From an uncultured Oscillospiraceae bacterium (lineage in GTDB: Bacteria > Bacillota > Clostridia > Oscillospirales > Oscillospiraceae): 64,000 bases of DNA. The notes under the pieces were generated by a model. It made no database searches and was not told the DNA's origin. It saw nothing but the letters and a program-made list of their open reading frames with translations. The DNA lies in assembly GCA_944385035.1 (NCBI GenBank), contig CALWVV010000004.1:112249-176248 (forward strand), read 5' to 3'. A program made the translations under genes and the position numbers. Within the stretch, counting starts at the first letter, position 1. Each line of letters begins with the position of its first letter. This document shows, piece after piece, positions 1-64,000 of the stretch.

Positions 1-332
1 TTCAGAACGGCTCCTGGGCCCCTGCCAGCGGCAAGCTGATGAGCGAGCTACTGTGCCAGATGAAGAACATGGAGCTGCTGGAGGCCCCCGTCACCCTGAA
101 GTCCGCTCTGGCCCCCGGCCAGGAGCAGGAGCTGGAGGCCCTGGCCCAGGTTCTGGCGGCCTCCGTCAAGGGAGAGGAGCCTTCCCCCGCCCAGGAGGAA
201 GCCCCCCAGGACAAGCCCCGGGGCTTTGTGTGCAAGATCTGCGGCTTCATCTATGAGAGCGACACCCTGCCCGAGGACTTTGTCTGCCCCATCTGCCGCC
301 GTCCCGCCAGCGACTTTGAGCCGCTGAGCTGA
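1..332 (+). CDS. Flavodiiron protein (FprA family) with C-terminal rubredoxin domain, 5' truncated
   Basis: This is the C-terminal part of a flavodiiron protein, an enzyme family that reduces O2 or NO to protect anaerobes. The reading frame is open from base 3 and enters the window already in frame, so the metallo-beta-lactamase and most of the flavodoxin domain lie to the left. The visible part starts with the flavodoxin-domain segment [13 protein letters not shown] variable linker rich in Glu, Pro and Ala follows, and then a rubredoxin-like module with two Cys-x2-Cys knuckles (CKIC and CPIC) that bind one iron. The fused rubredoxin probably passes electrons to the FMN. An ATG at 39 lies inside the flavodoxin domain and is not taken as the start. 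The partial view leaves the exact subfamily open. Confidence 0.85.
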
Positions 333-357
333 AATTTATCAGAAAGGAGCGATAGCC

Positions 358-480
358 ATGAAACTGGTCTGCGATCTGTGCGGCTTCATCTACGATGAGG
401 CCGTGGAGGGCCCCATGCCCGACGACTACGTCTGCCCCCTGTGCGGCGCCGACAAGAGCCACTTTGCCCCTGAGCAGTAA
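358..480 (+). CDS. Short rubredoxin-like protein, 40 residues
   Basis: This small gene encodes a 40-residue iron protein with two knuckles, CDLCGF near residue 5 and CPLCGA near residue 26, the pattern of a single Fe(Cys)4 site. Ordinary rubredoxins have about 52 residues, so the loop between knuckles is shortened. It resembles the rubredoxin tail of the gene just upstream. It begins 25 bases after that stop, with a clear ribosome binding site (AGAAAGGAG) before the ATG, and the two genes are probably one transcript. The likely role is an electron carrier for the flavodiiron protein or other oxygen-defence enzymes. The partner is inferred from position only. Confidence 0.85.
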
Positions 481-490
481 GAACCCCATC

Positions 491-525
491 AAAAAACCGC
501 CGGAGGATGTCCTCCGGCGGTTTTC
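491..525. terminator. Bidirectional intrinsic terminator
   Basis: An 11-bp GC-rich stem (497-507 with 510-520) is flanked by an A-run on the left and a T-run on the right. It can therefore end both the rubredoxin transcript and the convergent glycosyltransferase transcript. Confidence 0.85.
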
Positions 526-537
526 TATGATAAAGCC

Positions 538-1782
538 TCACCGCACCATGGCCTCGGGGGCCACGTTCCGGGTGTGGCGGATCTCCTCCCACACGGTGGT
601 GTTTTTCAGGAAGCTGGCCGCTGTGATGGGAAGCCACGTGAGCAAAAACAGCCAGTAGAACCCCAGGGCGGGCAGCAGACGGCGGTCCCACTTTCCCTCC
701 ATGGTGATGACGATGGCAGCCAGGGCGGTGGCCGTAAGAGCGGCGGAGCCCAGGTTGGCCGCCGCGGCCGCCAAAGCCGCCAGAATGGCCCCCTGCACCG
801 TGAGGCAGCTCATAGCCGCCGCCAGGGCGCCTACCGCCATGCTGGCCAGGGCGGAGATCTGGTAGGCGGGGATGATGAGGGTGGCCCCCAGGTCGGCCAG
901 GCCCAGGCGGGGCTGTTTCCCCATCTCCCGGACCACCGCCGGGAAATAGGCACGGGCCACCTGAATGGTGCCGCTGGTCCACCGGCGGCGCTGCTTGAAG
1001 GACTGCTCCCAGGAGTTGGGCTGCTCGTCATAGGTGATGGCCTTCGGCACCCAGCGCACCCGCTCTCCGGCCAGGATGGTCTGGGCGGTGAGCTCCAGGT
1101 CCTCGCTGATGGTCTGGGCCTTCCAGTCCCCCAGCTTGTCCAGCAGGCGCTGGGACACCATAAAGCCCGTCCCGCCGATCATGGCGGAGACCTCCAGAGC
1201 GCTTCGCCCGGCGTTGTGGAAGCGGTTCATCATCCAGTAGTAGATGGAATAGCTGCCGGAGATGGCGGTGTCATAGGGGTTCTTGCTGTCCCGGAAGCCC
1301 TGGGCCGCCCGTGCCCCGGCCATATAGGCGTGGTTCATTTCCATCAAAAAGTCCTTGTGGACCACATTGTCCGCGTCAAAGACACAGTAGGCATCGTACC
1401 GGCGGCCCCGGAGGCGGTGGTAGGCAAACTGAAGTACCTCCCCCTTGCTGTGGGCCTGACCGGGAAACTCCAGCACCTTGGCACCAAAGTTCCGGGCGGC
1501 CAGGGCGGTGTTGTCGGTACAGTTGTTGGGCAGCACCCAGATGTCATAGAGCTCGGGGGGATAGTTCTGGGTGAGCAGACTATTGATGAGCGGGCCAATG
1601 ACCAGCTCCTCATTGCGCGCGGCGATGAGGACGGCAAACTTTGTCCGGGCGGGGTGCCAGCCGTAGTCCTCCGCCTTCTTCCAGCACAAGGCCCCTCCGG
1701 CCAGATACCAAAGGCCCCACAGGGCCATCACTACGCCCATAGCACCTGTCAGCGCCAGAGCGGCGGGGAATAACCAGTTCAT
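538..1782 (-). CDS. Membrane-anchored family 2 glycosyltransferase
   Basis: This 414-residue enzyme is a processive-type GT2 glycosyltransferase that should transfer a sugar from a nucleotide sugar on the inner face of the membrane. A signal-anchor helix (about residues 5-30) precedes a GT-A domain with the metal-binding FDAD at 135-138, the catalytic TISEDLEL at 224-231 and the QRRRW motif at 264-268 shared with cellulose, chitin and hyaluronan synthases. Several membrane helices fill residues 290-400. The product cannot be told from sequence. It stands alone between convergent and divergent neighbours and has a GGGAGGT ribosome binding site before the ATG. Confidence 0.85.
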   Translation of the reverse strand: MNWLFPAALALTGAMGVVMALWGLWYLAGGALCWKKAEDYGWHPARTKFAVLIAARNEELVIGPLINSLLTQNYPPELYDIWVLPNNCTDNTALAARNFGAKVLEFPGQAHSKGEVLQFAYHRLRGRRYDAYCVFDADNVVHKDFLMEMNHAYMAGARAAQGFRDSKNPYDTAISGSYSIYYWMMNRFHNAGRSALEVSAMIGGTGFMVSQRLLDKLGDWKAQTISEDLELTAQTILAGERVRWVPKAITYDEQPNSWEQSFKQRRRWTSGTIQVARAYFPAVVREMGKQPRLGLADLGATLIIPAYQISALASMAVGALAAAMSCLTVQGAILAALAAAAANLGSAALTATALAAIVITMEGKWDRRLLPALGFYWLFLLTWLPITAASFLKNTTVWEEIRHTRNVAPEAMVR

Positions 1783-1944
1783 AACAATACCTCCCTGCGG
1801 ATCGTATACCTGGATTCTAGCAGGGGAATGTTAAGGATGGACTGGGAAAAGCTTTAAGATTTGATAAAGTTTTCTTAAGAAACCCTTCCGCTTTTTCTTT
1901 GCAGCGGGTTTACGTCCCTCGACAAACATTTACATTTTCTTCAT

Positions 1945-1973
1945 TTGACAGTTTTTGCGAAAAGTTTTATACT
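1945..1973 (+). promoter_or_regulatory. Sigma-A promoter of the OpuC-like operon
   Basis: TTGACA at 1945-1950 and TATACT at 1968-1973 are separated by exactly 17 bases, a near-perfect vegetative promoter. Transcription should start near 1980, leaving a leader of about 125 bases before the first gene. Confidence 0.8.
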
Positions 1974-1988
1974 GTAATTGTACATTAT

Positions 1989-2063
1989 GCCGGACACCCA
2001 CCCAGGGCACCAAATGAAGAGATCCAAAAGGCTGCCTCGGGGCGGCCTTTTTTGCTGTCCGGC
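1989..2063 (+). promoter_or_regulatory. Structured leader with terminator-like hairpin (attenuator candidate)
   Basis: Between promoter and first start codon lies a hairpin (2030-2036 with 2041-2047, extended by A-U pairs to 2026) followed by six T residues at 2048-2053, which has the form of an intrinsic terminator. A second pairing of 8 bp (1989-1996 with 2056-2063) encloses it. The rest of the 1783-2105 gap holds no gene. Such a terminator inside a leader suggests premature termination control, but I do not recognise a known riboswitch class here. Confidence 0.5.
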
Positions 2064-2105
2064 CACCCCAGCCCCCATCGGCGGGGCCCGGAAAAGGAGG
2101 TCACT

Positions 2106-3218
2106 TTGCTTCGCTTTGAACACGTGAATCTGTCCTACGGAGGACAAACCATTTTAAACGACATTTCCTTTGAAATTGAGCAGGGCCAGTTTGCCGTTTT
2201 TATCGGCCCCTCGGGCTGCGGCAAGACCACCACCCTGAAGATGATCAACCGCCTCATCCAGCCCGACAGCGGCCGCATCTATCTGGATGGGAAGGACATC
2301 GCCACCATCGACCGCTATGAGCTGCGGCGGCACACGGGCTACGTCATCCAGCAGATCGGCCTGTTTCCCAACATGACGGTCCACCAGAACATCTGCGTGG
2401 TGCCAAAGCTTCTCAAGTGGCCGAAGGACAAGTGCGACCAGGTGGTCCGGGAGCTTTTGGAGATGGTGGGCCTGCCCTATGACCAGTACGCCCACAAGTA
2501 CCCCAGCGAGATGTCCGGCGGCCAGCAGCAGCGCATCGGTATCCTCCGGGCTTTGGCGGCCTCCCCGCCGGTGGTGCTCATGGATGAGCCCTTCTCCGCT
2601 CTGGACCCCATGACAAGGCGCTCTCTCCAGCTGGAGGTGAAGAACCTGCAGCAAAAGCTCAATAAGACCATCATCTTCGTCACCCACGACATGGAGGAGG
2701 CTCTGGACCTGGCCGACGTCATCATCTTCATGGACCACGGCCGCATCGTCCAGATGGCGCCCCCGGAGGAGATGCTGGACTCCCCCGCCACCGACCAGAT
2801 CCGGGCGTTTCTGGGCAAGCACCACACCGGCCCCTCCCCTGCCGAGCTCACCGTGGACCACTTCATGCGCACAGGCATCGTCACCGTCAACCAGAACCGG
2901 GGCATCAACGAGTGTGTCAGCCGCATGCAGCACTATAACGTGGACACCCTGCTGGTGGTGGACGAGTACCGGCGGTATCAGGGCACCGTCTCCATCGCCG
3001 ACATCCGCCTCACCGGCCATGTGGTCAAGACCATCGGCCCCCTGGTGCGCAGCACCACCCCGGTGGTCCACGTGGGGGACAACGCCAAGGAGTGCTTCGA
3101 CCAGCTCATTTCCAGCGGCTTCCCCTATCTGGTGGTCCTCAACGAGGACCAGACCGTGGCGGGCATTGTCACCAAAACCAGTATGGCCTCCGCCATGGCC
3201 GAGCAGCTGTGGGGGTGA
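2106..3218 (+). CDS. ABC transporter ATPase with CBS domains (OpuCA/EgtUA-like)
   Basis: This protein is the energising subunit of a quaternary-amine-type ABC importer. The start is the TTG at 2106, six bases after a strong AAAAGGAGG; the open frame runs upstream to 1899, but that part crosses the promoter and leader. The 370-residue product has Walker A GPSGCGKTT at about 34-42, the signature MSGGQQQR near 135, Walker B VVLMDEP near 155, and two C-terminal CBS domains (about 250-370). In OpuA-type transporters the CBS pair senses ionic strength or nucleotides. Two permease genes follow at once. The substrate could be glycine betaine, carnitine or choline, or ergothioneine as in EgtU; the sequence alone does not decide. 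Confidence 0.9.
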   Translation: MLRFEHVNLSYGGQTILNDISFEIEQGQFAVFIGPSGCGKTTTLKMINRLIQPDSGRIYLDGKDIATIDRYELRRHTGYVIQQIGLFPNMTVHQNICVVPKLLKWPKDKCDQVVRELLEMVGLPYDQYAHKYPSEMSGGQQQRIGILRALAASPPVVLMDEPFSALDPMTRRSLQLEVKNLQQKLNKTIIFVTHDMEEALDLADVIIFMDHGRIVQMAPPEEMLDSPATDQIRAFLGKHHTGPSPAELTVDHFMRTGIVTVNQNRGINECVSRMQHYNVDTLLVVDEYRRYQGTVSIADIRLTGHVVKTIGPLVRSTTPVVHVGDNAKECFDQLISSGFPYLVVLNEDQTVAGIVTKTSMASAMAEQLWG

Positions 3219-3222
3219 GACG

Positions 3223-3855
3223 ATGCGCGATGTTCTGATGTCCATTCTTCACGCCACCCTGGTGCACACCGGCTACACCCTGGTGTGCGTGGCCATCGGC
3301 TTTGTGCTGGGGGTGTCCATCGGCATAGGGCTCTCCCGGCTGCCCACCCTGTCCCGGTACCTGCTGCCTTTGCTGTCCATCCTGAACACCGTGCCGGGCA
3401 TCGTCTTTATCGGCCTGCTCTTTATCTACCTGGGCATGACCCCCGCCACGGTGATCATCGCCCTGTCCATCTACGCCATGTTCCCGGTGCTGAAAAACAC
3501 CGTCACCGGCCTCAATGGAGTGGATCAGCAATATAAAGAAGCAGCCCGTGGCTGCGGCATGAACCAGCTCCAGCGCCTGTGGCGGGTGGAGCTGCCCCTG
3601 GCCCTGCCCTCCATCATCGGGGGGCTTCGCATGTCCACCGTCTACACCGTCTCCTGGGCGGTGCTGGCCGCCATGATCGGCCTGGGCGGACTGGGGGACT
3701 TTATCTATAAAGGGGTCAGCTCCAACAACAACGCCCTCATCCTCCAGGGGGCCATTCCCGCCGCCGTTCTGGCCCTGGTGCTGGGCGCCCTGGTGGATCT
3801 GCTCCAGCGGTACGTCACCCGGCGCACCATGGGGAAAGGCAGGGTGAGTCCATGA
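3223..3855 (+). CDS. ABC transporter permease (OpuCB-like)
   Basis: This 210-residue membrane protein has about five to six hydrophobic segments and the permease EAA-type loop EAARGCGMNQLQRLW (about residues 107-121), which docks onto the ATPase. It belongs to the BPD_transp_1 family used by OpuC and ProW. It starts five bases after the ATPase stop and overlaps the next gene by four bases (ATGA), so the three genes are translationally coupled. It would form the channel together with the membrane half of the following fusion protein. Confidence 0.9.
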   Translation: MRDVLMSILHATLVHTGYTLVCVAIGFVLGVSIGIGLSRLPTLSRYLLPLLSILNTVPGIVFIGLLFIYLGMTPATVIIALSIYAMFPVLKNTVTGLNGVDQQYKEAARGCGMNQLQRLWRVELPLALPSIIGGLRMSTVYTVSWAVLAAMIGLGGLGDFIYKGVSSNNNALILQGAIPAAVLALVLGALVDLLQRYVTRRTMGKGRVSP

Positions 3856-5384
3856 GCCTGTCTATGATTTGGGACCACCTGTCCCTGGTGCTCTCCGCAC
3901 TGACCCTGGCCATTGCCGCCGGGGTGCCCCTGGGGCTTCTGGCCTACCTGTCCCCCAAATTCGGAAAAGTCATTCTCTGGGTGGTGGACCTCATCCAAAC
4001 CATCCCCGCCCTGGCCCTGCTGGGCCTCATCATGGTAGTGATGGACCCCGGTTCCCCCACGGCCATGCTGGGCCTGGCCCTCTATTCCCTGCTGCCCATC
4101 GTGCGCAACACCTGCCTGGGCCTTCAGCAGGTCCCCGGCCACCTGAAGGAGGCCGCCGCGGGCATGGGCATGCGCCGCAGCTACCGCATGACCCATGTGG
4201 ACCTCCCCCTGGCCTTCCCCATGGTGGTCACGGGCATCCGCATTGCCGCCGTCAACGCCATCGGCACCGCCGTCTTTGCCGCCTTCGTGGGCGGGGGCGG
4301 CCTGGGCGGGCTGTTCTACACCGCCATCCGTCAGAAGGATACCCCCATGCTTCTGGCGGGCACCGGGGTACTCATGCTCATGGCCCTGGTGCTGGACGCC
4401 CTTTTGGGCTATGTGGAGCGGCGGCTGTCCTCCCACAGCCGCAAGAAGCTCCCCGCCCCGGTAAAAGCGGCGGGAGCGGGGGCCCTGGCCCTGGCGGGGG
4501 TGGCCCTGGTGGCCTATATGCTCCTGCCCGCCGACACCTCCGGCCAGCTCACCCTCTACGACGGGGACTACTCCGAGGTAAAGCTCATGCACGCCATGGT
4601 GGAGCAGCTGGTAGAGGACAAAACCGACCTGGAGGTGGTCATTCTGGACCAGATGACCCAGGTCAATAACCACAACGAGCTTAAGGGAGAAACCCCCAGC
4701 TGCGATCTGATGTTCAGCTATGACGGCACCATCCTCACCACGTTCCTGGGCCTGGACACCACCGACATCCCGGAGGGGATGACCCTCTACGACTTTGTCA
4801 ATGAGACGGTCAGTGAGCGGGAGGGCCTTCACATGCTGGGCAAGGTGGGCCTCAATAACACCTACGCCATCGGCGTGACCCAGGATGTGGTGGACCAGTA
4901 CGGCGTGAGTAAAATTTCCGACCTGGTGCCCATCGCCTCCTCCCTCCGGTTTGGGGCGGAGCACGAGTTCTTTACCGAGGAGGGCAGCATGAAGTACCAG
5001 CCCTTCGTGGATTTCTACGGCCTAACGTTCCAGTCGGCCACTCCGGTGGACGTGGTGCTCAAATATAACGCCGTGGAGTCGGGTTCCTTTGACGCCATGG
5101 TGGTCTACGCCACCGATGGGCTCAACAAGCGGGCCAATCTCACCATTCTGGAGGACGACCTGGGCTTCTTCCCCGAGTATTACGGAGCTCTCCTGGTGCG
5201 AAACGACCTGTTTGAGGACTTCTACGATGTGGCTCCCAACCTGGAGCAGGTACTGGAGCTGCTCACCGGCCAGGTCACCAGCGAGGACATGGTGGAGCTC
5301 ACCTACGCCGTGGACGTGGACGGCCGCAGCGTCCAGGAGGTGGCCCATGAATTTCTGGTGGAAAAGGGCCTGTTGGAAGGCTGA
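3852..5384 (+). CDS. Fused permease and substrate-binding protein (OpuCB-OpuCC / EgtUBC-like)
   Basis: One 510-residue chain combines a permease domain (about residues 1-195, EAA loop EAAAGMGMRRSYRMTHVDLP) with an extracytoplasmic OpuAC-type binding domain (about 235-510). A hydrophobic helix at about 205-222 connects them and anchors the binding domain outside the membrane. No separate binding-protein gene is present, so this domain must supply substrate capture. Fusion of these parts is typical of EgtUBC and of some OpuC systems, but EgtU usually lacks the additional stand-alone permease seen here. The start overlaps the previous stop. Ligand specificity depends on binding-cage residues that I could not model. 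Confidence 0.88.
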   Translation: MSLSMIWDHLSLVLSALTLAIAAGVPLGLLAYLSPKFGKVILWVVDLIQTIPALALLGLIMVVMDPGSPTAMLGLALYSLLPIVRNTCLGLQQVPGHLKEAAAGMGMRRSYRMTHVDLPLAFPMVVTGIRIAAVNAIGTAVFAAFVGGGGLGGLFYTAIRQKDTPMLLAGTGVLMLMALVLDALLGYVERRLSSHSRKKLPAPVKAAGAGALALAGVALVAYMLLPADTSGQLTLYDGDYSEVKLMHAMVEQLVEDKTDLEVVILDQMTQVNNHNELKGETPSCDLMFSYDGTILTTFLGLDTTDIPEGMTLYDFVNETVSEREGLHMLGKVGLNNTYAIGVTQDVVDQYGVSKISDLVPIASSLRFGAEHEFFTEEGSMKYQPFVDFYGLTFQSATPVDVVLKYNAVESGSFDAMVVYATDGLNKRANLTILEDDLGFFPEYYGALLVRNDLFEDFYDVAPNLEQVLELLTGQVTSEDMVELTYAVDVDGRSVQEVAHEFLVEKGLLEG

Positions 5385-5403
5385 ATCTTCTGACAAAATA
5401 CAA

Positions 5404-5634
5404 GCGCCCCGGCGTAACGGCCGGGGCGCTCAGCTTCACTAAAAAGCCCTCCTGCAAGGAGTTCCGCCGCCCGCAGACGGCGGAATCAATTTTAATCCGT
5501 CATTTCCGGCGACATGTGCGTCGGAAATGACACTTCTCACACAAGGCGGGCCGACTTTTCCGCAAGGAATCGAGGCCCAACTTGTGTGCAATCTTTTTCG
5601 AAAAAGTGGCTAAGCCACTTTTTCGATATGTTCA
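5404..5634. repeat. Block of stacked inverted repeats downstream of the transporter operon
   Basis: The 5385-5734 interval contains no gene but is full of hairpins. They are GCGCCCCGGC/GCCGGGGCGC (5404-5429), TTCCGCCG/CGGCGGAA (about 5462-5485), GTCATTTCCG/CGGAAATGAC (about 5499-5531), CACACAAG/CTTGTGTG (about 5538-5588) and AAAAAGTGGC/GCCACTTTTT (about 5600-5623). Inside the fourth, GGGCC/GGCCC and a TTCC-GCAA-GGAA hairpin are nested. The first stem is repeated almost exactly at 5635-5659. The block may be an intergenic repeat family or a MITE-like insertion. Confidence 0.55.
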
Positions 5635-5666
5635 GCGCCCCGGCAAACAGGCCGGGGCGTTTTTTT
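5635..5666 (+). terminator. Intrinsic terminator of the OpuC-like operon
   Basis: The stem 5636-5644 with 5651-5659 is followed by seven T residues (5660-5666). It is nearly the same stem as the one at 5404-5429, which lacks a T-run. Confidence 0.8.
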
Positions 5667-5669
5667 GAC

Positions 5670-5697
5670 ATAGGACGGGCCGGAGGGCGCATAGTCT
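5670..5697 (+). promoter_or_regulatory. Possible SigE-type promoter before the YlmC/YmxH gene
   Basis: ATA at 5670-5672 and CATAGTCT at 5690-5697 with a 17-base spacer resemble the mother-cell SigE consensus (ATA, then CATAnnnT). A TTGACA at 5665-5670 has no matching -10. The assignment rests on short matches and on the known SigE control of ylmC/ymxH-type genes. Confidence 0.3.
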
Positions 5698-5734
5698 GAA
5701 CCAATCAGATCATGCCAGCAAGGAGGACAGGACC

Positions 5735-5998
5735 ATGGAGACCAGGATCGCGGAGCTTCGCTATAAGGAAGTCATCAGCGTGGAGGACGGCAGCCGCTTC
5801 GGCTTTGTGGGAGATATGGAGGTGGACCTGGACAGCGGCCAGGTGCGGGCCCTGGTGGTGCCGGGACGGCGGCGGCTGTTCGGCCTTCTGGGCCGGGAGG
5901 AGGACCGGTACATCCCCTGGAACGCGGTGCGCCGGTTTGGGGAGGACATCATCCTGGTGGAGGAACAGGGGACGCGCCGCCGCCCCAGGCGGGGGTAA
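5735..5998 (+). CDS. YlmC/YmxH family PRC-barrel sporulation protein
   Basis: This 87-residue protein is a small PRC-barrel domain. It matches the YlmC/YmxH family pattern: an N-terminal KEVISVEDG, then GDMEVDLDSGQ, the central VVPGRRRLFGLLGREED and a final YIPWNAVRRFGEDIILV. Family members are widespread in endospore formers and are made in the mother cell, but their molecular role is unknown. A strong AGGAGG lies at 5721-5726 before the ATG. The C-terminus ends in an Arg/Pro-rich tail. Confidence 0.85.
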   Translation: METRIAELRYKEVISVEDGSRFGFVGDMEVDLDSGQVRALVVPGRRRLFGLLGREEDRYIPWNAVRRFGEDIILVEEQGTRRRPRRG

Positions 5999-6031
5999 AG
6001 GCCCATCTCCCCAGAATTATCCCGGCAAGGA

Positions 6032-6096
6032 AAAACCCTTTGTACCGATTAACGTGCAAAGGGTTTTATTTGGTTTCGCCGCCGGGGCGGCGAAAC
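6032..6096. terminator. Tandem hairpins between convergent genes
   Basis: A hairpin of AAAACCCTTTG and CAAAGGGTTTT (6032-6042 with 6057-6067) is followed by a second, GC-rich one (about 6072-6096). They probably end the ylmC-like transcript on the plus strand and the addA transcript on the minus strand. Confidence 0.55.
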
Positions 6097-6125
6097 CACT
6101 CCATCCCTGCCTGCAGGCAAAACAC

Positions 6126-9100
6126 TCAAACCTCCACTGCGGTATCCGTTTCAAAAAACCACAGCACCATCCGCCTGACCTCCCGCCCCAAAATCTGGGA
6201 CAGGGCCTTTCCATAGGCCTCCAGCTGGGGGCGGTACTCCTCGGCCCGTTCCCGCTCTTTGCCGGGACGCACCTGATCGGTCTTGAAATCCAGAACGGTG
6301 AGGCCGTCCTCCCCCTCAAACCAGGCGTCAATGACGCCCTGGAGGAGGATTTCCTCCCCCTCCAGGCCGGGGTAGTAGTCCTGGGCCGGCACCAGCAGGG
6401 AGAACTTGAACTCCCGGCGGCATTCCTTTGCCCGGCACATTTCCCTTCCAATGGGGCTTTGCCAGAAGGCGGAGAGCTTTCCCGCATCGATGGCCTCACG
6501 CTGGAGGGACGTGAGAAAGCCCTGCGCCGTCAGGCGGTCCAGCTCTGCGGCAATGGCCTCTTCGCTGTGCTCCCCCTCCAATGGCAGGTATTCCATAGCC
6601 AGGTGGAGGGCGGTACCCCGCTGGGCGGGGGTGAGGCCCCGCTCTTTTGCAATAAATTGAGGCCGTGTCAAGGGTTTTCCCCTGCGGGTAGGCGCCTGGG
6701 CCTCCTCCGCCGCCTCCCGGTCCAGGGCCCGGCCCTTGATCTGGGTGGCGGTGAGCTTGGAAGGGACAAAGGCGGCCTTTTGGTGGGGATATTCCCAGGA
6801 AAGCCGCTCCCCCAGTCCCTCTATCTGGTCCTGGTCCTCCTGGGGCAGGTCTGTGAGCCGCCCCTCCCGCCGGGAGGGCTCCATAAGCCCCTGGCCCTCC
6901 ACCCAGCGGATGTCCCACCGGGGGCCCAGGGTTTGGGCCACCACCTCGGCTGCTCCGGCCAGGGTGCGGAAAGCCTCCCCCTCCGGGCGGGTGAGGGCGT
7001 GGAGCAGCACCCAGGCCCCCACGCTCTGCTGCCCCTCCAGCACCATGGGTGGGATGGGCAGGGACAGGTCCTCCCCCAGCCGCTTCAGGGCACTGAGCCC
7101 GTCGGGGAGGGCGGCGGTGAGAATCAATTTTTCCCTGGCTCGGGTCATGGCCACATACAGAAGGCGCAGCTCCTCGGCCATCATCTCCCGTTCCAGCGCC
7201 CGCTTCACCCCACGGCGGGCCACCGTCTCATACTCCACCATCCGCTCCCGGTCCAGGCCCTTGGGGCCCACCCCCAGCACCGGATGGAACAGCACCGGAC
7301 CCATCAGGTCCTCCCGGTTTAAGCGACGGGTGAGGCCGCACACCAGCACCACCGGCTTCTCCAGGCCCTTGGAGCGGTGGATGGACAGGATGGACACCCC
7401 GTCTCCCCCGCCCCCTCCTGGGGCCGGGAACCGGGAACCCAATTCCCGCAGGCGCTGCAGGCGCAGCAGGAAGGAAAAGAGACTGCGGCAGCCCCCCTCC
7501 TCCATCTGTCCGGCCAGGGCGTAGAGGCAGAGCAGGTTGTCCCGGCGCTCCGCGCCCCCCTCCATGGCCCCGAACAGTCCCAGGATGTTGGTTTTTTCAT
7601 AGATGTGCCAGATGAGCTGGCGGCAGGTGCGCTCCCCCGCCCCAAAGCGCAGCTCCTCCAGGTCCTGAAGGAAGCGCCGGCAGTCCTCATCGCCCTTTTC
7701 GGCTCCCTTCACCAGGGCGGTATAGAAGTCCCCATCGCTTTCCGCGCGCAGCAGCGAGAGCTGGTCGGCGGTAAAGCCGTACACCGGCGAGCGCAGGGCA
7801 GCCAGCAGAGGCACGTCCTGGCGGGGGTTGTCCACCACTTGGAGGATGGCCAGGGCCACCTGCACCTCGGTAGTCTCAAAGAAATCCCCGCCCCCCTCCG
7901 CCGTCCAGGGGATGCCCTCCTCCCCCAGAGCACGCAGGTAGTGGTGCAGTACCGTACCGGGGCTGCGCAGCAGGATCATTACGTCGGAGGGGCGCACCGG
8001 CCGCAGGCCCTCCCCTTCCTCGATCATCAACGGCTTGTCCAGCAGCGCCCGGATCCGCCGGGCGGCAAACCGGGCCTCCAGCAGGTCCTTGCTCTCCTTT
8101 TCCCCCTCCTGGTCCCCCAGGCAGGACAGGTCCAGGGCGTGTAGCTCCAGGGCGTAGTCCTCCGGCTCGCCCAGAAACTCCTTCCCCGGCACCAGGGCCT
8201 GGTCATCGGTGTAGTCCAGCTCGCCGAATTCTGTTGACATAATGCTTCGGAACAGGTCATTGCACCCCTCCAGCACCACCCCACGGGAGCGGAAGTTCCG
8301 GGAGAGGAGCCGCTTGCGGGGTTCTCCTTCCTGCGCCTCATCCCCCATGGGGAAGCGGCGGTACTTGTCCAGAAAGATGGTGGGGTCGGCCAGGCGGAAG
8401 CGGTAGATGGACTGCTTCACGTCCCCCACCTCAAAGAGCTTCCGCCCCTCATCGGAAATGGCATAGAAGATGGCGTTTTGCACCTGGTTGGTGTCCTGGT
8501 ACTCGTCCACCAGGATCTCGTCATAGCGGCTGCTCCAGAACTGGGCCAGCTGGGTGGGCTGTCCGTCCTCCCCCACCAGCAGCTCCACGGCAAAATGCTC
8601 CAGGTCGGAGAAGTCCAGCACCCCCCGGCGGCGCTTTTCCTTACGGTAGGCCTCCCCAAAGTCCAGCACCAGGTCCATCAGGGCCTGCACCGCCGGGCGG
8701 GACAGGGACAGCTCCTCCAGCAGGGCGGCGGTGTCCCCCTCCATGGTCTCGGCCACCTTGTCCAGCAGCTTCTTGCACCGGGTACGGATGGCCTTCAGCT
8801 CCTCCCCGGCCCGGAGGGCGGCCTCCTCCTCCATGGGGCTCACTTCCACCTTCCGCTTCTTCTTCCGCCCGGCGGCGGGGAACGGGATGGGCATGTGCCC
8901 GGCCGCCTCGTCCCAGGTGTTGGCCCTCAGCAGAGCCTCCACCTCCTCCAGGGTGGCGGAGAGGGACGGGGCGTAATTCTGCTCCAGCAGCTCATCTCCC
9001 GCTGTAAGGGAAAGAGCCTTTTCAAGCCGCTCCCGGCAGAAGGCGGCCTGGCGTTTGGCGTCCTCCAGGAGGAGGGCGCCCCAGGGGGTCTCACTGAGGT

Positions 9101-9716
9101 CGCCGATCCCCTCCAGACTCCAGAGCTTCTTTTGCTCCATAAGCCAGCAGCGGGGGTCGGGGTGGCTCTGCACCCGGAGGAAGATGTCCATGGCGATCTG
9201 GGCCAAACGGCTGTCGTCCCGGCCCGCCCCCAGGGTGTCGGCCAAACGGGCAAAGGGGCTGCCCTCCTCCAGGTCCTCATACCGGCCATCCAGCACCTCC
9301 TCCAGGACCTCCGAGCGGAGGACGGCGCTCTCCCCCTCGTCACACAGCCGGAAGTCCCCGTCCAGGTCCAGCAGGTGGCCGCTCTCCCGCAGCAGAGCGG
9401 AGCAGAAGGAATGGATGGTGGAGATCTGGGCCTTGTAGACCAGGGTGGTCTGGCGGCGCAGATGCCGGTCGTTGGGCTGCTCCCCCAGGCGCTTGGACAG
9501 CTCCTGGGCGATGCGCCCCCGCAGCTCTCCGGCGGCGGCCTTGGTGTAGGTGATGACCAGGAAGCGGTCGATGTCCAGCCCCTCCCCGGTCACCCGGTCC
9601 AGCAGCCGTTCCACCAGCACCCGTGTCTTGCCCGACCCGGCGGCGGCGGACACCAGCAGCTCCCCGCCCCGGTCGTCTACAATATCCCGTTGTTCCTGTG
9701 TCAGGGGAAAGGCCAT
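6126..9716 (-). CDS. addA: ATP-dependent helicase/nuclease AddA
   Basis: This 1196-residue protein is the helicase-nuclease subunit of AddAB, which resects double-strand breaks for RecA-dependent repair. The UvrD/Rep-type Walker A, VSAAAGSGKTRV, lies at about 22-33, followed by FLVITYTKAAAGELRGRI; motif II is EILVDEYQDTN, and VAMTRAREKLIL marks motif VI. The C-terminal PD-(D/E)xK nuclease shows TVLDFKTDQV near residue 1145. The start ATG has GAGAGGAGG upstream. It is the last gene of a minus-strand cluster; its partner addB lies two genes upstream. Confidence 0.95.
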   Translation of the reverse strand: MAFPLTQEQRDIVDDRGGELLVSAAAGSGKTRVLVERLLDRVTGEGLDIDRFLVITYTKAAAGELRGRIAQELSKRLGEQPNDRHLRRQTTLVYKAQISTIHSFCSALLRESGHLLDLDGDFRLCDEGESAVLRSEVLEEVLDGRYEDLEEGSPFARLADTLGAGRDDSRLAQIAMDIFLRVQSHPDPRCWLMEQKKLWSLEGIGDLSETPWGALLLEDAKRQAAFCRERLEKALSLTAGDELLEQNYAPSLSATLEEVEALLRANTWDEAAGHMPIPFPAAGRKKKRKVEVSPMEEEAALRAGEELKAIRTRCKKLLDKVAETMEGDTAALLEELSLSRPAVQALMDLVLDFGEAYRKEKRRRGVLDFSDLEHFAVELLVGEDGQPTQLAQFWSSRYDEILVDEYQDTNQVQNAIFYAISDEGRKLFEVGDVKQSIYRFRLADPTIFLDKYRRFPMGDEAQEGEPRKRLLSRNFRSRGVVLEGCNDLFRSIMSTEFGELDYTDDQALVPGKEFLGEPEDYALELHALDLSCLGDQEGEKESKDLLEARFAARRIRALLDKPLMIEEGEGLRPVRPSDVMILLRSPGTVLHHYLRALGEEGIPWTAEGGGDFFETTEVQVALAILQVVDNPRQDVPLLAALRSPVYGFTADQLSLLRAESDGDFYTALVKGAEKGDEDCRRFLQDLEELRFGAGERTCRQLIWHIYEKTNILGLFGAMEGGAERRDNLLCLYALAGQMEEGGCRSLFSFLLRLQRLRELGSRFPAPGGGGGDGVSILSIHRSKGLEKPVVLVCGLTRRLNREDLMGPVLFHPVLGVGPKGLDRERMVEYETVARRGVKRALEREMMAEELRLLYVAMTRAREKLILTAALPDGLSALKRLGEDLSLPIPPMVLEGQQSVGAWVLLHALTRPEGEAFRTLAGAAEVVAQTLGPRWDIRWVEGQGLMEPSRREGRLTDLPQEDQDQIEGLGERLSWEYPHQKAAFVPSKLTATQIKGRALDREAAEEAQAPTRRGKPLTRPQFIAKERGLTPAQRGTALHLAMEYLPLEGEHSEEAIAAELDRLTAQGFLTSLQREAIDAGKLSAFWQSPIGREMCRAKECRREFKFSLLVPAQDYYPGLEGEEILLQGVIDAWFEGEDGLTVLDFKTDQVRPGKERERAEEYRPQLEAYGKALSQILGREVRRMVLWFFETDTAVEV

Positions 9717-9739
9717 GGCCCCCGCCTCCTCTCAATCAC

Positions 9740-10153
9740 TTACAGAATCATCACAAAGGTGCCCAGGGTAATGAGCACGCCCCCGATGATTTTGGTCATG
9801 GTCACCTTCTCTCCCAGCACCACAAAGGCCAGCACCATGGAGAGGACCACGCTGAACTTGTCAATTGGAATCACTTTACTGGCCTCTCCCATCTGAAGGG
9901 CATAGAAATAGCACAGCCAGCTGAGACCCGTGGCTGCTCCGGACAGGATGAGATAGGTCCAGCCCTTGGCGGTGATGTCGGCGATCCCCGCCTGCTTGCC
10001 CGTAAGGAACACGATCCCCCAGGCCATCACCAGCACCACCACCGTACGGATGGCGGTGGCCAGATTGGAGTTGATGCCTTCCATGCCCAGTTTGGCGAAA
10101 ATACCCGTCAGGGCGGCAAAGCCCGCGGACAGCATAGCTAATACGATCCACAT
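9740..10153 (-). CDS. EamA-domain (DMT superfamily) half-size transporter
   Basis: This 137-residue membrane protein consists of a single EamA repeat with about five transmembrane helices. Its C-terminal part (VVLGEKVTMTKIIGGVLITLGTFVMIL) is typical of drug/metabolite transporters. Members this short are expected to act as dimers. It sits 23 bases before addA and 27 bases after the kinase gene in what looks like one transcript. There is no evident functional link to recombination. The substrate is unknown. Confidence 0.85.
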   Translation of the reverse strand: MWIVLAMLSAGFAALTGIFAKLGMEGINSNLATAIRTVVVLVMAWGIVFLTGKQAGIADITAKGWTYLILSGAATGLSWLCYFYALQMGEASKVIPIDKFSVVLSMVLAFVVLGEKVTMTKIIGGVLITLGTFVMIL

Positions 10154-10180
10154 ATCTCTTCCCCACTTTCCCCGTTCCGG

Positions 10181-11014
10181 TTATTCTTTCAAAATGTCCA
10201 AAAACCGCTCAATGCGGATGCCCTTGTTCTTTTCGATCTCGTCCTGCTCCAGGAAAATGAGCCGCTCGATCACGTCCATGGCCCGCTTCACCGCACGGGG
10301 GAAGGACTTGCCCGCCAGCAGCTCCCCGGCCAGCACCGCGGAAAACATGTCACCGGTGCCTGGAAAATGGACCTTAATGAGGCGGTAGGGAATGGTGAAG
10401 TACTCCCCGCTGTGGTGGTCGTAGCCCCAGACCACGGAATTGCCCGTCTCCGCCTCCTTGCCGCTGGTAATGACCACGCTCCGGGGACCGAAGGAGAGAA
10501 GGCCGTCCACCATCCGCCGGGCCTCGTCCCGTGTGAGGGCCTGCTTGCCCTCGCACTGGCCGGTGAGAAATTCCCCTTCCGTGAGATTGGGGACGATCAC
10601 GTCGGCCACCCCCAGCAATCGGCGCATGTTGTCTACGGTCTCGGCGTCCACGCCGTTATAGAGCTTCCCCTCGTCCCCCATGATGGGGTCGGTCATCACC
10701 AAAAGTCCCTCCTTCTTCTGGGAGGCGATAAAGTCCCGGATGATGCCCACCTGGGCCGCCGAGGCCAGAAAGCCGGTGGTGATGCAGTCAAACTGGAACC
10801 CCAGCTGCTTCCACGCGGCGATGGCCTTCACCATATAATCGGTGGTATCCAGGATATGGAACGTGCCGTAGTCCAGGGTGTTGGACACCAGGGCGGTGGG
10901 CAGGTTATAGACGCTGTGGCCCATGCTGGACAGAATGGGCAGCATGGCGGCCAGGGCCACCTTGCCGTAGCCGCACATATCGTTGATAATGAGAATGTTT
11001 TTGTTTTGTTCCAT
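10181..11014 (-). CDS. Pyridoxamine/pyridoxal kinase (PdxK/PdxY-like)
   Basis: This 277-residue enzyme belongs to the ribokinase-like PfkB superfamily and probably phosphorylates pyridoxamine or pyridoxal, salvaging vitamin B6. Visible marks are NDMCGYGKVALAAMLPIL at the N-terminus, DPIMGDEGKLY, VPNLTEGEFLTG and the C-terminal anion-hole segment FPGTGDMFSAVLAGELL with the catalytic Asp. I chose the ATG at 11014, preceded by TTAGGAGATC, over the upstream in-frame start at 11089, which lies within addB. The ribosome binding site overlaps the end of addB, so the two are coupled. Confidence 0.88.
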   Translation of the reverse strand: MEQNKNILIINDMCGYGKVALAAMLPILSSMGHSVYNLPTALVSNTLDYGTFHILDTTDYMVKAIAAWKQLGFQFDCITTGFLASAAQVGIIRDFIASQKKEGLLVMTDPIMGDEGKLYNGVDAETVDNMRRLLGVADVIVPNLTEGEFLTGQCEGKQALTRDEARRMVDGLLSFGPRSVVITSGKEAETGNSVVWGYDHHSGEYFTIPYRLIKVHFPGTGDMFSAVLAGELLAGKSFPRAVKRAMDVIERLIFLEQDEIEKNKGIRIERFLDILKE

Positions 11015-11028
11015 GGCGATATGATCTC

Positions 11029-14000
11029 CTAACCTTTTGTTTCCTCCACCAGCGTCCAGAACTCCTGGGCGCTGAGGCCGGGCAGCCACCGCTTGCAGTC
11101 CCCGCCCCGGCCGGGCTCAAAGTGGCAGGCGGCGGCGTAGTCACAGTAGCGGCAGGCATTTTTCTCCGGGCTGCGCCAGAAGGGGTCGGCGGCGATGTTG
11201 CCCGCTTTCAGCTCCCGGCAGATCTCCTCCAGCACCTTCTGGATGTGCCGGCCCAGCTTCCCCAGTTGTTCGGCACTGCACAGGGCCTCACCGGTGATGG
11301 CCCCGGTAGACTTGCTCACCTTCAGGGGCAGGAAGCGGTAGCCCCCCTCCCCGGCAGCCTCCATGGCCTCCAGTACGTTGGGGTCGTCCACCACAAGGCC
11401 GCTGCGGGTCAGCTCCTTGTCCACCTTCTTTTGAAGCTCTTCGTCCCCCATGGTGCGGCTGCCCCGGACGATGGCCTCCCGCGCCGGGAGATACAGGACC
11501 CCGTCCCCCTCCACCGGCAGACCGTAAAGGGCTTGTCCTTTCTCCTCCAGGGTGAAGAGGTACAGGAGCATTTGAAGCCCCAGGCCGTTCCAGACCTCGG
11601 TGAGGTCAAAGCTTTTACGCCCGGTCTTATAGTCCACCACCCGCAGATGGAGCTTTCCATCCTCCACCCAGCCGTCCACCCGGTCCACAAAGCCGGAAAT
11701 GCTGAGGGTCACCCCGTCTACAGTGAGCTCCACCGGGGGCAGGTCTCCGCCCCGGCCAAAGCCCAGCTCAAAGGAGATGGGTTTGAATTTGGAACACAGC
11801 AGCTCCTGGGCCACGTTGTCCACCACCGCCTGTACCGTGCGCAGAAGCCGCCGGAACAGGTACTGGAACCGCGCCGTCTGGCCTTCCAGCCCCCCCAGCT
11901 CCTCGGTGACATAGCGCTCCACCGCCGCTTTCGTCAGCGCCCGCAGCCGGGCCTGGCGGTCAACGTCCGCCGTGTCCTCCATACCGGGGATGGTGGTCTG
12001 CTGAAACATCTCATCCTGGAGCACGTGCTCCAATACATAGTGGACAAAGGTACCATATTCAGGTGCTGTAAAGCCCGCAGGCTTGCGGGGTTCTGCCCGG
12101 AGCCCATAGCGCATGAAATAGGAGAAGTGGCAGGATTTATACTTGTCCATCCGGGAGGCGGACATGGGCACCTTCCGTCCATAGAGCCTCTCCGCCGCCT
12201 GCGTGGACAGGCTGCCCCGCTGCCAGCGGGCTGCCCGGCACAGGCCTTCCAGGGGCCGCTCCAGCCCTGGGACATTCTCCAGGGCCCGGCACACCGCCAG
12301 ATTGCTTCCCGCCAGCTCCAGGGCGGGCAGCGGAGCCTGCAGGCGGAAGGAACCGTGGAGGTCCTCCTCCCGGCACACCGCTGCGTCGGAAAAGAGCAGC
12401 TCCAGGCGGCTCACCAGAAAGCTGGGCCGCCGCTCCTCCTCGCCAGGGCCCAGGTCAGGCCAGGACACCAGCAGCTTTTCCCTGGGCCGGGCACAGATCA
12501 GGTAGATGGAGGTCATCTCCCGGTAAAGCAGGTCCCGCTGGCTCTGCTCCGCCTCCAGGCCGTAGCTGGCCAGCAGCGCCCGGTCGTCATCGGAGAGAAG
12601 GCCCGGACTGTCGCTCACCTGGGGCAGGGAGCTGTCGTCCGCCCCCAGCAGAAACAGCACCTTTACCGGGTGGCCGGTGAGCCGCTGGAGCTCTCCCGCC
12701 GTCACCCGGTCCAGGGACACGGGGATGGTGCCCACGTCATACTGGGAGAGCACCAGACGGAAGAGCTTGGAGAATTCCTCCAGCTCCATAGGGGCCTCCC
12801 CCAAAAGCTGGGCGCACTGTTCCAAAGCCAGCTTCAGGATATCCCAGAGCTGGCGGTACTCCTCGGAAAGGGCGGGCTGTCCCCGCTCTTCCAGCTGCCG
12901 CACCCGGTCGTCCAGCCGCTCCGGAAGGCCGATCTCCTCCATAAACATGTAAAGTGCTTTCGCCTGACCCTCTCCGGTTTTCAAGGAATTTTTCCGCAGA
13001 CGTTCCAGGGGCCCGGCCACCTGGCGCCGGGCTGCGTCCAGCCGCTCCACCAGGGCCTTGTCCTCCTCGCTCCAGGGAAGGCCATACCCCTTCGGGTGCC
13101 AGGGCCAGGGCTTCTTTTGCGTCCAGCGGCTGCCCCGGATGTCCCACCGGAGCACATAGTTTTCCAAAAGGTCCCGGTCCTCCTCCGGCAAGTCGGTGAG
13201 GCCCGTTTTTAAATAGCGGAACACGTCTTCATAGCGGTACTCCCCCGCCGCCGTCTCCAACGCGGCGGTGACCAGGGCCAGCACCGGCTTTTCCAAAATG
13301 TCCGTCATGGCCGAGGAGAACACCGGTACCCCATACCGGGGGAACACCGACTCGATGAGGTCCCGGTAGGAAGCGTAGTCCCGTGCGGCCACGCCCATGT
13401 CCCGGAAGCGGAAGCCCTCCTCCCGGACCAGCTGCAGCATCCGCCCGGCGGCCCACTCCACCTCGCCCCGCCGGTCCCGGCCGCGGAAGAGCTCCACCGC
13501 CCCTTCGGCGGGGACCGGTTCCACCCGTTCCTGGGCAAATAGGTTCTGTTCCAGATAAACCAGCGCGGGATTCTTTCCTGTGTTCATATTGACAAGGTGT
13601 TCTACTTCACAAGGTATCCCCCGCTTTTGGGCCAGAGAAAGCAGCTGGCGGGCGGTCTTGCGGGCGGGAGAAAAGATCCCGGTGCCCCCCTCGTCCTCCT
13701 CCAGGTGGTCGCAGGTGAGGGTGAGGGTCATGTTGGCCCCCTGGGCCATAAGCAGCTCCAGCACCCGGCGCTGCTGGGGGGTAAAGTCGGTAAAGCCGTC
13801 CAACCAGAAGTCCTTGCCCTCCCCCCAGGGGCAGGTGAGCAGCTTATCCGCCCCACGGGTGAGCCGGTCACGGGGGTCCAGGGCCCCCAGGGCGGTGAGC
13901 GCCTGATACTCCCCCAGAATCAGCCCCAGGTCAAAGAGCTTGTCCCCCTCGGGTCCGGGATTGTCCTGTCCGGCCTGGAGCAGCTTGTCCGGAGGGATGC

Positions 14001-14385
14001 AGGCCCCCTTCAGCTCGTCCGCCGTGGCCAGCAGGGACTGGAGAAAGGGGGCGCGTTTGGAAGGCCGGCCATAGACCTTCAGCTGGGTGCTCAGGCTCTG
14101 CACCGCCCGGTACATGAGCAGCAGCCGTCCTCCCTCGTCCAGCTCCTCCTCCCCCAGTCCCCCCGCCGTGTGAAAGATCCGGTTGCAGAGGCGGGAAAAG
14201 GACAGCACCTCTGCCCGAAGGCTGATTTCCGGCCCGCCGAAGCGGCACAGGGCCCGCTCAGCCTCATGGGACTGCTGCTCGGGGACCAGGAGCACCTGAG
14301 CACGCACCTGTCCTGCCGCACAAAGCCGCCGCAGCACCAGCTCCGTCTTGCCGCAGCCCGCCCGGCCCAGAATGACCTTGAACAT
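11029..14385 (-). CDS. addB: ATP-dependent nuclease subunit AddB
   Basis: This 1118-residue protein is the second subunit of AddAB. It has a Walker A near the N-terminus (GRAGCGKTEL, about 7-16), an inactive-helicase middle part and a C-terminal nuclease domain with LRVVDYKTGRKSF. The final part carries CRYCDYAAACHF and a later Cys; with an upstream Cys these form the iron-sulfur staple known for AddB. It is the first gene of addB-pdxK-EamA-addA. The start ATG is followed by FKVILGRAGCGKTEL, as expected for the family. Confidence 0.93.
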   Translation of the reverse strand: MFKVILGRAGCGKTELVLRRLCAAGQVRAQVLLVPEQQSHEAERALCRFGGPEISLRAEVLSFSRLCNRIFHTAGGLGEEELDEGGRLLLMYRAVQSLSTQLKVYGRPSKRAPFLQSLLATADELKGACIPPDKLLQAGQDNPGPEGDKLFDLGLILGEYQALTALGALDPRDRLTRGADKLLTCPWGEGKDFWLDGFTDFTPQQRRVLELLMAQGANMTLTLTCDHLEEDEGGTGIFSPARKTARQLLSLAQKRGIPCEVEHLVNMNTGKNPALVYLEQNLFAQERVEPVPAEGAVELFRGRDRRGEVEWAAGRMLQLVREEGFRFRDMGVAARDYASYRDLIESVFPRYGVPVFSSAMTDILEKPVLALVTAALETAAGEYRYEDVFRYLKTGLTDLPEEDRDLLENYVLRWDIRGSRWTQKKPWPWHPKGYGLPWSEEDKALVERLDAARRQVAGPLERLRKNSLKTGEGQAKALYMFMEEIGLPERLDDRVRQLEERGQPALSEEYRQLWDILKLALEQCAQLLGEAPMELEEFSKLFRLVLSQYDVGTIPVSLDRVTAGELQRLTGHPVKVLFLLGADDSSLPQVSDSPGLLSDDDRALLASYGLEAEQSQRDLLYREMTSIYLICARPREKLLVSWPDLGPGEEERRPSFLVSRLELLFSDAAVCREEDLHGSFRLQAPLPALELAGSNLAVCRALENVPGLERPLEGLCRAARWQRGSLSTQAAERLYGRKVPMSASRMDKYKSCHFSYFMRYGLRAEPRKPAGFTAPEYGTFVHYVLEHVLQDEMFQQTTIPGMEDTADVDRQARLRALTKAAVERYVTEELGGLEGQTARFQYLFRRLLRTVQAVVDNVAQELLCSKFKPISFELGFGRGGDLPPVELTVDGVTLSISGFVDRVDGWVEDGKLHLRVVDYKTGRKSFDLTEVWNGLGLQMLLYLFTLEEKGQALYGLPVEGDGVLYLPAREAIVRGSRTMGDEELQKKVDKELTRSGLVVDDPNVLEAMEAAGEGGYRFLPLKVSKSTGAITGEALCSAEQLGKLGRHIQKVLEEICRELKAGNIAADPFWRSPEKNACRYCDYAAACHFEPGRGGDCKRWLPGLSAQEFWTLVEETKG

Positions 14386-14590
14386 AGGGCCCCTCCTCTC
14401 TCAAACATTCGTATGGGACATTGTACCACACTTTTCCGGGGAAAAAAAGCCCTGGGAAACAGGCGCGGCAGGCCATTCCCCTTTGGAGAAGGGCGCTTTT
14501 TTCCGGTCCACAAACCTCCAAAATCCCCCTGGATCTGGTTCAGATATAATAAAAAATATGGAAAACACCCCAACGCTCCTGGAAATTCCC

Positions 14591-14619
14591 TTGTATTTTC
14601 CATCCCTTTCTGTTAAAAT
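14591..14619 (+). promoter_or_regulatory. Likely sigma-A promoter of the SLH protein gene
   Basis: TTGTAT (14591-14596) and TAAAAT (14614-14619) have a 17-base spacer. The remaining 14386-14702 interval has no gene; a TATAAT at 14545-14550 lacks a fitting -35. Confidence 0.45.
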
Positions 14620-14702
14620 TTGCCTGGACTGCCGCGCGCAGTCCCTTGACGGCCCGGCCTCTTTTCCTTCCGGGCCTATTTCATTGGAAAGGAAGATTTT
14701 TC

Positions 14703-15974
14703 ATGAAAAAACGCCTCCGCTCTGCCTGCTGCCGGCTGCTGTCCGCGGCCCTGCTGGCAGGGCTGATGTGCACCCCCGCGGCAGCTGTTCCGGATCTGAC
14801 CCTGGAAGATGGGATCAAGCCCATTGCCTATCAGTTCCTGGACGCCGACGGCCAGAGCGCCGACTACCCCTCCGTGGAGGAGAGCTTTCACGTGGGAGTC
14901 AACTATGTGAAATCCGGGACCTTCAACACCTATCCGGTGGAGGGCTACTATACCATCCCGGCGGACGCATCCCTGACCCTGTTTAACCAGGGCGGCGTAC
15001 AGGACTGCTACCTGACCATCTCCGTGGTGTCCTTTGAGGAGATGGACAAGGCGCAGATCGAGGCCAAATATGCCCGGAAAATCGAAAAGCAAAATAGCCT
15101 CACCCCCGACGAGCCGGTGGAGCTGGAGGAGGAGCTTACCTATTACGTCTACTCCGAGACCGACTGGGGCGGAAAGTACCTGCTGGACGACGGCACCTGG
15201 GTCAATGGGGCCAGCAACCCCCAGAACATCCTGAAAGTGGAGGAACGGGGCTCCCACACCTTCTCCCTCCCTGACGCGGCCGAGGGACAGATGTACCGGG
15301 TGGATTTCCAGGCCCACTATCCCAAATCCAAAAAACCGGACTACTACTACTTCTGGCGCTTCTATGTGAAAATTGATTCCCAGGCCCAGAGCGGCTCTGA
15401 GAGCACCGAAGAATCGGGCGGGCAGACGGAGCCCCAGGAGCCGGAGCAGCCCGCCGCCTTCTCTGACGTGGCCGCCAACGCCTGGTACGCCAAGAGCGTG
15501 GCCTGGGCCGTGGAACAGGGCGTCACCAGCGGTACGGGAAGCAATACCTTCTCCCCGAAAAAAACCTGTACCACCGCGGAGATCCTCACCTTCCTGTGGC
15601 GTGCGGCCGGTTCTCCCCAGCCCACCACAACGGACAATCCTTTCTCCGACGTCGCCAAGGACGCCTGGTACCGGACCCCCGCCCTCTGGGCCTATGAGCA
15701 GGGCCTGGTTTCCGGCCCCCAGCTTTCGGGAGATACCCCCTGCACCCGCGCCAACACCATGGTATTCCTGTGGAAGCTGGCCGGGGCCCCTGAGATGGAC
15801 GCCCCCGCCTTTTCCGATGTTGACCCCGATGCCGACTATGCTCAGGCGGTGGCCTGGGCCGTGCAGGAGGGGATCACCAGCGGCACCGGGGAAGCTGCCT
15901 TCTCCCCGGAGGCGATCTGTGACCGCAGCCAGATCGTCACCTTCCTCTATCAGAACTTCGGCAAAACCGAATAA
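14703..15974 (+). CDS. Secreted S-layer homology (SLH) domain protein
   Basis: This 423-residue exported protein starts at the ATG at 14703 behind GGAAAGGAAG; the earlier in-frame start at 14646 would spoil the signal peptide. A cleavable signal (Lys/Arg-rich, then a hydrophobic stretch ending in PAAA) is followed by an unrecognised domain of about 200 residues, a Ser/Glu/Pro-rich linker near 225-250, and three SLH repeats to the end. Each repeat has the AFSDV...WYAKSVAWAVEQGVTSG or equivalent pattern. SLH triplets bind secondary wall polymers, so the protein should sit on the cell surface. The N-terminal domain gives no enzymatic clue. Confidence 0.88.
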   Translation: MKKRLRSACCRLLSAALLAGLMCTPAAAVPDLTLEDGIKPIAYQFLDADGQSADYPSVEESFHVGVNYVKSGTFNTYPVEGYYTIPADASLTLFNQGGVQDCYLTISVVSFEEMDKAQIEAKYARKIEKQNSLTPDEPVELEEELTYYVYSETDWGGKYLLDDGTWVNGASNPQNILKVEERGSHTFSLPDAAEGQMYRVDFQAHYPKSKKPDYYYFWRFYVKIDSQAQSGSESTEESGGQTEPQEPEQPAAFSDVAANAWYAKSVAWAVEQGVTSGTGSNTFSPKKTCTTAEILTFLWRAAGSPQPTTTDNPFSDVAKDAWYRTPALWAYEQGLVSGPQLSGDTPCTRANTMVFLWKLAGAPEMDAPAFSDVDPDADYAQAVAWAVQEGITSGTGEAAFSPEAICDRSQIVTFLYQNFGKTE

Positions 15975-15978
15975 ACAA

Positions 15979-16010
15979 AAAAACCCCCGGCCGTCTGGCC
16001 GGGGGTTTTT
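15979..16010. terminator. Bidirectional intrinsic terminator
   Basis: A perfect 14-bp stem (15979-15992 with 15997-16010) with a GTCT loop has an A-run on one side and a T-run on the other. It serves the SLH gene and the convergent guaB. Confidence 0.9.
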
Positions 16011-16017
16011 CGGTCTA

Positions 16018-18324
<2,307 letters not shown>

Positions 18325-18328
<4 letters not shown>

Positions 18329-18939
18329 GTTTTGTCCTTTCCTCGAATTAAAAGCGAAGTTTTACAGCAGATATCGTCAATATCGTCGGCGGTGGCGGCG
18401 GGAATGCGCATTTCGGCCCCACAGTCCTGGCAGATGAGGTCCACGGAACTGAAATTCACCCGGAAGGTCCACTTCTTCGACCCGCAGGCGCAGGAGATGC
18501 CCCCCCGCTTGGCAATGTCCCGGATCTCCCCCAGGACCTCCTCCATCACCAGGGGATCGAGGAATGCGCCGTCCTTGGCCGCGTCCTCCCCCAGCTTGTC
18601 CACCGCCTGCTCCAGCCGGGCGGTGGCGGCGTAGACGGGGCCCTCCTCCCCCACATAGCAGCAATCCAGCCCCGACTGGGCACAGGAGAAGGCCAGGGCC
18701 TTCTCCCGGATGAACGACTGGGAGGAACAGGACACCTCGTGCTCCCGCCCGCAGAAGAGGCAGGGCACCTTCAGCCGCACCCGATTGGGCAGAAACTCCA
18801 CCAGCAGTTCCGACTTGCCGCAGGGGCACTTGATGTGGGCGGGCTGGGCCGCCAGGGAAAACAGGTCCCGCTCCACGATCACCGACTGGAGGCAGTTGGG
18901 GCAGATATAGGAGAGGAACCGCTTTGTCTCTTGTACCAT
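18325..18939 (-). CDS. Cysteine-rich protein with several zinc ribbons, function unknown
   Basis: I do not recognise a named family. The 204-residue product has repeated Cys pairs: CPNC near residue 13, CPCG near 39, CLFCG with a later Cys near 61-70, CCYVG, CACG near 149 and CQDCG near 168. The pattern suggests two or more structural zinc ribbons built from paired knuckles, with a helical stretch between about 105 and 145. It lies between phoH and the thioesterase with very short gaps (12 bases upstream, 4-base overlap downstream), so it is co-transcribed. A role in RNA or protein binding would be a guess. Confidence 0.75.
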
Positions 18940-18951
18940 GAAAAAATCTCC

Positions 18952-19929
18952 TTACCGCTTTTCCTTCTTTTCCCGGCGCTGCTCATCGGCCTCATAGGCC
19001 TTGATGATCTTCTGCACCATGGCGTGGCGGACCACGTCGGCCTCTCCCAGGCGCATGATGGCAATGCCCTCCACGCCCTTGAGAACCCGCATGGCCTCTC
19101 GGAGGCCGGAGACCTTGTCTCCGGGCAGGTCGATCTGGGTGACGTCGCCGGTGATGACGATTTTGGAGCCGAAGCCCAGGCGGGTGAGGAACATCTTCAT
19201 CTGCTCCCGGGAGGTGTTCTGGGCCTCGTCCAGGATGATGAAGGAGTCATCCAGGGTGCGCCCGCGCATATAGGCCAGGGGGGCTACCTCGATGTTGCCC
19301 CGCTCCAGGTATTTCTGATAAGTCTCCGGGCCCAGCATTTCAAAGAGGGCATCGTACAGGGGGCGCAGATAGGGGTCTACCTTGCTCTGCAAATCGCCGG
19401 GCAGGAAGCCCAGCCGCTCCCCCGCCTCCACGGCGGGGCGGGTGAGGATGATGCGGTTAATCTCCTTGGCCCGGAAGGCGGCCACCGCCGCCGCCACCGC
19501 CAGATAGGTCTTGCCGGTACCGGCCGGGCCGATGCCCAGGGTGACCACATTGTCCCGGATGGCCTCTACATACTTCTTCTGGCCCAGGGTCTTGGCCTTG
19601 ATGGGCTTGCCCTTGGCGGTGATGCACAGCACATCGGCGGCCAGGCTGACGATCTGGCTCTCCTTGCCCTCCCGCACCAGCTGGATGATATAGCGCACGT
19701 TCTGCTCATGGATGGTCTCCCCCTTGGAGGCCAGCTGCATGAGGTTCTCAATGGCCCGGACGGCCAGCATGACACCCTCCGGGTCCTCCCCCGCCACCTT
19801 CAGCTGGGAATCCCGGCTTACCACCGTCACCCCCAGCTCATGCTCAATGAGGCGGATGTTTTCATCAAAGGAGCCGAAGACGTTGATGGTCTCCTCCAGC
19901 CGCTCCAGGCTGATGGTCTGTTCTGTCAT
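18952..19929 (-). CDS. phoH: PhoH family ATPase
   Basis: This 325-residue protein is a PhoH/PhoL-type P-loop ATPase associated with RNA metabolism. A KH-like N-terminal part precedes Walker [11 protein letters not shown] (about 132-141), [17 protein letters not shown], Walker [12 protein letters not shown] and the conserved [11 protein letters not shown]. The Lys-rich end ([13 protein letters not shown]) is typical. In most Firmicutes phoH follows yqfD and precedes yqfF and ybeY; here yqfC and yqfD are upstream, but a zinc-ribbon gene and a thioesterase follow instead. It starts 18 bases after yqfD. Confidence 0.93.
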
Positions 19930-19947
19930 TGGTATTGATCTCCTGCC

Positions 19948-21168
19948 TTATCCTGTGGGGGCCTGTGCCCCCTGAAATTCACGCATCGCCCGTCCGGGCT
20001 GTTCGGTGGTGATCTCCTCCCGGCACTCGGCGTATAGGGTGACCGCCAGCGTCTCCCCCTCCACCCTGGCCTCATACCGGCTGGCGGACACGGTGCCATC
20101 TTCTCCAATGAGGGTATGAAGCTGCTTTCTCAGGCGCTGCTCCAGCATAGTTTGAGCGGCCTGCTGGTCCAGAGCGAGGGCGACGGGCTCATATTCCCGA
20201 AACACCTCCCGCTGGAGGCTTATGTCCAGGGGAAGCTGACGTACTGTGGTTATTTTATCATAGATGGGCCAGGAAATGCTAGTGGTTCCGAAAATTTCGA
20301 TGCGCCGGCCAAAGACGTTCAGCGACCAGCAGCTTGCCTCCCGGCCGGTGTAGTCCTTGCCCTGGGCGGTGAGGGGGATGGAGGCGGTGAGGGTGCGCCA
20401 GGTGCGGGCCCATACCCGCCCCCGGGCGTGGGTCTGGAAGTAGCGGGTGGGGGCGTCGCTGTAAAGGGGCGGCTCCATGGTGACGGTGCCGGAAATGAGA
20501 ATGTCCCCCTTTGCCACCGTGTCCCCCGCCTTCACCAGGCTGTCCCCCAGCTCGGGCTCCACCTTCAAAACAAGCCCATCGGCCTGGGCGGCCAGGTCGA
20601 TGTTCTCGGCTACATCCACCCGCTTCGGGGGCTCCACCACCTCCCGGACGATGACCTCCAGGCGGGTGCCGTGAAGGTTTAATGCCATAAAGGACAGCTC
20701 AGGCAGCTCCACCAGGGCGTCCTGGGCCAGCTGTTTGCGCTCCAGAGCCGGGCCATACACCCCTGGGTGCACCCCCAAAAGGCGCAGCTGGGTCAGGATG
20801 ACCGGCGTAGGCACCCGCTCGTTGCCCTTCACCTCGATGGTGAGGACAAACCGGGAAAACACAAGCACCGCCAACAGGGTAAGCCCCAGCCCCAGCAAAA
20901 AGGCATAGCGGGTGCGAAAGCGCGCCAGAAAATCGGGCAGGCCCCGGCTGCGCTCCACCGCTCCCTCGCCCCCCAGCTGTCCGGCCAGCTCCAGGATCCG
21001 GTCCCGGTGCCGCCGCCGGGCAGTAAGGCGGACGGTGTTCCCGTCCAGCCAGTCCATGGCCCAAAATTCCAGATTTTCCTGGGCACACAGGTTGACAAAC
21101 CGCTCGGGAAAGGGCACGGTGACCTGGATCACCACCATCCCCCGGAGAAAATTGAACAGCCACTTCAT
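19948..21168 (-). CDS. yqfD: Sporulation protein YqfD
   Basis: This 406-residue membrane protein matches the YqfD family (stage IV sporulation in the mother cell). The N-terminal cytoplasmic part (MKWLFNFLRGMVVIQV) leads to one strong transmembrane helix at about 92-111 (FLLGLGLTLLAVLVFSRFVL), then a large outside domain including the family pattern VKGNERVPTPVILTQLRLLGVHPG. It follows yqfC after 12 bases. Its biochemical role is not established. Confidence 0.9.
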   Translation of the reverse strand: MKWLFNFLRGMVVIQVTVPFPERFVNLCAQENLEFWAMDWLDGNTVRLTARRRHRDRILELAGQLGGEGAVERSRGLPDFLARFRTRYAFLLGLGLTLLAVLVFSRFVLTIEVKGNERVPTPVILTQLRLLGVHPGVYGPALERKQLAQDALVELPELSFMALNLHGTRLEVIVREVVEPPKRVDVAENIDLAAQADGLVLKVEPELGDSLVKAGDTVAKGDILISGTVTMEPPLYSDAPTRYFQTHARGRVWARTWRTLTASIPLTAQGKDYTGREASCWSLNVFGRRIEIFGTTSISWPIYDKITTVRQLPLDISLQREVFREYEPVALALDQQAAQTMLEQRLRKQLHTLIGEDGTVSASRYEARVEGETLAVTLYAECREEITTEQPGRAMREFQGAQAPTG

Positions 21169-21180
21169 CTCCCAGCCTCC

Positions 21181-21462
21181 CTAGTTCAGGGCGATCTGGA
21201 CGATCCGCCCGGTGATGAGCAGCTCCAGCCCCGTCATGGCCCGCAGCTCCAGGCCCTCCCCCGCGATTTTAATGAGATAGGCCCCGCCGCTGACATGGAT
21301 CTCCTCCGGGCCGTAGGCCAAAATCCCCCGGTGGTTTTCCACCCGCAGCTCCTTGTCCCCCACCAGTTCCAGCCGGGGCAGGCCCGCCACCGCGTCGGCG
21401 GGAAGGTCAAAGACCTGGGCCGTCTTTTCCAAAATGCCGCTTTTCCGGCTTTTCCCCTCCAT
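21181..21462 (-). CDS. yqfC: Sporulation protein YqfC
   Basis: This 93-residue protein is a YabP/YqfC family member. The recognisable parts are DLPADAVAGLPRLELVGDKELRVENHRGILAY and a C-terminal YLIKIAGEGLELRAMTGLELLITGRI. YqfC proteins are mother-cell sporulation products related to the spore-assembly protein YabP. It heads the yqfC-yqfD-phoH transcript and has GAGAGGTGATC before the ATG. A SigE-like -10 lies directly upstream. Confidence 0.9.
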   Translation of the reverse strand: MEGKSRKSGILEKTAQVFDLPADAVAGLPRLELVGDKELRVENHRGILAYGPEEIHVSGGAYLIKIAGEGLELRAMTGLELLITGRIVQIALN

Positions 21463-21481
21463 TGCAGATCACCTCTCCCCT

Positions 21482-21490
21482 ATTTGTATG
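21482..21490 (-). promoter_or_regulatory. SigE-like -10 element before yqfC
   Basis: CATACAAAT on the minus strand (21490-21482) matches the SigE -10 consensus. The -35 region is not convincing. yqfC/yqfD genes are known mother-cell genes, which agrees. Confidence 0.35.
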
Positions 21491-21514
21491 AGGGAAGGGG
21501 CGGCAAACAGAAGT

Positions 21515-21555
21515 AAAAAAAGACCGCCGGGCCCTGGTTTTTCCATAGGCCCGGC
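21515..21555 (-). terminator. Intrinsic terminator of the 21567-23396 gene
   Basis: GCCGGGCC/GGCCCGGC (21526-21533 with 21548-21555) is followed on the minus strand by a run of T residues (A-run at 21515-21521). Confidence 0.7.
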
Positions 21556-21566
21556 AGTTTTGGTCG

Positions 21567-23396
21567 TTAGGCGGCGTTTTCGCTGTTCTGGGGGTCGAGT
21601 TTCTTTCCCTCTATACCGGAGAAGAGGGCCTCCCCCTGGTCAGGGGTCAGCTGGATGGCGGAGGCATTCAACGCCGCATCCGCGCTCTTCCGGGCGTTGA
21701 TGGTCAGGCTGTACCCGTCCAGGATGGAGCTGGGCTGGGCCACGGCGCTCTCGTCCTGGGGAGCGGGAACGGCGTGGTCGATGGTCACCTGGTCCCCTGC
21801 GTTGAGGGTCACCACCTCCCGGTTCTGGGCGGCGGAGATGGAGTAGAAGACCTCCTCCCCCTCCAGGCGGATGAAGTAATAGGTGTTCCCTTCCAGAACG
21901 GCGGTGCGGATCTCAGCCACGATGCCGCTGGCCTGGGTCTGGGGAAGCTCCTCAGACTGGGTGATTCCCTTGTCGGAGAGATAGCGGATATAGCTCTGTT
22001 CACACTGGGAGACGCTGGTGCCGGTGGCCACGATCTGGTACTGGGCCACGTTCACCATGGCATACATCTTCACCAGGTTGTCCTGGCCCTTCAGGGGGAT
22101 GAAATAGGTGGGCTCCCCGGCGATGTTGATGAGCAGAGGGAAGGTGGCGATATAGCCCAGGTCCTGGACCACGCTCTGGGCCGATGACATGGCGGCGTAC
22201 TCGGTAGCGCCGGCGGCGGTGTAGAATTTGGTCTCTTTGGTGCGCTGGTTGGAGAGCAGGAAGCCCAGGTTGGACTGGTCGGCGTTGGCGGAGGTGACGC
22301 CGGTATAGACATACACATCGTCGTTGAGGGCGATGTAGTTATACCCCTCCGTGGTCACGGTCACATCCCGCTGGCCCAGAATGGAATTGATAAAGCCGTT
22401 GATGAGGGTGCCGTAGTAGTCATACTGCTCCATGATGAGCTGGGGGGTGTAGACGTTGTCCACCCAGGTGGGCACGTCGGCGATGTCGTAGTAGGTGCTC
22501 TCGCCGGTGACGGCGTTGCACAGCACCGCCCCCTTGATGTCCTTGCCGCCGAACAGGCCGATGGTCTTTACCACACGGGGGGCGATCCACCAGGGCTGGC
22601 CCTCCTCGTCAATTTCGAACTGAGGAGTGTCGAACATGAAGGTGGGATACTGGAAGCGCAGGTGGCGCATGATGTTGCGGTTGAGGGGCTCAGAGAAGGA
22701 GTACTTCATCCCCTCGGTAAGGCGCACCACGCTGGCCTCCTGGGTGACCATGTCCACCAGCACATAGGCGCTCAGGCCCTCTCCCCGGTTGGTGAACCAC
22801 TTGATAAGGTCGGCGTAGGCAATGGGGGCCACCCGCACAGGACGGCCCTGGTAGTTGATCTGGGTGGAGTCGTTGGAGTACTCAAACTGGCTGACCATGT
22901 CGCTGAGGGTACCCATCTGGCGGTCGCCCAGGTACTCGGCGCTGTCCCGGTCCAGGGTGGGGATCTTGTCAAAGGAGATCTGGCTGATGTCCTGGGCAAA
23001 GGTGCCCTTTTCCACCGTCAGAAGCTCCCGGTAGGCCCCCGCCCGGAAGATGGGCAGAGAGATGATCTGCCCCACCAGAGCCACGGCGACCACGGCCACA
23101 AACAAAATGCCAACAGGCAGGCAGCTCTGCTTGATAAACTTCAGCCATTCCCGCACCTGGGCCTTGGGGGTGCGCACCACGTTGTCCCCCGCCTTGGCGG
23201 AGAGAATGAAAATGGAGATGGTATACACCACGCACAAAAGGGCCAGGAAGGTATAAAAGTCCGCTGACTGGGGGTTCAGGGCGGGCAGGGACACATAGAA
23301 GTCTACAAACCCCACCGCCGCCGTGATGAGCAGGCTCAGCAGGATCCTGCCCCCTTTTCCCATGGGCTTGCGGGCCTTGGAATCGTTGTTTTTCAA
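21567..23396 (-). CDS. Large membrane protein with extracytoplasmic domain, function unknown
   Basis: I do not recognise a characterised family. The 609-residue product starts at a TTG (23396) behind AAGGAGA. After a short basic start come hydrophobic segments at about 18-36, 47-65 and 95-115, then a long polar domain of nearly 500 residues rich in Tyr, Thr and Ser that should lie outside the cell. It contains no Cys-based metal site or nucleotide motif that I can see. The C-terminal third is acidic. The gene stands alone with its own terminator, facing away from gltX. A scaffold or envelope role is possible, but unproven. Confidence 0.75.
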   Translation of the reverse strand: MKNNDSKARKPMGKGGRILLSLLITAAVGFVDFYVSLPALNPQSADFYTFLALLCVVYTISIFILSAKAGDNVVRTPKAQVREWLKFIKQSCLPVGILFVAVVAVALVGQIISLPIFRAGAYRELLTVEKGTFAQDISQISFDKIPTLDRDSAEYLGDRQMGTLSDMVSQFEYSNDSTQINYQGRPVRVAPIAYADLIKWFTNRGEGLSAYVLVDMVTQEASVVRLTEGMKYSFSEPLNRNIMRHLRFQYPTFMFDTPQFEIDEEGQPWWIAPRVVKTIGLFGGKDIKGAVLCNAVTGESTYYDIADVPTWVDNVYTPQLIMEQYDYYGTLINGFINSILGQRDVTVTTEGYNYIALNDDVYVYTGVTSANADQSNLGFLLSNQRTKETKFYTAAGATEYAAMSSAQSVVQDLGYIATFPLLINIAGEPTYFIPLKGQDNLVKMYAMVNVAQYQIVATGTSVSQCEQSYIRYLSDKGITQSEELPQTQASGIVAEIRTAVLEGNTYYFIRLEGEEVFYSISAAQNREVVTLNAGDQVTIDHAVPAPQDESAVAQPSSILDGYSLTINARKSADAALNASAIQLTPDQGEALFSGIEGKKLDPQNSENAA

Positions 23397-23514
23397 ATTG
23401 ATTTCTCCTTTTTGACACGGCGCAGTCCCGCCGTAAAATTAGTTATAGGATATACGCTTTCGGGAAAAAAAGCAATGAAGAACAGATTAAAATTTCTGAA
23501 GAATCCCTAGCCCC

Positions 23515-23543
23515 TTGTCAAACGGGGAAAAATCAAATATAAT
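23515..23543 (+). promoter_or_regulatory. Sigma-A promoter of gltX
   Basis: TTGTCA (23515-23520) and TATAAT (23538-23543) have a 17-base spacer. The start codon lies about 30 bases after the expected transcription start. Confidence 0.8.
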
Positions 23544-23581
23544 GGCCCCACAGCGCAAACTATGTAATGGAGGAAGAAATT

Positions 23582-25069
23582 ATGGCTTTGGACATGAAGT
23601 ATTTTGAGGAGATGGAGGCCAAGATCCCCCACGGCAAGGTCCGTACCCGCTTCGCCCCCTCCCCCACCGGCTATATGCACATCGGCAACCTGCGCACCGC
23701 CCTGTACACCTGGCTCATCGCCCGCAATGCCGGGGGCACCTTTATCCTGCGCATTGAGGACACCGACCAGACCCGCCAGGTAGAGGGCGCCACCGAGCTC
23801 ATCTACAAGACCCTGGCCGAGTGCCATCTGGACCACGACGAGGGTCCCGATGTGGGCGGCCCTGTGGCCCCCTATATCCAGACCCAGCGCCGGGACACCT
23901 ATGGCAAGTACGCCCGCCTGCTGGTGGAGCGGGGCCACGCCTACTACTGCTTCTGCGAAAAGACCGAGAGCGAGGAGGACTCCGGGGACTTTAATCGCGC
24001 CGCCGACCCCTGCCGCGACCTGCCTCTGGCCGAGGCCCAGGCCCGTGTGGACGCAGGCGAGCCCTACGTCATCCGCCAGAAAATCCCCCAGGAGGGCACC
24101 ACCACCTTCCACGATGCCATCTTCGGCGACATCACCGTGGAAAACAAGACCCTGGACGACCAGGTGCTGCTCAAGCGGGACGGCCTGCCCACCTATAACT
24201 TCGCCAACGTCATCGACGACCACCTGATGGGCATCACCCATGTGGTCCGGGGCAGCGAGTACCTGTCCTCCGCCCCCAAGTATAACCTCCTGTACGAGGG
24301 CTTCGGCTGGGAGATCCCCACCTATGTCCACTGCTCCCCTGTCATGCGGGACGCCAAGCACAAGATGTCCAAGCGCCACGGCGACCCCTCCTATGAGGAC
24401 CTGCGCAACCAGGGCTTCCTCACCGACGCCATTTTGAACTATGTGGCCCTGCTGGGCTGGTCCCCCCGTGGAGAGATCGCCGAGCAGGAGGTGTTCTCCC
24501 TGGAGGAGCTGGCACGCGCCTTCGACCTGGAGGGCATGTCCAAGTCCCCCGCCATCTTTGACATCGAGAAGCTCACCCACTTCAACGCCATGTATCTGCG
24601 CGCCATGTCCCCCGAGGACTTTGCCAAGGCTGCGGAGCCTTATATCCGCCAGGTCGTAAAGGATGAGCGCCTGTCGGTCTCCGACATTGCCGCCCTGCTC
24701 CAGGCCCGGTGCGAGCGCCTCACCGACATCCCCGAGAAGGTGGACTTCTTCGACCAGCTGCCTGAGTACAGCGTGGACCTGTTTACCAACAAGAAGTCCA
24801 AGTGCACCCCCGAGGTGGCCAAGGATATGCTCGCCGCTGCTGTAGGCATGCTGGGCAACCTGAACACCTGGAGCCAGGAGATGATCCACGACAGCCTGGT
24901 GGGGCTGGCTGAGGGCATGCAGGTGAAAAACGCCACCCTCATGTGGCCGGTGCGCATTGCCGTGGCCGGTAAGGCAGTCACCCCCGGCGGCGCCGTGGAG
25001 ATCTGCCAGATCCTGGGCCAGGAGGAGACGGTGCGCCGTCTGAAGCTGGGCCTGGAAAAGCTGGGCTGA
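23582..25069 (+). CDS. gltX: Glutamyl-tRNA synthetase
   Basis: This 495-residue class I synthetase charges tRNA-Glu. It has the HIGH-type motif PSPTGYMHIGN (HIGN at 33-36), LRIEDTDQTR and the KMSKR loop at about 261-265 (KMSKRHGDPS), followed by the helical anticodon-binding domain. The ATG at 23582 is preceded by GGAGGA at 23570-23575; an ATG at 23567 overlaps this site and is therefore unlikely to be the start. It is monocistronic with its own promoter and terminator. Whether it also charges tRNA-Gln for the amidotransferase route, common in Firmicutes, cannot be seen here. Confidence 0.95.
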   Translation: MALDMKYFEEMEAKIPHGKVRTRFAPSPTGYMHIGNLRTALYTWLIARNAGGTFILRIEDTDQTRQVEGATELIYKTLAECHLDHDEGPDVGGPVAPYIQTQRRDTYGKYARLLVERGHAYYCFCEKTESEEDSGDFNRAADPCRDLPLAEAQARVDAGEPYVIRQKIPQEGTTTFHDAIFGDITVENKTLDDQVLLKRDGLPTYNFANVIDDHLMGITHVVRGSEYLSSAPKYNLLYEGFGWEIPTYVHCSPVMRDAKHKMSKRHGDPSYEDLRNQGFLTDAILNYVALLGWSPRGEIAEQEVFSLEELARAFDLEGMSKSPAIFDIEKLTHFNAMYLRAMSPEDFAKAAEPYIRQVVKDERLSVSDIAALLQARCERLTDIPEKVDFFDQLPEYSVDLFTNKKSKCTPEVAKDMLAAAVGMLGNLNTWSQEMIHDSLVGLAEGMQVKNATLMWPVRIAVAGKAVTPGGAVEICQILGQEETVRRLKLGLEKLG

Positions 25070-25080
25070 CGATAGTTGAA

Positions 25081-25137
25081 AAGCGGCGCAGCCGCTTATA
25101 CAAAAAATGTGAGCCGCCGGAAAACCGGCGGCTCTTT
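25081..25137 (+). terminator. Terminator of gltX, preceded by a small hairpin
   Basis: A 10-bp stem (25111-25120 with 25125-25134) with an AAAA loop is followed by TTT. Just before it lies AAGCGGC-GCA-GCCGCTT (25081-25097), similar in design to the AAAAAGTGGC hairpin before the terminator at 5635. Confidence 0.75.
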
Positions 25138-25144
25138 CCCATTT

Positions 25145-25933
25145 CTATGCCAAAGCGATATCCAGAATCATCATCACCACAAAGCCAAACATCACGCTCA
25201 TGGTGCCGATGTTGGAGTGCTCCCCCAGATGGGCCTCGGGGATCAGCTCCTCGGTGACCACATACATCATGGTCCCCGCGGCAAAGGAGAGAAGCCAGGG
25301 CATCACCGGGGCGATGCTCCCGGCAAAGAGGACGACAAGAATGCCGAAAATGGGCTCTACCAGGCCGGACATGGCCCCGTAGAGGAAGGCACGTCCCCGG
25401 CTCATCCCCTCCTGCCGCAGGGGCAGCGAGATGGCCGCCCCCTCGGGGAAGTTCTGCAGGCCAATGCCGATGGCCAGGGCCATGGCGGCCCCCAGTCCCC
25501 CGCCGCTGTGCTGGGCGGCCAGGGCAAAGGACAATCCCACCGCCATCCCCTCCGGGATGTTGTGGAGGGTGACGGCCAGCATCAGAAGGGTGGTTCTGCG
25601 CCAGGAAGAGGGCAGGCCCTCCGGCCCGTCTGATTCCGGGTGGAGGTGGGGCAGCAGGGAGTCCATGGCCCACAAAAAGAGCACACCCAGCACAAAGCCT
25701 CCGGCCGTGGGCAGCCACGCCGGAAGCCCCGAGGCCTCCGCCTCCTCCATGGCGGGCAGCAGCAGGCTGAACACCGACGCGGCCACCATCACTCCGGCCG
25801 CAAACCCCAGAAACAGGCGCTGCAGGTTTGGGGTGGACTTCCCCCGGACAAAAAGGACCGTGGCCGCCCCCAGGGCGGTCATCAAAAAGGTGATGCCCGT
25901 GCCCACGGCGGCCCATACAATCGGATGGTTCAT
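25145..25933 (-). CDS. ZIP family metal transporter
   Basis: This 262-residue membrane protein belongs to the ZIP family, which imports zinc or related divalent metals. It has about eight helices, a His-containing loop (LLPHLHPESDGPEG, about 93-106) and the metal-binding helix motif LAVTLHNIPEGMAVGL (about 118-133), with a second metal helix NFPEGAAISLPL. It starts 21 bases after the methyltransferase stop on the same strand and is probably co-transcribed. The metal cannot be assigned. Confidence 0.9.
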   Translation of the reverse strand: MNHPIVWAAVGTGITFLMTALGAATVLFVRGKSTPNLQRLFLGFAAGVMVAASVFSLLLPAMEEAEASGLPAWLPTAGGFVLGVLFLWAMDSLLPHLHPESDGPEGLPSSWRRTTLLMLAVTLHNIPEGMAVGLSFALAAQHSGGGLGAAMALAIGIGLQNFPEGAAISLPLRQEGMSRGRAFLYGAMSGLVEPIFGILVVLFAGSIAPVMPWLLSFAAGTMMYVVTEELIPEAHLGEHSNIGTMSVMFGFVVMMILDIALA

Positions 25934-25954
25934 AACATTCCTTTCTTTGGGCGG

Positions 25955-26785
25955 TTATAACCGCCGGTAACAGTGAAAATCAAAGCCGATCTCAACGGTG
26001 AGGCGCTCCATCTGTTTGAGCCGCTCCACCCCGTCCCTGGGGGTCTTCCAGGCATAGGGGGTCATGTGGAACAGGGCCATGATGTCTTCGGAACTCTCCA
26101 GCGTGACCGCATAGCGCACCTCCCGCACCCCTTCCCAGATAAATCCTATATAGTCTTCCCGCTTTACAGGGTTTTCATAGGGGCGCTCATAGAGGACCTC
26201 TTTCATCTCCCACAGGTGGCGCTGGGAGGGGACGGCATAGAGAAAGTGTCCTCCGGGGCGCAGCACACGGGCAAACTCCTCCTCCGCCAGGGGCGAGAAC
26301 ACATTGACCAGCAGGTGGGCGCAGGCATCGGGCAGGGGCAGGCGGTAGACCGAGGCCACAGCAAACTCCCCCTCCTTCAGGCGTTTGGCTGCCCGGCGCA
26401 GGGCAAATTTGGAAATGTCCACCCCCGCCATCCGGGGAGACAGGCCGGCCTTTTGGAGGGCCTCATAAAGCCCGGCGGTATAGTACCCCTCTCCGCAGCC
26501 GCTGTCCACCACCACCGGGGCGCTCTCTCCGGTCACACAGTCCAAAGCCAGCTGGCACAGGGCTTCCCGGAGGGGGGCATAGTACCCTTTGTCCAGAAAA
26601 GCCGACCGGGCGGCCACCATCTCCTTGTCATCCCCAGGGTTTTGGGAATGCTTGCGGTTGGGGGGCAGAAGATGGACATAGCCCGCCGCCGAGCGGTCAA
26701 AGCTGTGGCGGTTTGGGCAGAGAAGCCCCGTGTGGGTGCACGCCAAAGGGGCGGCGCACAGGGGGCAGGAAAACAGGCTTTCCAT
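25955..26785 (-). CDS. RlmA-like 23S rRNA (guanine-N1)-methyltransferase
   Basis: This 276-residue SAM-dependent methyltransferase starts with a zinc finger (CPLCAAPLACTHTGLLCPNRHSF without the full spacing; Cys near 7, 10, 23 and His near 27), as in RlmA/RrmA enzymes that methylate G745/G748 of 23S rRNA. The SAM motif VVVDSGCGEGYYTAGL lies near 92-107. ATG at 26785 is preferred over GTG at 26794 because GAGG sits at the proper distance from the ATG. RlmA(II) confers tylosin resistance in some bacteria, but no such claim can be made here. Confidence 0.85.
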   Translation of the reverse strand: MESLFSCPLCAAPLACTHTGLLCPNRHSFDRSAAGYVHLLPPNRKHSQNPGDDKEMVAARSAFLDKGYYAPLREALCQLALDCVTGESAPVVVDSGCGEGYYTAGLYEALQKAGLSPRMAGVDISKFALRRAAKRLKEGEFAVASVYRLPLPDACAHLLVNVFSPLAEEEFARVLRPGGHFLYAVPSQRHLWEMKEVLYERPYENPVKREDYIGFIWEGVREVRYAVTLESSEDIMALFHMTPYAWKTPRDGVERLKQMERLTVEIGFDFHCYRRL

Positions 26786-26909
26786 GGTATTCACCTCGTC
26801 TCAATTATGAAGGAAAGCCATGGAAATGGCAAGAAAAAAATTGTTCTCCCCCTTCATCTTTGGAACGTGCCGTGGTACAATGGAAAAAATATTTTGAAGG
26901 AGTTTTTCC

Positions 26910-27569
26910 ATGAACAAACGAAAATCCCCCTCTGACATCCGGGCCATCATTGAGGAGCTCAAGCGCCTCTATCCCGACGGCATCTGCTCCCTGGAGTATG
27001 AAAAGGACTATGAGCTTCTGTTCTCTGTGCGCCTGGCTGCCCAGTGCACCGACGAGCGGGTCAACCAGGTGACCCCCGCCCTCTTTGCCCGCTTCCCCAC
27101 CCTGGAGGCCCTGGCCGGGGCCGACATTGCCGAGGTGGAGCAGTACATCCATTCCACCGGCTTTTTCCGGGCCAAGGCCCGTGACATTGTGCTGGCCTCT
27201 CAGATGCTCCTGTCCCAGTACGGGGGCAAGGTGCCCGACACCATGGAGGACCTGCTGAAGCTGCCCGGCGTGGGTCGAAAGACCGCCAACCTCATTCTGG
27301 GTGACGTGTACCACACCCCCGGTGTGGTGGTGGCCGACACCCACTGCATCCGCATCACGGGCCTTCTGGGCCTCACCGACGGCACCAAGGACCCCCAAAA
27401 GGTCGAAATGCAGCTGCGGGAGGTCCTCCCCCCGGAGGAGTCCAACGACTTCTGCCACCGCATGGTCCTCCACGGCCGGGCGGTGTGCGTTGCCCGGCGG
27501 CCCCAGTGCCAAAGCTGTACCCTGCGGCCCTGGTGCGACTACTTCGCCAAAAACGGCACCGAATCTTGA
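26910..27569 (+). CDS. nth: Endonuclease III
   Basis: This 219-residue DNA glycosylase/AP lyase removes oxidised pyrimidines. It contains the helix-hairpin-helix LLKLPGVGRKTANLILGDVY (about 115-134) with the catalytic Lys, the following catalytic Asp in VVADTHCIRIT, and the C-terminal iron-sulfur loop with four Cys (CVARRPQCQSCTLRPWC). The ATG has AAGGAG upstream. A TACAAT at 26876-26881 may be its -10, though the -35 is weak. Confidence 0.95.
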   Translation: MNKRKSPSDIRAIIEELKRLYPDGICSLEYEKDYELLFSVRLAAQCTDERVNQVTPALFARFPTLEALAGADIAEVEQYIHSTGFFRAKARDIVLASQMLLSQYGGKVPDTMEDLLKLPGVGRKTANLILGDVYHTPGVVVADTHCIRITGLLGLTDGTKDPQKVEMQLREVLPPEESNDFCHRMVLHGRAVCVARRPQCQSCTLRPWCDYFAKNGTES

Positions 27570-27600
27570 GCCATACCATGCATAAGGAGCGCGAACATTT

Positions 27601-28257
27601 TTGAAAACCCTCAATCGCTGGATCATTTACATCGTCGGCATGCTGATTTTGGCCCTGGGCCTCACCCTGAACACAAAGTCCGGACTGGGGGTCTCCCCCA
27701 TCATCTCCATGTCCTATGCCGTATCCGAGATCTGGCACCTGAACTTTGGCGACATGACCTTTCTCCTCTACACCCTCTTTGTGATCGGCGAGCTGATCCT
27801 CCACCGGGGCAAATACCTCATCAACGACCTGGGGCAGCTCCCTTTGAGCCTTATTTTCAGCCGGGTATTAAACCTCTACTCCGCCCTGATCCCCCACCAA
27901 GCCGCCCAGGAGCCCCTTTGGAAAAATCTTCTGGTGCTGCTGCTGGCCATCGTCTGCACCGGCATCGGGGCGGCGTTCACCGTAAACATGCGCCTGGTCC
28001 CCAACCCCGGAGACGGCATTGTGGCCGCACTGGGGGAAAAGACAGGCCGGGAGCAGGGCGTGGCAAAAAATATCTTTGATGTGTGCTGTGTGGCCTCCAC
28101 CTGCACGCTGGGACTGATCGCCGCAGGTCATGTGGTGGGCATTGGCCTGGGCACTCTGGTGGCCATGGTGGGCGTGGGCCGGGTCATCTCCCTGGTCAAC
28201 CACATCTCACGGGAACGGATCTGCCGTGCGGCGGGGCTGCTGGAGCCTGCTGTGTAA
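27601..28257 (+). CDS. YczE/YitT-type membrane protein (DUF6198)
   Basis: This 218-residue protein has about five to six membrane helices and the family segments TLNTKSGLGVSPI near the N-terminus, NPGDGIVAALGEKTG, and GIGLGTLVAMVGVGRVISLVN near the end. It starts at TTG 27601 after an AAGGAG about ten bases upstream, 32 bases beyond nth, so both may share a transcript. Family members are predicted transporters or regulators without proven substrate. A hairpin at 28301-28323 follows. Confidence 0.8.
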   Translation: MKTLNRWIIYIVGMLILALGLTLNTKSGLGVSPIISMSYAVSEIWHLNFGDMTFLLYTLFVIGELILHRGKYLINDLGQLPLSLIFSRVLNLYSALIPHQAAQEPLWKNLLVLLLAIVCTGIGAAFTVNMRLVPNPGDGIVAALGEKTGREQGVAKNIFDVCCVASTCTLGLIAAGHVVGIGLGTLVAMVGVGRVISLVNHISRERICRAAGLLEPAV

Positions 28258-28300
28258 AATCAGGCGTTGTAAAGCAATTTCGCCTTATAGATAAGCCCCG

Positions 28301-28323
28301 GAGGGCGGCTGTCAGCCGTCCTC
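28301..28323 (+). terminator. Probable terminator hairpin
   Basis: A 10-bp stem (28301-28310 with 28314-28323, one G-U pair) with a three-base loop follows the YczE-like gene. The T-run behind it is weak and interrupted. Confidence 0.5.
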
Positions 28324-28363
28324 TTCTCATTTCTTAATTTTATCGAAAAACAATAAATTTATA

Positions 28364-28392
28364 TTGACATTCGAGTTTTCCCGTGATAGCAT
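28364..28392 (+). promoter_or_regulatory. Likely promoter of the DUF2975 gene cluster
   Basis: TTGACA (28364-28369) and TAGCAT (28387-28392) are 17 bases apart in an AT-rich stretch, directly before the DUF2975 gene. Confidence 0.6.
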
Positions 28393-28419
28393 GGGGCCAA
28401 CTGAAAGGGGGAATTTCCC

Positions 28420-29004
28420 ATGGAACAACCTTCCGTACAGCGTCTGGCCAGGGTGCTGCGGGCGCTGGTGCTCATTGCCTTTGTCTGTAACCTTCTGGTC
28501 ATGCCCCTGGTGCCGGGGCTGGCGATCCGTGCGGTGGGTGCAGGCACCGACCAGATTTTCCTGGTGTTCCGGGCCATGTTTGGACTGTCGGGGGGCTCCG
28601 CGCTGGAGTCCGTGTGGCAGTTTCTGTCCGAGGCCCTGTGGGGAGTATGGACAGACAACATTCTGAGCCTGGTCACGCTCTTTCTTTGGCTGTGCGGCAT
28701 CTGTACCGCCGTCATCCTTTGGCAGGCAAAAAAAGTGCTGGATACCATTCTGGCCCAAAAGCCTTTTCAAATGACAAATGCACGCTGCCTCCACCGGGCG
28801 GCAGTATGCTGCTGGATCATTGCCGGGGCGGCCCTGGTGCGTCTGGGGCTGTGGCTGTGGGCCGACGGAACGCCTGCTCCCCTTTTTACCTACACCGCAC
28901 TGTTCATTCCCGCCTTCTTCATGGCCGGGCTCCTCTTTCAGGTGATGTCCGTCCTGTTTCGCCAGGCCTCTGAGCTGAAAGAGGACCAGGACCTGACCAT
29001 CTAA
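28420..29004 (+). CDS. DUF2975 membrane protein
   Basis: This 194-residue protein has four predicted membrane helices (about 10-30, 85-105, 125-145 and 160-180) and the DUF2975 hallmark LDTILAQKPFQMTNARCLHRAA between helices two and three. In Firmicutes such proteins are usually encoded next to a small Xre-type repressor, exactly as here, where the next gene begins 13 bases on. The pair is thought to be a membrane-linked regulatory unit, but function is not established. Confidence 0.82.
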   Translation: MEQPSVQRLARVLRALVLIAFVCNLLVMPLVPGLAIRAVGAGTDQIFLVFRAMFGLSGGSALESVWQFLSEALWGVWTDNILSLVTLFLWLCGICTAVILWQAKKVLDTILAQKPFQMTNARCLHRAAVCCWIIAGAALVRLGLWLWADGTPAPLFTYTALFIPAFFMAGLLFQVMSVLFRQASELKEDQDLTI

Positions 29005-29017
29005 GGAGGGCGTCAGA

Positions 29018-29233
29018 ATGAAAATTGTGGTCAATCTGGACGTGATGATGGCCAAACGGAAGATGTCTCTGGGGGAACTGGCCCAGAAGGTGGACATCAC
29101 CATGGCCAACCTGTCCATCCTGAAAAACAACAAGGCCAGGGCCATCCGCTTCTCCACCCTGGAAGCGATCTGCCAGGCCCTGGACTGCCAGCCGGGAGAC
29201 ATTCTGGAGTTTGTCCCTGACGAAAAGGAGTAA
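29018..29233 (+). CDS. Small Cro/CI-type (YozG-like) DNA-binding regulator
   Basis: This 71-residue protein is one helix-turn-helix domain of the Xre family. It contains MSLGELAQKVDITMANLSILKNNK, with the turn near residue 30, and ends in LDCQPGDILEFVPDEKE, typical of YozG-like regulators. A strong AAGGAGGG precedes the ATG. It pairs with the DUF2975 gene and overlaps the region of the following membrane gene by only three bases of spacing, so all form one operon. It probably represses this operon. Confidence 0.87.
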   Translation: MKIVVNLDVMMAKRKMSLGELAQKVDITMANLSILKNNKARAIRFSTLEAICQALDCQPGDILEFVPDEKE

Positions 29234-29236
29234 ATT

Positions 29237-29791
29237 ATGGCGCTTCTTTATCTGCCCCTCTATCTGGTTTTGATTGGTTTTTTGTCCGTGTTCCTGTGGA
29301 TCCCAGCCTTTGGGCTGGGGGTATTTCTCCTGGTGCGGGAGAAGGGCTGCCGCCTGGTGCTGGGGGTGCTGTTCACCCTGTGGGCCCCGGCTCTGGCCCT
29401 GGTGCTCCTTCTGCCCCGCGCGGAGGAGGCCTTTGGGTTTCATCTCAGGGACTGGCTTCACAGCCTCCCGGTCTATGTCTGGGCCCTGCTCTCCATAGCC
29501 CTGCTTGTAGCCATCGCCCGGTACGCCGTCAAGGCCTTTCCCAGGCGGTGGGCGCGCCTTTGTCTGAAGCTGGGCTGTGCCCTGACGGTTCTGGCGGTGC
29601 TCACCGTGGGTACCTTCTACCTGGGCCTCACCGGGGCCCCCGAGGAGGAGGGCACCTGGCAGGGAGAGAAGATCGTCATGCGGAAATTCACCTGGATGGA
29701 GACCTCCTACTCCTACTACCGCTACAACGGCCCCTTCCTGCTGGGGGAATACCTGGGCTGGTCGGAGGAGCCCTGGTCGCTGGAACGATAA
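29237..29791 (+). CDS. Small membrane protein, function unknown
   Basis: I do not recognise a family. The 184-residue product has about four hydrophobic helices (roughly 3-30, 38-57, 78-97 and 110-130), then a polar C-terminus rich in Tyr, Trp and Glu (residues 135-184) that probably lies outside the membrane. It begins three bases after the regulator gene with GGAG in front, so it belongs to the DUF2975/HTH operon. Confidence 0.7.
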   Translation: MALLYLPLYLVLIGFLSVFLWIPAFGLGVFLLVREKGCRLVLGVLFTLWAPALALVLLLPRAEEAFGFHLRDWLHSLPVYVWALLSIALLVAIARYAVKAFPRRWARLCLKLGCALTVLAVLTVGTFYLGLTGAPEEEGTWQGEKIVMRKFTWMETSYSYYRYNGPFLLGEYLGWSEEPWSLER

Positions 29792-29852
29792 AGGAATTTT
29801 GCTTTCTATCACTTGATACAAAAGGGCTTTTACGTCCTTGGAAAGGAACCTT

Positions 29853-30218
29853 ATGAGACGTCTTGCCATTTTTCTTTCCGCTGTCCTGGCAGCCCTTGCC
29901 CTGTCCGGATGTGCCCTGTCCGATGTGGGGAATGCCGATGTGGTGGTCTGCAACGACAGCCCCCAGGTCATCTACACCATCACCCTCTCCACGGAAACCC
30001 AGTCTGAATCGGTCAGCGCCCCCCAGGACGTGGGGCTTCTGGAACGGGGGGACCGCTGCGGCTTTCAGCTGGAGGACGGGTCCCAGGCCTTTACTCTGGA
30101 GCTGATGGGCGAACATGGGGACCTGCTGGCCCGGTGCCGGGGAACCTATGAAGGCAAGCGGCTGCTGCTCACCCTTCGGGAGGACGGCGGCGTGTTGGTC
30201 CGGGAGGACAAAAGATAA
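29853..30218 (+). CDS. Small lipoprotein, function unknown
   Basis: This 121-residue protein has a lipoprotein signal: MRRLAIFLSAVLAALALSGC, with the lipidated Cys at residue 20. The ATG at 29853 is chosen because GAAAGGA lies just before it; a TTG at 29838 is in frame but upstream of that site. The mature part is a compact beta-rich sequence of about 100 residues without a known motif. It lies 61 bases after the membrane gene, and a strong terminator follows. Confidence 0.75.
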   Translation: MRRLAIFLSAVLAALALSGCALSDVGNADVVVCNDSPQVIYTITLSTETQSESVSAPQDVGLLERGDRCGFQLEDGSQAFTLELMGEHGDLLARCRGTYEGKRLLLTLREDGGVLVREDKR

Positions 30219-30248
30219 GACGGCAGGGACATCCCCGCCGTCTTTTTT
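30218..30248 (+). terminator. Intrinsic terminator
   Basis: AGACGGC and GCCGTCT (30218-30224 with 30237-30243) enclose a short inner GGG/CCC pairing and are followed by six T residues. Confidence 0.85.
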
Positions 30249-31017
30249 ATCGCGTACGATTGGCACAGTAGAAAATCTGCATCTCCCCTGCCCCGTTTCG
30301 CTCCACCCGTGCCTCCACCTCATAGACCTGGCGGATGAGCTGGGGGGTGAGCACCTCCTCCGGTCTCCCCTCCCCGGCCACCCGGCCGTCCTTCATCACA
30401 TACAGCCGGTCGCAGTACATACACGCCAGGTTGAGGTCGTGAAGGGCGGCGACCACGGTGCAGGGCAGGCCCCGCAGCAGCTCCATGAGCTGGAGCTGAA
30501 ACTTGATGTCCAGATGATTGTTGGGCTCGTCCAGAATGAGAATGGGGGCCTGCTGGGCCAGGGCACGGGCCAGGATCACCCGCTGGCGCTCTCCCCCGGA
30601 CAGGGAGGAAAAGGGCCGCTGGGCCAGCTCCAGCAATCCCACCTGGGCCAGAGCTGTTTCGGCAATGGCCAGGTCCGCCCCGCTGTCCCGTTCCAGAAGG
30701 CGCTTGTGGGGGGAGCGGCCCATAAGGACCATCTCCTGAACGGTAAATTCAACGGAGAGGTCGTTGTGCTGGGCCACCACCGCCATGCTCCGGGCGGACT
30801 GCTTCCGTGGAAGGTTCTCCAGCTCCTGTCCATCCAGCCACACCGCCCCGCCGCTGGGCCGGAGCACCCGGTAGAGGCACTTGAGAAGGGTGCTCTTTCC
30901 GCTGCCGTTGGGGCCGATGACCCCCACCAGCTCCCGGCCTTCCGCGTGTAGGCTCACCCCCTTCAAAATGGGGGCTCCCCCCAGCAGGGCCTCCAGATTT
31001 TTTCCTTCCAGCTTCAT
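30247..31017 (-). CDS. Vitamin B12 ABC transporter ATPase (BtuD-like)
   Basis: This 256-residue ATPase of the FecE/BtuD class drives uptake of a corrinoid. It has Walker A GPNGSGKST (about 35-43), the signature SSLSGGERQR, Walker B LILDEPNNHLD and the H-loop ALHDL. It directly follows the permease gene on the minus strand, with the binding protein as first gene. A cobalamin riboswitch precedes that operon, which gives B12 as substrate with good confidence, although FecE-type ATPases also serve siderophore systems. Confidence 0.88.
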   Translation of the reverse strand: MKLEGKNLEALLGGAPILKGVSLHAEGRELVGVIGPNGSGKSTLLKCLYRVLRPSGGAVWLDGQELENLPRKQSARSMAVVAQHNDLSVEFTVQEMVLMGRSPHKRLLERDSGADLAIAETALAQVGLLELAQRPFSSLSGGERQRVILARALAQQAPILILDEPNNHLDIKFQLQLMELLRGLPCTVVAALHDLNLACMYCDRLYVMKDGRVAGEGRPEEVLTPQLIRQVYEVEARVERNGAGEMQIFYCANRTR

Positions 31018-31020
31018 GGC

Positions 31021-32097
31021 TCAGCCTCCAAATCCATAGGGTTTTCTGGCCATAAGCCAGAGAAATACCGGTGCGCCCAGCAGGGCGGTGAGAATGCCCA
31101 CGGGGATCTCATTGCCCGGCAGAATGGAGCGGCACAGCACATCTGCCCACAGAAGAAATACCCCGCCCCCCAGGGCGGACAGGGGGATGAGCCTGCGGTG
31201 GTCGCTGCCGAAGAGCAGGCGCAGCACATGGGGCACCACCAGCCCCACAAAGCCAATGATCCCGGCGTAATAGACCCCAAAGCCCACCACCAGGGCACAG
31301 ATCAGCAGATAGACGATTCGCAGTCCGTACAGGTCGGTGCCCAGGGTAAGGGCGGTCTCGTCCCCCAGGAGCATGAGGTTCAAATTCCGGCTCTGGCTCC
31401 AGAAAAACAGGGCGGCGCCTCCCCACACCAGGCACATCACCCCGTTGCCCGGCCAGCTGGCGGAGCCAAAGCTGCCCATGGTCCAGCGGAGCACCTGGGC
31501 GGCGGCGTGGTCGGCGTCCGCAAGGTAGATGAGAAAATTGGACACCGCCGCGCACACCGCGGACAGGGCTGCCCCGGACAGCAGCAGCCGCACCGAGCTT
31601 GCCCGCCCTCCCACTCCGGCCAGAACTACCACGGCAAGGGAGGCTCCAAAGGCCCCCAGGAAGGCCATCAATCCCACAAAGTTGCCCCCCAGCATAGCCC
31701 CCGTCCCCAGGAGGATGGCCAGGGTGGCTCCCAGGGATGCCCCGGAGGACACCCCCAGCACATAGGGGTCGGCCAGGGGATTTTTCACCACCGCCTGCAT
31801 GACCACTCCGCACAGGGACAGCCCGCCTCCCACCGCCGCCGCCAGCACCAGCCGGGGCAGGCGGATGAGCCACACCACATCGTGTACCGCTGTCCCTGGG
31901 GCCCACTCCGGGGAAAAAGGCGTACCCAGAAGCAGGTGGGCAAGCTCATGGCGGATGACCGTATAGACCGAGGAAACGGGCAGCTCCACCGTCCCCAGGC
32001 ACACCGCCCCCATGAGGGACAGGGGCAGGACCAGGGCTAGCACCAGCAGAGCCGCCCGGTAGACCCCCGCGCCCCTTGCCTCTTGCTTGTTTGCCAC
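31021..32097 (-). CDS. Vitamin B12 ABC transporter permease (BtuC/FecCD family)
   Basis: This 358-residue permease has about ten helices and FecCD family segments such as KNPLADPYVLGVSSGASLGA, PRLVLAAAVGGGLSLCGVVMQ and GFVGLVVPHVLRLLFGSDHR. I prefer GTG at 32097, six bases after a perfect AGGAGG, over the ATG at 32112, which overlaps the upstream stop but lacks a good ribosome binding site; the longer form would add five residues. It forms the membrane channel for the BtuF-like binding protein encoded upstream. Confidence 0.9.
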   Translation of the reverse strand: MANKQEARGAGVYRAALLVLALVLPLSLMGAVCLGTVELPVSSVYTVIRHELAHLLLGTPFSPEWAPGTAVHDVVWLIRLPRLVLAAAVGGGLSLCGVVMQAVVKNPLADPYVLGVSSGASLGATLAILLGTGAMLGGNFVGLMAFLGAFGASLAVVVLAGVGGRASSVRLLLSGAALSAVCAAVSNFLIYLADADHAAAQVLRWTMGSFGSASWPGNGVMCLVWGGAALFFWSQSRNLNLMLLGDETALTLGTDLYGLRIVYLLICALVVGFGVYYAGIIGFVGLVVPHVLRLLFGSDHRRLIPLSALGGGVFLLWADVLCRSILPGNEIPVGILTALLGAPVFLWLMARKPYGFGG

Positions 32098-32108
32098 AGG
32101 GTTCCTCC

Positions 32109-33134
32109 TCATGCTTCCGGATAGAGCCCGGCGGCAAAGGCCCGGATGCCGTCCAGGGTCCGGGGGCCGCTGGCATACATGTCTCCCAGCATAATGGGAT
32201 AGACCCGCCCATCGCGCACCGCCGACAGGGAGGCCAGGGCCGGGTCCTGGGTAATGGCGGAAAGCTGGGCGGCGATCACCTGCTCCGGAGAATCCCCGGA
32301 GTAGGCCATGTACACCACGAAGATGACCTCCGGATTGAGGGCCACCAGCTCCTCCTTGCCCATCTCATTGCCCTGGGGCTTTACCAGGGTACCCTCCAGC
32401 TTTTGCACCATGTCCCCGGCCAGGGTGTTGGCGTGGTAATTGCTCAACACCCCGTCCAGGGGCTCCACCACCGCCACGGTGACCGCCTCCCGGCCTGCCG
32501 CCGCGGCCAGGGTCTCCTCCACGGCCTTCGACATCTCGTCCACCAGGGCCTGGGCCTTGTCCTCTACGTGGAAAATCTTCCCGATGTTCAAAATGTCCTC
32601 ATACTCGTGCTCCACGGTGCGCTCTGCCGCCGCCCCGGAGTTCTGGGACATGTAGGTGCCCACCCCCTTCTGGTTCCAGCCGTCCACGTCCCCCAGCTTC
32701 TTTTCGCTGAAGGCGGAGTGCCAGGTGAAAATGAAATCGGGCTCCAGAAGGGTCATGGTCTCTTTGTCGGGAGAGAAAACGCTCTCATCATAGTGCATCT
32801 GCGCAAACCCCTCCTGCCACTGGTCCTTCACCTGGTTGTCCAGGCCGTAGGAGGCGATGACGTGGTCCTCCAGCCCCAGGGCGATCATGGTCTCAATGCA
32901 CCCCTGATAGATACACACCACCCGCTGGGGGGCCTGGGAGTAGGTGTAGGAGACTTCTTCCCCGGCGTAGTTATAGTTGGTAATGGTCACCGGGTAGTGC
33001 CCATCCCCCTGAGGGGTGCTTTCCCCCGTGGACTGGGCCGCCTGGGAGGCGGCAGGGGTCTGGGGCGCGGCGCAGCCGGCCAGCAGGACCAGGGCCAGGG
33101 CGGCACTTAGGATCTGTTTGCTTACGTGGTTCAT
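32109..33134 (-). CDS. Corrinoid-binding lipoprotein of the B12 importer (BtuF-like)
   Basis: This 341-residue binding protein has a lipoprotein signal ending in LVLLAGC (Cys about 21), a Ser/Thr/Gln-rich linker, and a periplasmic-binding fold of the TroA/BtuF class (QAPQRVVCIYQGCIETMIALGLEDHVIASYG at the start of the first lobe). It is the first gene after the cobalamin riboswitch and heads the three-gene operon. The riboswitch, rather than the protein itself, identifies B12 or a corrinoid as ligand. Confidence 0.88.
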   Translation of the reverse strand: MNHVSKQILSAALALVLLAGCAAPQTPAASQAAQSTGESTPQGDGHYPVTITNYNYAGEEVSYTYSQAPQRVVCIYQGCIETMIALGLEDHVIASYGLDNQVKDQWQEGFAQMHYDESVFSPDKETMTLLEPDFIFTWHSAFSEKKLGDVDGWNQKGVGTYMSQNSGAAAERTVEHEYEDILNIGKIFHVEDKAQALVDEMSKAVEETLAAAAGREAVTVAVVEPLDGVLSNYHANTLAGDMVQKLEGTLVKPQGNEMGKEELVALNPEVIFVVYMAYSGDSPEQVIAAQLSAITQDPALASLSAVRDGRVYPIMLGDMYASGPRTLDGIRAFAAGLYPEA

Positions 33135-33157
33135 AAGTTCCTCCTTTTTCGGGGCAT

Positions 33158-33257
33158 AAAAAAGGCCCCTGAGTCCGGGGACTCAGAGGCCTTTTTGGCA
33201 ACGCAAACAAGCACTGGCGGTTTCCCGTCAATGCAAACACCTGTACCTCTTGAGTCC
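33158..33257 (-). terminator. Riboswitch-controlled terminator with visible antiterminator
   Basis: On the minus strand a 13-bp stem (33191-33179 with 33176-33164, one mismatch) is followed by six T residues (33163-33158). The leader segment at 33257-33246 is complementary to the 5' arm of that stem and can form an antiterminator. The choice between the two sets expression of the B12 importer. Confidence 0.8.
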
Positions 33258-33297
33258 GAAGAGTTTCCCCGGAAAAATCCGGTTCGTACATGATTTT

Positions 33298-33468
33298 CAG
33301 AGATATATTCTGACTCGGCCCTCAACACCTGCCCCCCGCCTTCCCAGACCTTTGGTCCAGTGGCTGGAAAACCTCCGTTTTCCCTGGGGAACGGCTCCGT
33401 CCATACAGCAGCGTTCCTGTGCGGGATTCTCACCCGGCTTCCTGCGCGCACCGCGCGCAAAATCTCTG
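33298..33468 (-). promoter_or_regulatory. Cobalamin riboswitch aptamer
   Basis: The minus-strand leader carries the cobalamin aptamer's conserved core: GCCGGGTGAGAATCCCGC (33438-33421), GCTGCTGTATGG just after, GCCACTGG near 33364-33357, TGGGAAGGC (33346-33338) and the B12-box-like GCCGAGTCAGAAT (33319-33307). The closing stem P1 pairs CAGAGAT (33468-33462) with ATCTCTG (33304-33298). B12 binding should lead to termination at the hairpin downstream and so switch off the importer. Confidence 0.92.
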
Positions 33469-33492
33469 GAAATCGATTCAATTGTCCCCTTC

Positions 33493-33521
33493 AGCATATC
33501 CGATTTCCTGGGAAATGTCAA
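33493..33521 (-). promoter_or_regulatory. Sigma-A promoter of the B12 importer operon
   Basis: TTGACA (33521-33516) and TATGCT (33498-33493) on the minus strand with a 17-base spacer place the transcription start near 33486, just before the aptamer. Confidence 0.8.
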
Positions 33522-33566
33522 AGGAAACTTGTTTTCTCTGCCGGGAGAAAAAGGCTCCTGTTTTTG

Positions 33567-33595
33567 TTGCCATTTCCCCTTTGAAGTGATACAAT
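33567..33595 (+). promoter_or_regulatory. Sigma-A promoter of trpS
   Basis: TTGCCA (33567-33572) and TACAAT (33590-33595) have a 17-base spacer. The leader is only about 50 bases, too short for a T-box. Confidence 0.65.
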
Positions 33596-33650
33596 ATAGT
33601 GATATTATATGGGCGTCCGCCCGGACACCCGGAACAAAGGAGCAACACCG

Positions 33651-34649
33651 ATGGAAAACAAAAAAGTAATGCTTTCCGGCATCCAGCCCAGCGGCGACCT
33701 GCACCTGGGCAACTACCTGGGGGCCATCAAAAACTGGGGGGCCAGGGCCGAGGAGTTTGACTGTTTTTATTTCATGGCCGATATGCACACCATCACCGTG
33801 CGTCAGAACCCCGCCGACCTGCGCCGGCGCACCCTGGAGCAGCTGGCCCAGTACATCGCCTGCGGCCTGGACCCGGAGAAGAACACCCTGTTCATCCAGT
33901 CCCACGTCCCCGCCCACGCGGAGCTGGGATGGGTTTTGAACTGCTACACCATGTTCGGGGAGCTCTCCCGCATGACCCAGTTTAAGGACAAGTCCGCCAA
34001 GCACAAGGACAACATCAACGGAGGCCTGTTCACCTACCCCTCCCTCATGGCCGCGGACATTCTCCTCTATCAGCCCGATTTCGTCCCCGTGGGCGAGGAT
34101 CAGAAGCAGCACGTGGAGCTCACCCGGAACATCGTCCAGCGCTTCAACGGCATCTACGGCGACGTGTTCAAAATGCCCGAGCCCTACATCCCCAAGGCCG
34201 GCGCCCGGATCATGGGCCTGACCACCCCCGACTCCAAAATGTCCAAGTCCATCCCCGAGGGCTGCGTCTTCCTTCTGGAGAAGCCCGAGGATATCCAGCG
34301 CAAATTCAAGCGGGCCATCACCGACAGCGACACTGAGCGCTGTGTGCGCTATGACCCCCAGAACAAGCCCGGCGTGGCCAACCTGATGAACATCTACTCC
34401 GCCGTCACCGGCAAGAGCTTTGAGGAGATCGAGCAGGAATTTGACGGCCAGGGCTACGGCAAGTTCAAGTCCGCCGTGGGCGACGCCGTGGTGGAGACCC
34501 TGCGCCCCATCCGGGAGGAGGCCCAGCGCATTCTGGCCGACAAGGCCTATCTGGAGCAGGTCTACACCCAGGGCGCCCAGAAGGCCTCCTATGTGGCCAA
34601 TAAGACCCTGCGCAAGGTGTATAAGAAGATCGGCTTTGTGGCCCGCTAA
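33651..34649 (+). CDS. trpS: Tryptophanyl-tRNA synthetase
   Basis: This 332-residue class I synthetase charges tRNA-Trp. It has the HIGH-type motif QPSGDLHLGNYLGA (about 10-23), the Trp-binding middle part (ADILLYQPDFVPVGEDQKQH) and the KMSKS loop DSKMSKSIPEGCVF near 199-212. The ATG at 33651 is preceded by AAAGGAG; the in-frame start at 33609 overlaps the promoter region. The downstream tagO-like gene begins 36 bases later and may be co-transcribed. Confidence 0.95.
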   Translation: MENKKVMLSGIQPSGDLHLGNYLGAIKNWGARAEEFDCFYFMADMHTITVRQNPADLRRRTLEQLAQYIACGLDPEKNTLFIQSHVPAHAELGWVLNCYTMFGELSRMTQFKDKSAKHKDNINGGLFTYPSLMAADILLYQPDFVPVGEDQKQHVELTRNIVQRFNGIYGDVFKMPEPYIPKAGARIMGLTTPDSKMSKSIPEGCVFLLEKPEDIQRKFKRAITDSDTERCVRYDPQNKPGVANLMNIYSAVTGKSFEEIEQEFDGQGYGKFKSAVGDAVVETLRPIREEAQRILADKAYLEQVYTQGAQKASYVANKTLRKVYKKIGFVAR

Positions 34650-34685
34650 GTCCGGGCGACTATTCTGACAAAAGAGGAAATCGCT

Positions 34686-35840
34686 ATGACCATTCAGCTT
34701 CCTGTCATCGGCATGGCTGCCGCCGCCCTGCTTGCCTCCGCCCTGGTGGCCCTGCTCACTACCCCGGTGGTGCGTTCCCTGGCCTTTCGGGTGGGTGCGG
34801 TGGACGTGCCCAAGGACAGCCGGAGAATGCACGACCACCCCATCCCCCGGATGGGCGGCCTGGCCATTTTCTTCGGCTTTATGCTCAGCGTGCTCATCTT
34901 CCTGCCCCTCACCCCCCAGATGCGGGGGATGCTCCTGGGCGGGGTCATCATCGTCATTCTGGGTATTTTTGACGACATCTACGCCCTGCCCGCCGTGCCC
35001 AAGTTCCTGGTTCAGATCGGCGCGGCCCTCATTGCCGTGCTGGCGGGCAACAAGATCCTGGTCTTGTCCAACCCCAATGTCTTCAGCTCCGACCCCTTCT
35101 GGAACTTAGGTATTCTCTCCATCCCCATTTCCGTGTTCTGGGTCGTGGGCATCACCAACGCCGTCAACCTCATCGACGGCCTGGACGGCCTGGCCTGCGG
35201 CGTATCCACCATCAGCTCCATGACCCTGCTGGTCATCGCCCTCATCGTCTCCGAGCCGGAGACCGCCGTGCTCACCGCCGCCCTGGCAGGCGGCTGCATC
35301 GGCTTTCTCCCCTATAACCTGAACCCGGCTAAGATCTTCATGGGGGACACGGGCTCCACCTTCCTGGGCTTTATCCTGGCGGTGGTGTCCATTCAGGGGC
35401 TGTTTAAATTCTACGCCATCATCTCCTTCGCCGTCCCTTTCCTCATGCTGGGCCTGCCCATTTTCGACACCACCTTTGCCATCATCCGCCGCCTGGCCAA
35501 GGGCCAGTCCCCCATGACCCCCGACCGGGGCCACATCCACCACCGGCTGATTGACATGGGCTTTTCCCAGAAGCAGGCGGTGGCCACCCTCTATGTGATC
35601 AGTGCTATTCTGGGCCTTTCCGCCGTAGTGCTCACCACCATCGGCGTGGTGAAGGCCATGTTCTTCCTGGCCGCTCTCTTTGCCGCCGGGGGCGTGGCCG
35701 CCATGCTCTTCCTGAATCACAACCGGCCCGAGGGCCCCTCCGGCAAGGACAGCCGGAGTGCCACCCGCAGGGAACACAGGGGCACCCAGATCGCCGGCAA
35801 TGACAACTTCTTTGGCGAGGAGGACAAATCCGACAAATGA
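34686..35840 (+). CDS. Undecaprenyl-phosphate sugar-1-phosphate transferase (TagO/WecA-like)
   Basis: This 384-residue enzyme of the MraY/WecA family attaches GlcNAc-1-phosphate (or a related sugar phosphate) to undecaprenyl phosphate, starting a wall or surface polymer. It has about ten membrane helices and the motifs ILGIFDDIYALP, NLIDGLDGLACG, KIFMGDTGSTFLG and the cytoplasmic His-rich RGHIHHRL. Its end overlaps the UDP-GlcNAc 2-epimerase gene by four bases, so the two enzymes probably feed the same polymer, such as teichoic acid or capsule. Confidence 0.92.
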   Translation: MTIQLPVIGMAAAALLASALVALLTTPVVRSLAFRVGAVDVPKDSRRMHDHPIPRMGGLAIFFGFMLSVLIFLPLTPQMRGMLLGGVIIVILGIFDDIYALPAVPKFLVQIGAALIAVLAGNKILVLSNPNVFSSDPFWNLGILSIPISVFWVVGITNAVNLIDGLDGLACGVSTISSMTLLVIALIVSEPETAVLTAALAGGCIGFLPYNLNPAKIFMGDTGSTFLGFILAVVSIQGLFKFYAIISFAVPFLMLGLPIFDTTFAIIRRLAKGQSPMTPDRGHIHHRLIDMGFSQKQAVATLYVISAILGLSAVVLTTIGVVKAMFFLAALFAAGGVAAMLFLNHNRPEGPSGKDSRSATRREHRGTQIAGNDNFFGEEDKSDK

Positions 35841-36985
35841 ACAAGATCAAAGTTATGACTATCTTCGGCACCCGGCCCGAGGCCATTAAAATGGCCCCTC
35901 TGGCCCTGGAACTGGCCAGCCGTCCGGAGTTTGAGGCCCTGTGCTGCGTCACCGCCCAGCACCGGGAGATGCTGGACAGCGTGCTGAACATCTTCAAGCT
36001 CAAGCCTGACTATGACCTCAACATCATGCAGCCCCGGCAGACCCTCTCCGCCATCACCTCCAAGTGCCTGCTGGGCGTGGAGGAGGTCCTCCATGAGGCC
36101 AAGCCCGACCTGGTGCTGGTCCACGGGGACACCTCCACCACCTTCGCCGGGGCTCTGGCCGCCTTCTATTCCCACACCGCCGTAGGGCATGTAGAGGCGG
36201 GCCTGCGCACCTATGACAAGTGGTCCCCCTTCCCCGAGGAGATGAACCGGAAGATGGTGGGTGCCATTGCCGACCTCCACTTCTGCCCCACCGTGGCCAA
36301 CCGGGACAATCTGGCCCGCGAGAACATCACCAAAGGGGTGTTCCTCACGGGCAATACCGTCATTGACGCTTTGCAGACAACTGTTGTAAAGGATTTTACC
36401 TTTGCAGAAGATGCGCTGAATCAAATTGATTATGTCAACCGAAAGGTCATCCTGGTCACCTGCCACCGCCGGGAAAACTACGGCCAGCCCATGACCAACA
36501 TCATGACTGCCCTGCGCCGCATTGCCGATGCCTTCCCCCAGGTGGAGCTCATCTATCCCGTCCACCTCTCCCCCGTGGTGCAGGAGGCAGCCCACAAGTA
36601 TCTGGACGGCCATCCCCGCATTCACCTCATCGCCCCGCTGGCAGTGGACGAGATGCACAACCTGATGGCCCGGTGCCACTTGGTGATGACCGACTCCGGC
36701 GGCCTTCAGGAGGAGGCCCCCGCCCTGGGCAAGCCGGTGCTTGTCCTGCGCAAAGAGACCGAGCGGCCCGAGGCCGTGGCCGCGGGCACCGTCCGCCTGG
36801 CCGGTGTGGAGGAGGAGGACATCTTCTCCATGGCCTCGGAGCTTCTGTCCAACCAGGCCGAGTATGACAAAATGGCCCACGCCGTCAACCCCTACGGAGA
36901 CGGCCAGGCCTGCAGCCGCATCGCCGACGCCATTGCCTGGCACTTCGGCCTGCGGGAGACTGCCCCGGAACCCTTCGGGGCATAA
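35837..36985 (+). CDS. wecB: UDP-N-acetylglucosamine 2-epimerase
   Basis: This 382-residue enzyme interconverts UDP-GlcNAc and UDP-ManNAc. The N-terminus VMTIFGTRPEAIKMAPL, VHGDTSTTFAGALAAFY, GHVEAGLRTYDKWSPFPEEMNR and the C-terminal DSGGLQEEAPALGKPVLVLR are characteristic; the conserved Asp, Glu and His residues lie in these segments. The coupling to the TagO-like gene (ATGA overlap) suggests supply of ManNAc for a wall teichoic acid linkage unit or another surface polymer. The same protein is called MnaA in Gram-positives. Confidence 0.94.
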   Translation: MNKIKVMTIFGTRPEAIKMAPLALELASRPEFEALCCVTAQHREMLDSVLNIFKLKPDYDLNIMQPRQTLSAITSKCLLGVEEVLHEAKPDLVLVHGDTSTTFAGALAAFYSHTAVGHVEAGLRTYDKWSPFPEEMNRKMVGAIADLHFCPTVANRDNLARENITKGVFLTGNTVIDALQTTVVKDFTFAEDALNQIDYVNRKVILVTCHRRENYGQPMTNIMTALRRIADAFPQVELIYPVHLSPVVQEAAHKYLDGHPRIHLIAPLAVDEMHNLMARCHLVMTDSGGLQEEAPALGKPVLVLRKETERPEAVAAGTVRLAGVEEEDIFSMASELLSNQAEYDKMAHAVNPYGDGQACSRIADAIAWHFGLRETAPEPFGA

Positions 36986-37016
36986 TAAAACCACAGATGG
37001 GAAAGGGGGGTGAAGG

Positions 37017-37784
37017 GTGGAACAAAAAAACCGGCAGATCATTGTAGGAGCGATCATTGTCCTCATTGTCCTTGCCATGTTTACCAGCTTTGGCCGCAGT
37101 CTCTTCGGTCTGCGCACCTCAGAGGTCATCCTCCCTGCCTCCAGCAGCGGTACAGACACTTCCACCGGTTCCCTGTCCGGCTCCGGCCAGTACCAATCGG
37201 TGTCGGTCACGCCCCAGACCGTGGGCAGCGTGGTAGCCACCCTGGCACGGCCGGAGAGCTACTACCAGGAGCTCACGGTAGAGACCTTCTGGGAGGGGGG
37301 CTCCTCCTCGGTTCAGGTCCAGGTGTGGCGGGACGGAGGCTGGGCCCACAGCCGCCAGGCCCTTCCCTCCGGAGTCATCCGCCACGACTTGACGGGGGAT
37401 GGCACCCTCTACTACTGGTACGAGGGCTCCAGCAAGTATCAGACCGCCCCAGCCGATGAATTTACCTCTGACCTCAGTCAGCACATCCCCACCTATGAGA
37501 CAGTGGTGGAGCTGGAGAAGGACTGGATCACCGACGCGGGCTATGTGACAAAGGGAGATCTGCCCTGTGTCTATGCCCAGGTCCAGTTTCCCGACTCCTC
37601 CGTGGTCCAGCGCTACTGGGTGAGCGTAGACAGCGGGCTGCTGGTCTGTGCCGAATCGGAAGAGGACGGGGTGCTGGTCTACCGTATGACCGCCTACTCC
37701 CCCGCCCAGTCCCCCTGCCCCACCGACGGAGAGTTTGCGCTGCCCGACGGCACGGTGCTTCACACCCTGGAGGGGGACGCTTAA
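37017..37784 (+). CDS. Membrane-anchored extracytoplasmic protein, function unknown
   Basis: I do not recognise a family. The 255-residue product starts at GTG 37017 behind GGGGGG(T)GAAGG. One N-terminal helix (about 8-24, IIVGAIIVLIVLAMFTS) anchors it, followed by a Ser/Thr/Gly-rich linker (about 40-60) and a beta-rich domain. The latter contains repeated Trp/Tyr segments (VWRDGGWAHSRQALPSGVIR, DGTLYYWYEG). It follows wecB by 31 bases and may be in the same transcript. Its 3' end meets the convergent small-gene cluster with four bases of overlap. Confidence 0.75.
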   Translation: MEQKNRQIIVGAIIVLIVLAMFTSFGRSLFGLRTSEVILPASSSGTDTSTGSLSGSGQYQSVSVTPQTVGSVVATLARPESYYQELTVETFWEGGSSSVQVQVWRDGGWAHSRQALPSGVIRHDLTGDGTLYYWYEGSSKYQTAPADEFTSDLSQHIPTYETVVELEKDWITDAGYVTKGDLPCVYAQVQFPDSSVVQRYWVSVDSGLLVCAESEEDGVLVYRMTAYSPAQSPCPTDGEFALPDGTVLHTLEGDA

Positions 37785-38113
37785 GGCTGCTGATCTTCCC
37801 CAAATCCCATAATGAGAACCAATCCCAGGGCGATGACCAAATCCAGGTCGTCGCCCTCGGCAAATAAATAGAGCACGATGAGCAGCAGCAGAATGTCCCC
37901 GGTGTCAATGTCCTCCAGGTGGAGGGCCCGCAGGGCCCTGGTCAGCCCTCCTCCGCCGCCTTTGTGGGAAAACAGGGCAGACAGCCCCTCCCCGGACAAA
38001 AAGGGCGGCAGCTTGACCCGCTCTCCCTCCTGCCGGCGGGACGCAGGGCGGGCGTTTTCCCGGTCTGTTGGGACCCAGCTGCAGCTGTCCTGGGGTATGT
38101 AACGGTTATACAC
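37781..38113 (-). CDS. Small protein, conserved-looking, function unknown
   Basis: This 110-residue product starts at GTG 38113 just behind AGGAGG, with its start inside the previous stop region. It begins MYNRYIPQD and has a C-terminal hydrophobic part, LEDIDTGDILLLLIVLYLFAEGDDLDLVIALGLVLIMGF, with two short helices that could sit in a membrane. The middle is Gly-rich. It is the last gene of a three-gene minus-strand cluster, all small and without recognisable domain. A sporulation link is possible but not shown. Confidence 0.65.
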   Translation of the reverse strand: MYNRYIPQDSCSWVPTDRENARPASRRQEGERVKLPPFLSGEGLSALFSHKGGGGGLTRALRALHLEDIDTGDILLLLIVLYLFAEGDDLDLVIALGLVLIMGFGEDQQP

Positions 38114-38531
38114 CTTCCTCCTGCCCCCTTTCTCCCAGGGCGGTGATGGCCGCCCGGATCATTCGGGTCATCCGGGCAATTTGAATGGCCCGGTCCAGCC
38201 GCCCCCGGCGCTCCTCCCGGAGGAAGGGCCGCAGGGCCTGGAGCAGGGCGGCGTTGCGGTCCTCGGTGCTCTGGACCTGGCGGATGACCTCCATGCCGGT
38301 GCGCAGCAGGGCGGGGTCAATCTGTCCCAGCATGGATGACAGGTCCGGCTGGGCCGGCGCAGCGGTATGATACGCCTCCTCCCCCTCCATCTCCCGTTCC
38401 TCTTCATCCTCTGTTCGCTGCGGGTCCTCCCCCGGTCCGTCCCCGGACAGGGAGCGGGCCAGGGACATGATCTGGGCCATGGCCTCCTGGTTTCCCAGGA
38501 TCGCATTCAGTTTTTCATCAAACTCCGCCAC
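38106..38531 (-). CDS. Small helical protein, function unknown
   Basis: This 141-residue protein (GTG start at 38531) has an N-terminal helix LNAILGNQEAMAQIMSLARSL, an acidic low-complexity segment (about 32-52, many Glu), then two or three helices including LQALRPFLREERRGRLDRAIQIARMTRMIRAA. It has no Cys, catalytic motif or membrane segment. It is encoded between two other small unknown genes with an 8-base overlap downstream. The similar Met/Gln-rich helices in the upstream product suggest that the two might interact. Confidence 0.65.
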   Translation of the reverse strand: MAEFDEKLNAILGNQEAMAQIMSLARSLSGDGPGEDPQRTEDEEEREMEGEEAYHTAAPAQPDLSSMLGQIDPALLRTGMEVIRQVQSTEDRNAALLQALRPFLREERRGRLDRAIQIARMTRMIRAAITALGERGQEEGV

Positions 38532-38561
38532 TTCCTGCCCACCTCCCTCCGGGGCCGGCGC

Positions 38562-38831
38562 TCATAGTCCGGCCTTCTTTGCCTGCTCGCCGATCCGCTC
38601 CACCAGATCCGCCCCCTCTTTGGAGTTCATCAGCCGGTCCATCATCTCCATGAGCTGCTGGGGATTTCCCTGGGTGGCAGCCTGGGCCGCCTGGCGAACC
38701 TGTCCCCCCTGGCGCTGGAGCAGCTCCATCAGGCGTTTGGCGTCCTCCGTTCCGGCCAGGGAAGCGATGGCCTGCTGGTTTTTCATCATCTCCTCCGGGC
38801 CCATAGCCCCGGAAGCCTGTGTTTCTTTCAT
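38562..38831 (-). CDS. Small Met/Gln-rich helical protein, function unknown
   Basis: This 89-residue product starts at the ATG at 38831 behind GGGAGGA; the five extra codons upstream are unlikely. It is almost entirely helical and rich in Met, Gln, Ala and Glu (GPEEMMKNQQAIASLAG, NPQQLMEMMDRLMNSKEGADLVERI). It heads the cluster 38831-37781. No homologue is recognised. Confidence 0.65.
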   Translation of the reverse strand: MKETQASGAMGPEEMMKNQQAIASLAGTEDAKRLMELLQRQGGQVRQAAQAATQGNPQQLMEMMDRLMNSKEGADLVERIGEQAKKAGL

Positions 38832-38913
38832 GGCAATTCCTCCCATCCAGGGCGGCTGTGCCGCCCCATCGGTTTACTCCAGTATATGCGCCCCAAATCC
38901 GGAGGTGACACTT

Positions 38914-39372
38914 TTGAAAATTCTTGTGCTTTCCGACTCTCACCGCTCCATGGCCGGCATCTACCATGCCATCGACACCCAGAAGCCGGACCACGTCATC
39001 CACTTGGGTGACCTGATGGAGGATGCAGAGTATGCCTCCATGGTCTATCCCACCCTGCCCATCTGCATGGTGCCGGGCAATTGCGACGGGTGGACCAGTG
39101 CGGAGGCCATCAAGCAGATTACCCTGGGGGGCCAGTCCATTCTTTTGTCCCACGGACACCTGTGGGGCGTGAAAAGCGGCTATGACCGGGCCTACGCCCA
39201 GGCAAGAGCCGTGGGAGCCGATATTCTTCTCTTCGGACACACCCACCAGGCTCTTTGCTGCCAGCTGGAGGATGGACTATGGGTGCTCAATCCCGGCTCC
39301 AGCCGCTCCACCTACGGGGTCATTACCCTGGATGAGGCGGGGATCTCCTGCTCCATCCATCCTCAAACCTGA
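38914..39372 (+). CDS. YfcE/MJ0936-type metallophosphoesterase
   Basis: This 152-residue phosphodiesterase uses two metals. Motifs are KILVLSDSH (about 2-10), HLGDLM (about 31-36), MVPGNCDG (about 54-61), LLSHGHLWG (about 80-88) and FGHTHQA (about 108-114), which together form the calcineurin-like metal site. The start is the TTG at 38914, six bases after GGAGGTG; a longer open frame extends to 38467 but runs antisense through the small-gene cluster. The substrate is unknown; YfcE family enzymes hydrolyse simple phosphodiesters. Confidence 0.9.
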   Translation: MKILVLSDSHRSMAGIYHAIDTQKPDHVIHLGDLMEDAEYASMVYPTLPICMVPGNCDGWTSAEAIKQITLGGQSILLSHGHLWGVKSGYDRAYAQARAVGADILLFGHTHQALCCQLEDGLWVLNPGSSRSTYGVITLDEAGISCSIHPQT

Positions 39373-39403
39373 CGTTCTTTTTCTTGCCGGGAGGTGACTG
39401 CCC

Positions 39404-40930
39404 TTGAAAAAACTGCTGTACATCCTGTTCCACCGCTCGGTCTTTGTGGGCCTGTCCCTGCTGGCCCAGATCGCCACATTGTTGGTCATGGTGGTCACCT
39501 TTTCCGAGTATACGGAAACCTTCTACTGGTGTCTCGTCGCCATCAGCGTCCTGGCCGCTCTGGCCATTGTGGGCAGCCGTATGGAGCCGGGGTACAAGAT
39601 CGCCTGGCTGCTGCTGATCCTCCCCTTCCCCGTGTTTGGCGGAGTGTTCTTCCTGATGGTAGGCGGAGGCGCGGTGCCAAAGCGCACCCGGCGCCGTATG
39701 CAGGGCATGCTGAAAAAGACCGCCCAGGTCCTCCGGGATGACTTCAAGTCCGATGACCTGCTCCCCTTGGGGGGAGACGCCGCCGGCCAGGCCAGCTTTC
39801 TGGAGCGACGGGCCGCCTGCCCCGCCTATACCAACACAGAGACGGAATATTTCCCCCTGGGAGATGCCGCCTTCCCCCGTATGCTGGAGGAGCTGGAAAA
39901 GGCGGAGAAATATATCTTCCTGGAGTACTTTATCATCCAGCCCGGCGTCTTCTGGGACAGTATCCTCGCCATTTTGGAGCGCAAGGCCGCCCAGGGCGTA
40001 GAGATCCGGGTGATGTATGACGACATGGGCTGCATGTTTACCCTGCCCCGTGACTATAATGAGATCCTCACCCGCAAGGGCATCCAGTGCCGGGTGTTCA
40101 ACCGCTTTCTTCCGGTCATGTCCCTGCGCCTGAACAACCGGGACCACCGAAAGCTGATGATCATCGACGGGAAGGTGGGCTTCACCGGGGGGATCAATCT
40201 GGCCGATGAGTATATCAACGTAAAGGAGCGCTTCGGCCACTGGAAGGACAGTGCCATCCTCCTGGAGGGGGACGCGGTCTGGTCCATGACGGTGATGTTT
40301 CTCACCATGTGGGACCACATTGCCTCCTGGGATGAGGACTTTGACCGTTTCCGTCCTCCCGCCGCCCCGGTACGGCCCTGGACGGGCTATGTGCAGCCCT
40401 ATACCGACACGCCGCTGGACAGCGAGGCGGTGGGCCAGGCGGTATACCTCAACATGATCGCCAAGGCCAAAAAATATATTTACATCACCACTCCCTATCT
40501 GGTGATTGACGTGGCCACCAATACCGCCCTGTGCAACGCCGCAAAGTCCGGCGTGGATGTGCGCCTCATTACTCCTCACATTCCCGACAAGCAATATGTC
40601 TTTCAGGTCACCCGCGCCCACTACCCGCCCCTGCTGGAGGCAGGTGTGAAGATCTATGAGTACACCCCTGGGTTCATCCACGCGAAGAACTTTGTGGTGG
40701 ATGACCGCTTTGCCACCGTGGGCACTGTCAATCTGGACTACCGCAGTCTCTTCCTCCACTTTGAGGATGGCGTGTGGCTGTGCGAAGCCCCCTGCATCCG
40801 GGACATCCGCCAGGATTTTGAGGAGACCTTAAAGGTCTGCGAATCCATCTCCCTGCGCCGGGCCAAGCACCTGAACATCCTGCTCCAGCTGTACCGGAGC
40901 ATTTTGCGTGTATTCGCTCCCCTGATGTGA
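39404..40930 (+). CDS. cls: Cardiolipin synthase
   Basis: This 508-residue membrane enzyme joins two phosphatidylglycerols to cardiolipin. Two N-terminal helices (about 13-32 and 40-60, plus another near 66-85) are followed by two phospholipase D-type HKD motifs: NRDHRKLMIIDGKVGFTGG near 244 and FIHAKNFVVDDRFATVGTVN near 424. It starts at TTG 39404 after GGGAGGTG, 31 bases behind the phosphoesterase gene. A strong terminator follows. Confidence 0.93.
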   Translation: MKKLLYILFHRSVFVGLSLLAQIATLLVMVVTFSEYTETFYWCLVAISVLAALAIVGSRMEPGYKIAWLLLILPFPVFGGVFFLMVGGGAVPKRTRRRMQGMLKKTAQVLRDDFKSDDLLPLGGDAAGQASFLERRAACPAYTNTETEYFPLGDAAFPRMLEELEKAEKYIFLEYFIIQPGVFWDSILAILERKAAQGVEIRVMYDDMGCMFTLPRDYNEILTRKGIQCRVFNRFLPVMSLRLNNRDHRKLMIIDGKVGFTGGINLADEYINVKERFGHWKDSAILLEGDAVWSMTVMFLTMWDHIASWDEDFDRFRPPAAPVRPWTGYVQPYTDTPLDSEAVGQAVYLNMIAKAKKYIYITTPYLVIDVATNTALCNAAKSGVDVRLITPHIPDKQYVFQVTRAHYPPLLEAGVKIYEYTPGFIHAKNFVVDDRFATVGTVNLDYRSLFLHFEDGVWLCEAPCIRDIRQDFEETLKVCESISLRRAKHLNILLQLYRSILRVFAPLM

Positions 40931-40937
40931 CTAAGCC

Positions 40938-40971
40938 AAAAGGCGCCGCCCCATGGGGCGGCGCCTTTTTT
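40938..40971. terminator. Bidirectional intrinsic terminator
   Basis: A 15-bp perfect stem (40938-40952 with 40955-40969) has A and T runs at its ends and separates cls from the convergent Cys-rich gene. Confidence 0.9.
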
Positions 40972-40973
40972 GC

Positions 40974-41819
40974 TTAGCGGCAGCAGTGCTGGCTATTGCC
41001 GTTACTGTTTCCGCCGGTCTGGCTGCTGGGCGGGAAGAATTCGCCCACCGGGAACTGGACCTTGCGGAACATCTCGCAGGGGTCCTCCTGGCAGGGATCG
41101 TCACAGCCGCCCGTGCAGCTGCAATCCTTGGTGGGAATGCAGTAGTCATAGGCGGGGATCAGAATCTGGGTATCCCGTTCCATACGGATGATGGTGAACT
41201 GGCCCAGGGTGACAAAGAGCCGGTGCTGGTCGCCGCTCATCATCAGCTCATCCCCGAAGCAGGCGGCCACACCCATGGGAATGTCCGTGCAGGAGCAGTC
41301 GCAGGGGCGGCAGTGGCACACGTCCACCAGCTTCAGATTGAGGATCAGCGGATCCACCGCCTCTACCACCGCTGTGGGCACGCTGGTCCGGGGCAGGCAC
41401 TGGATCTCCGCCCCGTTCTCCCCTACCTGAGAGGAGAAGACCTTGGCGCCGCCATCGCTGCCGAAGAGCACCGCACGCTTTTCAAACACCGCCAGACCGC
41501 AGACCTCTACCGGCCGGGCGGCACCCACAAAGGCATCGGCGGTAATGCGGTAGAAGAACCGCACATCCACGGTATAGAAGCCCCGGTTAAAGGTGACAGG
41601 CTCCACATCGATGTACGCGTACAGCAGCTCAGCACATTTGGCCTTGACGGACTGGGCCCGGTCAATGACCTCCTGGGAGCACCGGGTGGGGTACACCCGC
41701 AGATCCTCAACGCAGTCCCGATCCTTACAGGAATCAAAGATTTTCTTCGTGTGTATGCACACGGCCTCCCGGATATTGCGCTCATCGCACACGGGGCCGG
41801 GCACGACCTTTTCTGGCAT
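40974..41819 (-). CDS. Cysteine-rich protein, possibly spore-surface, function unknown
   Basis: This 281-residue product starts at the ATG at 41819 behind TTAGGAGGG. It has no signal peptide or membrane helix. The first half contains CIHTKKIFDSCKDRDC and a beta-rich stretch (AYIDVEPVTFNRGFYTVDVRF), and the second is rich in Cys clusters: VCHCRPCDCSC near 195 and DCSCTGGCDDPC near 240, ending in HCCR. About 20 Cys residues in a cytosolic protein of a spore former suggests cross-linking in a coat layer, but this is inference; I do not recognise the family. Confidence 0.7.
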   Translation of the reverse strand: MPEKVVPGPVCDERNIREAVCIHTKKIFDSCKDRDCVEDLRVYPTRCSQEVIDRAQSVKAKCAELLYAYIDVEPVTFNRGFYTVDVRFFYRITADAFVGAARPVEVCGLAVFEKRAVLFGSDGGAKVFSSQVGENGAEIQCLPRTSVPTAVVEAVDPLILNLKLVDVCHCRPCDCSCTDIPMGVAACFGDELMMSGDQHRLFVTLGQFTIIRMERDTQILIPAYDYCIPTKDCSCTGGCDDPCQEDPCEMFRKVQFPVGEFFPPSSQTGGNSNGNSQHCCR

Positions 41820-41934
41820 ATCGTTCCCTCCTAAATTTGGATGGTTATGGGCGGGTAAAGGCCCATTTGGAGTTTGCTTCCATTCCATCTTATGTGCAAG
41901 GCGAATTTTGGTGCCCCGACTGGGCAGGCCGGGC

Positions 41935-41963
41935 TTGCCCTTTTTGTTTTTTTTGGATATAAT
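41935..41963 (+). promoter_or_regulatory. Promoter of the DUF4364 gene
   Basis: TTGCCC (41935-41940) and TATAAT (41958-41963) have a 17-base spacer just before the gene at 42005. Confidence 0.65.
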
Positions 41964-42004
41964 AGTAGCTTGAGAATGGAAAGCGTGAAAGGAGCGTGTG
42001 CCTG

Positions 42005-42532
42005 ATGGCCATCGGATTTATCCAGGACGAGCTGGATTTGAAGCTGCTGGTCCTCTACATCATGGACCGGACTGCCGGCCCCATCACCTTTTTGCAGCTG
42101 TTTGAACTGGCACTGTGCGATGCGGGGGTAGATTACTTCTCCCTCACCCAGGCAGTGGAGCACATGGTGGCCACAGGGCAGCTGTCCAAGGAGGACGGGC
42201 GCTACTCCATCACGGACAAGGGCCGGCGCAACAGCCAGATCTGTGAGAGCAGCCTGCCCTACTCGGTGCGTCTGCACTGCGACGAGAACCTGGTGAAGGT
42301 GAACGATGCCCTGCGCCGGGAGGCACAGGTCCAGTCCAAGGTCACCGGCAACCCCGACGGGACCGCCACGCTCCACTTGACCCTCAACGACCTGGAGACC
42401 CCTCTGCTCCATCTGGAGCTGTTCTCTCCCACCGCTGCCCAGGCCGACGCCTGGGGCGAGGTCTTCCGGGCCGACCCTGGGAAGTTCTATCTGGCGGTGA
42501 CCAAGCTTCTGGAAAAGAAGGAGGAGGCGTAA
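42005..42532 (+). CDS. DUF4364 family protein
   Basis: This 175-residue protein starts at ATG 42005, ten bases after GGAG; GTG at 41996 would be too close. It shows the DUF4364 layout: a winged-helix-like N-terminal part (FIQDELDLKLLVLYIMDRTAGPITFLQL, then YSITDKGRRNSQICESSLPYSVR) and a beta-rich C-terminal half. The N-terminal half resembles a transcription factor, so it may bind DNA. The PNPOx-like gene follows after two bases. Confidence 0.85.
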   Translation: MAIGFIQDELDLKLLVLYIMDRTAGPITFLQLFELALCDAGVDYFSLTQAVEHMVATGQLSKEDGRYSITDKGRRNSQICESSLPYSVRLHCDENLVKVNDALRREAQVQSKVTGNPDGTATLHLTLNDLETPLLHLELFSPTAAQADAWGEVFRADPGKFYLAVTKLLEKKEEA

Positions 42533-42534
42533 AC

Positions 42535-43023
42535 ATGGAGATGAGACGAAAGGACCGCGCCCGTGACGAGGGGTTTTCTCTGGAGCTCATAGACCGGTGC
42601 AGCCACGGGGTGTTGGCTTTGAACACCGGCGAGGATACCCCCTACTGCCTGCCCCTTTCCCTGGTGCGGGTGGACCGGTCCCTTTACTTCCACTGCGCCC
42701 GCCAGGGGCGGAAGGTGGAGCTTATGCGCGCCTGCCCCAAGGTATGCCTCACCTTTGTGGGAGGCGACCGCCCCGCCTTTCTGGAGCCCGACGAGTACAC
42801 CACCTATTTCCAGTCCGCCATTGTCACCGGCACAGTCCACGAGGTCACCGATGACGCGGAGAAAATTCTGGCCCTCCGGGCTCTATGCGAGAAGCTCACC
42901 CCCCAGGCCATGGACGCTGACCAGTTTGAGCGGGCCATCGCCCGCAGTCTGAAGGCCACCGGTGTCTGGCGCATCGATATGGAGGATATCTCCGGCAAGG
43001 AGAAGGCCCCAAAGATCCAATAA
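42535..43023 (+). CDS. Pyridoxamine 5'-phosphate oxidase-like flavoprotein (NimA type)
   Basis: This 162-residue protein has the split-barrel fold that binds FMN. The N-terminal CSHGVLALNTGEDTPYCLPLSLV and RSLYFHCARQGRKVELMRACPKVCLTFVGG are typical of the NimA-like family (5-nitroimidazole reductases and relatives). It is probably a flavin-dependent reductase; resistance to nitroimidazoles should not be assumed. It is coupled to the DUF4364 gene and followed by a terminator. Confidence 0.87.
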   Translation: MEMRRKDRARDEGFSLELIDRCSHGVLALNTGEDTPYCLPLSLVRVDRSLYFHCARQGRKVELMRACPKVCLTFVGGDRPAFLEPDEYTTYFQSAIVTGTVHEVTDDAEKILALRALCEKLTPQAMDADQFERAIARSLKATGVWRIDMEDISGKEKAPKIQ

Positions 43024-43054
43024 AAAAAGGCCGCCCTGAGGGCGGTCTTTTTTT
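43022..43054. terminator. Bidirectional intrinsic terminator
   Basis: GGCCGCCC/GGGCGGTC with a TGA loop lies between A and T runs, and separates convergent genes. Confidence 0.85.
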
Positions 43055-44348
43055 ATTCCTCTTCCTTCATTGGGAGGGGGTCTTTCCTAAGCGGACCTGT
43101 TTTACCCAGATAGTCCTGTGTGTTCTGAGGCAGCTTCCGCTTGCCCAGGCCATAGCGCACCAGGCGGCTGACCGCGCTGTAGAACATGGCAAACACCGGT
43201 ACGCCCAGCACCATCCCGCCAAAGCCAAACAGGCCGCCGAACAGCAAGATGGAAAAGAGCACCCAGAAGGATGCCAGGCCCGTGGAATCACCCAGAATCT
43301 TCGGGCCCAGGATGTTGCCGTCAAACTGCTGAAGCACCAGAATAAACAGGGCAAAATACACGCTTTGAATGGGGTCGATAATGAAAATCAGCAGAATGCA
43401 GGGAATGGCTCCGATAAACGGCCCGAAGAAAGGGATCACGTTGGTCACACCCACGATGGTGGCCAGCAGGGCCGGATAGGGGAATTTGAAGATGTTGCAG
43501 CACACCAGGCAGATGATGCCGATAATCAGGGAGTCTACGATCTTGCCATTGATGAAGCCGCTCATGATCCGGTAGGCGTTGCGGGTCTCCTCCACGATCA
43601 GGTCAGCAATATCGGTGCGGAACACGCTGTAGACGATCTTTTTGGACTGGGCGGAAAAGGTGTCCTTCATGGCCAGCAGATACACCGAAACGATAATGGC
43701 AATGAGCAGGTCCTTCACCAGCAGCAGCGTGGCAAGCAGAATGGCAGACACGCCGGACACCACACCCGTGATGTTGGGGAGAACCTCCTTATGCATCCAG
43801 TCCAGCGTGGCGCTGACCGACTGGAGATTGGGCAGGATGTCCGAGTTGAGCCACTGTTCCAGGGACAGGGCCGCAGATTCATAGCCCGAGAGCACCGCCC
43901 CCTGGATCTCGGGATTATCCTCCAGGAAGGTCCTGAGCCACCCCTGGGCCTGCTCGATATAGCCGGGGATGGCGTTGACCAGGTCCACAACGCTCTGCCA
44001 CACCTGGGGGATCACCATGGCAAGCAGGATGTAAAGGACAAAGATGGCCAGCAGCAGGCTGAACAGAATGGCCAGGAAGTTGAGAAATTTCAGGCTTCTC
44101 TTGTCCTCCAGCCGCTTATCCGGGGTCATGGAAAGTAAAAAGGACAAAATCCTCCGGTGGACCGGCAGCAGCAGAAATGCGATCACCGCTCCCATAAAGA
44201 TGGGCCGCAGGATCTGTCCTATCATTCCCAGAAAGGAAAGTACCTCCTTGGCATGGAACAAGAAGAAAAACAGCAGCAGCGCCCCCGCGATCACCGCAAA
44301 GGCGGTCAATCCTGCCGCCACATATGGATTCTTTCGGTGGTTGTGCAA
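43053..44348 (-). CDS. AI-2E family transporter (putative permease)
   Basis: This 431-residue protein has about seven to eight membrane helices and AI-2E family features: VYLLAMKDTFSAQSKKI, SGFINGKIVDSLIIGIICLVCC and GVTNVIPFFGPFIGAIPCILLIFI. It starts at TTG 44348 behind GGGGAGAG and lies 18 bases after purB on the same strand, so both are probably co-transcribed. Members export autoinducer-2 or act as Na+/H+ antiporters; the sequence does not distinguish them. Confidence 0.87.
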   Translation of the reverse strand: MHNHRKNPYVAAGLTAFAVIAGALLLFFFLFHAKEVLSFLGMIGQILRPIFMGAVIAFLLLPVHRRILSFLLSMTPDKRLEDKRSLKFLNFLAILFSLLLAIFVLYILLAMVIPQVWQSVVDLVNAIPGYIEQAQGWLRTFLEDNPEIQGAVLSGYESAALSLEQWLNSDILPNLQSVSATLDWMHKEVLPNITGVVSGVSAILLATLLLVKDLLIAIIVSVYLLAMKDTFSAQSKKIVYSVFRTDIADLIVEETRNAYRIMSGFINGKIVDSLIIGIICLVCCNIFKFPYPALLATIVGVTNVIPFFGPFIGAIPCILLIFIIDPIQSVYFALFILVLQQFDGNILGPKILGDSTGLASFWVLFSILLFGGLFGFGGMVLGVPVFAMFYSAVSRLVRYGLGKRKLPQNTQDYLGKTGPLRKDPLPMKEEE

Positions 44349-44366
44349 CCCGTTCTCTCCCCTCTC

Positions 44367-45803
44367 TTATACATTCAGCTCTGTATCCCGGCCCTCCAAA
44401 GCCCAGGCATACCGCTCCAGTACAGGCTGAATTTCATGCTTTAAGAACTCCTCCACCTGCTGGGGGCAGCGGCCGATATACCGGCTGGGCTCCAGATGGG
44501 CGGAGAGCTCCTCCTTTGTCATGCCGAAGGCGGGGTCAGCGGCCATCAGGTCAATGAGGTTGTTGGGCTTGCCCAGCTCCTTCACCTGGTAACCGGCCTG
44601 CTGGGACAGCACCCGGATGCGCTCGTGGAGCGCCTGCCGGTCCCCGCCCCGCTTCACCGCATCCATCATAATGTTTTCGCTGGCCATAAAGGGCAGCTCT
44701 TCCAGGATGTGCTTCTCAATGACCTTGGGATGGACCACCAGCCCGGCGGCCACATTGGCCCAGATATTCAAAATGGCATCCACCGCCAAAAACGCTTCCG
44801 GAACGCTCAGGCGCTTGTTGGCCGAGTCGTCCAGGGTACGCTCAAACCACTGGGTAGACGCGGTGATGGCGGGGTTCATGGCGTCGGCGAGCACATACCG
44901 GGCCAGGGCACAGATGCGCTCACAGCGCATGGGATTGCGCTTATAGGGCATGGCGGAAGAACCGATCTGGTTCTTTTCAAAGGGCTCCTCCACTTCCTTC
45001 AAATGGCACAGCAGGCGCAGGTCGGTGGCAAATTTGCTGGCACTTTGGGCAATGCCGCACAGGGTGGACAGGACATTATAGTCCATTTTCCGGGAATAAG
45101 TCTGGCCGCTGACCGGGACACAGGCTGTAAAGCCCATTTCCTTTGCAATCTTTTCCTCCAGGGCCTTTACCTTCTCATGGTCCCCTTCAAACAGCTCCAG
45201 GAAGGAGGCCTGGGTGCCGGTGGTGCCCTTGGACCCCAGCAGCTTCAAAGTGGAAAGGCGGTACTCCACCTCCTGCAGGTCCATCAGCAATTCATTCATC
45301 CACAAGGTGGCCCGCTTGCCCACGGTGACCAGCTGAGCGGCCTGGAAGTGGGTGAACCCCAGGGTGGGCAGGGCCTTATATTCATCGGCAAATTTGGCCA
45401 TGTGGGAAAGGACCCGGACAATTTTGTCCCGAACTAGCTCCAGTGCCTCTTTCATAAGGATCACATCGGTGTTGTCCCCCACATAACAGCTGGTAGCCCC
45501 CAGATGGATGATGGGCATAGCCTTGGGGCACAGCTCCCCATAGGTATGGACATGGGCCATCACGTCGTGGCGCAGCTTCTTCTCCCACTGGGCGGCCTTC
45601 TCATAGTCGATGTCGGTGATGTGGGCCTCCAGCTCGTCCACCTGTTCCTGGGTCACCGGGAGCCCAAGCTCCATCTCCCCCCGAGCCAGAGCGACCCACA
45701 GCCGCCGCCAGGTGGAAAATTTCTTATCGGCGGAAAAAATATACTGCATCTCGTCGCTGGCGTAGCGGGAGGACAAGGGGCTTTCATAACGGTTTGTTGA
45801 CAT
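44367..45803 (-). CDS. purB: Adenylosuccinate lyase
   Basis: This 478-residue enzyme of the fumarase/aspartase superfamily cleaves SAICAR and adenylosuccinate in purine synthesis. The superfamily signature GSSAMPYKRNPMRCE (about 287-301) contains the catalytic loop Ser, and the earlier TSCYVGDNTDVILM and KGTTGTQASFLELF are conserved. ATG at 45803 is preferred over GTG at 45809 because GAGAAGG lies eight bases upstream. A TATAAT at 45883-45878 on the minus strand may be its promoter. Confidence 0.95.
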   Translation of the reverse strand: MSTNRYESPLSSRYASDEMQYIFSADKKFSTWRRLWVALARGEMELGLPVTQEQVDELEAHITDIDYEKAAQWEKKLRHDVMAHVHTYGELCPKAMPIIHLGATSCYVGDNTDVILMKEALELVRDKIVRVLSHMAKFADEYKALPTLGFTHFQAAQLVTVGKRATLWMNELLMDLQEVEYRLSTLKLLGSKGTTGTQASFLELFEGDHEKVKALEEKIAKEMGFTACVPVSGQTYSRKMDYNVLSTLCGIAQSASKFATDLRLLCHLKEVEEPFEKNQIGSSAMPYKRNPMRCERICALARYVLADAMNPAITASTQWFERTLDDSANKRLSVPEAFLAVDAILNIWANVAAGLVVHPKVIEKHILEELPFMASENIMMDAVKRGGDRQALHERIRVLSQQAGYQVKELGKPNNLIDLMAADPAFGMTKEELSAHLEPSRYIGRCPQQVEEFLKHEIQPVLERYAWALEGRDTELNV

Positions 45804-45877
45804 GGGCACAACCTTCTCTTTCGACGATTTGATCTCTCTCCCCGCCTTCCCTTTGGGGGCGCGGGTTTACCGTTTTC

Positions 45878-45906
45878 ATTATAGACCAGTTTCCCTTTTT
45901 TCGCCA
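45878..45906 (-). promoter_or_regulatory. Likely purB promoter
   Basis: TATAAT (45883-45878) has a weak TGGCGA (45906-45901) 17 bases upstream on the minus strand. Confidence 0.45.
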
Positions 45907-45982
45907 CTCCCCTCGGCAAAATTTACAGAACTTTTGCAAACAGGCCACGACACCCACACTCCCCTGCCCAGGCCCTTCCAAC

Positions 45983-46014
45983 AAAAAACTCCCCCGGCCA
46001 AAAAGCCGGGGGAG
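45983..46014 (-). terminator. Intrinsic terminator of the aminotransferase gene
   Basis: CTCCCCCGGC/GCCGGGGGAG (45989-45998 with 46005-46014) is followed on the minus strand by six T residues. Confidence 0.85.
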
Positions 46015-46032
46015 TCGTTTGCAGGATAAAAA

Positions 46033-47232
46033 TCAGATGACCTCGCCCTTGAGGAAGCGCTCCAGACGGTCCAGACCCTCCTGAATGTTGGCACGGGAGG
46101 TGGCATAGGACCAGCGGACAAAGTTGGGGGCACCGAAGCCGGTGCCGGGCACCACAGCCACCTTGCCGTACTTCAGGAAGAGGTTTCCGAAGTCGTCGGC
46201 GTCTTTGATGACGGTGCCGTGCATCTCCTTGCCGATGAGCTTTTCGATGTTCATCATCACATAGAAGGCGCCGTGGGGGCGGATGCAGCTGACACCCTCG
46301 ATCTGGTTCATGCGCTCCACCATATAGTTGCGGCGGCGCTCAAAGGCACGGCGCATGGTCTCCACCATCTCCTGAGAGGCGGTGTAGGCGGTGAGGGCGG
46401 CCTTCTGAGAGACGGCGCAGGGAGAACCGGCACAGTGGCTGACATAGTTGGAGATGACCTTGGCCACCTGGGGGTTGGCGGCCACATAGCCGATGCGCCA
46501 GCCGGTCATGGCGTAGGACTTGGACACACCGTTGATGATCAGGGTGCGCTCCTTGGCCTCGGGGCTGATGGAGGCGAAGCTCACAAACTCCTCCTCATCA
46601 TAGACCAGCTGGAAGTAGATCTCGTCGGAGATGACATAGATGTCCTCCTCCACACAGACCTTGGCGATCTCCTCCAGCTCCTTGCGTGAATACATCATGC
46701 CGGTGGGGTTGGAGGGGTTGTTGAGGATCATGCACTTGGTCTTGGGGGTGATAGCCTCCCGCAGCTCCTGAGCGGTCAGCTTGAACTGGTCCTGCTCCCG
46801 TGTCTCGATGACCACGGGCACACCGCCCACCATCTTGATGAGCTCAATGTAGCTCACCCAGTAGGGTGCGGGCAGGATGACCTCGTCCCCAGGGTTCACC
46901 AGGGCCCGAAGGGCCTCATACACGCAGGACTTGGCGCCGTTGGACACCACGATCTGGCTGGGCTCATACTCCAGGCCGCAGTCCTCACGCAGCCGCTGGC
47001 AGATCGCCTTGCGCAGCTCCAGAGTACCGGCGGAGGGGGTATATTTGGTATCGTTATTATGAATGGCGGCAATGCCGGCCAGTTTGATGTGGTCAGGGGT
47101 GGCGAAATCGGGCTCACCGGCACCGAAGCCAATGACATCCAATCCCTCCGCCTTCATCTGCTTGAACATACTGTCAATGGCCATGGTGGTAGAGGGCTCC
47201 ACGCCCAGGGCCAGTTTGGAAAGTTCCTTCAT
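46033..47232 (-). CDS. Class I aminotransferase, aspartate type
   Basis: This 399-residue PLP enzyme resembles the AspB family of aspartate aminotransferases. It has NGAKSCVYEAL, the substrate/PLP segment NNPSNPTGMMY (about 167-177), SDEIYFQLVYD with the PLP-contacting Asp, and GVSKSYAMTGWRIGY (about 229-243) with the Schiff-base Lys. ATG at 47232 is taken for its GGGAGGA; the in-frame ATG at 47265 has none. It has its own promoter and terminator. A second aminotransferase in the window (56726) is about 40% similar by eye. Confidence 0.9.
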   Translation of the reverse strand: MKELSKLALGVEPSTTMAIDSMFKQMKAEGLDVIGFGAGEPDFATPDHIKLAGIAAIHNNDTKYTPSAGTLELRKAICQRLREDCGLEYEPSQIVVSNGAKSCVYEALRALVNPGDEVILPAPYWVSYIELIKMVGGVPVVIETREQDQFKLTAQELREAITPKTKCMILNNPSNPTGMMYSRKELEEIAKVCVEEDIYVISDEIYFQLVYDEEEFVSFASISPEAKERTLIINGVSKSYAMTGWRIGYVAANPQVAKVISNYVSHCAGSPCAVSQKAALTAYTASQEMVETMRRAFERRRNYMVERMNQIEGVSCIRPHGAFYVMMNIEKLIGKEMHGTVIKDADDFGNLFLKYGKVAVVPGTGFGAPNFVRWSYATSRANIQEGLDRLERFLKGEVI

Positions 47233-47270
47233 ACCAAAATTCCTCCCGTTACTTAAATCATGCACGCATT

Positions 47271-47299
47271 ATTATATGTGTGCCGACCCAAAAATGCAA
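47271..47299 (-). promoter_or_regulatory. Promoter of the aspartate aminotransferase gene
   Basis: TTGCAT (47299-47294) and TATAAT (47276-47271) on the minus strand have a 17-base spacer. Confidence 0.7.
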
Positions 47300-47351
47300 G
47301 AGGTAAATTGGAAATTTGCAGAATTTTCTCAATTTTAGGGAAAAGGCATAA

Positions 47352-47384
47352 AAAAAGGGGGGCTGTGACACAGCTCCCCTTTTC
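47352..47384 (-). terminator. Intrinsic terminator of leuCDB
   Basis: A GGGGAGCTG/CAGCCCCCC hairpin is followed by six T residues on the minus strand, just after leuB. Confidence 0.75.
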
Positions 47385-47435
47385 AAAATGCAAAATAGAC
47401 ATTTGACCGCCAGACACGGCCGGTGGTTTTTTCCC

Positions 47436-48512
47436 TTACAGATGCTGGCGGATGAGCTCGCCCATGCGGATGGTGCCCACCGCCTGCTCCCCCGCCTTGG
47501 CGATGTCGGCGGTGCGCCAGCCCTCGTTGAGGACGGCATCCACCGCATCCTCGATGGCCTTAGCCTCCTGGGACAGGTGGAAGGAATAGCGGAACATCAT
47601 GGCCACAGACAGAATGGTGGCAATGGGATTGGCCTTGTCCTGCCCGGCGATGTCCGGGGCGGAGCCGTGGATGGGCTCGTAGAGGCCGGGGGCCTGGTCC
47701 CCGATGGAGGCGGAGGGCAAGAGACCGATGGAACCGGTGATCATGCTGGCCTCATCGGAGAGGATATCTCCAAACATGTTCTCGGTGACCACCACGTCAA
47801 ACTGCCCCGGATCCCGGACCAGCTGCATGGCGGCGTTGTCCACCAGCACGTCCTCATACTGCACATCGGAATATTCTTCCGCCAGACGGTGCATGACCGA
47901 GCGCCACAGGCGGCTGGTCTCCAGCACGTTGGCCTTGTCCACGCTGGCTACCTTCTTGCCCCGCAGCCGGGCCAGCTCAAAGGCCCGGCGGCCAATGCGC
48001 TCGATCTCCATCTCAGAGTAGGCCATGCGGTCGGCGCACTCCTCCCCCCGGTCCTCGGTCTGGTAGCGCTCCCGCTTGCCGAAGTAGATGCCGCCGGTAA
48101 GCTCCCGGACGATCATCAGGTCAATGCCCTTTTCCGCCGTCTCCTTCTTCAGGGGGCAGGCCTCGGCCAGGGCGGGACGCAGGGCGGCGGGGCGCAGGTT
48201 GGCGTAGAGCCCCAGATCCTTGCGGATGGACAGCAGAGCGGTCTCCGGCCGCTTTTGGGGATCGGTGGAGTGGCCCCACTTGGGCCCGCCCACGGCGCCC
48301 AGCAGGACGGCGTCGCAGGCCTTGCAGGCCTCGGCGGTGCCATCGGGATAGCTCTTGCCCACCGCATCGATGGCGCAGCCGCCCATCAAAACATCCGTAT
48401 AGGTAAAGGTGTGGCCAAACTTCTCGCCGATGGCGTCCATGACCTTCACGGCCTCGCCCACCACCTCGGGGCCAATGCCGTCGCCCCGGATCAGCGCGAT
48501 CTTATAGTTCAT
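47436..48512 (-). CDS. leuB: 3-isopropylmalate dehydrogenase
   Basis: This 358-residue NAD-dependent dehydrogenase performs the third leucine-specific step. It contains IRGDGIGPEVVGEAVKVMD at the start, VRELTGGIYFGKRER, the catalytic KANVLETSRLWR region and the Mg-binding MFGDILSDEASM (about 228-239), followed by GSAPDIAGQDKANPIA. It overlaps leuD by four bases (ATGA) and ends the leuC-leuD-leuB operon. Confidence 0.96.
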   Translation of the reverse strand: MNYKIALIRGDGIGPEVVGEAVKVMDAIGEKFGHTFTYTDVLMGGCAIDAVGKSYPDGTAEACKACDAVLLGAVGGPKWGHSTDPQKRPETALLSIRKDLGLYANLRPAALRPALAEACPLKKETAEKGIDLMIVRELTGGIYFGKRERYQTEDRGEECADRMAYSEMEIERIGRRAFELARLRGKKVASVDKANVLETSRLWRSVMHRLAEEYSDVQYEDVLVDNAAMQLVRDPGQFDVVVTENMFGDILSDEASMITGSIGLLPSASIGDQAPGLYEPIHGSAPDIAGQDKANPIATILSVAMMFRYSFHLSQEAKAIEDAVDAVLNEGWRTADIAKAGEQAVGTIRMGELIRQHL

Positions 48513-48994
48513 TTCGCCACCCCCCGCGCTTTCAGGGAGTTGAGCAGGCCTCCGCTCTGGATGATCCCCTCAATAAAGGGAGGGAAAGGAGCCGCCTGCC
48601 AGGTCTTGCCCTGGGTCACATCGGTGATGATACCCGTAGAAAAGTCCACGTCCACTTCATCACCGGGCTGGATTTCCTCCGCCGCCTGGGGACACTCTAC
48701 AATGGGGAACCCAATGTTGATGGCATTGCGGTAGAAAATGCGTGCAAAGGAGGGGGCAATGACGCACTTCACGCCGCAGGACTTGATGGCCAGAGGGGCA
48801 TGCTCCCGTGAGGAGCCGCAGCCAAAGTTCGGTCCTGCCACAATGATGTCCCCAGGCTGGACGGTGGAAGCAAAGGTTTCGTCGATGTCCTCCATACAAT
48901 GGGAGGCCAGAGCGGCGGGAGAGGGATCGTTCAAGTGCCGGGCCGGGATGATGACATCGGTGTCTACATTGGCGCCGTATTTATAAACCTTCAT
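48509..48994 (-). CDS. leuD: 3-isopropylmalate dehydratase small subunit
   Basis: This 161-residue subunit of isopropylmalate isomerase carries the swivelling domain. Marks are YGANVDTDVIIPARHL at the start and GPNFGCGSSREHAPLAIKSCGVKCVIAPSFARIFYRNAINIG, the substrate-recognition region. It pairs with the LeuC subunit encoded about 150 bases upstream and overlaps leuB. The 149-base gap to leuC holds no gene and no clear terminator. Confidence 0.95.
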   Translation of the reverse strand: MKVYKYGANVDTDVIIPARHLNDPSPAALASHCMEDIDETFASTVQPGDIIVAGPNFGCGSSREHAPLAIKSCGVKCVIAPSFARIFYRNAINIGFPIVECPQAAEEIQPGDEVDVDFSTGIITDVTQGKTWQAAPFPPFIEGIIQSGGLLNSLKARGVAK

Positions 48995-49143
48995 GGAACG
49001 TCATTCCTTTCTGATTGTTGGAAATCGAAGCGAAACCGGGAGTCAGAGCCGGGAACAGAAAACGAATCAGACTTTTTCTTTTCTCTCCCCTTCCGAACAC
49101 CCCAGAGGCGAAACGCAGTTTCGCACAACATTCTAGCTTTCTT

Positions 49144-50406
49144 TTAAGAAAGCGTGCGGGGGTCGGCCACGCAGCCGGCGATGGCGGAGGCGGCCGCCAC
49201 GGCGGGAGAGGCCAGAATGACCTCGCTGGTCACATGGCCCATGCGCCCCACAAAATTCCGGTTGGTGGTGGAGACGGTACGCTCCCCCTCGGCCATCACG
49301 CCCATGTGGCCGCCCAGGCAGGGGCCGCAGGTGGGAGTAGAGACAGCGGCGCCGGCCTCGATGAAGTCCTGAATGAGGCCCTCCTTCATGGCCTGGAGCA
49401 CGATCTCCTGGGTGGCGGGAATGACCACGCAGCGCACGTTGGGGGCCACCTTCTTACCTCTCATAATGGCCGCGGCAATGCGCAGGTCCTGAATCCTTCC
49501 GTTGGTGCAGGAGCCGATGACCACCTGGTTGATGGGCAGTCCGGCCACCTCGCTGACCACCTTGGTGTTCTCTGGCAGGTGGGGCATGGCCACGGTGGGC
49601 TCCAGCTGATCCAGGTCAATGACTACCTCCCGGACATACTCCGCATCGGGGTCGGCCTGGAAGGCCTCACAGGGGCGGTTCACCCGGCCGTTGATGTACT
49701 CCATGGTCTTTTCGTCTACAGGGAAGATGCCGTTCTTGCCGCCGGCCTCGATGGCCATGTTGGAGATGGTGAACCGGTCGTCCATGGTGAGGGAGGCAAC
49801 GCCCTCCCCGGCAAACTCCAGGGACTGGTAGAGAGCCCCGTCCACCCCGATCTCACCGATCAGGTGAAGGATGACGTCCTTGCCGGACACATGGGGCTGC
49901 AGCTTTCCCTTCAGGGTGACCTTGATGGCGGCAGGCACCTTGAACCACAGCAGTCCCGTGGCCATGCCGGCGGCCATGTCGGTGGAACCGATGCCCGTGG
50001 AGAAGGCCCCCAGAGCCCCGTAGGTGCAGGTGTGGGAATCGGCACCCACGATGATCTCACCGGGGGCACACAGGCCCTTCTCAGGCAGCAGGGCGTGCTC
50101 CACGCCCATCTGACCCACATCAAAGAAATTGGTAATGCTGTGCTTGTGGGCAAATTCCCGTGCCTGCTTGCACAGCTGGGCGGACTTGATATCTTTGCAG
50201 GGGGTGTAGTGGTCCAGAACAATGGCGATCTTGTCCTTGTCAAAGACCTGGGTGAATCCCGCCTTTTCAAACTCGGTGATGGCCACCGGAGTCGTGATGT
50301 CGTTGCCCAGGACCAGATCCAGCTTCGCCTCGATGAGCTGGCCTACCTCTACCTGATCTAACCCGGCGTGTTTGGCCAGGATCTTCTGTGTCATGGTCAT
50401 TCCCAT
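49144..50406 (-). CDS. leuC: 3-isopropylmalate dehydratase large subunit
   Basis: This 420-residue aconitase-family subunit isomerises 2- to 3-isopropylmalate with an iron-sulfur cluster. The cluster Cys residues lie in [17 protein letters not shown] and [13 protein letters not shown] (about 353-365 for the latter pair), and [26 protein letters not shown] is the conserved central motif. The ATG at 50406 has GGGAGGAAT upstream. The length is that of the shorter HacA-like LeuC type found in Clostridia and archaea. It is the first gene of the operon. Confidence 0.95.
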
Positions 50407-50454
50407 GGAATATTCCTCCCTGTCGGATGATTTGTCCCTATCTTACCAGGCCCC

Positions 50455-50484
50455 TTGTCAAAAGAATGTAAACTATGTTACAAT
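50455..50484 (+). promoter_or_regulatory. Promoter of the Crp/Fnr gene
   Basis: TTGTCA (50455-50460) and TACAAT (50479-50484) have an 18-base spacer. The same bases read TTGACA on the minus strand (50461-50456), which may serve leuC, though I see no good -10 there. Confidence 0.6.
50467..50482. promoter_or_regulatory. Crp-type palindromic operator candidate
   Basis: TGTAA-N6-TTACA is a perfect 5-bp inverted repeat with the six-base gap usual for Crp/Fnr dimers. It overlaps the -10 of the regulator's own promoter, so binding would block it, and lies upstream of leuC on the other side. Confidence 0.55.
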
Positions 50485-50514
50485 TGAAAAAATTCTACGA
50501 AAGGCCGAGCGTCT

Positions 50515-51141
50515 ATGGACTTCACCCCCGACTTCCCCGCCCACATCTGGGAGCCCTTTGCCCAAAGCCGTCCCCCGATCCTCTGCGGGGCGGGCTACCT
50601 GATCTATCTGCAGAATACCGCGGCCACCTGCTTCTACCACCTGAAAAGCGGCCGGGTAAAGAGCTTTATCCAGTCGGAGGACGGTGAGGAGCGCATCCTC
50701 CATGTGTACGGCGCAGGCAGCCTCTTTGGCGAGGCCTCCTTCTTTGACGAGCTGCCCCGTGTATCCTCCGCCGTGGCTCTCACCGACTGTCAGATCGTGG
50801 CCATTGACCGGGAGCTGGTCACCCAGGAGATCGCCAAACATCCGGAACTGGCCCTGGCCATGATGAAATATCTGGCCCGGACGGTGCGCCTGCTGTCCGG
50901 CCAGGTGGACCAGATGGCCTTCCGCCCCGCCCGGTGGCGGGTGGGGCGGTTTCTCCTCTCCCTCTCCCCTGACGGCGGAGAGGCCCATTGCACCCAGGAG
51001 GACATTGCCGCCGCCGTGTCGGTGAGCCGGGTGACGGTGAGCCGGATTTTAAACGCCTTTGCCCGAGAGGGGCTGGTGGACGTCGGTTATGGGACCGTAC
51101 GGGTACTGGACCCCTATGCCTTGGACCAGCAATGTAAATAA
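50515..51141 (+). CDS. Crp/Fnr family transcription regulator
   Basis: This 208-residue regulator has an N-terminal cyclic-nucleotide-binding-like beta barrel (about 20-115, LKSGRVKSFIQSEDGEERIL, YGAGSLFGEASFFDELPR) and a C-terminal winged helix with CTQEDIAAAVSVSRVTVSRIL (about 160-180). The Fnr iron-sulfur Cys set is missing, with only isolated Cys residues, so the signal is not obvious. The palindrome in its own promoter suggests autoregulation. It faces away from leuC across a short shared upstream region. Confidence 0.88.
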   Translation: MDFTPDFPAHIWEPFAQSRPPILCGAGYLIYLQNTAATCFYHLKSGRVKSFIQSEDGEERILHVYGAGSLFGEASFFDELPRVSSAVALTDCQIVAIDRELVTQEIAKHPELALAMMKYLARTVRLLSGQVDQMAFRPARWRVGRFLLSLSPDGGEAHCTQEDIAAAVSVSRVTVSRILNAFAREGLVDVGYGTVRVLDPYALDQQCK

Positions 51142-51145
51142 GCAA

Positions 51146-51177
51146 AAAACGGCGGGGAAGCATCCCCGCCGTTTTCC
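51146..51177. terminator. Intrinsic terminator between convergent genes
   Basis: CGGCGGGGA/TCCCCGCCG (51150-51158 with 51163-51171) has an A-run on the left and TTTT on the right. Confidence 0.85.
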
Positions 51178-51189
51178 TTCGGATTCTCT

Positions 51190-52833
51190 TTATACAGGCT
51201 CTTGCTCCAGCTCCACGGCCCTGGCAATGGCCGCATGAATGTTGGGCTGGAAGTTCTCCTCCCCCACCAGGTCGTACATGCCCGACTTTTTGAACACAGA
51301 CATGGGCTGTTCGTTCACATGGGAAAAGACCACCTGGATGTTTTTGTCCTTACATTCCATGTACAGGCGCATGAGGCCATTGAGGGCCGTAATGTCCATT
51401 CCGGGCACCGCACGCATGCGCAGCACCAGCACCCGGCGGTGGGTGTCCCGGTCCATGTGGGGAATTTTGTCCGCCGCCCCAAAGAACATAGGCCCGGTGA
51501 TCTCATAGACCATCACATGGTTGGGCACCGGCATCATGCGCCCGGTGTCGTCGTCGGTCTCCTCCACATAGTCCCACTCCTTGATCTCGGCCACATCGGC
51601 CATGCGCTTCATAAACAGCAGGCAGGCCAGGGACAGGCCCACGGCGATGGCCACCACCAGGTCAAAGACCACCGTGAGCACAAAGGTGAGGGCCAGCACC
51701 GCCACATCGCTTTTCGGGGCATGCCTGACCATGCTCACCACGGTGCGCCAGCCGCTCATATTGTAGGCCACCTGGAACAAAATGGCCGCAATGCAGGGCA
51801 TGGGGATGAGGGCGGCGTAGGGCATGAGCAGCACCAGCACCAGCAGCAGCACCACCGCGTGGACCATGCCCGCCACCGGAGAATTGCCTCCGTTCTTCAC
51901 ATTGGCAGCGGTACGGGCAATGGCCCCGGTGGCGGGAATCCCTCCAAAAAGGGCGGAGGCAGCATTGCCCACCCCCTGGGCCATCAGCTCCATGTTGGAG
52001 TTGTGACGGGCCTTGATCATTTCATCGGCCACCACCGCCGACAGCAGAGACTCGATGGCCGCCAGCACCGCAATGGTGAAGGCATCGGGCAGCACCGCGG
52101 AAATGGTGCCGTAGGAGAAGTCGGGCAGCTGGAGCGAGGGCAGGCTGCCGGAAATAGTGTACAGGTCCCCGATGGTATTCACCGGCAGGTCTAATCCCTT
52201 TACAGCACCTGCCGTTACCAGAACTGCAATGAGAGAGGCGGGAATCTTCTGAAAGAGCTTCGGCCACAGGAACAAAATGGCCAGGGCCAGCACCCCCACC
52301 CCAACGGCGGTCAGGTTCACCGTGTGAAAGGTATGGATGACCTCCTCCAGCTTCTCCATGGTCTCCACCGGAGCGTTCTGAAAGGTGAGGCCAAAGAAGT
52401 CCTTCAGCTGGCCGATGACGATGGTCACGGCAATGCCGGCGGTAAAGCCAGTGGTGATGGTATAGGGAATAAACTTGATCATGCTGCCCATGCGCAGCAC
52501 ACCCATCAGGATCAGCAGCACGCCCGCCAGAACGGTGGCGGTGGCCAGTCCGGCCATGCCGCTGCGGGCCACCACCCCGGCCACAATGGTGGCAAAGGCG
52601 GCGGTAGGACCGGCGATCTGCACCTTGCTCCCGCCCAGGGCGGAGATGACAAAGCCCGCCACGATGGCAGTATAGAGGCCCTGCTCCGGGGACACTCCAG
52701 AGGCCAGGGCCAGGGCAATGGACAAAGGCAGGGCAATGATGGCAACAATGATGCCGGCAATTAGATCTTTTACAAATTTTTCCTTGGAATAGCTCTTTAA
52801 GGAATGGACCAATTGGGGGGTCAACTCTCTCAT
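51190..52833 (-). CDS. SulP family anion transporter
   Basis: This 547-residue SLC26/SulP protein has about ten to twelve helices (from residue 20 to about 410) and a C-terminal STAS domain (about 435-547). The family motifs GLYTAIVAGFVISALGGSKVQIAGPTAAF near 53-81 and the central AIESLLSAVVADEM are present. The substrate may be sulfate, bicarbonate or another anion; none is indicated. It has its own promoter (52873-52901). Confidence 0.92.
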   Translation of the reverse strand: MRELTPQLVHSLKSYSKEKFVKDLIAGIIVAIIALPLSIALALASGVSPEQGLYTAIVAGFVISALGGSKVQIAGPTAAFATIVAGVVARSGMAGLATATVLAGVLLILMGVLRMGSMIKFIPYTITTGFTAGIAVTIVIGQLKDFFGLTFQNAPVETMEKLEEVIHTFHTVNLTAVGVGVLALAILFLWPKLFQKIPASLIAVLVTAGAVKGLDLPVNTIGDLYTISGSLPSLQLPDFSYGTISAVLPDAFTIAVLAAIESLLSAVVADEMIKARHNSNMELMAQGVGNAASALFGGIPATGAIARTAANVKNGGNSPVAGMVHAVVLLLVLVLLMPYAALIPMPCIAAILFQVAYNMSGWRTVVSMVRHAPKSDVAVLALTFVLTVVFDLVVAIAVGLSLACLLFMKRMADVAEIKEWDYVEETDDDTGRMMPVPNHVMVYEITGPMFFGAADKIPHMDRDTHRRVLVLRMRAVPGMDITALNGLMRLYMECKDKNIQVVFSHVNEQPMSVFKKSGMYDLVGEENFQPNIHAAIARAVELEQEPV

Positions 52834-52872
52834 AGACGCGCTCTCCTTAACAGTTTTTTAACACACCCCTTT

Positions 52873-52901
52873 ATCATAAGCGCTCCTCCCCTCTTTTGCA
52901 A
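52873..52901 (-). promoter_or_regulatory. Promoter of the SulP gene
   Basis: TTGCAA (52901-52896) and TATGAT (52878-52873) on the minus strand have a 17-base spacer. Confidence 0.6.
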
Positions 52902-52944
52902 GGATTTATTTACAGCTTTCCCTGCTTTTTGCATCATTTTTTGC

Positions 52945-52979
52945 AAAAATGCAAGGGTTCCGGCCTTCCGGAACCCTTG
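52945..52979 (-). terminator. Intrinsic terminator of spoIIR
   Basis: A perfect 12-bp stem (52952-52963 with 52968-52979) is followed on the minus strand by CATTTTT. Confidence 0.8.
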
Positions 52980-53000
52980 TCAGCGGAGAAATTCTCTCCT

Positions 53001-53621
53001 CTATTCAGAAAACAGCCCCTGGAGCTGGCCCAGCAGCTCCATACTCTTGAATTTCAGCACATAGCCCTCGTCCTGTTCCGTCACCAGGGCCGCCTGGCCG
53101 GGGGTAAAATAGCCGGCCTGGGTAGCCTCCTCCACCGTCTCACTGGCTGCTCCCAGACACAGGGGCGGGAAGGCCACACACCACCAGTTTTGTCCCTTCC
53201 CCTCCCCAATGACAATGCGCAGGGCATTGTAATTCCCCGCGGGCAGGGCAAAGCCCTCATATTCCTTGGTGGGGAACCAGCAGTTGGTAAGCTGGGCAGT
53301 GACCTGGTAAGGGTACCCCGCTTCCTCCACCACCGCCTGGCCCGCCTGGGCCAGTTCATCCAGATGGGCCTCCAGGGCAGAGCGTGCCTCAGACAGGGTG
53401 GCATGCTCCGGATAAAAGGTCTCCGCCTGGGCCAGCACACGGTCCCGCACCTGCAGCTTCAGAGCCTGGTCGGCCTGGCTGTCCGAATTGGCGATCACAT
53501 GAAAGCGGATGACACTGTCCGCCAGCTCCCGCTGCTCCTGTCCCAGCCAGCTCCCCGCAGCTACTGCCACCAGCAGCCCAAACATCAGGGACAATTCCCA
53601 ACATTTCAGTTTCCGATCCAT
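53001..53621 (-). CDS. spoIIR: Stage II sporulation protein R
   Basis: This 206-residue protein is SpoIIR, the forespore signal that activates processing of pro-SigE in the mother cell via SpoIIGA. An N-terminal helix (about 10-27) exports or anchors it. The diagnostic parts are IRFHVIANSDSQADQALKLQVRD (about 38-60), NCWFPTKEYEGFALPAGNYNALRIVIGEGKG and NWWCVAFPPLC (about 144-154). This is strong evidence of a spore-forming host. In B. subtilis the gene is under SigF; I could not see a convincing SigF site in the short upstream gap. Confidence 0.94.
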   Translation of the reverse strand: MDRKLKCWELSLMFGLLVAVAAGSWLGQEQRELADSVIRFHVIANSDSQADQALKLQVRDRVLAQAETFYPEHATLSEARSALEAHLDELAQAGQAVVEEAGYPYQVTAQLTNCWFPTKEYEGFALPAGNYNALRIVIGEGKGQNWWCVAFPPLCLGAASETVEEATQAGYFTPGQAALVTEQDEGYVLKFKSMELLGQLQGLFSE

Positions 53622-53642
53622 TGCCGTCTCCTTTCAAGGCGG

Positions 53643-53697
53643 CAAAAAAGCCGCCCAATACCATAAAGCTAATTTGCTTTACAGTATAGGCGGCTTC
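53643..53697 (-). terminator. Long hairpin terminator of ispE
   Basis: On the minus strand AAGCCGCC pairs with GGCGGCTT, with an inner stem around TAAAGC/GCTTTA, followed by six T residues. It fills most of the 85-base gap before spoIIR. Confidence 0.75.
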
Positions 53698-53705
53698 TAA
53701 TCATT

Positions 53706-54557
53706 TTAAACCGTCTGGGTCAAAAAAGTTTCATTGCTGGTCTCCCGCAGGCGCGCATAGGCCTCCTGGGCCTCCTCTTCCCGCTCAAACAGGCCAAAGG
53801 CAGTGGGCCCGGTGCCGCTCATGCTGGCCCCCAGAGCTCCGCAGCGGATGAGCTCGTTTTTGATCTCACACACCCGTGCAAGCTGGCGTTTGGGAAGGGC
53901 ATCCTCAAAGACGTTGTACATCCGGCGGGCCACCCCGGCCAGATCCCCGGCCTCCAGGGCTTCTATGGCTCCCTTCGTATCCGGATGGCGGCGCAGGCGC
54001 ACCCGGTCGATCTGGGCAAAGAGGGCGGGCGTGGAGATGGGAAAGTCGGGCTTACACACCACTACCCAGCACTTTGGCAAAGGCGGCAGTGGGGTGAGCA
54101 CCTCTCCCCTGCCCTCGGCCAGGGCGGTACAGCCCATAACACAGTAGGGCACATCGGACCCCACCATCTCTCCGATTTTCGCCAGAGCCTCCTGTTCCAC
54201 CGGAGTGGCATCCATCTCGTTCAGCGCCCGGAGCACCGCGGCGGCATCGCTGCTCCCCCCGGCCATACCGGCACAGATGGGAATGCGCTTTGTAATGGCG
54301 ATCTCCAGTCCCTGGGGCTCCTGCCCCCGTGCCTCCCAGTACCGCAGGGCAGCCTGGGCGGCCAAATTTTTCTCGTTATTGGGTAAAAAATGCACATTGG
54401 TCTTGACCCGCAGCTCATTCCAACCCAGAGGCTCCACCGTCAGGTCGTCGGCCAGAGTGATGGACTGCATGATCATCCGCATATCGTGGTAGCCGTCCGG
54501 GCGTTTGGACAGCACGTCCAGGGTGAGATTCAGCTTTGCATTTGCCTGGATGAACAT
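53706..54557 (-). CDS. ispE: 4-diphosphocytidyl-2-C-methyl-D-erythritol kinase
   Basis: This 283-residue GHMP-family kinase acts in the MEP route to isoprenoids. It starts with the substrate motif ANAKLNLTLDVLSKRPDGYHDM (about 5-26) and has the ATP-binding glycine-rich PICAGMAGGSSDAAAVLRALN (about 92-112) and the C-terminal GASMSGTGPTAFGLF. It is 15 bases downstream of the DUF1015 gene, probably in the same transcript. Confidence 0.95.
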   Translation of the reverse strand: MFIQANAKLNLTLDVLSKRPDGYHDMRMIMQSITLADDLTVEPLGWNELRVKTNVHFLPNNEKNLAAQAALRYWEARGQEPQGLEIAITKRIPICAGMAGGSSDAAAVLRALNEMDATPVEQEALAKIGEMVGSDVPYCVMGCTALAEGRGEVLTPLPPLPKCWVVVCKPDFPISTPALFAQIDRVRLRRHPDTKGAIEALEAGDLAGVARRMYNVFEDALPKRQLARVCEIKNELIRCGALGASMSGTGPTAFGLFEREEEAQEAYARLRETSNETFLTQTV

Positions 54558-54572
54558 GACAACACCATCCCT

Positions 54573-55859
54573 TTACTCCCGAATTTTTCTTGCCTCCAAA
54601 TAAAAGCGCTTGTCGTGGGCCTCCCCCATGGAGAAGGTCTTACGGGGCAGCACCCCGTCGTGGATCACCGTGGGGAACAGCTCCTCTTTGCCCATGGGCG
54701 GCAGGAGGAAGGCAATGGCCTCCTCACGCTCCTGGGCCAGCCTCTGGGCCACATCGGCGCCGTGGATGTAATCGATCCGGCTTCCCGGATGGGCCGCGCA
54801 ATACTCGTCCAAAAAGACCTGCAGGGTCCCCACCGGAAGCTGCTGCCGGGGATTTGTCACGGTGATCTCCCCCTTGCTCCAGCGGCTGGCCACAAAGGAC
54901 AGCACATGCCCCTCGCCCCGACCCTGGACAGCGCCGGGATAATAGGCCATGAGCGCATCCAGCAAGTCTTCCGGCTTTACACCGAAAACCACACGGTGGA
55001 TGGGCTCAAACTCCAGAGATTCGTCGTGGAGATTCACCAGCTCACACAGGGCGTACCGGGAGGGCAGATTTGCCCACTGCTCCGGCGGGGTCAGCTTTTT
55101 GGCGCGCTCATAGCACTCCTTGGCGGTGGCCAGGGAGTGGTTCCCATCTCCCACCGCAAAGAGGAGCACCGGCAGCGCCTGCTTCAGGTGATACCGTGTT
55201 TGGAAGGCAGCGGGGTCGGCCAGGGCTTCCAGGGCGGCAAAGACCTGCGCCTGCTCCTGGTCTCCCAGCTTCCAGCCCTTGATGTGGCCGCCCTGTTCCA
55301 TCAGTTCAAAGTCATAGACCGGCTCCATTGCTCCCCTTTGGGCACTCAGCGGCTCGATCACCGTCCTGCCGGGATCGTCGGCCAGGAGCATCACATGGGG
55401 CAGCTCGATGGGGGCGTTCTTCCGCACCGCCACACGGGGCGGAATGCGGGAAAGGACAGTGCCCTCCGTAGCCCGGATGGGCGCACCGGAGCCCGGCTCG
55501 TAGTCATACTGCTCCAGATCCACCATGCCCACAAGGCCCCGGCGGGTCTTGCCGCAGTCCAGGGTGCGCTCCACGTAAAAGAGACTGTGGGGATATTCCT
55601 GGAACCGGCCTTCCCGGAGATACCGGGTCATGGTGGTATTGATCTCCATGATGTCGGTCTCCACGTTGGGGCCCTCCAGACAGCTCTCGGGCAGAATGAG
55701 GCGCAGGGCCGAGGGGGAACGGCCTACCCGCTCCTCCACCCGCTGCCAGTACTCCGGCTGGGAGGTATATTGATCGCAGGCCACCACGCTCCACAGGCTC
55801 AGATCACAGTTCTGAGGCAGGAGGATATTGGCCGGCTGAAACGGAAAATTAGTTTTCAT
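54573..55859 (-). CDS. DUF1015 family protein
   Basis: This 428-residue protein matches DUF1015 by its N-terminal VVACDQYTSQPEYWQRVEERVG and by LLFAVGDGNHSLATAKECYE (about 231-250) with the conserved DGNHSLA. The biochemical function is unknown. In other Clostridia DUF1015 genes often accompany serA and serC. Here the phosphoserine-phosphatase-like ThrH gene and an aminotransferase lie just upstream, which fits a serine link. Its start overlaps the small membrane gene by 11 bases. Confidence 0.87.
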   Translation of the reverse strand: MKTNFPFQPANILLPQNCDLSLWSVVACDQYTSQPEYWQRVEERVGRSPSALRLILPESCLEGPNVETDIMEINTTMTRYLREGRFQEYPHSLFYVERTLDCGKTRRGLVGMVDLEQYDYEPGSGAPIRATEGTVLSRIPPRVAVRKNAPIELPHVMLLADDPGRTVIEPLSAQRGAMEPVYDFELMEQGGHIKGWKLGDQEQAQVFAALEALADPAAFQTRYHLKQALPVLLFAVGDGNHSLATAKECYERAKKLTPPEQWANLPSRYALCELVNLHDESLEFEPIHRVVFGVKPEDLLDALMAYYPGAVQGRGEGHVLSFVASRWSKGEITVTNPRQQLPVGTLQVFLDEYCAAHPGSRIDYIHGADVAQRLAQEREEAIAFLLPPMGKEELFPTVIHDGVLPRKTFSMGEAHDKRFYLEARKIRE

Positions 55860-56064
55860 GTGTATCCTTCTTTTCTTTCAGCAGCTTGTCGATCTTTTCT
55901 TCCAGATCCCCAAGCTTCGTCACAATGGTAGCCAGTGCGGCCAGGGCTGCCACCAGGACCGCAAATCCCAGGATATACGCCATAATCTCCCCGCCGATCA
56001 TCCCACAGAAAAAATATGCTGTGGCCAGAATCGCGGCAAAGAGGATGCAATAGCCGAAAAACAT
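55849..56064 (-). CDS. Small membrane protein with coiled-coil tail, function unknown
   Basis: This 71-residue protein starts at ATG 56064 after GGGAGGTAAC. Two hydrophobic helices (about 3-26 and 29-50) are followed by a charged helical end (KLGDLEEKIDKLLKEKKDTHEN). It overlaps the DUF1015 gene by 11 bases. No family is recognised. Confidence 0.7.
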   Translation of the reverse strand: MFFGYCILFAAILATAYFFCGMIGGEIMAYILGFAVLVAALAALATIVTKLGDLEEKIDKLLKEKKDTHEN

Positions 56065-56102
56065 AGCGTTACCTCCCAAGCGTTTCCCCGATGGTCTCGT
56101 TC

Positions 56103-56702
56103 TTACAGGGCCTGTTCGATGGCGTGGAGCAGCTCGTCAAACTCCTCAAAGGCAGGAAGCTCCGGGTGGTCGGCCTTGATGGCCTGGGTGCTCTTAAAGA
56201 GGAAGCCCGCCTTGCTGGCCTGGATCATCCCCAGGTCGTTGAAGCTGTCTCCGGCGGCAATGGTGTCAAAGCCGCAGGACTGCAGGGCCTTCACTGTGGT
56301 AAGTTTCGACTTCTCACAGCGCATTTTGTATCCGGTGATCTCCCCATTCTCCCCCACCTCCAGGGTGTTGCAGAAAATGGTGGGCCAGCCCAGCTTTTCC
56401 ATGAGGGGCTTGGCAAACTGCTCAAAGGTGTCGCTGAGGATGATGACCTGAGTCTCACTTCTCAGCTTGTCCAGAAACTCCTTGGCTCCGGGCAGGGGGT
56501 CAATGGTGGCGATGGTGGCCTGGATCTCCTTGAGGCCCAGTCCATGCTCCTTCAAGATGCCCAAGCGCCAGGTCATCAGCTTATCATAGTCGGGCTCATC
56601 CCGTGTGGTACGCTTCAGCTCGGGGATCCCGCTGGCCTCGGCAAAGGCGATCCAGATCTCGGGGACCAGGACCCCCTCCATATCCAAACAGACAACATTC
56701 AT
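56103..56702 (-). CDS. thrH: ThrH-type phosphoserine phosphatase / homoserine phosphotransferase
   Basis: This 199-residue HAD enzyme resembles ThrH of Pseudomonas, which removes phosphate from phosphoserine and can transfer it to homoserine. Motif I is VVCLDMEGVLVPEIW (the family has DxEG rather than DxDG), motif II IILSDTFEQFAKPLM, and motif III/IV AAGDSFNDLGMIQAS. ATG at 56702 gives a seven-base gap to AAGGAG, while ATG 56708 is too close. The aminotransferase gene upstream fits a role in serine or threonine metabolism. Confidence 0.9.
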   Translation of the reverse strand: MNVVCLDMEGVLVPEIWIAFAEASGIPELKRTTRDEPDYDKLMTWRLGILKEHGLGLKEIQATIATIDPLPGAKEFLDKLRSETQVIILSDTFEQFAKPLMEKLGWPTIFCNTLEVGENGEITGYKMRCEKSKLTTVKALQSCGFDTIAAGDSFNDLGMIQASKAGFLFKSTQAIKADHPELPAFEEFDELLHAIEQAL

Positions 56703-56725
56703 TTCCATGCTCCTTTTTCTAATCC

Positions 56726-57913
56726 TCAGCCTTCCCGTCCCTGCTTGCGGCGCAGGTTGGTCAGGAAGTTGTCCATCCGGGCGATGGACTCGGCGATATC
56801 CTTCATGGACGCGGCGTAGCAGGCTCGGACAAAGCCCTCACCTCCGGGGCCGAAGGCGTTGCCGGGAATGACGGCCACCTTCTCCTCCATGAGGAAGCGC
56901 TCGCAGAACTCCTCACTGGTCAGGCCCGTGGAACGGATATCCGGGAACACATAGAAGGCACCCTTGGGCTCGAAGCAGGAAAGGCCGATGCGGTTGAGGT
57001 TTTCCACCAGATACCGGCGGCGGCGGTCGTACTCCTCCCGCATGTGCTCGATATCCCCGTCCCCGTTGCGCATGGCCTCTACGGCGGCGTACTGGCTGGT
57101 GGTGGGGGCAGACATGATGCCAAACTGGTGCAGCTTGGTCATGGCAGCAATGATGGGCTTGGGGGCACACACATAGCCCATGCGCCAGCCGGTCATGGCA
57201 TGGCTCTTGGAGAAGCCGTTGACCACCACGGTGCGCTCATACATGTCGGTGAGGTTGGCCAGGGACACATGGCGCTGACCATAGGTGAGCTCGGCGTAGA
57301 TCTCGTCGGAGATGACCATGATATCGGTGCCCCGCAGGACCTCGGCAATGGCCTCCAGATCCCGGCGCTCCATAATGCCGCCGGTGGGGTTGGAGGGGAA
57401 GGGCAGCACCAGCACCTTGGTCTTGTCGGTGATGGCGGCCTTCAGCTGCTCGGGGGTAAGGCGGAACTGATCCTCCGCCTTCAGTTCAATATATTGGGGC
57501 ACGCCCCCGGCCATCTCAGCCAGAGGACCGTAGCACACAAAGGAGGGCACGGGGATAATCACTTCATCCCCGGGGTTGATCATAACCCGAAGGGCCAGGT
57601 CAATGGCCTCGCTGCCGCCCACGGTGACCAGGATCTGACCGTTATAGTCATACTGCAAATCAAAGCGGCGGTTGAGGTAAGCGGAAATCTCCCGCCGCAG
57701 CTGAAGCATACCGGCGTTGGAGGTATATTTGGTGTGGCCGCGCTCCAGGGAGTAGATGCCCGCGTCCCGGATGTGCCAGGGGGTGACAAAGTCAGGTTCT
57801 CCGATGCCCAGCGAAATAGCGTCGGTCATCTCCTCCAGAATGTCAAAAAATTTCCGAATTCCAGAGGGTTTGATCCCCTGAATCTTCTCATTCAGGATGT
57901 TGTCGTAATTCAT
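56726..57913 (-). CDS. Class I/II aminotransferase (PatA/AspB-like)
   Basis: This 395-residue PLP enzyme has VTVGGSEAIDLALR, LPFPSNPTGGIMERRDLE (about 165-182), VISDEIYAELTYG and NGFSKSHAMTGWRMGY (about 228-243) with the Schiff-base Lys. It overlaps the upstream Lrp-type regulator by four bases and is followed 23 bases later by thrH. Coupling to an Lrp/AsnC regulator suggests amino-acid-responsive expression. The true amino donor is unknown. Confidence 0.9.
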   Translation of the reverse strand: MNYDNILNEKIQGIKPSGIRKFFDILEEMTDAISLGIGEPDFVTPWHIRDAGIYSLERGHTKYTSNAGMLQLRREISAYLNRRFDLQYDYNGQILVTVGGSEAIDLALRVMINPGDEVIIPVPSFVCYGPLAEMAGGVPQYIELKAEDQFRLTPEQLKAAITDKTKVLVLPFPSNPTGGIMERRDLEAIAEVLRGTDIMVISDEIYAELTYGQRHVSLANLTDMYERTVVVNGFSKSHAMTGWRMGYVCAPKPIIAAMTKLHQFGIMSAPTTSQYAAVEAMRNGDGDIEHMREEYDRRRRYLVENLNRIGLSCFEPKGAFYVFPDIRSTGLTSEEFCERFLMEEKVAVIPGNAFGPGGEGFVRACYAASMKDIAESIARMDNFLTNLRRKQGREG

Positions 57914-58389
57914 ACGAAGATGTACTCCCTTTCCTCAGGCTCCTGGGGGCGGAACACCAGGTGCTTCTCTTTATATTTTCTCAAAATGAAGTGGGTCGCC
58001 GTACCGGTGACGCCCTGGATGGTGGACAGCCGGTCGCCCACAAACATGGCCACTTCCCGCAGGGTGCGCCCGGAGATGATAATGGCCAGGTCAAAGGAAC
58101 CGCTCATGAGATACATGCTCTCCACCTCGTCATACTGGTAGATGCGCTCAGCAATGCGGTCAAAGCCGTCGATGGACTGGGGCGTCACATTTACCTCGAT
58201 CAGGGCAGTCACCGTCTCTTTCCGCACCCGGTCCCAGTCGATGATGGCCTGATAGCCCAAAATAACCCGCTCGTCCTCATATTTTTTAATGGCGGCCTTT
58301 GCCTCTGCCTCCGGCACTCCAGCGGCGGCGGCCAGCTGAGCCGTGGACATGGTGCAGTCCTGCTCCAGCAGTTCCAGCAGCTTCTCCAT
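57910..58389 (-). CDS. Lrp/AsnC family transcription regulator
   Basis: This 159-residue regulator has a winged helix at the N-terminus (about 1-50, MSTAQLAAAAGVPEAEAKAAIKKYEDERVILGYQAIIDW) and a C-terminal RAM ligand-binding domain (about 65-140). ATG 58389, with GGAGGG seven bases upstream, is preferred; ATG 58410 and the open frame to 58518 are less likely. It is the first gene of the cluster down to ispE and probably senses an amino acid. Confidence 0.9.
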   Translation of the reverse strand: MEKLLELLEQDCTMSTAQLAAAAGVPEAEAKAAIKKYEDERVILGYQAIIDWDRVRKETVTALIEVNVTPQSIDGFDRIAERIYQYDEVESMYLMSGSFDLAIIISGRTLREVAMFVGDRLSTIQGVTGTATHFILRKYKEKHLVFRPQEPEEREYIFV

Positions 58390-58440
58390 GGACGTTCCCT
58401 CCAAAATCATTGAATTTCCGGTCCCTTCCGGTTTCTTTTT

Positions 58441-58469
58441 ATTATAATCGATGATAAGCAAAGCCGCAA
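58441..58469 (-). promoter_or_regulatory. Promoter of the Lrp regulator gene
   Basis: TATAAT (58446-58441) has TTGCGG (58469-58464) 17 bases upstream on the minus strand. The -35 lies within the preceding terminator stem. Confidence 0.5.
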
Positions 58470-58493
58470 GCCCTATTTGGGCCTGCGGCTTTG
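58459..58493 (-). terminator. Hairpin after the TRAP permease gene
   Basis: A near-perfect stem (58459-58473 with 58479-58493, one mismatch) follows the permease gene. No clear T-run is present, so termination may be incomplete. Confidence 0.6.
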
Positions 58494-58525
58494 GGAGGTC
58501 TGGGAAGGGATCGCGCATCCGCCGC

Positions 58526-60505
58526 TCAGGCGGCAGCCGCTTCCTTCTTGGTGGTCATGCGCAGGAAGACGTAGATACCGGCCACGACGACCAGGCCTAC
58601 CACATCGGAGATGGGCTCGGGCACCAGCATAGCCAGACCGCCTGCAGCCATGAGCACACGGAAGAAGATGTTCATGGGTTTGAACAGGAAGCCGTTGAGG
58701 GCGGCAGCCACGCCGAAGATGCCCAGCAGAGAGGTGACGCAGATCTGGATCACCTGGAGCACCGCGGCAAAGCCGGTCACGTCAAACTCAAAGAGCATAG
58801 CCGGGTTCATGGCAAAAATATAGGGCACGATGAACGCGGCAATGGCCAGACGAGTGGCATTGAAAGCGGTCTTCATAGGCGGAGCCTTGGCAATGGCAGA
58901 GCCGGCGTAGGCGGCCAGAGCCACGGGCGGGGTGATGTCGGCCACGATGCCAAAGTAGAACACGAAGAAGTGGGCGGCCACGGCAGGAATGCCGATCTCC
59001 GGGCTCATCAGGATGGGCGCGCAGGTGGAAGCCATGATGCAGTAGTTGGCGGTAGTGGGCACGCCCATGCCCAGGACGATACAGCACAGCATGGTCAGGA
59101 ACAGGGCGATGAAGGCCCGTCCGCCGGACACGGCCACGATGGCGGTGATGAGCTTGGAAGCAAGACCAGTGGAGGTAATACAGCCGGCCACGATACCAGC
59201 CATGGCACAGGCCACCGCTACGGTGATGGTGCCCTTGCCGCCAGCCTCCAGAGCGTCAAAGAACTTCGCCAGGGTAATGCGGTCGTCCTTGTTCACAAGG
59301 CCAACCAGGATGGTAATGATGATCGCCACAGCCGCGCAGAACTGCATGGTGCGCATATTCAGAGAGACCATGACTACCAGCACCACCAGAGGCAGCAGCA
59401 GGTAGATCTTGGGCAGCAGGCTGACAATGCGGGGCAGCTCACTGCGGGGAATACCCTTCAGGCCCAGCTTTTTGGCCTCCAGGTGGACGGCGATGTAAAT
59501 GCCGGTGAAGTACAGCACGGCGGGCAGGACGGCTTTCAAAGCCACCTGGCCGTAGGGGATGCCCATGTACTCGGCCATCAGGAAGGCGGCAGCGCCCATG
59601 ATGGGGGGCATGATCTGGCCGCCGGTGGAGGCAGATGCCTCGACCGCGCCGGCAAACTCCGGCTTATAGCCGGTACGCTTCATCATGGGGATGGTCACAG
59701 AACCGGTGGTCACGGTGTTGCCCACGGAGGAGCCGGACACCATGCCGCACAGGGCGGAGGAAATCACGGCCACCTTGGCGGGACCGCCGGCAGAGGAGCC
59801 GGCAATGGAGTTGGCTAGGTTAATGAAGAAGTTGGAAATGCCGGTACGCTCCAGGAACGCGCCGAAGATGATGAACACCACGATGTACTTGGAGCACACC
59901 TGCACCGGGGTGCCCATAATGCCGTTGGTGGTGAAGAACAGGTCATAAACCACCTTGCCGAAGCGGACCGTGGCGAAGGTATAGATGAGCAGGGCGCCGG
60001 CCACACACAGAATGGGCAGGCCCACACACCGGCGGCACAGCTCCACCAGCGCCAGCGTACCGATGATGGCAATGGCCACCAGCAGCGGATCTTTGGATAC
60101 TTTGGTGGCCAGCATCAGAATTTCCCGGGCCCGAAAGGAGAAGTACAGGAATGAGCCTGCACCCAGGATCATAATAATCCAGTCATACCACGGCAGGTAG
60201 TTGACCTTGGTGATCCCCTTCTTGATGGGGTAGTTCAGATAACCAATGACCAGAATAAACGCCAGAAAGCGGGTCAGCCGGATCTCCAGCAGTCCGCCTA
60301 CAAACAGGGTCACATAAATGCAGTACAAAGAGAAGAGCACCATGATCGTTTTTACGATCAGCTTGGGCGTCCCCTCCCAAATGCGGGTGTTGGACTCACG
60401 GTCATACTTTTTCATGACCTCATCCACATCAGCGGCGGTACCTACGGAAGTATCGACTTCTTCCGCCTGGCTGTCCACCAGCTTCTTGTTGTCTTTCGAC
60501 TCCAT
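58526..60505 (-). CDS. TRAP transporter fused permease (TAXI type, DctQM)
   Basis: This 659-residue membrane protein is a fusion of the small and large TRAP permease subunits. After a polar start it has about 16 or more helices. The central part holds the DctM features GAFLERTGISNFFINLANSIAGSSAGGPAKVAVISSALCGMVSGSSVGNTVTTGSVTIPMM, given here as overlapping short marks, and SASTGGQIMPPIMGAAAFLMAEY. Such permeases use a sodium gradient together with a TAXI binding protein, encoded just upstream. The substrate is not evident; TAXI systems often import C4 or C5 dicarboxylates or amino acids. Confidence 0.9.
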   Translation of the reverse strand: MESKDNKKLVDSQAEEVDTSVGTAADVDEVMKKYDRESNTRIWEGTPKLIVKTIMVLFSLYCIYVTLFVGGLLEIRLTRFLAFILVIGYLNYPIKKGITKVNYLPWYDWIIMILGAGSFLYFSFRAREILMLATKVSKDPLLVAIAIIGTLALVELCRRCVGLPILCVAGALLIYTFATVRFGKVVYDLFFTTNGIMGTPVQVCSKYIVVFIIFGAFLERTGISNFFINLANSIAGSSAGGPAKVAVISSALCGMVSGSSVGNTVTTGSVTIPMMKRTGYKPEFAGAVEASASTGGQIMPPIMGAAAFLMAEYMGIPYGQVALKAVLPAVLYFTGIYIAVHLEAKKLGLKGIPRSELPRIVSLLPKIYLLLPLVVLVVMVSLNMRTMQFCAAVAIIITILVGLVNKDDRITLAKFFDALEAGGKGTITVAVACAMAGIVAGCITSTGLASKLITAIVAVSGGRAFIALFLTMLCCIVLGMGVPTTANYCIMASTCAPILMSPEIGIPAVAAHFFVFYFGIVADITPPVALAAYAGSAIAKAPPMKTAFNATRLAIAAFIVPYIFAMNPAMLFEFDVTGFAAVLQVIQICVTSLLGIFGVAAALNGFLFKPMNIFFRVLMAAGGLAMLVPEPISDVVGLVVVAGIYVFLRMTTKKEAAAA

Positions 60506-60605
60506 ATTTTATCTCCTTTCTCCTCGCGTTGACACCGTGTCCACGGAACACATGCCTCCGCGTCCCGCCAGGCGCGGACGCATCTGCACCGCGGGATACA
60601 CAAAG

Positions 60606-60644
60606 AAAAGGCGGCTGCGGCGGGCTGGGCCCGCCGCAGCCGCC
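60606..60644 (-). terminator. Strong stem-loop between TRAP binding protein and permease genes
   Basis: A perfect 15-bp stem (60610-60624 with 60630-60644) is followed on the minus strand by TTTTC. It lies between two genes that should be expressed together. It could stop most transcripts or stabilise the binding-protein mRNA. Confidence 0.7.
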
Positions 60645-60674
60645 CTAAAACCAGATTATGCAGGCTGGATTCAC

Positions 60675-61733
60675 TTACTTGGTGGGAACCTCGATGCCCT
60701 TCTCGGCGAAGTACTCAGCAGCACCGGGGTGATAGGGAACGGCGGTGTTGGAAGCGGCAAACTCCAGATCCAGCTCAGCGCCCTTGGAGTGAGCCTGGGC
60801 CAGGCCCTCGGCGTTCTCGAAGGTACCGAACAGGAAGTTATACACGTCCTCGTTGGACACGTCATCCCGTGCGATGACAGTGGCGACCACGGCCACGGTG
60901 GTGGCGTCGGCGTCCATGTTGTAGGTATCAGCGGAAATCACGGCCTTGCTGTAGTAGGGAGAAGACTCCTGCAGCTTGGCAATGTGCTCGTCATCCAGGT
61001 TGACCAGGTACACGTCCTTGGTGGTGGACAGAGAGGTAATGGCAGTGGTGGGAGCGCCGGCAACCACGAAGGCAGCGTCGATCTTGCCGTCCTGGAGGGA
61101 CTCAGCACTGGTGCCGAAGTCCTCATAGGTGGCGTTGATGTCGCTCTCAGTCATGTCATAAGCGGCCAACACATCAACGGCATTGTAATACACGCCGGAG
61201 CCGGGAGCGCCGATGGACACGCTCTTGCCCTTCAGATCAGCCACGGTCTTGATGTCGGGGTTCAGGGTGACGATCTGAACCTGCTCCATGTACAGAGCCG
61301 CCACAGTGGAGAAGTCGGTGATGGGCTCGCCCTCGAAGTTACGGATACCCTGGTAGGCATAGGCCATAACGTCGGACTGTACGAAGCCCAGCTGAGCGTC
61401 GCCAGCCTCCATGTTCTCAATGTTGGCCTGGGAACCGCCAGACACAATGGCAGTCACCTTAGTGCTGGTGGCATCGCCCACCTTCTGGGCCACAACGCCG
61501 CCAAAGCCGTAGTAAGTGCCCTGGTCACCGCCGGTGGTAAAGTTCAGGCTGGTGCCGCCCTCTTTGCCGCCTTTAACGGTCTCGATCACAGTCTCGCTGC
61601 TGTCGCCGGAGCTGGCGGCCTGGCTGCCGGAGGATGCCTGGCTGCCGGAAGAGGCAGTGTTCCCACCGCAAGCGGTAAGCGCCATGCTCATAACCATGGC
61701 GAGGGAAAGAGCAATCGCAATCTTCTTTTTCAT
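60675..61733 (-). CDS. TAXI family TRAP transporter solute-binding lipoprotein
   Basis: This 352-residue protein has a lipoprotein signal (MKKKIAIALSLAMVMSMALTAC, Cys about 22), a Ser/Gly-rich linker (about 25-50), and a TAXI-type binding domain beginning SLNFTTGGDQGTYYGFGGVVAQ and continuing with SGGSQANIENMEAGDAQLGFVQSD. The start ATG has GGAGGAAAG upstream; the extra codons to 61787 lie in the leader. It supplies substrate to the fused permease downstream. Confidence 0.92.
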   Translation of the reverse strand: MKKKIAIALSLAMVMSMALTACGGNTASSGSQASSGSQAASSGDSSETVIETVKGGKEGGTSLNFTTGGDQGTYYGFGGVVAQKVGDATSTKVTAIVSGGSQANIENMEAGDAQLGFVQSDVMAYAYQGIRNFEGEPITDFSTVAALYMEQVQIVTLNPDIKTVADLKGKSVSIGAPGSGVYYNAVDVLAAYDMTESDINATYEDFGTSAESLQDGKIDAAFVVAGAPTTAITSLSTTKDVYLVNLDDEHIAKLQESSPYYSKAVISADTYNMDADATTVAVVATVIARDDVSNEDVYNFLFGTFENAEGLAQAHSKGAELDLEFAASNTAVPYHPGAAEYFAEKGIEVPTK

Positions 61734-61791
61734 TTTTCTTTCCTCCAATTTCCAAGTTTGGATTTGCAAAGCAATCTGCACTTGCATGATT

Positions 61792-61820
61792 ATTATAGTA
61801 CATTACTTGGTAAAAATCAA
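61792..61820 (-). promoter_or_regulatory. Promoter of the TRAP operon
   Basis: TTGATT (61820-61815) and TATAAT (61797-61792) on the minus strand have a 17-base spacer. Confidence 0.65.
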
Positions 61821-61957
61821 TAGATTTTTTCCTCTCGCCTCGTCTTCGACAAAATATTCAAAAGTAAATCACTCTTTCACTTTAATTTTATTAAACTCAA
61901 TTATGCTTTGAACTTAAAAAACAAAGGATTGTTTTTCCTTTAACAAACCCAGAAATT

Positions 61958-62032
61958 TCAAGGCGTCCAGCCCTCCATCCCCTGGTGCAGCTTCTCCAAC
62001 GCCCTCTTTTCAATGCGTGAGACATAGCGACT
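61958..62032 (-). pseudogene. sigK: 3' end of a SigK-like sporulation sigma factor gene, separated from its 5' part
   Basis: Read on the minus strand, 62032-61958 encodes SRYVSRIEKRALEKLHQG and six further residues before TGA. The YVSRIEKRALEKL part is the end of the region 4 helix-turn-helix in SigK (compare SQSYVSRIEKRAL in other spore formers). Directly upstream the frame meets a TAG (62038-62036), and then comes the end of the serine recombinase gene, so no start or other sigma region is present. The sigma gene is cut here. The rest probably lies beyond the right end of the window. The match is from memory of the family, not from a search. Confidence 0.65.
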
Positions 62033-62054
62033 CGCCTATTGTAAACGATGCCCT

Positions 62055-63632
62055 TTAAGAAATCGCCTCCAACTCATGGAAGCGGAATTTGATAATAATC
62101 TCTTTTTTCTCGGTCAGCTCTACTCGTTCAATGAGGCTGACCAGCAGTTCCCGGCTCTCCCCTGCAGTTTCGATGAACCTCTGCACCAGTTCCCTGGCCT
62201 GGTCCTCACTGGGGATGGGGCTTTTTTTCTGCAACTCCAGGGCCTGCCGTTTTTCCTCCAGCTGCTCCCGCTCCCCTTTGATCCGGCCGAAGATGCGCTG
62301 GAAGTCCGCCTCCGGCAATAGTCCGCTGAGCCGGTCGGTGTACATCCGGTCCAGGTTGGCGGTGAGGTTGTCAATCTTGGACTGGAGTGTCTGGAGCTCC
62401 ATCTCCAGGCTGCTCTGCTTCCCGGCCTTCTCTACGGCTTCCCGAGCCACAGGCAGCAGCTCGTCTGGGTTCAGGTAGGCCTGGCAGATCTCCCGTACCT
62501 TGGCGACCACCGCGTCGGTCACCGTCTTCTCCTTGATGGAGTGGCAGGTGCAGACGCCCCCTTTGGTAAAACGCTGGTAAGTACGGCAGACGAAGTACAG
62601 CACATCCTCTCCCCTGGCGTTTTTTCGGTTAAGCACCGCCAGCGGATAGCCACACTCGTGGCAGAAGATCATCCCTTTCAGCAGAAAGTCGTAGGTTCGG
62701 CTCCGGGTGTGCTTTCGGCTGTTGACCAGCATCCGCACTTTCCGGAAGGTTTCAGCGTCCACCAAAGGCTCGTGCGTGCCCTCCACCACCACCCAATTGG
62801 CCGGGTCCTGGCGCAGGCACTTTTTTGACTTGTAACTGATCTTCACGCTGCGCCCCTGGACCATGTTGCCGATGTAGGTCTCGTTTTGCAGCATATCGGA
62901 GATCCGCTCGCTGCTCCATAGTCCGGTATAGGGGCCGGGTCTTGCCACCGGGAGATTGGCATAGCTGGCCGGAGTGGGCACTCCCTCCTGGTTGAGGAGG
63001 GTTGCAATGTTCCGGCAGCTTATGCCGGAGAGGGCCAGGGCGAAGATTCGCCGCACGATGGGCGCCACTTCCTCGTCGATGACGATTTTGTTTTTCTCCG
63101 TGGGGTGCATCTTGTAGCCGTACACCGGCTTGCCGCCGATGAACTGTCCCTTCCGCTGCTTATCCCGCTTGACGCTCTTGATCTTCTTGGAAATGTCCTT
63201 TGCGTACATGTCGTTCATGATGGCCCGGAAGGGCGTGATATCGTTAGCCGTGGAGTCCACGCCGGTGTCAATGCCGTCCAGCAGGGAGATGTACCGCACC
63301 CGGTGCTCCGGGAAATACCGCTCCATGTAGTGGCCGGTCATGATGTAGTCACGGCCCAGACGGGAAAGGTCCTTGGTAATGACCATATTTACCTTCTTGG
63401 CCTCAATATCGGCAATCATTCGCTGGAAGCTGGGACGATCAAAATTGGTCCCGCTCCAGCCGTCATCTATATAGGTATCGTAGACGCTCAGCCTATGCTG
63501 CTGCACGAACTCCCGCAGCAGGGATTCCTGGTTCTGAACGCTCTGGGATGGGCCTTCGCTCTCATCCTCCTTGGATAGTCTGATGTATAAAGCCGCATGG
63601 TAATCCATGGGATTGCTTATCTCTAAGTACAT
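62055..63632 (-). CDS. Large serine recombinase (SpoIVCA/TndX-like)
   Basis: This 525-residue site-specific recombinase begins at ATG 63632 behind AGGAGGTACGAC. The resolvase domain has the nucleophile Ser20 in LYIRLSKED, then DDGWSGTNFDRPSFQRM and VITKDLSRLGRDY. The recombinase domain includes GKPVYGYKMHPTEKNKIVID and a zinc ribbon with CHEC, a later CRTYQ and CTCHS. A coiled-coil stretch follows (about 400-470). Its stop is 22 bases from the sigK-like fragment on the same strand, so it is the likely integrase and excisionase of that junction, as SpoIVCA is for skin. It could also belong to a conjugative transposon. Confidence 0.9.
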   Translation of the reverse strand: MYLEISNPMDYHAALYIRLSKEDESEGPSQSVQNQESLLREFVQQHRLSVYDTYIDDGWSGTNFDRPSFQRMIADIEAKKVNMVITKDLSRLGRDYIMTGHYMERYFPEHRVRYISLLDGIDTGVDSTANDITPFRAIMNDMYAKDISKKIKSVKRDKQRKGQFIGGKPVYGYKMHPTEKNKIVIDEEVAPIVRRIFALALSGISCRNIATLLNQEGVPTPASYANLPVARPGPYTGLWSSERISDMLQNETYIGNMVQGRSVKISYKSKKCLRQDPANWVVVEGTHEPLVDAETFRKVRMLVNSRKHTRSRTYDFLLKGMIFCHECGYPLAVLNRKNARGEDVLYFVCRTYQRFTKGGVCTCHSIKEKTVTDAVVAKVREICQAYLNPDELLPVAREAVEKAGKQSSLEMELQTLQSKIDNLTANLDRMYTDRLSGLLPEADFQRIFGRIKGEREQLEEKRQALELQKKSPIPSEDQARELVQRFIETAGESRELLVSLIERVELTEKKEIIIKFRFHELEAIS

Positions 63633-63984
63633 GTCGTACCTCCTGAGACAAGCGGCCATCCATCATAAATATCATAATATTTTGCGCCCATATCGTTATA
63701 TTTTCGACCTGTTTTGGAGATTTTTCTCTATAAAAAGCCGCAAACATCCTGTCATTAGTTTCGGCAGCTTTTCTCCTTCTTCTGTGAAAAAACAATGGAC
63801 AACCGGCACCTGTCCATTCCGTTTCACTGGCATTCCCTCCTTTCCAGTTTGTTACAGCTTATGCTGTCAAAAGACATACCATACTCCATTCCATCTTCAA
63901 CCCACCTATATTTACGTCTCACGGTGGGTCTGTTGACAAAGTGCCACATAATCATGGGCTGGCAGAATAAGTGGGAAGAAAAAA
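63633..63984. other. Gene-free AT-rich stretch upstream of the recombinase gene
   Basis: This interval is AT-richer than its surroundings. I see no gene with a proper ribosome binding site; the open frame at 63607-63936 (+) has unusual composition and crosses the recombinase start. A promoter for the recombinase should lie here, but no sigma-A site is clear, which would fit use of a sporulation sigma factor. Confidence 0.5.
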
Positions 63985-64000
63985 GACGCCCTATGGCGTC
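63979..64000 (-). terminator. Intrinsic terminator of a minus-strand gene beyond the window
   Basis: GACGCC/GGCGTC (63985-63990 with 63995-64000) is followed on the minus strand by six T residues. Its gene lies to the right of the window. Confidence 0.7.

What the first reader, a model, noticed from the sequence alone, without database searches (positions are those of the whole stretch)
61958..63632. Serine recombinase next to a severed sigK 3' end: probable sigK-intervening (skin-like) element
On the minus strand the recombinase stop at 62055 is followed, 22 bases on, by 24 codons that read as the C-terminal end of SigK, without any upstream sigma sequence. In Bacillus subtilis and Clostridioides difficile a serine recombinase excises the skin element in the mother cell to rebuild sigK. 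Here the break lies much closer to the 3' end of the gene than in B. subtilis, where it falls in the middle of the gene. This would be a distinct insertion point and perhaps an independent skin-like lineage.
Basis: partly seen in the sequence, partly recalled or inferred. Interest (0 to 1): 0.88.

Follow-up and report, generated by a model that had tools for sequence, protein, structure and literature searches.

The report
Mobile element splitting sporulation gene sigK
A small mobile DNA element sits inside the gene for a late sporulation switch in a gut bacterium and very probably cuts itself out to restore the gene; relatives carry up to three such elements in the same gene.

Summary
Confirmed and extended. 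The recombinase (window 62055-63632, minus) ends at an attachment site followed by the last 21 codons of sigK. The missing 5' part (211 codons, ending ...ISRSY) lies on another contig, C24:17060-17694. No intact sigK was found in the draft assembly. Joined at the shared GT, the halves give a 231-aa SigK, 210/231 identical to an intact relative. Both contigs end inside one insertion sequence that splits a hairpin, so they are neighbours. A single-contig genus-mate shows the empty site with the same flanking genes.

The break is one of three sigK sites used in this genus: by my tally 33 of 64 genomes are interrupted, 7 at two or three sites. One recombinase family targets this site: of 97 distinct records, 76 have it before the sigK 3' end and 10 are inverted, with AC at the crossover instead of GT. 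A small ORF (43 aa here) precedes it in 73 of 74 loci, a candidate directionality factor. Complete elements measure 2.4-9.8 kb; in 8 of 12 tested, a cargo protein matches an anti-phage defence model. Severed tails look selectively maintained. Excision, its timing and the ORF's role are inferred; no sporulation promoter was found.

The parts
62055..63632 (-). Large serine recombinase (525 aa from ATG 63632; 534 aa from ATG 63659), predicted to integrate and excise the element
   Evidence: Pfam Resolvase 4.5e-22, Recombinase 4.3e-23, Zn_ribbon_recom 1.1e-12. Ser20 of YIRLSKED invariant in all 16 aligned sequences.
61958..62023 (-). 3' end of sigK: 21 codons plus stop (VSRIEKRALEKLHQGMEGWTP*)
62024..62048 (-). 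Recombinase-side attachment arm (25 nt, TCGTTTACAATAGGCGAGTCGCTAT), element half of attR
   Evidence: same 25-nt spacing in forward and inverted relatives; inverted counterpart TAATGTAAACGA after the sigK 5' part on C24
62022..62023 (-). Predicted crossover dinucleotide GT (centre of the attP dyad; shared by attL, attR and the empty sites)
   Evidence: inferred from comparison, not tested biochemically
63696..63827 (-). 43-aa ORF (GTG start, MKRNGQVPVVHC...), candidate recombination directionality factor
   Evidence: homologue upstream of the recombinase in 73 of 74 loci; none at E<1e-3 upstream of 29 less similar recombinases or of 12 site-1/site-2 recombinases; no match in Pfam or PHROGs
63905..63923 (.). 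One half of a hairpin (CGTGAGACGTAAATATAGG on the minus strand); its other half is on contig C24 just before 21519
63924..64000 (.). End of an insertion sequence that breaks the assembly inside the element
   Evidence: inverted end GTGGGTCTGTTGACAAAGT shared with the end of C24; the C24 end also matches C7:2-76 and C7:119786-119855
60675..61787 (-). Chromosomal flank: TAXI-type solute receptor gene next to the sigK 3' end, followed by TRAP (58526-60505), Lrp-like (57910-58518) and aminotransferase (56726-57913) genes; names given by eye, no family search
   Evidence: same order next to intact sigK in single-contig genus-mate G012

Best explanation
This is a sigK-intervening (skin-like) element. 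Shown by sequence: a large serine recombinase next to a severed sigK 3' end, the partner 5' end elsewhere in the assembly, matching attachment half-sites with a shared GT core, and an empty site with the same flanks in a relative. Inferred: the recombinase integrated a circular element at the Val codon of SRSYVSRIEK by an attP x attB crossover at GT. During sporulation the 43-aa ORF just upstream acts as directionality factor and lets the recombinase excise the element in the mother cell. That rebuilds sigK, while the spore keeps the element. The element family carries variable cargo, in several cases with defence-gene matches, and is kept because the host needs sigK when it sporulates.
For: Split sigK with no intact copy found. 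Joined product 231 aa in frame, 210/231 identical to an intact relative. Palindromic arms and core at both junctions in many genomes. Contigs C24 and C4 linked by one insertion sequence splitting a hairpin. Empty site with the same neighbours in single-contig G012. Severed tails look maintained: in codons 7-12, which my filter did not fix, 49% of differing codons are synonymous against 26% for random single changes, codon positions 1/2/3 vary 0.21/0.15/0.39, and 0 of 66 tails has a stop in codons 7-15. attP-like sequence together with an intact sigK in two genomes, G079 and G068. Sporulation genes in the host: SpoIVA over cut-off; SpoIIID 106.5 bits, just under its cut-off of 111.5.
Against: No direct evidence of excision or of sporulation in this organism. 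No sigma-E, sigma-K or sigma-A promoter pattern is enriched upstream of the small ORF: sigma-E 1 of 70 regions against 1.1 expected. The attP-bearing contigs show no terminal overlap, so circularity is unproven, and an intact sigK beside attP could also come from a mixed population. The genome is an 89.5% complete draft in 53 contigs, so an intact second sigK in the missing part cannot be fully excluded.
Confidence: 0.88

Rival explanations
1. The element is integrated in sigK but excision is no longer regulated or functional: sigK is a dead target, and the host does not sporulate or sporulates without SigK.
For: No sporulation-type promoter found. 9 of 64 genus genomes have no sigK row over 60% identity; in three of these (G024, G049, G069) a sigK 3' end is seen beside the recombinase, which leaves 6 unseen, through loss or incomplete assembly.
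Against: Severed 3' tails keep more synonymous than random differences outside the filtered codons and no early stops. The joined window sigK is in frame. Interrupted copies in the genus are mostly over 75% identical to intact SigK in their pieces rather than decayed.
Confidence: 0.1
2. The two halves come from different strains or are a binning or assembly artefact of a draft genome.
For: Draft genome in 53 contigs; the halves are on separate contigs.
Against: Both contigs end in the same insertion sequence and their flanks are the two halves of one hairpin.
Confidence: 0.02
3. The recombinase only inserts; the small ORF is unrelated (for example an antitoxin or a leader peptide), and excision depends on another factor or on the recombinase alone.
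For: No function is known for the small-ORF family. The TndX-like relatives (34% identical) are recalled to excise without a separate factor.
Against: The ORF is present upstream of 73 of 74 recombinases of this family and is kept in the smallest element, about 2.4 kb with three genes.
Confidence: 0.3

Closest known systems
skin of Bacillus subtilis (skinBs, SpoIVCA, Skr)
   Same: Large serine recombinase in an element that splits sigK; small directionality factor gene next to the recombinase (PMC6957869, passages read).
   Different: skinBs is a 48-kb defective prophage at another site. Here complete elements are 2.4-9.8 kb and the break is 21 codons from the 3' end. A separate mid-gene site (site 2, IEN|EIL) also exists in this genus; its identity with the B. 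subtilis site is recalled, not tested. Sequence identity to SpoIVCA was not tested.
skinCd of Clostridioides difficile (CD1231, CD1234)
   Same: [quoted passage not shown] inverted arms and short core (PMC5025042, passages read).
   Different: 14.6 kb (PMC10745906, passage); RDF gene not adjacent to the recombinase by locus number. The exact codon was not available to me, so sameness of site with C. difficile is untested.
Island IV of Bacillus cereus biovar anthracis and related sigK islands
   Same: Non-prophage island in sigK with a restriction-modification system, excised at sporulation (PMC10745906, passages read).
   Different: 22 kb at nt 195 of sigK, recombinase next to the 5' part and 31% identical to SpoIVCA. 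By position it resembles site 1 here (about codon 65), not site 3; not aligned.
gin element in gerE (Bacillus cereus ATCC 10987)
   Same: Non-viral gene-intervening element with serine recombinase and extra factor, excised at sporulation (PMC5595907, passages read).
   Different: Other target gene, 28.6 kb, three recombinases.
Alicyclobacillus phage MMB025 and C. perfringens phage PhiS63 (sigK-integrating phages)
   Same: Integrate in sigK through a recombinase (PMC13141910, one section and passages read).
   Different: Full phages. The MMB025 attP region has other arms and core, and no phage record with a match reaches 60% identity to this recombinase (0 of 737). PhiS63 was seen only as cited in other papers (paper not held).
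TndX family (Tn5397-type)
   Same: Serine recombinase; 34% identity over 96% of the query.
   Different: Transposon integrase with other targets (recalled); no sigK link known to me.

Membership tests
sigK-intervening (skin) element | sigK split into 5' and 3' parts that join in frame | tested here: met
sigK-intervening (skin) element | No uninterrupted sigK in the genome | tested here: met
   the only other full-length hit, on C10, is read as SigE (44% identical to SigK; ISQSYISR motif). Draft 89.5% complete.
sigK-intervening (skin) element | Site-specific serine recombinase encoded in the element beside one sigK part | tested here: met
sigK-intervening (skin) element | attL/attR with inverted arms and a short shared core | tested here: met
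sigK-intervening (skin) element | Excision as a circle restoring sigK | tested here: inconclusive
   attP-like sequence plus intact sigK in G079 and G068, but contigs show no terminal overlap; no reads available
sigK-intervening (skin) element | Excision limited to the mother cell (sigma-E/SpoIIID control of recombinase or RDF) | tested here: inconclusive
   Promoter scan of 70 regions showed no enrichment
sigK-intervening (skin) element | Recombination directionality factor encoded in the element | tested here: inconclusive
   Conserved small ORF is a candidate only
Prophage | Phage structural genes | tested here: inconclusive
   27 of the 77 cargo ORFs were scanned with Pfam and/or PADLOC: no structural gene among their matches. 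PHROGs was not run on cargo, and 50 ORFs were not scanned. Sizes of 2.4-9.8 kb speak against a full prophage.
TndX/Tn5397-type transposon | Recombinase orthologous to TndX | tested here: not met
   Only 34% identical to TndX

The most novel reading that the evidence does not exclude
In this gut genus sigK is a modular, multiply split gene. It is entered at three sites by unlike recombinases, and single genomes carry two (six genomes) or apparently three (G078) elements, so that up to four gene pieces must be joined by separate excisions before the last sporulation sigma factor can be made. The site-3 family is a spreading island family built on a minimal two-gene module (small directionality factor plus recombinase). 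It often carries anti-phage genes, is protected from loss because sporulation needs the excision machinery, and has reversed its insertion orientation several times by changing the crossover dinucleotide from GT to AC.
Probability: 0.5. Interest if true: 0.85.

Novelty: new variant of a known kind. Interest (0 to 1): 0.74.

Why it matters
It moves sigK interruption from a few model strains to a common state in one gut genus: 33 of 64 genomes by my tally, with several elements stacked in one gene in 7 of them. That makes open questions testable: why sigK is targeted again and again, whether stacked excisions time SigK, and whether defence genes hitch a ride on a gene that must be rebuilt for sporulation. 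The recombinase family, with one conserved target codon, two natural orientations and a candidate directionality factor, is also a ready set of new integrase pairs.

Tried and rejected
Rejected or left open: (1) Intact sigK elsewhere: not found. (2) Target is sigE rather than sigK in some relatives: the local tblastn score for SigE exceeded SigK in L163, L168, L184, but NCBIfam scored SigK above SigE in 8 of 8 fragments tested, own genome included. (3) Prophage: see membership test. (4) Sporulation promoter upstream of the small ORF: no enrichment. (5) Same site as phage MMB025: its attP arms and core differ. (6) Circular contigs for attP carriers: no terminal overlap in C42 of G068 or C40 of G079. 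(7) C. difficile insertion codon: not in the passages read; loci L228-L232, which I guessed might be skinCd, showed no sigK tail. (8) The first regular-expression search for the small ORF found 24 of 72; a profile built from those 24 replaced it, so those match by construction. All 77 hits at E<1e-3 are on the recombinase strand. (9) A first regular expression missed many sigK tails because the residue before Val is element-derived (39 of 84 found); corrected. (10) My first selection test (64% synonymous against 25%) included five codons whose residues my filter had fixed. I lowered the novel case from 0.55 to 0.50 because site-1 and site-2 recombinases were compared only with this one, not with each other.

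Limits: the link of forward with GT and inverted with AC is partly forced, because the host codon supplies the dinucleotide at the junction. The independent support is the constant 25-nt spacing, the variable element bases on both sides, and attP-like sequences with GT (L130, L095) and with AC (L192). PADLOC was run on 20 of 77 cargo ORFs, from 12 of the 18 elements, chosen towards large ORFs, with no control set; ATPase and Fic matches are not specific to defence. The tally of broken sites is my reading of the table plus junction checks; G023, G001 and a few others are known from one piece only or near a contig edge. In G078 the 116-213 piece was not found. Of 35 viral-collection loci only 4 entered the junction count; L213 and L214 (80-88% identical) are cut off inside the recombinase.

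Full report
Observation. The recombinase ORF ends at window 62055 on the minus strand. It is followed by an attachment arm and then by the C-terminal end of SigK. The tail alone matches SigK models weakly because it is short. The whole genome (G000, 2.52 Mb, 53 contigs, 89.5% complete; the window is C4:112249-176248, and C4 ends at the window's right edge) holds one other SigK piece, C24:17060-17710, covering model positions 2-213 and ending ISRSYVSQRR*. The only other full-length hit is SigE-like, on C10. Joined across the shared TATGT the two pieces give a 231-aa SigK, 210 of 231 identical to the intact SigK of genus-mate G013.

Linkage of the two contigs. C24 ends and C4 ends inside the same insertion sequence (end GTGGGTCTGTTGACAAAGT, shared in inverted orientation). 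The C24 end also matches two places on C7, one at its very start. The element DNA on either side of it forms two halves of one hairpin, ATATTTGCGTCTCAC and GTGAGACGTAAATAT. So I read C24 and C4 as adjacent and the gap as a repeat. Without the insertion sequence the element measures about 3826 + 1902 bp (C24 17693-21518 plus window 62022-63923). On the C24 side it carries a tyrosine recombinase and an SLH-domain protein.

Empty site. In the single-contig genus-mate G012 an intact sigK lies between the genes that flank the two halves here: TAXI, TRAP, Lrp-like and aminotransferase genes on the window side; flavodoxin, OYE-like and MarR-like genes on the C24 side (gene names given by eye).

Attachment site. 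Junctions in the genus loci and five empty sites share TATGTNTC in most cases. Adding G024 and L187 read by eye, and removing three duplicate forward rows, gives 76 forward and 10 inverted of 97. One has AT at the core with an Ile codon (L177), three look like attP (L130, L095, L192), and seven are unresolved (L158, L170, L178, L203, L208, L209, L210). The arms are inverted copies (TCGTTTACAATAG / CTAATGTAAACGA) centred on GT. Three inverted elements have their second junction in the same locus (L146, L149, L151). On the recombinase tree (84 rows, 11 labelled inverted, L192 among them) the label needs 6 changes, at least 4 forced by well-supported branches; several long branches are of unsure place. 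The role of the central dinucleotide in setting orientation is recalled for serine integrases; I saw only a search listing.

Three sites in one gene. My reading of the rows over 60% identical: 25 intact, 33 interrupted, 6 unseen. Site 1 (about codon 65, HIVKK) in 14, site 2 (IEN|EIL, junctions read in seven genomes) in 11, site 3 (this one) in 16. Doubles: G014, G042, G044 (1+3), G008, G021, G064 (1+2). G078 has all three, but its 116-213 piece was not found. G014 and G042 hold all three sigK pieces on one contig in order. Recombinases beside site 1 and site 2 are about 21-30% identical to this one over the aligned parts; they were not compared with each other. The biovar anthracis island at nt 195 (PMC10745906, passages) resembles site 1 by position; B. 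subtilis is recalled to use site 2.

Spread. The recombinase family at E <= 1e-150 occurs in 21 of 394 genomes drawn from the order and 5 of 391 from the class, own genome included in both. In the genus 16 of 64 have a copy 59% or more identical. Named carriers include Pseudoflavonifractor capillosus An827, Pseudoflavonifractor sp. 60, Oscillibacter valericigenes An907, Caproicibacter fermentans EA1, Anaerotruncus colihominis JM4-15 and Blautia wexlerae MSK.20.46. Among records with a match, no phage (0 of 737) or plasmid (0 of 400) reaches 60%. All eight sigma fragments tested with NCBIfam scored SigK above SigE.

Candidate directionality factor. A small ORF (43 aa in the window; profile of 37 positions, V-x-C-x-Y ... 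SFxLFL) sits just upstream of the recombinase in 73 of 74 loci with at least 150 nt upstream, L211 being the miss (the profile was seeded with 24 of them), always on the recombinase strand at E<1e-3. Of 31 further viral-set rows only L213 and L214, both of this family, match at E<1e-3; the other 29 and the 12 site-1/site-2 recombinases do not. Three members tested have no real match in Pfam or PHROGs (best 0.021 and 0.26). The smallest element, about 2.4 kb in G006, keeps a TspO-like gene (named from recall), this ORF (E=1.9e-8) and the recombinase.

Function. Of 66 severed tails, codons 7-12 (60 distinct stretches) show 49% synonymous among differing codons against 26% for random single changes, codon positions 1/2/3 vary 0.21/0.15/0.39, and none has a stop in codons 7-15. 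An earlier version, 64% against 25%, included codons that my filter had fixed. So the split-off tail appears still to be translated as SigK, which requires excision. Pairs of tails are not independent, so this is support, not proof. G079 and G068 contain an intact sigK together with an attP-like sequence, as excision would leave, though mixed populations would look the same. Against: no sporulation promoter signal upstream of the small ORF.

Cargo. 18 elements with both sigK junctions in hand measure 2.4-9.8 kb (17 of the 18, L170 being left out as unresolved, plus G006). PADLOC on 20 of the 77 cargo ORFs, from 12 elements, gave matches below 1e-19 in 8 elements: SIR2/ThsA-like (G010), Ppl and PDC-S01 (G005), GmrSD-like (G014), Pycsar cyclases and effector (L134), OLD/AAA-type (L138, L140), CARF (L154), Fic (L179). 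No such match in G042, G017, L198 or L166, where the one hit (1.5e-18) lies on a glycosidase (Pfam). No control set was run.

Novelty. Different sigK insertion points, restriction-type cargo and directionality factors are each known singly (PMC5025042, PMC6957869, PMC10745906, PMC5595907; passages read). In the listings of searches I saw no report of sigK interruption in Oscillospiraceae, of two or more elements in one sigK, or of this recombinase family; I read passages of only a few of the listed papers. Most subscription papers and preprints are not held.

Noticed in passing
L192 / G080:C23 158500-188800 (Anaerotruncus colihominis JM4-15): sigK 5' and 3' parts about 30 kb apart with an attP-like AC junction in between and sugar-metabolism-like genes nearby; looks like a composite or tandem insertion at site 3.
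   Followed up: partly
G003:C8:45288-45797 and 111974-112183: The sigK 3' part lies 66 kb before the 5' part on the same strand of one contig, the reverse of the expected order; rearrangement or circular contig.
   Followed up: no
G011:C1:3055127-3195562 and G043:C10: Site-2 interruptions with about 140 kb and 57 kb between the sigK parts, perhaps large prophages or islands; G040 has about 14.6 kb.
   Followed up: no
L177, L178 (Butyricicoccus MAGs): At the crossover L177 has AT and an Ile codon (ATA) instead of GT and Val, suggesting the core follows the host codon; AT is palindromic and would allow both orientations. L178 ends at its contig edge.
   Followed up: no
G056:C92:98-262: A sigK N-terminal fragment (1-55) near a contig edge besides an intact sigK; possible strain mixture or duplicate.
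   Followed up: no
G000:C35, C39, C2, C12, C31, C17 and C4:68093-69577: Eight further recombinase matches (25-31% identical) in the window's genome, three at contig ends (C35, C39, C31).
   Followed up: no
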